Shown here: piece after piece, positions 1 through 23,619 of the stretch | How the letters are laid out: each line of letters begins with the position of its first letter | Numbering within the stretch: the stretch's first letter is position 1 | Assembly: GCA_030581615.1 (NCBI GenBank) | Contig: JAKTTT010000118.1 | Location: 1-23,619 of the forward strand | Length of the DNA stretch: 23,619 nt | Reading direction: 5' to 3' | From: Alloascoidea africana | Lineage: Eukaryota > Ascomycota > Alloascoideomycetes > Alloascoideales > Alloascoideaceae | Made by a program: the position numbers and the translations under genes | Notes under the pieces: generated by a model | What the model saw: only the letters and a program-made list of their open reading frames with translations | What the model was told of the DNA's origin: nothing | Databases searched by the model: none

Positions 1-152
1 ACAGCAAGCGTTACAAGATCGAACAAGACCACGCTACAAAAGCTGATGCAACGTTTTTAGGCATGGCGAATCATCAAGGTAGGAGAACCATTTGAATGAA
101 AAGTGTTTGCTGTGTAAAGAGTAAAGGTTAAAATAAAGTGTAAAGGGTCCTA

Positions 153-312
153 CATCGAACTTCACAGTAGATAATTTACGAGCATGGTTGTGCTCCACGC
201 CCTGGGACAACTAGGGGTCAAATCGACTAATCTCCACAGTGGGTATTTAACCACGCTCATTCTGTCCTTTCTCCTTTCTTTCATCACTTTTGTACATTCC
301 AGATACACACAA
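153..312 (+). promoter_or_regulatory. Promoter block of sHSP-1 (shared with two other sHSP genes)
   Basis: This 160-bp block lies directly upstream of the sHSP-1 start codon. It is repeated without gaps upstream of sHSP-2 (21411-21570, reverse strand) with three base differences by eye, and upstream of sHSP-3. It contains AGGGG at 213-217, which matches the yeast stress response element bound by Msn2/4-type zinc fingers. A TATA-like TATTTAA lies at 244-250, followed by a pyrimidine-rich stretch and ACACACAA just before the ATG. The order STRE, TATA, pyrimidine tract, start is typical of a stress-induced yeast promoter. The regulators are inferred from motifs only. Confidence 0.7.
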
Positions 313-903
313 ATGGATTCTGCGCTTATTGAGACTTTAAACAACCTCAAATCAATATCGGAAACCCAGAATGATGGGTCAAAATCAGGAACAGAAACAG
401 AAGCTCATAACTCTGTTCCTGTAAAAGCCAGGAGCCGGAAAGTCATTAAACTTTTCATACCCAGACCTCCTAAACCGCGTACGCTCGAGTGTTACGTTAA
501 TCCAAAACATTATAGAGGTAAAAGTTATGAACCCATCACAGCCATCTTTTCCTCTCCCAATTCTTATAAGATGCAACTCGCTATTCCAGGAACAGAGAAA
601 GAAAATATTGGCATTTACTATGACGAGTTTGCCCACTATATTGTTGTCATAGGTAGAACTTTTAAAGACCCTTCTTTCCCTCAAACTTCAAAAGAAGAAA
701 CCTTACTGGACTATCGCCAGGAAGATCGTCACTTGCTTCAGAAAAATGGAAAGATTGATTTTGGCAATTTCAAAGTGTATTTAGATTTGGAACCAACGGA
801 TAAGATTGATGAAAAGGAAATCAAGGTTTCATACCATCAAGGGCTTTTGACAATTATCGTGCCAAAGATTGTTCCAAGGAATCCTCAAGAAACTTCAAGC
901 TAA
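313..903 (+). CDS. Small heat-shock protein (Hsp20/alpha-crystallin), copy 1
   Basis: The predicted 196-residue protein is an ATP-independent holdase-type chaperone that should bind unfolding proteins under stress. The alpha-crystallin domain fills roughly residues 80-190: an entry strand with LAIPGTEKENIGIYY, then IVVIGRT, then the closing GLLTIIVPK, the usual G-x-L-T-I-x-V-P-K signature. The first 80 residues are polar and variable with a basic patch near RSRKVIK. The ATG at 313 was chosen because the DNA upstream is a promoter block shared with two paralogues, and in copy 3 that block is out of frame with the protein. An in-frame ATG at 184 would add 43 residues including a hydrophobic stretch, which I consider less likely. 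The gene converges on UBA4. The family is clear; the exact start is fairly sure. Confidence 0.85.
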   Translation: MDSALIETLNNLKSISETQNDGSKSGTETEAHNSVPVKARSRKVIKLFIPRPPKPRTLECYVNPKHYRGKSYEPITAIFSSPNSYKMQLAIPGTEKENIGIYYDEFAHYIVVIGRTFKDPSFPQTSKEETLLDYRQEDRHLLQKNGKIDFGNFKVYLDLEPTDKIDEKEIKVSYHQGLLTIIVPKIVPRNPQETSS

Positions 904-1831
904 AAAAAACTCTAAAGCATCTTGTGTTCAAGCTATATAACAAAAACCATCTTTGCTGTTCTCTTATATAAATAACCCGCACCGTTTTCGTTCTTATTCT
1001 TTTTCATATCACTTTTGTTATCATTGTAGATTATAATAGTCAGATGCTGTTGTTAAAACTGTAGAGAGCGTTGGAGTTTGATGCCTGTTTTTGCAACTTT
1101 ATGAATACTGTCAATTTCAGTGTTGAAGGAGGTGCTCTCAATAACCCGACTCGAAAGTTTGCTCATTCATACAGTTGAAGCATTCCTTGAATCTTTTCCA
1201 GATAGACTTGTTGTATTACCTAAAGCGCAAAGCGTACTGTATATTTGGGCGCTAAAGTCGGAATCACAGTATGCTATTATTGATGTGAATTATGTGTGAC
1301 TAGAAGCTGGAATATAAAAGCTGTAGTTTGCAGTGTGTGAAAGATATCCAAGGGCTCTGCTACTCATTGCAACAATAAAGCTATCGACGTATTGTGTAAA
1401 GCTTGACAACAACACCTTTGTGAGGAATGTCTGGGCGGGAATGAAATGCGACAAACCTGAGTGGGCGTAGTATTGAACACATTGCATTTTATACCTGTTG
1501 GTTAGGGGTTATCCTGTGTTTACGGCCTTGAGGCAGAGAGTCTTGTATTCTGTTGAGGCATGGAATATTGTTTTGTTGAGATTGTCAAGCATCTCTTCAA
1601 TATATTTGTGTTTTTGAAAGGAAACCAGTTTGCTCAATGTCGTTATTGAGGCTCACCTTTCAAATTTGTAGGGATACAAATTCTATGCTGTCTGATTTCT
1701 GCTGGAGTTAAAATCTGTTGTATTCACCTAAACATATGACCTACACAAAACATTAAGGGATATCTTTTGCTGAATGCCTTGACCGTGTAGACTTTAGGAT
1801 AATTATTGTACATTTAACATAAAAACTCAAT
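904..1831. other. Intergenic region between sHSP-1 and UBA4
   Basis: This stretch of over 900 bp lies between the 3' ends of two convergent genes, so it should hold both terminators. A TATATAAATA run at about 965-975 followed by a T/C-rich stretch looks like a promoter, but no convincing gene follows: the first ATG after it opens only six codons. One plus-strand frame is open in three stretches between 1105 and 1614, within what chance allows in AT-rich DNA. I see no RNA gene here. Confidence 0.5.
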
Positions 1832-3445
1832 TCAGTAGACCGGGAATGATCCGTCAACCTCTTGGGCCCACTGGCTCAAACCTCCTCGAATGTCCCACAC
1901 GTTCTCCAGCCCCAGCCGGCTCTTGAGCAGACGAACCGCTGTCTGGGAGTCGTTCCCGAGCCGGCACACGACGTAAACGGGCCGGGAATCCTTCGACAGC
2001 GGCCCAACCAGTTCGTCCAGCTCTCGTTGATCCTGCGCCCGCGAGAGAGCTTCCAGAGGCACGTTCTTCGCCCCGGCCAGCGAGCATATCTCGAACTGTT
2101 CCACCGGCCGCACATCCAGAAGCAGATGAGGCTCGGTGGCCCTGACCTGGTACTCTTGGACGGACAGACGCTCCTGGAGTCCCAGTGACGTCTTCGTCGA
2201 GGCCGGTCGCCCGCAAAACGCATCATAATCCAGCCTGCCAGACCGCACGTCCTCGATCGTGAGCTTGGCCGTGGGCAGAGAGTCCTCTCCCTTGGCAATA
2301 CACCGTCTGTTGCGACCGCGCATCCTGAACCGCCGCCACGGGCACTGTCCCGGCTCCGAGTACGCAGAGTACACCATCATGAAGGGCTCGAAAGCTTCGC
2401 CGTCCGCGCCGTAGGCACCCGTCAGCACCTTGATCGTCTCAACCGCCATCATCACCCCCATTGCCCCGATCACAGGCCCCATTACGCCGCCGTCCTGGCA
2501 GCTTGTCACGCTGTTGGCCGGCGGTGGCACAGGGAAAAAGCACCGATAGCAAGGGTCCTTACCCTTGGGGCCGTAGTTCAATACCGAGAGCTGGCCCTCC
2601 GTCTTGAGTCCGGACGCAGACACCAGCGGCAGTCCCAGCAGAACCGCCGCGTCCGAGATAAGATATCGTGTTTTGGGCGTATCCGTGCAATCCAGAACAA
2701 GATCGTACTCGGAAAAGATGTCAAACACGTTTGTGGGCGATAGCATCGTGGGATATGTCCTGACCTGGACATTCGGGTTCAGCCTTGTTTTGGGTCGAAC
2801 CGTTAGCCAAAATGCTCAATCATCATGAATAGTGTAATATGCCTTATAACTTACTTTTTGAGAAATTCCGCTGCTGAATTGCACTTGAGCTGACCCACCG
2901 TCTCCGTGGAGTGGATAATCTGTCGATGGAGGTTGGAAACGTCCACGCTATCGTGGTCCACAATACCCAGTGTTCCTAACAATTCCCCATCAAAACAGGT
3001 CAGCTTCTCTTCCTCATCATCGTGTGCTCGGTTTGCCTCGCTTACCTATGCCAGCTCCTCCCAGGTAGGCCAGTGCTGGGCATCCTAGGCCTCCTGCTCC
3101 AACGACCACCACCCGGCTGTTTTTCAGCTTCAGTTGGCCTGCCTTTCGTACCTGAGGAACAATCATCTGCCGTCCATATCGTTTATACTCGTCCAGCGTA
3201 AGGCCTTCAATCTCCACTGTCGGCAGCTCTGTGCTCCTCTCGTTCTCAAGGTCATGGCCAGTAGTCTTCCTCGTCGTCGTCGTCGTGCCTGCTGGCAAAG
3301 CTGCTCCATCATACCCATCCTCGTTCATCCTCAGCCTCAACTGCTCCACCTCCCTACGTAATCTTTCGTTCTCTTTCCGTAACCGGTCCGTCTCCTCCAA
3401 CTGTGACTCATACGCCTTTTGGTAGTCCTCGGGGGTTATCAGCAT
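1832..3445 (-). CDS. UBA4: Uba4/MOCS3: E1-like adenylyltransferase and sulfurtransferase
   Basis: Uba4 adenylates the C-terminus of Urm1 and passes sulfur to it, for thiolation of wobble uridine in tRNA and for urmylation, in the cytosol. There are three exons: 3046-3445, 2855-2975 and 1832-2783. The introns are 2976-3045 (GTAAGC..TAG) and 2784-2854 (GTAAGT..AAG, branch GCTAAC); phases agree and give 490 residues against about 440 in Saccharomyces. An N-terminal coiled coil is followed by [10 protein letters not shown], the nucleotide loop [20 protein letters not shown], the joined [14 protein letters not shown], zinc ligands CYRC and the E1 cysteine in [11 protein letters not shown]. The C-terminal rhodanese domain has LLDVRP and active-site CRLGNDSQ and ends FPVY. 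Oddities: the second zinc pair reads CIAKG where relatives have CxxCG, and the gene is far more GC-rich than its neighbours. It lies 111 bp downstream of ESF1. An in-frame start at 3517 would add 24 residues. Confidence 0.95.
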
Positions 3446-3556
3446 CTCGTACCTTTTTCTTGGTCCAGTGCAAAATCTTGTCTGAGTGAGAAAAAAAAGT
3501 GAAGCATGCATGCACAAAGTTACACATCAAATAAACCTAAACATTTCTATTTCTAT

Positions 3557-5683
3557 CTACTTTCTCAGAGCTTTTTTCTTTAAATTACGAATCATGGCTT
3601 CTGTAGAATCAAGCCCACTCTCTTCAGCTTTTCGCTTGTTTTTGCTCCGGTTTTCTGCTTTGTCCGCATGCTTATTCTTCTTGCTCTTGACATGTTGCCC
3701 ATCGCTACCTCTGCTGCGACGGGTTTTGGTCTCGTCCAAAAGTCTCAACATGGTATCTCTCTTCTGGAACTGCGGTCTCGATGGATCAACGGCAAACTCA
3801 GGCTCCTCAAAAACTGCATTGAATCGAGAATCTGTGATATCAATTTTGTCAAACAGAGACGGCGACTCGGACTGTTGGTCCACCACTCCTGTCTTCTTAC
3901 TCTTCTTGTTCTTCTTATTCTTCAGTTTTTGCTTTTGCTCCTTCATAACCTGCTTCAAATCAAAATGCTCAATCTTTTCATTCTCATCATCCATAAGCAA
4001 CAAATCCAACTCGGCTCGCTTTTTGTCATCTTCTTCAACTTCCTTATCACTCTGCTTCCTACCCTTTTTACTTTTCTTGTTATCCTCTTTCTCCTTCTCC
4101 TTCTCTGACTGCTTCGTCTGCTTAAATTTATCAAGCCTCTGTTTCCGTCGCTCTTTCTCCTTTCGCCTATACTTTTCTATTGTTGTCTCCTCTTTCTCCT
4201 CCTCTGTCTCCTTCGAATCAACTTCTGGCTCATCAAGAGCTGGCGTAAACGTAATTTCCATGTCTTGCTCCTGCTCTGCCCCAAGCTCCTTTTGTAAAAG
4301 ACTAAAAGCAGAGTTCTGAAGCAGTTTCCGGTACTTTGATCCGGCATCGTCTGCTTCCGCATCTTCCCCCTTCTCCGCTTCGCTCTCATCTTCACTGTCC
4401 GTAGCGAGGTAGGCTTTGAAATCCATGTCCTCAATGTCCCGCTGGCTAAACGCCTTCGTCGCAAGCTTGATCCGATCGTTAGGCGTCTGATCCCATGTCA
4501 ACTTCACCTTGGACTGTGTCAACGCATCCGTCACAAACGTATTGGGCTTGTATCCACCAGGAACCACAGTGCACTTGTCTTTGAGGTCTGCTTCCTCTTC
4601 CTCAAAATCAACCTCGTCAGGAATATACCGCAGGTCAAACGTGTTTGCCGAAGACTCAAACTCGGACCCGTCACAGTTCTTGTAAATCTCGCTCGCCGTG
4701 GCCACGCTATTACAAGTCACTACAGCATAGTAGTACCGGAAACGCTGAAGCTGGTACTCGCGGAGTTTCACCATATCATAGTCTTCCTCATTTCCTTCCT
4801 CGTCTCCTTCGAACAAGATCTTCGCGGCGGTTTCTGTATCAACATCGCTATCGATATCGCTGTCATCCGATCCTGATTCCTTTGCTTGGTCTCGCTTGTG
4901 CTTTCTCTTCTTTGGGTCCTTGAATATGTCTCTGGGGGGCCCTTCTAGTCGTTCCTGGTTCATTCGCTCCTTACCATATTGGCTAGGATAGATCACCACG
5001 GATTCTATACATCCATTAGGTGGAACAAAGCTCAAAAATGTTGCAAATAAATCGACCGCCTTGACGTTGTCCCAGTCCATGTTCAGCACTGCAAACCTTG
5101 CTGCTGGATCTCCTTGCTCGATATCAGATTCTTTTTCAATTTTTAAAGAGTCGCCTTCTAAATCGTTGTCTGAATCGCTTGAATCTGAATCTGAATCTGA
5201 ATCTGAATCCGAGCTTGAATCGTCTTCATCGGAGCTGGAGAGTAGGACTTCACCTCTCGCAAGAGCTGCTCCGGAAAGAGCTTTAGCTTTGGTTTCATCA
5301 TCGTCTTCACTCTCGCTTTCACTCGATTCTCCAGTTTTGAGCTCTTTGGTCCTACCCTTCCCATCTTTACTCTTCTCATCGTCGCTTGCTGAACTATCGC
5401 TTTCGCTCTCACTCTCACTCTCACTTTCCAAATCATAATACTTTTCCAATTCTTTCTGTCCCTTATCCTTCATAACTTTCTTCCCATGTCGATCTATCCC
5501 CGGCTGTTTACTAAACTCTTTGAGATTTTTCTTAAACCTCGAGTCTACAACTGTCTTGTTCTGCCTCCTTCGCGGCAAGTTAAATCGCGGGTCATTATGT
5601 ACAACCGCAAACCGCGGATCCGTCGTCGTCGGCTTCTTTGGCTTGGCTTTGTCCAAACCTTTCTCTTGTTTGGGTTTCGCCAT
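3557..5683 (-). CDS. ESF1: Esf1, nucleolar pre-rRNA processing factor
   Basis: Esf1 acts in the nucleolus in 18S rRNA maturation with the U3-containing small-subunit processome. The 708-residue protein (yeast form about 628) opens with the family's N-terminal block: DPRFAVVHNDPRF, then VVDSRFKKNLKEF and DRHGKKVM. A long Ser/Asp/Glu tract at about residues 80-185 looks like a casein kinase 2 target. The conserved core follows, starting at AVLNMDWDNVKAVDLFATF and including IYPSQYGKERM. After a Lys/Glu-rich coiled region comes the C-terminal NUC153 motif, DSRFNAVFEEPEFAVDPSRP, then a basic tail. There is no intron. About 75 bp upstream, TGAAAAATATTT at 5759-5770 is one base off the rRNA-processing element of ribosome-biogenesis promoters, a weak match. 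UBA4 follows in the same direction. Confidence 0.95.
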   Translation of the reverse strand: MAKPKQEKGLDKAKPKKPTTTDPRFAVVHNDPRFNLPRRRQNKTVVDSRFKKNLKEFSKQPGIDRHGKKVMKDKGQKELEKYYDLESESESESESDSSASDDEKSKDGKGRTKELKTGESSESESEDDDETKAKALSGAALARGEVLLSSSDEDDSSSDSDSDSDSDSSDSDNDLEGDSLKIEKESDIEQGDPAARFAVLNMDWDNVKAVDLFATFLSFVPPNGCIESVVIYPSQYGKERMNQERLEGPPRDIFKDPKKRKHKRDQAKESGSDDSDIDSDVDTETAAKILFEGDEEGNEEDYDMVKLREYQLQRFRYYYAVVTCNSVATASEIYKNCDGSEFESSANTFDLRYIPDEVDFEEEEADLKDKCTVVPGGYKPNTFVTDALTQSKVKLTWDQTPNDRIKLATKAFSQRDIEDMDFKAYLATDSEDESEAEKGEDAEADDAGSKYRKLLQNSAFSLLQKELGAEQEQDMEITFTPALDEPEVDSKETEEEKEETTIEKYRRKEKERRKQRLDKFKQTKQSEKEKEKEDNKKSKKGRKQSDKEVEEDDKKRAELDLLLMDDENEKIEHFDLKQVMKEQKQKLKNKKNKKSKKTGVVDQQSESPSLFDKIDITDSRFNAVFEEPEFAVDPSRPQFQKRDTMLRLLDETKTRRSRGSDGQHVKSKKNKHADKAENRSKNKRKAEESGLDSTEAMIRNLKKKALRK
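5174..5213. repeat. Hexanucleotide microsatellite inside ESF1
   Basis: About five copies of GAATCT in a row encode the Asp-Ser repeat in the acidic tract of Esf1 on the minus strand. The repeat unit is a multiple of three, so length changes would keep the frame. A similar but less regular Ser/Glu repeat lies near 5395-5430. Confidence 0.8.
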
Positions 5684-6466
5684 AACAATTGTTGTTTTGC
5701 CCTGTTTTGTGTGGTGGTGATGGCGATGGTGAAAAAAAATGGGACTGAAAAAAAAAATTGAAAAATATTTGGGTGTAGATGCAACTCTAACCGCAGTAGT
5801 AGTAAAACCAGTTTTTTATCTCCACAAAACTTTCTAATCAAATGAACAAAAAGCAATACAAGGCCATCTACAAGACATAATTTTTGTATTCTTTTTGAGA
5901 TATGCTCGGGTATCTGGAACGAGAACTTTGTAGGAGTGATAATCAGAGATTTGATTCCTTTCACAAATACCATCAGGCAAGCTCAAACAATCTATCACTG
6001 AGACAAGGGTACAATCTAATGTGCATATTCTAAAATACAAACTGATGAAATTCAACTATCCAACTTCCTTCACTAGCAACGCTGAAGTCTTTCACCAGAG
6101 GGGGGTGCAGACTGCTAAAAGAGAAGACCATTTGGGACATAGTACAATTCAATGATCAGTACTTGTGTATTATATCTCTAGCATGCTAATGCTCTATACT
6201 TTGATGCTTTGGATAAAACTATAATGGTAGCGAGAATATTGGAAAGCCAATAATCAGGGAATGGGATAGATTTTTGGTCGATAAAGTATGATTCATTTCA
6301 AGCTGAGTATGGTTTACAGAAATGCCAAATTTCGGTCCAAGGTTTGTTTGTCTAGCCATTCTTCTTTAACTTTTATTACTCTCTCCTATCACTCACATAG
6401 CTCTCATAGATGCCATAGATATATGAGTAATGCTCATCTATTGATCGACCCTATTCCACAATGATC
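5684..6466. other. Intergenic region upstream of ESF1, downstream of the velvet gene
   Basis: The half nearest ESF1 is its promoter: poly-A runs at 5731-5770 and the near-RRPE motif described under ESF1. The rest should hold the 3' end of the velvet gene. I found no further gene; open stretches here are short and unlike known families. Confidence 0.5.
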
Positions 6467-7436
6467 TTAAGATCTAAGCACTTGGCTAGACGGATTGTCT
6501 ACATCTTCATCTTCATCTTTATCATCTGATTCATGTTCTGAATTATTGTCAACATCATAGAAGCTGTAGAAACTCCAGTCCCACTCACTTGGCGCGCGAA
6601 TCAGATTCTGACTAGCAAGAATAGAGGTCCATCTCGTCCTGAAAACATCTCCTGGATACGTTGCTCGCCGATATACTGTGAAGGGCTTGGTAAAGGTTGT
6701 TGTAAGACATGGTGGCATCTGGGGCATTTTCAGAATGTTGAACTCTGGGAAACTAAGGTTCCCAAAGTTGTACAAACACAGCTGTAACGTATACCGGCCT
6801 TCTTCCCTCACCCCAAGGTCTTCGATGACAAAAAGAGCGGATTCTGTGCCATCGAGGTCAAACGCCATGTATGCTACTGCTGATAAGGGTCCCAGCAGAT
6901 TTGTCTGCTGTGCACTAATACGTGCAGTTGGTGATTCTGAGGTACCTGGAGAAGCTATACAGGTGACGTTTCGCGACATGTCCTCTGAGTAAAGTGCAAT
7001 GTGAATACAGAAAGAGGATAGTTCCCTATACATGATAAAGTTCAGCATCTATAATCTATAATATTTTGTGTTTTTGAGCGACTCACTCACGTTGAGTACA
7101 GCTGTAGCTCGCGTTTAATGGATGGATGGAACTTCTTTAACCGCACGACGATTGGGGGGTTAATCCTTCGATTGCCCTATATAAATTTGTATACACATGT
7201 ATTTTTGGTTGCTCAGAATTATTACTATTTGTCATGATTGGACACTTGAATTTTGATTTTTCTTTGATATAGAAAAACCTCATCTTGGCATTGGCGCTGA
7301 GCCAAAGTGAGAGAGGTTTTGAATTTAAATTCTTATTTGGGTTTCTTACAAGTCTTTTCCGTCCACAAATTTTTGCCTGGAGAGGTTGTTGAACAACTTC
7401 TAGTTCATATCTGTATTGACTAGCTGACGTTGACAT
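6467..7436 (-). CDS. Velvet-domain transcriptional regulator (VelB/VosA-like)
   Basis: Velvet proteins are fungal DNA-binding regulators of development and secondary metabolism, with a fold related to NF-kappaB, and they act as homo- or heterodimers in the nucleus. Three exons (7350-7436, 7091-7176, 6467-7025) give 243 residues. The introns are 7177-7349 (GTAAGA..TATAG) and 7026-7090 (GTGAGT..TATAG), with phases 0 and 2 agreeing. The domain fills about residues 8-200. It starts YELEVVQQP..AKICG, runs across the first splice junction into RRINPPIVVRL, then SSFCIHIALYSED, NLLGPLSAVAY, FVIEDLGVREEGRYTLQL, and KPFTVYRRATYPGD. These match the velvet order QQP..AR.CG, RRP..PPP..L, LVG.L, F.DLSVR.EG..RL, and PFTVYSAK.FPG. 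The last domain part has diverged and a strongly acidic tail follows (about 215-235). The single-exon reading is implausible because the domain is only complete after splicing. Which velvet subfamily it belongs to is open. Confidence 0.9.
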
Positions 7437-9249
7437 TTTTGGGTTTCAAGCTAGGCGTTTGGATAATGCGACAAAAGAGAAAAGCCAAAGGAAAACAAAA
7501 AAGATAAAAAAAAGTGTGTGTATTGATGTATATTCTTCAGTTTGCTTTTGTGTTTCAATTTGTTACCTTCCTCTTTTTGTGTTAATACGTTGGGTATAAA
7601 ATTAGCCGCCCACGAAGAGCCCACAATATGTAACTATCTATTACTTTTCGTACGCTTTTACAAGCACACCGAGTAATTTATTGTCTGTAGTAATGGCGCT
7701 CGATTCATAAGCTGAGTTCCCCCTGGGTCTTGTGATATGAGATGATTGTACAATAGATACAATTACGTGTTCTAGAAATCACACTAGCTTACGATGCTGA
7801 TAGTTGCTAAAGGACTTACAACATGAAAAAAACCTTTTTCATGTATACCATATTTTTTAGTCTAGCCATAGCAACACTAGAAGCTACATTAGCCATCCCT
7901 GTTTCAAAGATCGGAATTTCCAAAGCTATGTTTTGCAGTCATTCTGTTGACCTTTCACCCCGAGTTCTAATAAGACTTTCAAAGAATATGTTACTTTGTA
8001 TTGCAGCCTGTGTTTCTATCTATTCTAGACTCGAGACCAAGAGCATATTGTTGTTCTCACTCCACAAAAGAATAATATGTGTTTAGTTTTACTGGAAAGC
8101 GTTTTACTTTGTTCCACTTTGTGAGAAGTGATATAGCTCTCATATTACAACTTTACTTCGAGAAATATTCTTATGTTTGGTGTTTTACTTTTAGGATCAT
8201 TATATAGTTAGAATGGAAATGGCATTCCAACTTTGGCGAGAGGTTTTGATGAAGCCAAAGCTTAAGTAACTATTGAAAGGCAAAGAGATCAAATTAAGAA
8301 ACAAAAGAAATCCGATCACAATCCTTTTGCATTGCATTGTAGATAATGCCAGTTGCATTAGGTGGTTGATGAGGTCCTTTTGCCCCATAATTTGGTGGCA
8401 TGATCAGAAGGACCATAAAAAGCGTCTCATCCGCTCTGCTTCAGAAGAAAGATCAGAAACAAGAGTGTGTGTGTGATTCTTTGCCTGCGACTACTCGAAT
8501 CACTACATCTCATCTACTTTCATGGCAACTATATCTGTATATTATTGTATCAAGAGTTTTGCACAGGCCCTTACAGAAAGTTCTAAATAAAAGAACACCT
8601 CGACTTTTGATTTCTTGCTCTTTAAACTCCCTATAAGAACTGAACATTATCTTAAATGAATTCCTATTTACCCTAAGTTATACTATATTACCCGATGTGT
8701 TTGAACAAAAAAAAAAGAAAAACAACAATGCAAAGCCTGTTTCCAGCACACGATTAGTCATAAATGCTAGAGAAGATTAGGAATGGCGATTAAAAGCAGA
8801 AATTGATGTTGGTAGTGAGTATGAGATTGTTCGCCTTGGAGGGAAAATTAATCAAGACAGAGACTATGAAAGCCTTTTCTATCGTCCATCCAGTCCAAGT
8901 TTACTTTCTCTTCTGTTGCTTCCATTCCTTGAAAGAAGGTCTAGGTAGAAACTAGTCTTTCAATGACCCATCGGCATAAAAGTTGCATTATACCTCAAGA
9001 TATGTAATAACTTTTGGAAAGAAAGAAAAGTCTTCAGCTTTTGTTCTTGACTATGAGAAAAAAAGTGCCTCGTGTCATGGTGACATTAAAAGAGGCTATG
9101 ATGAACAAATAAATCTTGATGAAATTTTAATAGAAAGCAAAGTTCTCAAATGAATAAAACCCCAAGAAAAAAGGATCAACACTGGACCCATCGGAAACAT
9201 TATAGAGCCAAAAACAAAAGTGATGAAAAAAATAAATGCCACATTGCTA
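7437..9249. other. Long intergenic region upstream of the velvet gene
   Basis: This 1.8-kb stretch lies between the velvet start and the HECT stop. It is AT-rich with poly-A runs (near 7490-7510 and 8710) and a CCCCT at about 7716-7720 that matches a reverse stress element. An 87-codon plus-strand frame at 7823-8086 begins with a hydrophobic segment like a signal peptide but has no recognisable family. A stop-free stretch near 8780-8950 has no start codon. The length fits a large regulatory region for a developmental regulator, which is inference. Confidence 0.5.
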
Positions 9250-11509
9250 TTACCATTTTCCAAACCCGGCGGTTTCCTTGACTGCAATTGCCAACTTTTC
9301 TGATAGCATTTCATAGCTAGAGTACTTCGGTAATACCAGCGTGTTAAAACATGCATGACTTTTGGGTAAATGATCGGGCTTCCCCGATTTTTGAATTGTG
9401 AATTTATGTGTCTTGCTTCCGGAACTCAAATCCCTGAATCCTGTCAACGGTAGCCTTGAGCTCCCAGTGGTGAACTGCAAAAGCTTCGATTGCTGGTCTG
9501 CATTCCAGCTTTCCACACACTGCCAAAACCATGTTATTATAACATCTGTTGGTTTATACCCAGTATACTGTGTGTTTAACTTCCAGTCGACAATGTCAAA
9601 CTGAGTAACGCCCAGACCACATATCAATATTTCCAACTCTTCTGGGGTAAATTCGTAAAGCGAACTGATTGGAATTATTTCATGAAATCCCTCAGAAAAA
9701 CGTTGGTACAGAGTAGCACTTCGTCCCATTAGCTTCCATTCAGTTACAAGCGTGACATAATCCAGTTTATTTGAGTTTGTAACACTCACATTTCTACCAT
9801 TCGGAATTAGATCAATGGTTTCAACTCCGCCTGATTTTTTGGGCTCGTCAAGTGCAAAAGTTAGACCCAAATCTTTAGGATCATTTTCCGAAATCCATAC
9901 CAAGCTATTATAAAATTGCTCGTCCACAGATTTTATATCGTTAACCCCTAGTTCCTGACCAAGAATCAACTTGTATAGTGAACCTGAAAAGGCTGTGTTT
10001 AAATAGTGCTTGTAATAAATGCACATAGCAACTATTCTTCCAACAAAATGCGCATAGTTCATTGTAAGCTCTTGCGACTCTGGATCGAACCCATCGTACC
10101 TCAGTTGTAACCTGTAGTTTTCCGTACTTCCATACTCAAATAGGGATTCAGAATGGTCAAAAATCATGGTAGAGATGGAGTGGAAGAAATCTTTCGACAC
10201 CCCACCCGCGTCAACACCTTTTTCACCAAGAAACTTGATAAGTAGTGACTTCTTTTTCAGCTTTTCAGGAAGTTGACACATGACTGATTCAAAAGCCGTC
10301 ATTACCAGAGCTTCTCTTATCACATTTATATAGCACCTGCCACGTCTCTTACCAAAACTCTGATGAAATCGTTGTGCTTTTTCATTAAACAGCCCGATAT
10401 TCTCAGTGCGCTTTAATTCCCTAACAAGGTCGTCAAATTCTCCGGTTGAGTAACTGCTATTCTCTTCACCACCAATAGAAGTACCATTTGTAGGGCCAAC
10501 CGAGTTTGTGCTTCGTTTTTTTCTCAGTGATTGAGGTTTAACTTCAAGGAATTGGTCTCCTCCAGAATTACCGCTACTTACGGAGTCATGAGGTTCTGCG
10601 TTTTCATTTGAAGCAATGCTTGGGATAAAAGCGCCTGCAAAGATGCCCTGTATATTATTAAAGTAGTTATTTTTTCCCGTTTCGATCTTATTCCAGTCCA
10701 CGGTAGGAGGTTTTGTGATAGATATAGTAAGCCCTCCACGCACAGATGACGATTTTGACTTAGAAGGGGACAAATATCGTTGGATTGTAACTAAATTTAC
10801 AAGCAAAGGGTTAGTATACTTTCAGAAGAAGGAGATGAGAATAGATCATAGTAACTTACTCTCATTAATCCTCGCTTGATCCAATTCTGTAATTGGAGTT
10901 ACTGCCATTTCGCCCAAGAACCCACCATCCTTTTTCCCTTTTAGTTCGCGATATTGGTCTCGGACTTGGAACGTTAATATCGTTTTTTTGGACACCTCTC
11001 TGTAACTTCAGGTTAGCGATTGAGATGATCAGTTAAATGGAAGACCAACTCTTACAAGGCAATTTGACGATCCCAAGAAGGATACAATGATTTGGGGCAC
11101 ACATTAGTGCATGCCTCCCATTTCAGCTTGTCGCCACTACCATTTGAGCTATAGACCTCAACATAAGGATCCGGTGACCCTTTCAATTTGGTTGTTAATA
11201 TGACTGTATCAAGGGCATTTGAGTAAAATCCAGGGTAGTAAACATCTTTTTGAAAAGAATAATCGAGAGTAATGAACACTTACGAAATATTGATTTTACA
11301 TATAATCCTTCAGCAGCAACAACTACAAACCGCGAATCACTCTATCATGGTTAATCAAAGTCATTCGAGCGGGAAACTTTTTGTAATAGTCATAAACTTG
11401 CTTGTAAGTAAGATGGGTATCTTTTCACTCCTGAAGCCATAGTGTTAGATTAGAATGCTATTTTGAAGCCTAAAATGAAACGGTTGGCCGTTGCATACCT
11501 ATCCGCCAT
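9250..11509 (-). CDS. C2-HECT E3 ubiquitin ligase, Nedd4/Rsp5-related, no WW domain
   Basis: HECT ligases take ubiquitin from an E2 onto a catalytic cysteine and pass it to substrates. Five exons (11499-11509, 11284-11339, 11056-11179, 10860-10999, 9250-10790) give 623 residues with all phases agreeing. The introns are 11340-11498, 11180-11283 (branch TATTAAC), 11000-11055 (branch GCTAACC) and 10791-10859 (TACTAAC at 10810-10816). The C2 domain (about 1-110) reads VVVAAEGLYVKSIFRSPDPY across a junction and later GGFLGEM, closely like Rsp5. The linker (111-255) is Ser/Asn-rich. The HECT domain (about 260-623) has DAGGVSKDFF, LLQFTTGSSRLPLTGF and LPKSHACFNTLVLP with catalytic Cys591, and ends in GFGKW with the family's Phe at -4. 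Rsp5 is about 809 residues with three WW domains; none is present here. The 11-nt first exon is the least certain part. Confidence 0.88.
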
Positions 11510-12258
11510 GTTTACTCTCATTAGACATCAAAAAGAGAGAGGGAGTGTGTACTGATATGGATGATTGAGCTCATCTGTGATAAGAGGCAGTTCCAATTGT
11601 TGTGGGTGAATGGAAGTTAGTCCCTCTAACACTTCTAGCAGTTTCTGGTGGCCAGGGCTGGTATCAGCCTGACTAATAATTGTTCCACAAGCCTACGGCA
11701 TAGGGAACATAGGGGGAATAGAGATCCCTCAGATTGCAAGTAAAAATAGTTGTGGTTTAGTTGTTTTACAAAGAAGCGGCCAGGAGTAGGAAGCTATCTT
11801 TTCTCGAGTCTATTTGTTGCAATTTGAAGAAACTATTGATCTTACCAGTCAAAAAGAACTTTGTGAGACTACAATAATTTTCTGATTTGAACCTCTGGGA
11901 TTATCCTCTCATTTAAAAAGCTTGTAGCTCTGATTTTTGGTTCACCGGATATTATGCGTGGTGCTTTGGAAAACCATTAACACCATTTTTTTTCAACGCT
12001 TTGCAAAATAATAAGCTGCCCTGAATTATAAAGACGAGAATCGATGGCCAAATTAAATCCTTACAAAACTGTATAGATTGTATAGCCCTGCAATTGTTAA
12101 TTTGTACGTAATGGAACCTCTGATTGGCGATTAGTGGTCAGAAATCGGGGCGTTTTGCTTTCCTCAAAATGCATCATATCGACAAATGCTTGGCCTTTTG
12201 ATAACAGATTAAAAGTGTAATCGTGCACGAGCTCTATTGTTAGCTCCTGATTTTAACT

Positions 12259-12273
12259 TTACGTCATCATTGG
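12259..12273 (-). promoter_or_regulatory. CCAAT box next to an ATF/CREB-like site
   Basis: On the minus strand the sequence reads CCAATGATGACGTAA, a CCAAT box followed directly by TGACGTAA, which matches ATF/CREB and some AP-1-type bZIP sites. It lies about 750 bp upstream of the HECT gene on the same strand. CCAAT-binding complexes are known to work beside bZIP factors in fungi. Use of this site is not shown; a single match in AT-rich DNA can be chance. Confidence 0.3.
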
Positions 12274-13514
12274 ACCGCCTTACAGCTTAGGCAATTTTTG
12301 CAATGGGGAATCAAGAGGCTCGCGCTCTATCTGGCAGCCTGGTGAGAGTTCATTCCATTTAACCCTTGGGTTTGGATTAGAAGCGGGTCAATGTTTATAT
12401 TGTGAACAGAAACTAACAATAAGGAAAGGAAAAACAGGAAAGTTGCATAGCAAGCAGAACCCCTTACACTCAAAACCCTGTCTAACGAGACGGCCGTCAA
12501 ACATTCTTAAAATACGTTCATTTCTTTATCAAATCACTCAATTCAAGCTATGAATTACTGTAGAATTTCAAGATCTTTCATTAGAATTTTGGTGGAATTC
12601 CGGTAGTGTAAGAGCTCCACTCAACAAAAAATGCTTTTCCCGTATATGGTCCTGAACAACTCTCAAGGCTTCCAGCTTTATTGGTACGCCGTGTACGACC
12701 AAGAAGCTGAGTTGTTTGCCTGTCTTAATTTATTTTTCAGCGTTTAGATTGATTATGAATAAGAAACAAAACAGGTATACTTTTGGCCACAGCTATACTT
12801 ATCCTTAGCTATACTTATTGCAGATATACAAACGGCGACCTAGTAAAATTTCAAAATCCACCTAATAGGGAAAAAAAGTTGAGATCTGTGGTCTTATTTC
12901 ACTTTGAATGCTCGTGATACCAGCATTACAACAATTTTGCATAGGCCATGACTTTTTTACATTTTAAATGTTTTATCAACTTTAGATACTTAATTGTTTA
13001 ACTATACCTAAAAAAGTACTCTCCAATCAGGATTGAAAGTATTTTGAAATGTTATGTTGCTTTTGTGAAGTGTTTATTATGTTATTCTTGGGCGGTCTGA
13101 ACTTTAATACTTCACTCAACCTTAGAGCTGAGAAACAACTCTTTTATCTATAGCAAACACGCGCCACTCCTGAAAAGATGTTCCAGTTGAAAAGAAGCGG
13201 CTGGTGGTGGCCCAATTGATTAATGTGTGCTTTTGATTTTTTCTGCTGTACTATTGGCATTCTCTTAAGAAAATAGTTGGCGTGAAAAACGGTCGCACTC
13301 TTCAAGTACAAGAAAAGCAGTTTGTGGTGCCTCCTAGGTATAAAACAAACGATTATTTTGTTGCTGGAAACACGGCAAAACATTAAATAGATTAATTCTG
13401 TACTGCATTGGCACTCGGCTATGTTTTGGGTATGTTATCCTAGATTTTGTATTGGTCAATTCTCCACTGACCAGATGAAGAACGTGTTTGTGTTTTAGAA
13501 AATCCGGATCCTTA

Positions 13515-13740
13515 TTGAGTTTGATGGCGTCTCCTCCCCGCTCGCCATACTATGCAGGGCACGCTTCAATTTCTAGTCCTGCTGCGGCCCTGAGGGGAGC
13601 AAATCTTGCGATCTGGGGTTTCACCTTCATTTTACTGGCCGTTACATGTCTTGATTCACCCGAGGGGATATAATAACAGGTACAGAAGGCAAAGCCCAAT
13701 TGCCAGACCGTAACGGAATTGCTGTGCCGTTCCGCGAGTA
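13515..13740. other. GC-rich island of unknown origin
   Basis: This stretch is clearly richer in G and C than the surrounding gap. It is open on the plus strand for 61 codons (13488-13673), with a hydrophobic segment near its end. On the minus strand it is open for 68 codons (13553-13756), and that frame continues for another 71 codons after one stop. I do not recognise either product. It could be an inserted fragment, an eroded exon or a structured RNA. Confidence 0.35.
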
Positions 13741-15474
13741 AACGATAGCCTCCTAATTATGTACAAAAAGTATTAGGGATTGTAGACATTTGACCATTTT
13801 TCGGTAAACTATTGATGATACTATTTTTCCTTTTTGTAGTGAGGCTCTACAAAAGGAAACCAACAAATCTCAGCATTCAACGTAAAAATATGCTTAAATT
13901 AAAGTTCGTTTACGAAACGCTGTGACTAGGTTTCCTCTGGTATCAATGCATATAAGAGATGCGTATTCTGTTCCTCCCAATTGATTTCAACCATAAAAGG
14001 CAGACCGAAATTTACTTTAGTTTTGATTCTAAACCAGGTTCAAACGGGGGTTATGAATAATAGCTATCATAAAGTGTTAATAGTAAAATATTCTGTAAAA
14101 ACTGTTTAGCTTTTTGCACTTTCTTGGGTCTTGTTCATAGAATGCGATGGGTTTCAACCTTTGAACTGATCCTAGGAATAACCCCACTTCAGCTGTCTTT
14201 ACCAGCTCTTATTAAAACGTAGATCGGCATTTAATGGCTATAATCCCTCCATTATGGACGTTGACGCCGTTGACACTTCGTTTTAAACTGCAGCATTTGG
14301 CTGAATAGCAAAAATGAGGTAGAAAGGATTGTTTAAAAGGAGAACGGAGATTGACGTTATTGCGTAAAGATACAAAACTCGGTACAGAGGGGTGGAGATT
14401 ATAGAGTGAGGAGAAACTGAACTGAAAATAGCTAAGTAAGATACCTGTTAGAACCTCATTAGCTTTCTGAAACAACGACATTCGAATTGAAGCGATGTGC
14501 AAGCCACAGATCTAACGCATGTCATTCAACCACCAAAATGATCCATCACATAACGTTATCGTTTCCTACCAAAAGAACCTCAAAGTTAGTCAGCAGTCAA
14601 AGAAAAAGACTAAAGCGACCGTAAATGAGTGTTGCAAAATCTGCACAACTACGTATCTTCATTCCATTTGTTGCAAACTAGAAAATGAGAAGGCACGGCT
14701 TGGTAAACATCACGGAATATCTCCACTTCCTAATTGCCAAGATTATCCTGAAAAATTTCACCCATCTTTTCAACCCCTCAAATATATTAAAACTAATGAG
14801 GTTGCTAAAACAGATTTACAATATCGGAAGAAAGGGAAAGGAAGTTTCCGACTAAAAATGGTTCAATGCCCTACATTTGGTGGTAGAGGATTTGGAAACA
14901 GTTACTTTCACTACTGAGAAGTGCCTCCACTTTCTGATTGAAAAATGTACCCTCACAAATTTCAGTAAATCTCCTTTGCCCCTCAGTGAAGTAGAAATGA
15001 GGATTTCCACTTAGAAGCTTTTCAGAATCTGTTGAAAGAGAGGAAACAGTAACTAAACAACTGAAAAGCAAAAGCATTGTTAGTTTGGTGTAAAAGCTAA
15101 AATCCTTTTCAAAACAAAGTTTGTTTGCAAGTAACCCTCGACCAAGTTTAAATTATCTCAGGATTAATCGTTGGAATCGCCAGTAGACATTCAATGCAAT
15201 GCTATTAGTATCATATAAACTAAGAAACACTAAAAAAAATAGCAAAAGTCAAACTCTAGATAGTTTACCTATTTAGGAGACAATATAAAATGACACCTTT
15301 AAACTTCCCGAGTACTTCTGGAGTTTAATAAAGCCGTGCCTCCAGCTATTTCTTACTGTATCTTTGAAAGCAGCCTAATTGAAAGAAACGAACAAAAATC
15401 TTGGCAAACGAAATGACAGCAACTAAAAGAAAGCACTGAAGACTTTAAAAACTAATCTTGTGAAAGGAGATCAC

Positions 15475-15484
15475 TATAAATATA
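15475..15484 (+). promoter_or_regulatory. TATA box of the lipase gene
   Basis: TATAAATATA lies about 65-75 bp upstream of the lipase ATG. A T-rich and A-rich leader with TTGTTCAACAGG follows, giving a short 5' leader in the usual yeast range. Confidence 0.55.
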
Positions 15485-15548
15485 TGCAATTTCCTTGAAT
15501 AACACAAATTTGTTCAACAGGATATCAAATCTATAGACTTATCTATCA

Positions 15549-16664
15549 ATGTTCTTAAGAACTATTTCCCTGATTACTTGGTTCTTGCTACCCTTTGCAT
15601 TGGCCGGAAACTCTTTCACTCTTGATAAAATCCCCAAAGAAGAAGGGGACTATATCTATAGCGAGTTTATCAGATACAGCAAGTTTCAGTCTTTATCATA
15701 TTGTCTTTTCAATACCGGTTGGAATGTCAATGACAGCGCTTGTCCTTTATACTGCGGTGAATCAGATTTTGATCAAGTTGAGTTTATTGGATACACTACA
15801 CCTTCTCAGCACCTTTCCTTGAACATTACTGCTCTGTTCTATGTTGATCATCAAACTAAAGAAAAAATTGTTATTTTCAGAGGCTCGGTTCGACCAGAGG
15901 ATTGGGTTATAGATTTTACTCTGCTTCCTGTTCCATATACTCCTATCGTTGTTGAAAATGGTATTGTGACTTCCGACACTAGTGGTCTTCTGGTTCACCA
16001 AGGGTTTCATGAAGCTACTACGTCAACCTGGCCAATTATCAATGAAACTTTCTCCCAGATGGATGAAGAATATCCTGACTATAGTACCACGGTTCTTGGC
16101 CATTCACTTGGTGGAGCAATTGCTCAATTGGCCAGTATTGAATTTGCACTCCTTGGTCATAATCCTCTTGTTATTACCTTTGGTTCTCCTTCGGTCGGAA
16201 ATGACAAGTTTGCCCAATATATCGATGGCTTGATCGATCCAAAAGCTGGGTTTGAAAGCACCAAGAATGGTAAGTTGAAGGGTAATATAAGACACGTTCA
16301 CAACCTCGATATTATTCCTCTGCTTCCAGCTCCTCCCTTATATAGGCATGCCGGCATTCAAGTTTTTATTGGAGTGAGTGACGGTGTAAATCCTCAAAAG
16401 CAACAACTAGTCTTCTGTGATCCGAGTTCCAACCAGATTCTATGTGATGGTCTAAAAAAGGGAAGTCCCAACCCTGTTGAAATCCTGCGAGGCGGACTGT
16501 TCCTTTACATACTGGATCAGCATTTGGATTACTATATCGATTTGAGCAAGTGCTTTTTTGGTGATAACTTGGATAACTTTATATCATATTTCCAATCAAC
16601 TCTGGCAACTATTCTTCAATTTAAGCCTAATCTCCCACCAGGATTTGATATCATTAGAGGATAG
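15549..16664 (+). CDS. Secreted triacylglycerol lipase, class 3 (LIP2-like)
   Basis: This enzyme hydrolyses triglycerides outside the cell. The 371-residue protein starts with a signal peptide (about residues 1-19, hydrophobic TISLITWFLLPFALA ending before GNSF). The catalytic triad fits Ser186 in GHSLGGA, Asp254 in HNLDIIPLLP and His325 in DQHLDYYI. RGSVRPEDW supplies the oxyanion-loop region and ITFGSPSVGND follows the nucleophile. Cys52, 65, 69, 290, 299 and 335 could form disulfides. The arrangement, including the His-Leu-x-Tyr-Tyr context near the end, is close to Yarrowia LIP2-type lipases. After the His region this protein has about 40 further residues, which are not in LIP2 as I recall it. 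N-glycosylation sites include NIT and NET. There is no intron. Confidence 0.93.
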   Translation: MFLRTISLITWFLLPFALAGNSFTLDKIPKEEGDYIYSEFIRYSKFQSLSYCLFNTGWNVNDSACPLYCGESDFDQVEFIGYTTPSQHLSLNITALFYVDHQTKEKIVIFRGSVRPEDWVIDFTLLPVPYTPIVVENGIVTSDTSGLLVHQGFHEATTSTWPIINETFSQMDEEYPDYSTTVLGHSLGGAIAQLASIEFALLGHNPLVITFGSPSVGNDKFAQYIDGLIDPKAGFESTKNGKLKGNIRHVHNLDIIPLLPAPPLYRHAGIQVFIGVSDGVNPQKQQLVFCDPSSNQILCDGLKKGSPNPVEILRGGLFLYILDQHLDYYIDLSKCFFGDNLDNFISYFQSTLATILQFKPNLPPGFDIIRG

Positions 16665-17551
16665 TTATCATTACTTCGGTTATATATAAGCCTTTTAGAT
16701 ATGCTCTTTGATTGTAATTTGATCTTGACCAACAATAAAAACATTTATTGGTTTAAACCTAGAGCATCACGACTTTCCTGTCTTGGGAGAAACAAATTGA
16801 TAGCTCCTAAAACGTCTAAAAGTGCAAAAACATATTCTCTTCACTTTCCTTCTACAGCCATGATCATCTTTTATGAAATTGAAGGGCGAGATAAGCCAAC
16901 AATTCATTATCCAAAATGTTGATTCTTGATGGCACGCCATTCGCCATAATAGTTCACCCTACATGTACACTCACTGTTGGCTAAGTTTGAACTCTCTGAT
17001 TCTATAAAGCCTACAAGCTGCTAATCAATCAGAGTTCTTGTTAACCATGTTTATGGTCAATTGTACACTGAGACCCAACCTGGTTTGGTATGCTCAAAAG
17101 AGGTATTGTACTGAAAACAATTGAGTAGGCGATTTGATATCAAGATAAAGTGTTTAATCTTTCATTATTACCGCTGGAATTCCAGCGGAAAATTAAGTAA
17201 TCTGCTTGCATAATTTGAAAGGGATATCTCTGGTATCAGAACTTGAACGTCTGTATCTGTTTGAAGTTCTTTTCCAAGATTGCTTCCTCAATTCATCGAT
17301 GACCAGCTAACCTATCCAGCATTCATCTGTTCTCTTCAACCCCTTCCTTCTAGCTCCAATGCATATCTAACACTTGGACGTCAGGACCAGCACGGTGCTG
17401 ACATTTACTCTATACACAGTAAATTTTAGAATAGTGTGCCAGTAGGCGCTATCCATCACAATGAGAACAGCACAATTCATTGGACTTGACCAAGATTTCT
17501 TTGGCATAGGAGCGTGTATCAATCATTATAGAGCACATTTCTTCAGAAGAT
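16665..17551. other. Intergenic region between lipase and 5-phosphatase genes
   Basis: This spacer of nearly 900 bp holds the lipase terminator (an AT-rich TATATATAAG follows the stop) and the 5-phosphatase promoter. A 73-codon frame at 16701-16922 has no recognisable family. An ATG at 17461 opens a 54-codon frame that ends at 17625, overlapping the start of the next gene in another frame. Confidence 0.5.
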
Positions 17552-20362
17552 ATGGATACACAGGAGGGTTTACCGTTGACGTTAGTAACATCTTCCCATA
17601 CGGTCATTTATTACCCCCCACATGATAGAACAGATCTACCGCGATGCATGATTGTTCCGTCAAACAGTTTAAAGTATGGGGAAATTAGAGAGCTGGAAGT
17701 AAAGGATATGGTCACCACAAGAGCCCTAGAAGATGGTTCCATAGCGTTGACAATTGGCCTTAAACCAGTGGGCATCTTGGAAGAATCAAAAATTCATGAT
17801 TTAGCCATTTTTATCTCGCATTGGCGAACAGGGCTTTCAATTCTGGAAGACGGTTCAGCTGGCAGTTCCAACCGTGGCGAAAATGAAAGCATAAGAACAA
17901 GAAAGGTTTCCGTGTCATCTACACAGCAAGAAGGAGACAAGCATGAGCATCCCCAACTCTCGCATTTGCTTTCTGAGACTAAATCAACATTCAGTGGCAG
18001 CGTCCCAGTTTCTATTCGCGTAAGCACATGGAATGTTGCAGGCTGTTTGCCTCCTCCAGACCTCGATTTAGCAGAGCTACTAGGCCAAGACCCTCAAAGC
18101 AGATATGAACAGAATTCTTTTGATATATATGTATTTGGTTTACAAGAAACAATTCCACTAAACGCCAAAAACTTTTATTCATCACCAGAGCTGATTGATT
18201 CTTGGATATCTCTGATGCTTAATTCCTTGACGGCAAATAAAAGCTCCGAAAAGTATGAGGTTGTTGCCACCAACAGGCTTTTAGGGATTTCTACAATAAT
18301 ACTAGCAAAGGAGTCTATTGCAAAACAAGTATCTAGAATTGAAAAGGACACAGCAGGTACCGGATTGTTTGGCGTATGGGGCAACAAGGGCGCAGTTTCG
18401 ATCCGTTTAACGATAGGAGAAGACAAGCAAGCTCAGTTGGCAGGGACCGAACTGCATTTCCTTAATTTACATCTAGCTGCTGGCGAGAACAATGATGCAA
18501 TGCTTAGAAGAAGGAAAGAATTGTCCTGGATAAAATCAAAAATACAACTACCAATCGGCATCAGCAACGATAGCCTTTTAATAACAGATGATATTCCAGC
18601 AGATATAGGTGTCGTTTTTGATAATGATGCGCTTCTACTACAGAGCCAAGGGAAGGATGCGATCGGAAAAATGGAAAGTTTTGATGAGCAAAGTCTAAAG
18701 GGCGATGACGATGCTATTTCCTTACCCCCTGAAAGAAGATCAAATGAACATAAGCACAGTGACCCAGCTCCAATAAGTCGTGCAGCTACTTTAGTTTCTG
18801 ATTCTGTTTCTATGCATTCCAAGGCATCTGTTACCACTGCTGCCACCACTCCTGTAGAAAACCAGAATGATGGCTTCTTTAAAATATCCGATGAAGAGGA
18901 CGAAGAGTCTGATGAAGAATCAGAAAGCCCCAACGTCCCGCCAGAAAGCTCAGATCCCAATGTAACGAAGGGGCCCTCCCCTGATGGGCCAAAATGTTTA
19001 GTCATCGTGTTTGGGGATTTGAACTATAGAACTATGCTTGGTTCTGCTCTCGCAAGGAGTTTCATTGAGAACGGCGATTACGAGAAGCTTCTGAAACATG
19101 ATCAGTTATCAAACGAGCGAATGGACAACATAATTCTACAGGGGTTCAAGGAGGCACCTGTATCATTCCCACCGAGTTACAAATATGATATCAACACTTC
19201 AAACTACGATACCTCTGAAAAATTTAGAGTGCCCTCATATACAGACCGAATTCTTTACTCTTCAAACTTGACCATAGAGGCCGAAAAGTACGATTCGATT
19301 GATGCCTATTCATTATCAGATCACAAGCCAGTGATTGCTGATCTGAAGTGTTCGTTGGATTTGGTAGATAACAGCAAAAGACAGAAAGTAGTCAAAAATT
19401 TGCTTCGGAAGCTTGATGATCAGGAAAATTCAGCTAGGCCTCAAGTTTCTGTAGCGCCCATTGAGGCAACTTTAGATGGCGCTATTGTGTTGAATAAAAC
19501 CGAAAGCTCTCTTGAAGTTAAAAATGTTGGCAAATCTCCAATATACTGGGAAATTCTGGAAAATGAAAGTAATGGCCCTGAATTCAGTGTTCGACCAACC
19601 TCTGGAATACTTCCCATTGGAGCCAGCCAGTTTGTGCATATTTCATGTACTCCTTCAATTGGTTCCCAAGCACTCTCTTGTCTCTACGTTCTACGGATTA
19701 AAGATTCCCAAGATGTATTTGTGACGCGGACTTTCAATGTTCTGCCCTCATGTTTTGGATGTTCCCTTAGCGAGCTGAGCCTACACCCGCATGGCATTCG
19801 TAATGGACCGGGAAAAGAAGCGACAAATCCACATGGCACAAGCATACCTAAGGAGATTTGGAAATGTGTTGATTATCTTTGGGAACGGCCCACTCCCAGT
19901 TTATTTTCCCGTTCAGCTCCACAATCAGAATCAAGCTGTGCAGATGATTCAGAATTAGAAGCAAAAATCCGGGAATGTCTTGATACTAACCAAGATTTCG
20001 ACCTTGAAGAGCTTAGCCGGGCAAACAAGCTGAACTACCAACGTGGTTCACGCGCTGTGTTGTCAACACTCTTTCTCCTTTTAAAGCACTTAAAAGGTGG
20101 CATAATACCGTCCGAGCATTATGAGGTGGTAATTAGAGGCAGAATTGGCGCGCAACAAATACTGGAGTGCTTGCCAAGCGTCAATGCGAATGTTTTGATA
20201 TACTTGTGCTCTTTTATAAGGCTGGCAATTGAAAATGGTGTTCCTAGTCAGCTAATGTTTGAAATTTTCGAACCGTTACTTATTTCTAGGCCGCCAGGCG
20301 AAAAGGACACCAATGTAAACAAAAAGAAGAGACGAGAGTTTTACAATGAAATTACGATGTAG
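17552..20362 (+). CDS. OCRL-like inositol polyphosphate 5-phosphatase with ASH and RhoGAP-like domains
   Basis: It should remove the 5-phosphate from PI(4,5)P2 and related lipids on trafficking membranes. The 936-residue protein has an N-terminal region (1-100) that may be a PH-like fold, then the catalytic domain (about 150-605) with all family motifs: TWNVAG (159-164), GLQET with the metal-binding Glu (196-200), NKGAVSIR (278-285), NLHLAAG (305-311), FGDLNYR (487-493), VPSYTDRI (560-567) and SDHKPV (589-594). An acidic, serine-rich insert of about 150 residues (335-480) splits the domain. The ASH domain follows at about 630-730, and then a RhoGAP-like domain (about 740-936, PKEIWKCVDYLWERP onward). 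This order is that of OCRL/INPP5B, which Saccharomyces lacks. The region where a GAP arginine finger would sit reads LFSRSAP, so GAP activity is uncertain. There is no intron. Confidence 0.93.
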   Translation: MDTQEGLPLTLVTSSHTVIYYPPHDRTDLPRCMIVPSNSLKYGEIRELEVKDMVTTRALEDGSIALTIGLKPVGILEESKIHDLAIFISHWRTGLSILEDGSAGSSNRGENESIRTRKVSVSSTQQEGDKHEHPQLSHLLSETKSTFSGSVPVSIRVSTWNVAGCLPPPDLDLAELLGQDPQSRYEQNSFDIYVFGLQETIPLNAKNFYSSPELIDSWISLMLNSLTANKSSEKYEVVATNRLLGISTIILAKESIAKQVSRIEKDTAGTGLFGVWGNKGAVSIRLTIGEDKQAQLAGTELHFLNLHLAAGENNDAMLRRRKELSWIKSKIQLPIGISNDSLLITDDIPADIGVVFDNDALLLQSQGKDAIGKMESFDEQSLKGDDDAISLPPERRSNEHKHSDPAPISRAATLVSDSVSMHSKASVTTAATTPVENQNDGFFKISDEEDEESDEESESPNVPPESSDPNVTKGPSPDGPKCLVIVFGDLNYRTMLGSALARSFIENGDYEKLLKHDQLSNERMDNIILQGFKEAPVSFPPSYKYDINTSNYDTSEKFRVPSYTDRILYSSNLTIEAEKYDSIDAYSLSDHKPVIADLKCSLDLVDNSKRQKVVKNLLRKLDDQENSARPQVSVAPIEATLDGAIVLNKTESSLEVKNVGKSPIYWEILENESNGPEFSVRPTSGILPIGASQFVHISCTPSIGSQALSCLYVLRIKDSQDVFVTRTFNVLPSCFGCSLSELSLHPHGIRNGPGKEATNPHGTSIPKEIWKCVDYLWERPTPSLFSRSAPQSESSCADDSELEAKIRECLDTNQDFDLEELSRANKLNYQRGSRAVLSTLFLLLKHLKGGIIPSEHYEVVIRGRIGAQQILECLPSVNANVLIYLCSFIRLAIENGVPSQLMFEIFEPLLISRPPGEKDTNVNKKKRREFYNEITM

Positions 20363-20804
20363 CAATACGCTCTGGGTACTAGCATTTCGAAGAGAGATCT
20401 TAAATAATGCATATTTTTTTAGCGATATCCGCTACTCCAGTTTTTTAGCAAAGTTTTCACTCTTCCCTGAATATGAAAAGTTTTGGAGAGCTTGGTTTAG
20501 AATAATACAGGAATCATTGGAGTTCCGTGATGACTGAGAAACATGGACTCAGATTAAATGGCATGCCATAAAGTGCTAAATTTGTTATTGGTAACGTCAG
20601 CGCCTAGTTTTGTAGGCCATTTATTGCATTTATTAATATCAGTGATTTCTTTTTTTCGTAAGATATACTTCAATAACAATACCTAGCAGAACCATTTTTT
20701 GTGTTGTGGAGAGCTTGAGCTTAGTGATGCCAAGTCTGACCAGGTTTGACCAAAATGCATCTCTATATGATAAGTATTCTGAAAAGATATTGTTATATCT
20801 GTAT
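20363..20804. other. Intergenic region between convergent genes
   Basis: It holds the 3' ends of the 5-phosphatase gene and sHSP-2. A 63-codon frame (20346-20537) overlaps the end of the 5-phosphatase gene in another frame and shows nothing recognisable. Confidence 0.5.
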
Positions 20805-21410
20805 TTAACTATCAATTGAGATTGCAATCTTTTTACTAACTTGAGGCTTCTTTGGAACGACAATTATTAAAGCTCCTTCATAATAAATAGCCTTAATTCT
20901 CCTTTCGTCAATCATGTCGTTTGGTTCAAAATATATACGCGCTTCGAACTTGCCAGATAAAATTGGTCCATTGCTGAGCTGATATATGTGACTTGTACCA
21001 CAATCGTAATCGTAATTGTCATCATAATTGTCCCATTCCTTTCCTAATTTTGATTTATTGGAGTAAGTAGGGTCTTGGGAAGTTTTGCCTGTGACAACAA
21101 TACAATGATCAAAATCGTCATAGCGAATATTGATATCCTCTTTCGCTGCTCCTGGAACTGTGACTCTTACCTTATAGTAAGTTCGGTAAGTAGCCTGCTT
21201 GTATGGGGGTTCGAATGGGGCAGAATCATCTGATTCTGACTCTTCATTGGTGCTAAGAGTTTCAATATCTGAGTTGTGATCAGCAGAATCAGAATCATTG
21301 TTAGAATCGACAACTAACTTTCGTTTCCGTTTCTGATCAAACTTGTTTGCATTCTGGGTTTCCAATAGTGTCTGGAGAGAGTTTAAAGTCTCAAGAAGTG
21401 TAGAATCCAT
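20805..21410 (-). CDS. Small heat-shock protein (Hsp20/alpha-crystallin), copy 2
   Basis: This is a 201-residue stress chaperone of the same family as copies 1 and 3. The N-terminus (MDS.LLETLNSL) matches the paralogues. A basic KRKRKL patch near residue 30 resembles a nuclear localisation signal, followed by an acidic Asp/Ser/Glu stretch. The alpha-crystallin domain (about 85-190) has VRVTVPGAAKEDINIRYDDF, IVVTGKT and closing GALIIVVPK. A DNYDDNYDYD insert sits in the middle loop. The tail KKIAISIDS carries an I-x-I-type motif used for oligomer assembly in this family. The start at 21410 is set by the shared promoter block upstream. As in copy 1, an in-frame ATG at 21539 would add 43 residues. 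It is in tandem with copy 3. Confidence 0.85.
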   Translation of the reverse strand: MDSTLLETLNSLQTLLETQNANKFDQKRKRKLVVDSNNDSDSADHNSDIETLSTNEESESDDSAPFEPPYKQATYRTYYKVRVTVPGAAKEDINIRYDDFDHCIVVTGKTSQDPTYSNKSKLGKEWDNYDDNYDYDCGTSHIYQLSNGPILSGKFEARIYFEPNDMIDERRIKAIYYEGALIIVVPKKPQVSKKIAISIDS

Positions 21411-21680
21411 TTGTGTGTATCTGGAATGTACAAAAGTGATGAAAGAAAGGAGAAAGGGCAGAATGAGCGTTGTTAAATACCCACTGTGGAGATTAGTCGA
21501 TTTGACCCCTAGTTGTCCCAGGGCGTGGAGCACAACCATACTCGTAAATTATCTACTGTGAAGTTCGATGCAGGTTGGAAGATTTATAATATCTAAAACA
21601 TACAAGCGATTCTCATGGATTTGTACAACAATCCAAACAATTGAGGAAAAGCGTAGGCGATAAATGTCCAGAGATTCGGG
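21411..21680 (-). promoter_or_regulatory. Promoter block of sHSP-2
   Basis: The inner 160 bp (21411-21570) are the sHSP block, with CCCCT (stress element, reverse) at 21506-21510 and the TATA-like TTAAATA at 21473-21479. A further 110 bp, to about 21680, match only the copy-3 promoter, at roughly nine bases in ten by eye, and are absent upstream of copy 1. Copies 2 and 3 thus share a longer upstream region than either shares with copy 1. Confidence 0.7.
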
Positions 21681-22529
21681 TTAGATCAACGATGATAAAG
21701 TTTTAAACTCGTGGGTAAACTAGGAAATGGAAATGATGGCTTTATTTCGAACAGGCTTTACCTATCAACACTGGCAGAAAACCGATGGTTTCAACTTGGT
21801 GAGCCTCATGGGCTACAGTCACTTGCTGAGCAGAAAAGCAAATGGCTCACACGGACAAGGCCGTTCAGTTTTTGTGAATGTTTAATATTGGGGGCTTCTT
21901 ATGTTTGCAAGTTAAACGACAGCCAGTCATTGAGCAAATACTTTAATGTTTTTGTCATCTCTTCCAACGACTCATAGGTTGAGACCGTTGTATGAGATGA
22001 AGGAAGAAGAACTTGATTTCACACTCGCCCGCTCACACTGGCTGAAACACAGGTTTCAGAAACTAAACGGGCGCCTAATTTGTAAAAAGGCTAGAGGAGA
22101 GTTCAGATCTTAGTTACAATGAACACTCACCACACACACTGTGTATGAATTATTATTTTATTGCATTTAATGGATGAACAATGAAGGAATCTACGTAAAC
22201 CTCTCTTTGTTTTTGCTTGTAGAACTATTAATCGTGAAAGACTTGCTTCTCTTCTCTTCTCTTGTAGTCAGGCTTTACTTTTTCTATAGTATGGGATGTT
22301 TTTCTCATGAAGACCATTTCAAACTAAGAAAAGATCCACATTACATATAAATTTCTAAATGATTTCAATTTGTGAAAAAAGAAGTTGGGAATGTAAATTT
22401 AGTATTCATGTTATGTAAAAAGTTGATGTGTAACTGAAGAAAATGCAGTTTAGTGGTTCAAAAGTTTAACATAGACTTTTCCAAAGAAAATGCCAATTGG
22501 AAATCATCAATTTTCTTTGTTTTTTTTCT
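21681..22529. other. Intergenic region between sHSP-2 and sHSP-3
   Basis: It should contain distal promoter sequence of sHSP-2 and the terminator of sHSP-3. An 88-codon plus-strand frame (21711-21977) shows no family signature. A small perfect hairpin (CTGAAAC, ACAG, GTTTCAG) lies at 22042-22059, and a TTCTC-type microsatellite at about 22247-22263. Confidence 0.5.
22247..22263. repeat. Short TTCTC microsatellite
   Basis: About three and a half copies of TTCTC lie in intergenic DNA. No function is suggested. Confidence 0.6.
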
Positions 22530-23198
22530 TTAGTTGGGGATTTCATACTTTATAACGACAGGCGGTTTTCTTGGAACGATAATTGTCAACAGTCCTTCAA
22601 AATATGAAACCTCGATTTCCTTTTCGTAAATCGTATCGTTGGGTTCTAAATCCATATCTGCTAAAAACTTGTCAAAGGTGATCCAATGATCTTCTTTGTT
22701 ATCATCTTCATTATTCTCCTGATCCTTTTCTTTTTCTGATTTTTCGGAAGAACTAAGGTTTTTAGGAGTTTCACCGGTGACGACAATAGAATTGGTAGTC
22801 TCGTTATAGTAGATTTCAATATCTTTTTGATTTGTTCCTGGTAAGGCTACTTGCATCCTATAGTAAGTTGGATAAGAATATGTGACGAAGGGGGGAGTTG
22901 ATTGATCTTTAGAAGGTTGTATTTTACGGGCGCGTTTCTTTGGGGTGTATGGTTTAGGAGGAGGAGCTCTGAATGGGGAACGTTTGACGGCACTTCGATT
23001 ATCAATTTTTACAAGCACAGGGTTTTCAGCTTCCCTTGATGGGGAAATTTGGATGGCCTTTCGACTAATGATTTCTACAGGAACAGAGTAGTCAGCCTCT
23101 GGTTCTGTATCAAAGTTTGATTCATTTTGGGTTTCCAATAATTCCTTGATGGAGTTTAAAGTCTTGAGAAGTGCAACCTGAGTATCTGTAGAATCCAT
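22530..23198 (-). CDS. Small heat-shock protein (Hsp20/alpha-crystallin), copy 3
   Basis: This is a 222-residue member of the same family. It begins MDSTDTQVALLKTLNSIKEL, five residues longer at the start than copies 1 and 2. A segment of about 19 residues is present twice in tandem in the N-terminal arm (VPVEIISRKAIQISPSRE and NPVLVKIDNRSAVKRSPFR), against one version in copy 1. A basic KPYTPKKRARKIQPSK patch follows. The alpha-crystallin domain (about 110-215) has VALPGTNQKDIEIYYNE, IVVTGETP and closing GLLTIIVPR. The tail PPVVIKYEIPN may supply an I-x-I-like anchor. The start is firm: the conserved upstream block is out of frame here, so no N-terminal extension is possible without splicing. 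Confidence 0.88.
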   Translation of the reverse strand: MDSTDTQVALLKTLNSIKELLETQNESNFDTEPEADYSVPVEIISRKAIQISPSREAENPVLVKIDNRSAVKRSPFRAPPPKPYTPKKRARKIQPSKDQSTPPFVTYSYPTYYRMQVALPGTNQKDIEIYYNETTNSIVVTGETPKNLSSSEKSEKEKDQENNEDDNKEDHWITFDKFLADMDLEPNDTIYEKEIEVSYFEGLLTIIVPRKPPVVIKYEIPN

Positions 23199-23480
23199 TT
23201 GTGTGTGTATCTGGTTGTGTGAGATTTAGCGTGTACAAAAGTGATGAAAGAAAAGAGAAAGGACAGAATGAGCGTGGTTAAATACCCACTGTGGAGATTA
23301 GTCGATTTGACCCCTAGTTGTCCCAGGGCGTGGAGCACAACCATGCTCGTAAATTATCTACAGTGAAGTTTGATGCAGGTTGGAAGATTTATAATATATA
23401 AAACATACAAGCGATTCTCATGGACTTGTGCAACAATCCGAGCAATTGAGGGAAAGCGTAGGCGATAAATGGCCAGAGAT
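23199..23480 (-). promoter_or_regulatory. Promoter block of sHSP-3
   Basis: It carries the same block as copies 1 and 2, with CCCCT at 23311-23315 and TTAAATA at 23278-23284. A net 17 extra bases sit between the block and the ATG. The outer part, to about 23480, is shared only with copy 2. Confidence 0.7.
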
Positions 23481-23619
23481 ACAGGTTATGACTAACCTTT
23501 GAAACATTATACACTAAAGAGTACCAACCAATGAAATTTACACCTCCATAGGACAAGAAGGAAGAGAGTAGACACAACAACATCATACTGTTTGAGTTGA
23601 AAAGTTGGAATAAGGGTTA

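Follow-up and report, generated by a model that had tools for sequence, protein, structure and literature searches.

Does the gene at positions 6467 to 7436 of this contig encode a genuine velvet regulator, and, if so, how did a budding yeast come to carry it? Velvet regulators are fungal relatives of the NF-kappaB transcription factors. Their velvet domain has an NF-kappaB-like beta-sandwich fold, through which the proteins pair and bind DNA. These regulators are best studied in filamentous fungi, and the host yeast offers a view outside them. The window, meaning the whole stretch of DNA that was analyzed (23,619 nucleotides), is the entire contig C118. The assembly to which it belongs comprises 138 contigs and totals 23,180,953 bases. 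A first-pass annotation had proposed a VelB-type gene with two introns and, supposing a budding-yeast host, had read it as a relict or transferred copy in a group generally described as having lost its velvet genes. With a probability of about 75%, we instead regard it as an active, divergent VelB-clade velvet regulator, a paralogue of the VelB-like gene at C14:338696 in a Saccharomycotina species that would have kept and partly duplicated its velvet set.

The splice model was examined first. The gene lies on the minus strand, and its three exons (Table 1) join into an open coding sequence of 732 bases, encoding 243 residues and a stop codon. GT-AG models with one or two introns were enumerated, and the 95 open models were ranked by bits against a profile. 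This profile combined the six other velvet paralogues of this genome with three velvet fragments of solved structure and left out the window protein. The two-intron model of the first-pass annotation ranked first at 85.3 bits, while the runner-up reached 81.2 bits with a weaker donor. Reading through intron 2 from exon 2 led to an immediate stop. Reading through from exon 1 stayed open for some distance, but out of frame with exon 2, before it too met a stop. When the bases of the coding sequence were shuffled 20,000 times, no copy stayed open. Additionally, an intron lies at almost the same position as intron 1 in the modelled VeA-like gene on C61. From the sequence, both introns are predicted to be spliced as modelled, and the locus appears to be a genuine velvet-type regulator gene.

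Table 1. Coordinates of the exons and introns of the window gene and of the velvet loci in the assembly
Feature	Position	Strand	Description
Exon 1	7350..7436	(-)	Alignment to VelB starts at VelB residue 59
Intron 1	7177..7349	(-)	173 nt, GTAAGA...ATATAG; top of 95 splice models
Exon 2	7091..7176	(-)	GNRRINPPIVVRLKK...; DNA-binding region, second half
Intron 2	7026..7090	(-)	65 nt, GTGAGT...GTATAG
Exon 3	6467..7025	(-)	Velvet dimerization region, Asp/Glu-rich tail, stop codon; 64.7 bits alone
VelB-like locus	C14:338696		Single open frame, intronless
VeA-like locus	C61:46855		92/91 with VeA
Window gene	C118		VelB-clade paralogue
VosA/VelC-like locus	C41:137815		Several intron choices fit equally well
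VosA/VelC-like locus	C41:176212
VosA/VelC-like locus	C12:256717
VosA/VelC-like locus	C14:196127

The spliced 243-residue product matched the Pfam Velvet family (PF11754) at 115.1 bits (E 6.7e-33, cut-off 25), the sole Pfam family matched at E 0.001. The match fell into two stretches, the better of which covers profile positions 128-228 of 237. In a scan of the unspliced genome, exon 3 was found by itself, and exon 1 scored 14.4 bits, under the cut-off. The profile match bears out the velvet motif order that had been described as complete. That word was slightly generous, because the match ends at 228 of 237 and the protein lacks the basic stretch with which the domain normally closes. Folded alone from its single sequence, the exon 3 frame gave a beta-rich model of low confidence (pLDDT 44.7), and none of the 492 PDB matches to this one-exon fold reached E 0.001 or less.

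Comparison with solved structures placed the window protein closest to VelB (4n6r, 6.6e-20), followed by VeA (1.2e-4) and VosA (1.3e-4). Apart from these three, the matches listed up to E 1 included just Clp1 (0.43). We take chain B of 4n6r to be VelB of A. nidulans. In a tree of ten rows with three reference proteins (VelB, VeA and VosA; VelC was not sampled), the window protein grouped with VelB and the genome's own VelB-like gene at a support of 97/96, and at 96/95 without the VeA-like row. In modest two-tree tests that forced it to join VeA, VosA or the group of four paralogues described below, the AU p values were 0.018, 0.023 and 0.026, respectively. Forcing it together with the C14 gene gave 0.264. 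VelB and the C14 gene paired at a support of only 53/37, so the order within the VelB group is uncertain. The exact position of the window protein is unsure because its branch is very long, at 3.87 changes per column, and the tree program warned of long branches meeting. Both comparisons agree with the VelB-type assignment made earlier. As judged from sequence against three reference proteins, the window protein is a divergent, long-branched VelB-clade paralogue.

The window gene is not the VelB orthologue; the intronless gene on C14 is. VelB is described as having a long disordered insert within its velvet domain (PMC12614781). In the alignment to the window protein, the insert position corresponds to the gap between VelB 145 and 236. 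At this place a long insert of low complexity is present in the C14 gene, whereas the window protein has just a short variable stretch. The C14 gene and not the window gene was therefore filed as VelB. The window protein is 30% identical to the product of this gene.

A velvet profile search of the assembly gave 14 matches, which we grouped by position into seven loci (Table 1). All seven modelled domains exceeded the Pfam cut-off, with 94.2 to 250.7 bits. The six other gene models were built from hand-chosen anchors; they span the domain but in some cases not the full gene, and they are not as secure as that of the window gene. The four VosA/VelC-like loci formed one group (100/99), with modelled introns at similar places and a common CKVT...DK...DRR motif. 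Forcing this group together with VosA gave p 0.176, and it may represent either VosA or VelC. The window gene had been supposed to be a lone relict or transferred copy, and a genome that also holds VelB-like, VeA-like and four VosA/VelC-like loci speaks against this. The domain of phytochrome, a known light partner of the velvet pathway, was not found in the genome at E 0.001 (PF00360).

The host was placed by score rankings, not by a species tree. Among the best 60 of 91 matches to RPL3, the chains 7pzy (725.9 bits; presumably Candida albicans), 6uz7 (717.3) and 5it7 (713.1; both presumably Kluyveromyces lactis) were listed with Saccharomyces cerevisiae chains at about 700-705 bits. Also among the matches listed were 9spj at 699.9, 4v7h at 656.9 over 350 aligned residues, 7olc at 651.1 and 8oo0 at 650.0 (both presumably Chaetomium), 8esq at 645.9 (presumably fission yeast), 7r81 at 641.0 (presumably Neurospora) and vertebrates at about 570. 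For the complex I 49 kDa subunit (54 matches), 6gcs, which we take to be Yarrowia, scored 821.4 over 413 residues, 9iho scored 806.5, and 7zm7, which we take to be Chaetomium, scored 768.9 over 393. A Yarrowia chain over just 383 residues still reached 795.6, and animals reached 675 or less. The share of CTG codons on leucine columns was 9 of 10 for RPL3_C24, 10 of 13 for NUCM_C34 and 2 of 4 for NUCM_C18, while CTG does not occur in RPL3_C31. Both RPL3 and complex I score higher with budding-yeast chains than with those of Pezizomycotina, RPL3 also higher than with fission yeast, and most CTG codons lie on leucine columns. The host therefore very probably belongs to Saccharomycotina, carries complex I in its nuclear genome and reads CUG as leucine, in keeping with the budding-yeast host first suspected. 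Saccharomycopsis is a CUG-serine yeast. A CUG-reassigned, Saccharomycopsis-like host was not supported, as the CTG codons lie mostly on leucine columns.

The two markers suggested earlier for species placement did not serve. ESF1 had no match to solved structures at 0.001. UBA4 had 10 matches and was useless for placement, because its only fungal ones, the uba4 chains of 6yub, 6yuc and 6z6s, are presumably all from Chaetomium. The window is unlikely to be a contaminant contig, because the one ESF1 match reported in the assembly sits on it; in addition, the genes at its ends have HSP20-like relatives elsewhere in the assembly that are up to 49% identical. GC content per one-kilobase bin of the window was 35-48% in 22 of 23 bins and 57% in one.

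Several genes in the assembly occur in duplicate. RPL3 was found twice (C31:50336 and C24:234505), with near-identical mature proteins and 1103 of 1278 aligned DNA columns identical. The complex I 49 kDa gene was also found twice (C18:89091 and C34:228183); its mature proteins are again near-identical, and the DNA agrees at 1046 of 1267 aligned columns. Both alignments stop near the gene ends. The leucine codons of the two RPL3 copies include 9 TTG and 0 CTG on C31, versus 10 CTG and 3 TTG on C24. Cys_Met_Meta_PP gave two pairs of similar score, C56/C9 and C49/C20. These duplicates could come from an old genome duplication, a hybrid origin or single duplications.

Budding yeasts have been described as lacking velvet proteins (PMC5309816, 2017; PMC13006574, 2026 review), and the first-pass annotation followed this view. 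Two genome surveys disagree. Velvet genes of the VeA, VelB, VelC and VosA clades were found in part of Saccharomycotina, with none in most genomes (PMC10845976, 2024), and Saccharomycopsis fibuligera was reported to have 12 (PMC5106798, 2016). Velvet loss from Saccharomycotina is thus a generalisation, and since such genes were already reported in 2016 and surveyed in 2024, the surprise is mostly removed. The window gene adds to a known, often overlooked pattern of velvet genes in some budding yeasts. It resembles the Sac-Tap-VelB clade of Saccharomycotina and Taphrinomycotina (PMC10845976) in coming from the same subphylum and in being VelB-type by our small tree. S. fibuligera is alike in having several velvet genes within one budding-yeast genome; it differs in having 12 genes (PMC5106798), whereas the window's host has seven loci and reads CTG mostly as leucine. 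Among the listed titles and abstract openings for Lipomyces, Geotrichum, Saccharomycopsis, Dipodascus, Yarrowia and Saccharomycotina, no further yeast velvet report appeared. A Candida orthopsilosis paper was set aside, as its "velvet" refers to the assembler. Single yeasts such as Geotrichum candidum, with a published GC of 48%, have retained ancestral genes (PMC4479816). By analogy, such retention is a likely route for the window gene; velvet is not named in the sections covered of that paper.

To compare functional positions, VelB residue numbers were read off the alignment of the structure sequence with the window protein. The two proteins share their domain order. Within the DNA-binding region they have in common L.VVQQP..A..CG and, allowing for a shift of one residue, RR..(.)PP; the dimerization region contributes the motifs NL.G.LSA.AY and PF.V......PG. 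Unlike VelB (4n6r), the window protein has neither the long insert nor the C-terminal IRK motif. The arginine cluster R71/R80/R81 is reported in the N-terminal DNA-binding region of VelB (PMC13389560). R71 corresponds to Lys22, and R80/R81 correspond in the ungapped alignment to Asn31/Arg32, with an RR pair (R32 R33) one residue further on. The dimer residue G240, 98% conserved (PMC12077163), is kept as Gly103 and is invariant across the alignment of all seven paralogues. L331, a dimer residue that is 95% conserved among velvet proteins (PMC12077163) and so common without being obligatory, is changed to Trp190. The basic C-terminal motif, present in some form in the other six paralogues, is absent from the window protein, which has an Asp/Glu-rich tail in its place. 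With R71, L331 and the RR register altered, and with neither the C-terminal motif nor the VelB insert present, function may have changed.

These changes invite the reading that the modified paralogue can still dimerize, whereas its DNA binding is poor, so that it would compete with or inhibit the other velvet proteins as their partner. The kept G240 fits this idea, as do the lysine, the tryptophan, the lost basic C-terminal motif and the acidic tail, and alanine at R71 or L331 is reported to impair VelB in A. nidulans (PMC13389560, PMC12077163). However, arginine to lysine preserves the charge, further basic residues remain beside the RR pair (GRKRLGNRR), and L331 is itself a dimer residue, so pairing may be altered too. 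We consider an inhibitory role unlikely, if worth keeping in view. A related proposal, that the duplicated VelB is now a dedicated modulator within the seven-member velvet network, its dimer glycine kept and L331, R71 and the C-terminus changed, is equally tentative. If true, it would re-wire which velvet pairs form or which DNA gets read.

The very long branch and changed conserved positions would also suit a decaying copy, a recent pseudogene. This is improbable: all 243 codons are open, both introns have sound sites, and no shuffled copy stayed open. At 30% identity to its paralogue, a frame unconstrained for so long would be expected to hit stops. Horizontal transfer of the window copy from a filamentous fungus is the least credible account. 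VelB-like genes are typical of such fungi and the host group is often called velvet-free (PMC13006574, PMC5309816), but the GC3 of the velvet gene, 0.418, lies within the range of 0.34-0.74 measured for eight further genes of the window, so the compositional sign of a transferred copy is absent. The six additional velvet loci argue the same way, as does the published occurrence of such genes in some Saccharomycotina (PMC10845976).

The window gene is thus most likely an ancestrally retained, duplicated regulator of putative function. Its Saccharomycotina host would have kept the velvet genes of the ascomycete ancestor, some of which were then duplicated. The velvet domain of the window protein, presumably a beta-sandwich, would pair with another velvet protein, and its N-terminal basic region would contact promoter DNA. 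Together, pairing and promoter contact may tune development, such as filamentation and spore formation. Its expression, dimerization, DNA binding and controlled process are proposed here by analogy. A single yeast in which a divergent VelB paralogue accompanies genes of the VelB-like, VeA-like and VosA/VelC-like kinds would provide a natural test of velvet roles outside the filamentous fungi.

Other features of the window and genome were also observed. GC3 was 0.74 in UBA4 (window 1832-2746) and 0.87 in the C14:338696 VelB-like gene, with the other 12 coding sequences measured at 0.34-0.52, so GC differs strongly from gene to gene. No tRNA genes were found in the window, and a search of it against Rfam gave no matches at gathering scores. 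Three HSP20-like genes (window 149-373, 21350-21574 with 21427-21683, and 23232-23488) have a common block of 93-97% DNA identity at or before the long ORF starts, and the protein stretches beyond it are just about 42-43% identical. This leader may be a copied or converted 5' UTR or promoter, in which case a later Met (MDS...) would be the likelier HSP20-like start. Window 17552-20362 encodes an inositol-polyphosphate-phosphatase-like protein with an Ig-like domain barely over the cut-off, a layout we take to be OCRL-like. The genome search found partial relatives of this protein on C93 and C43.
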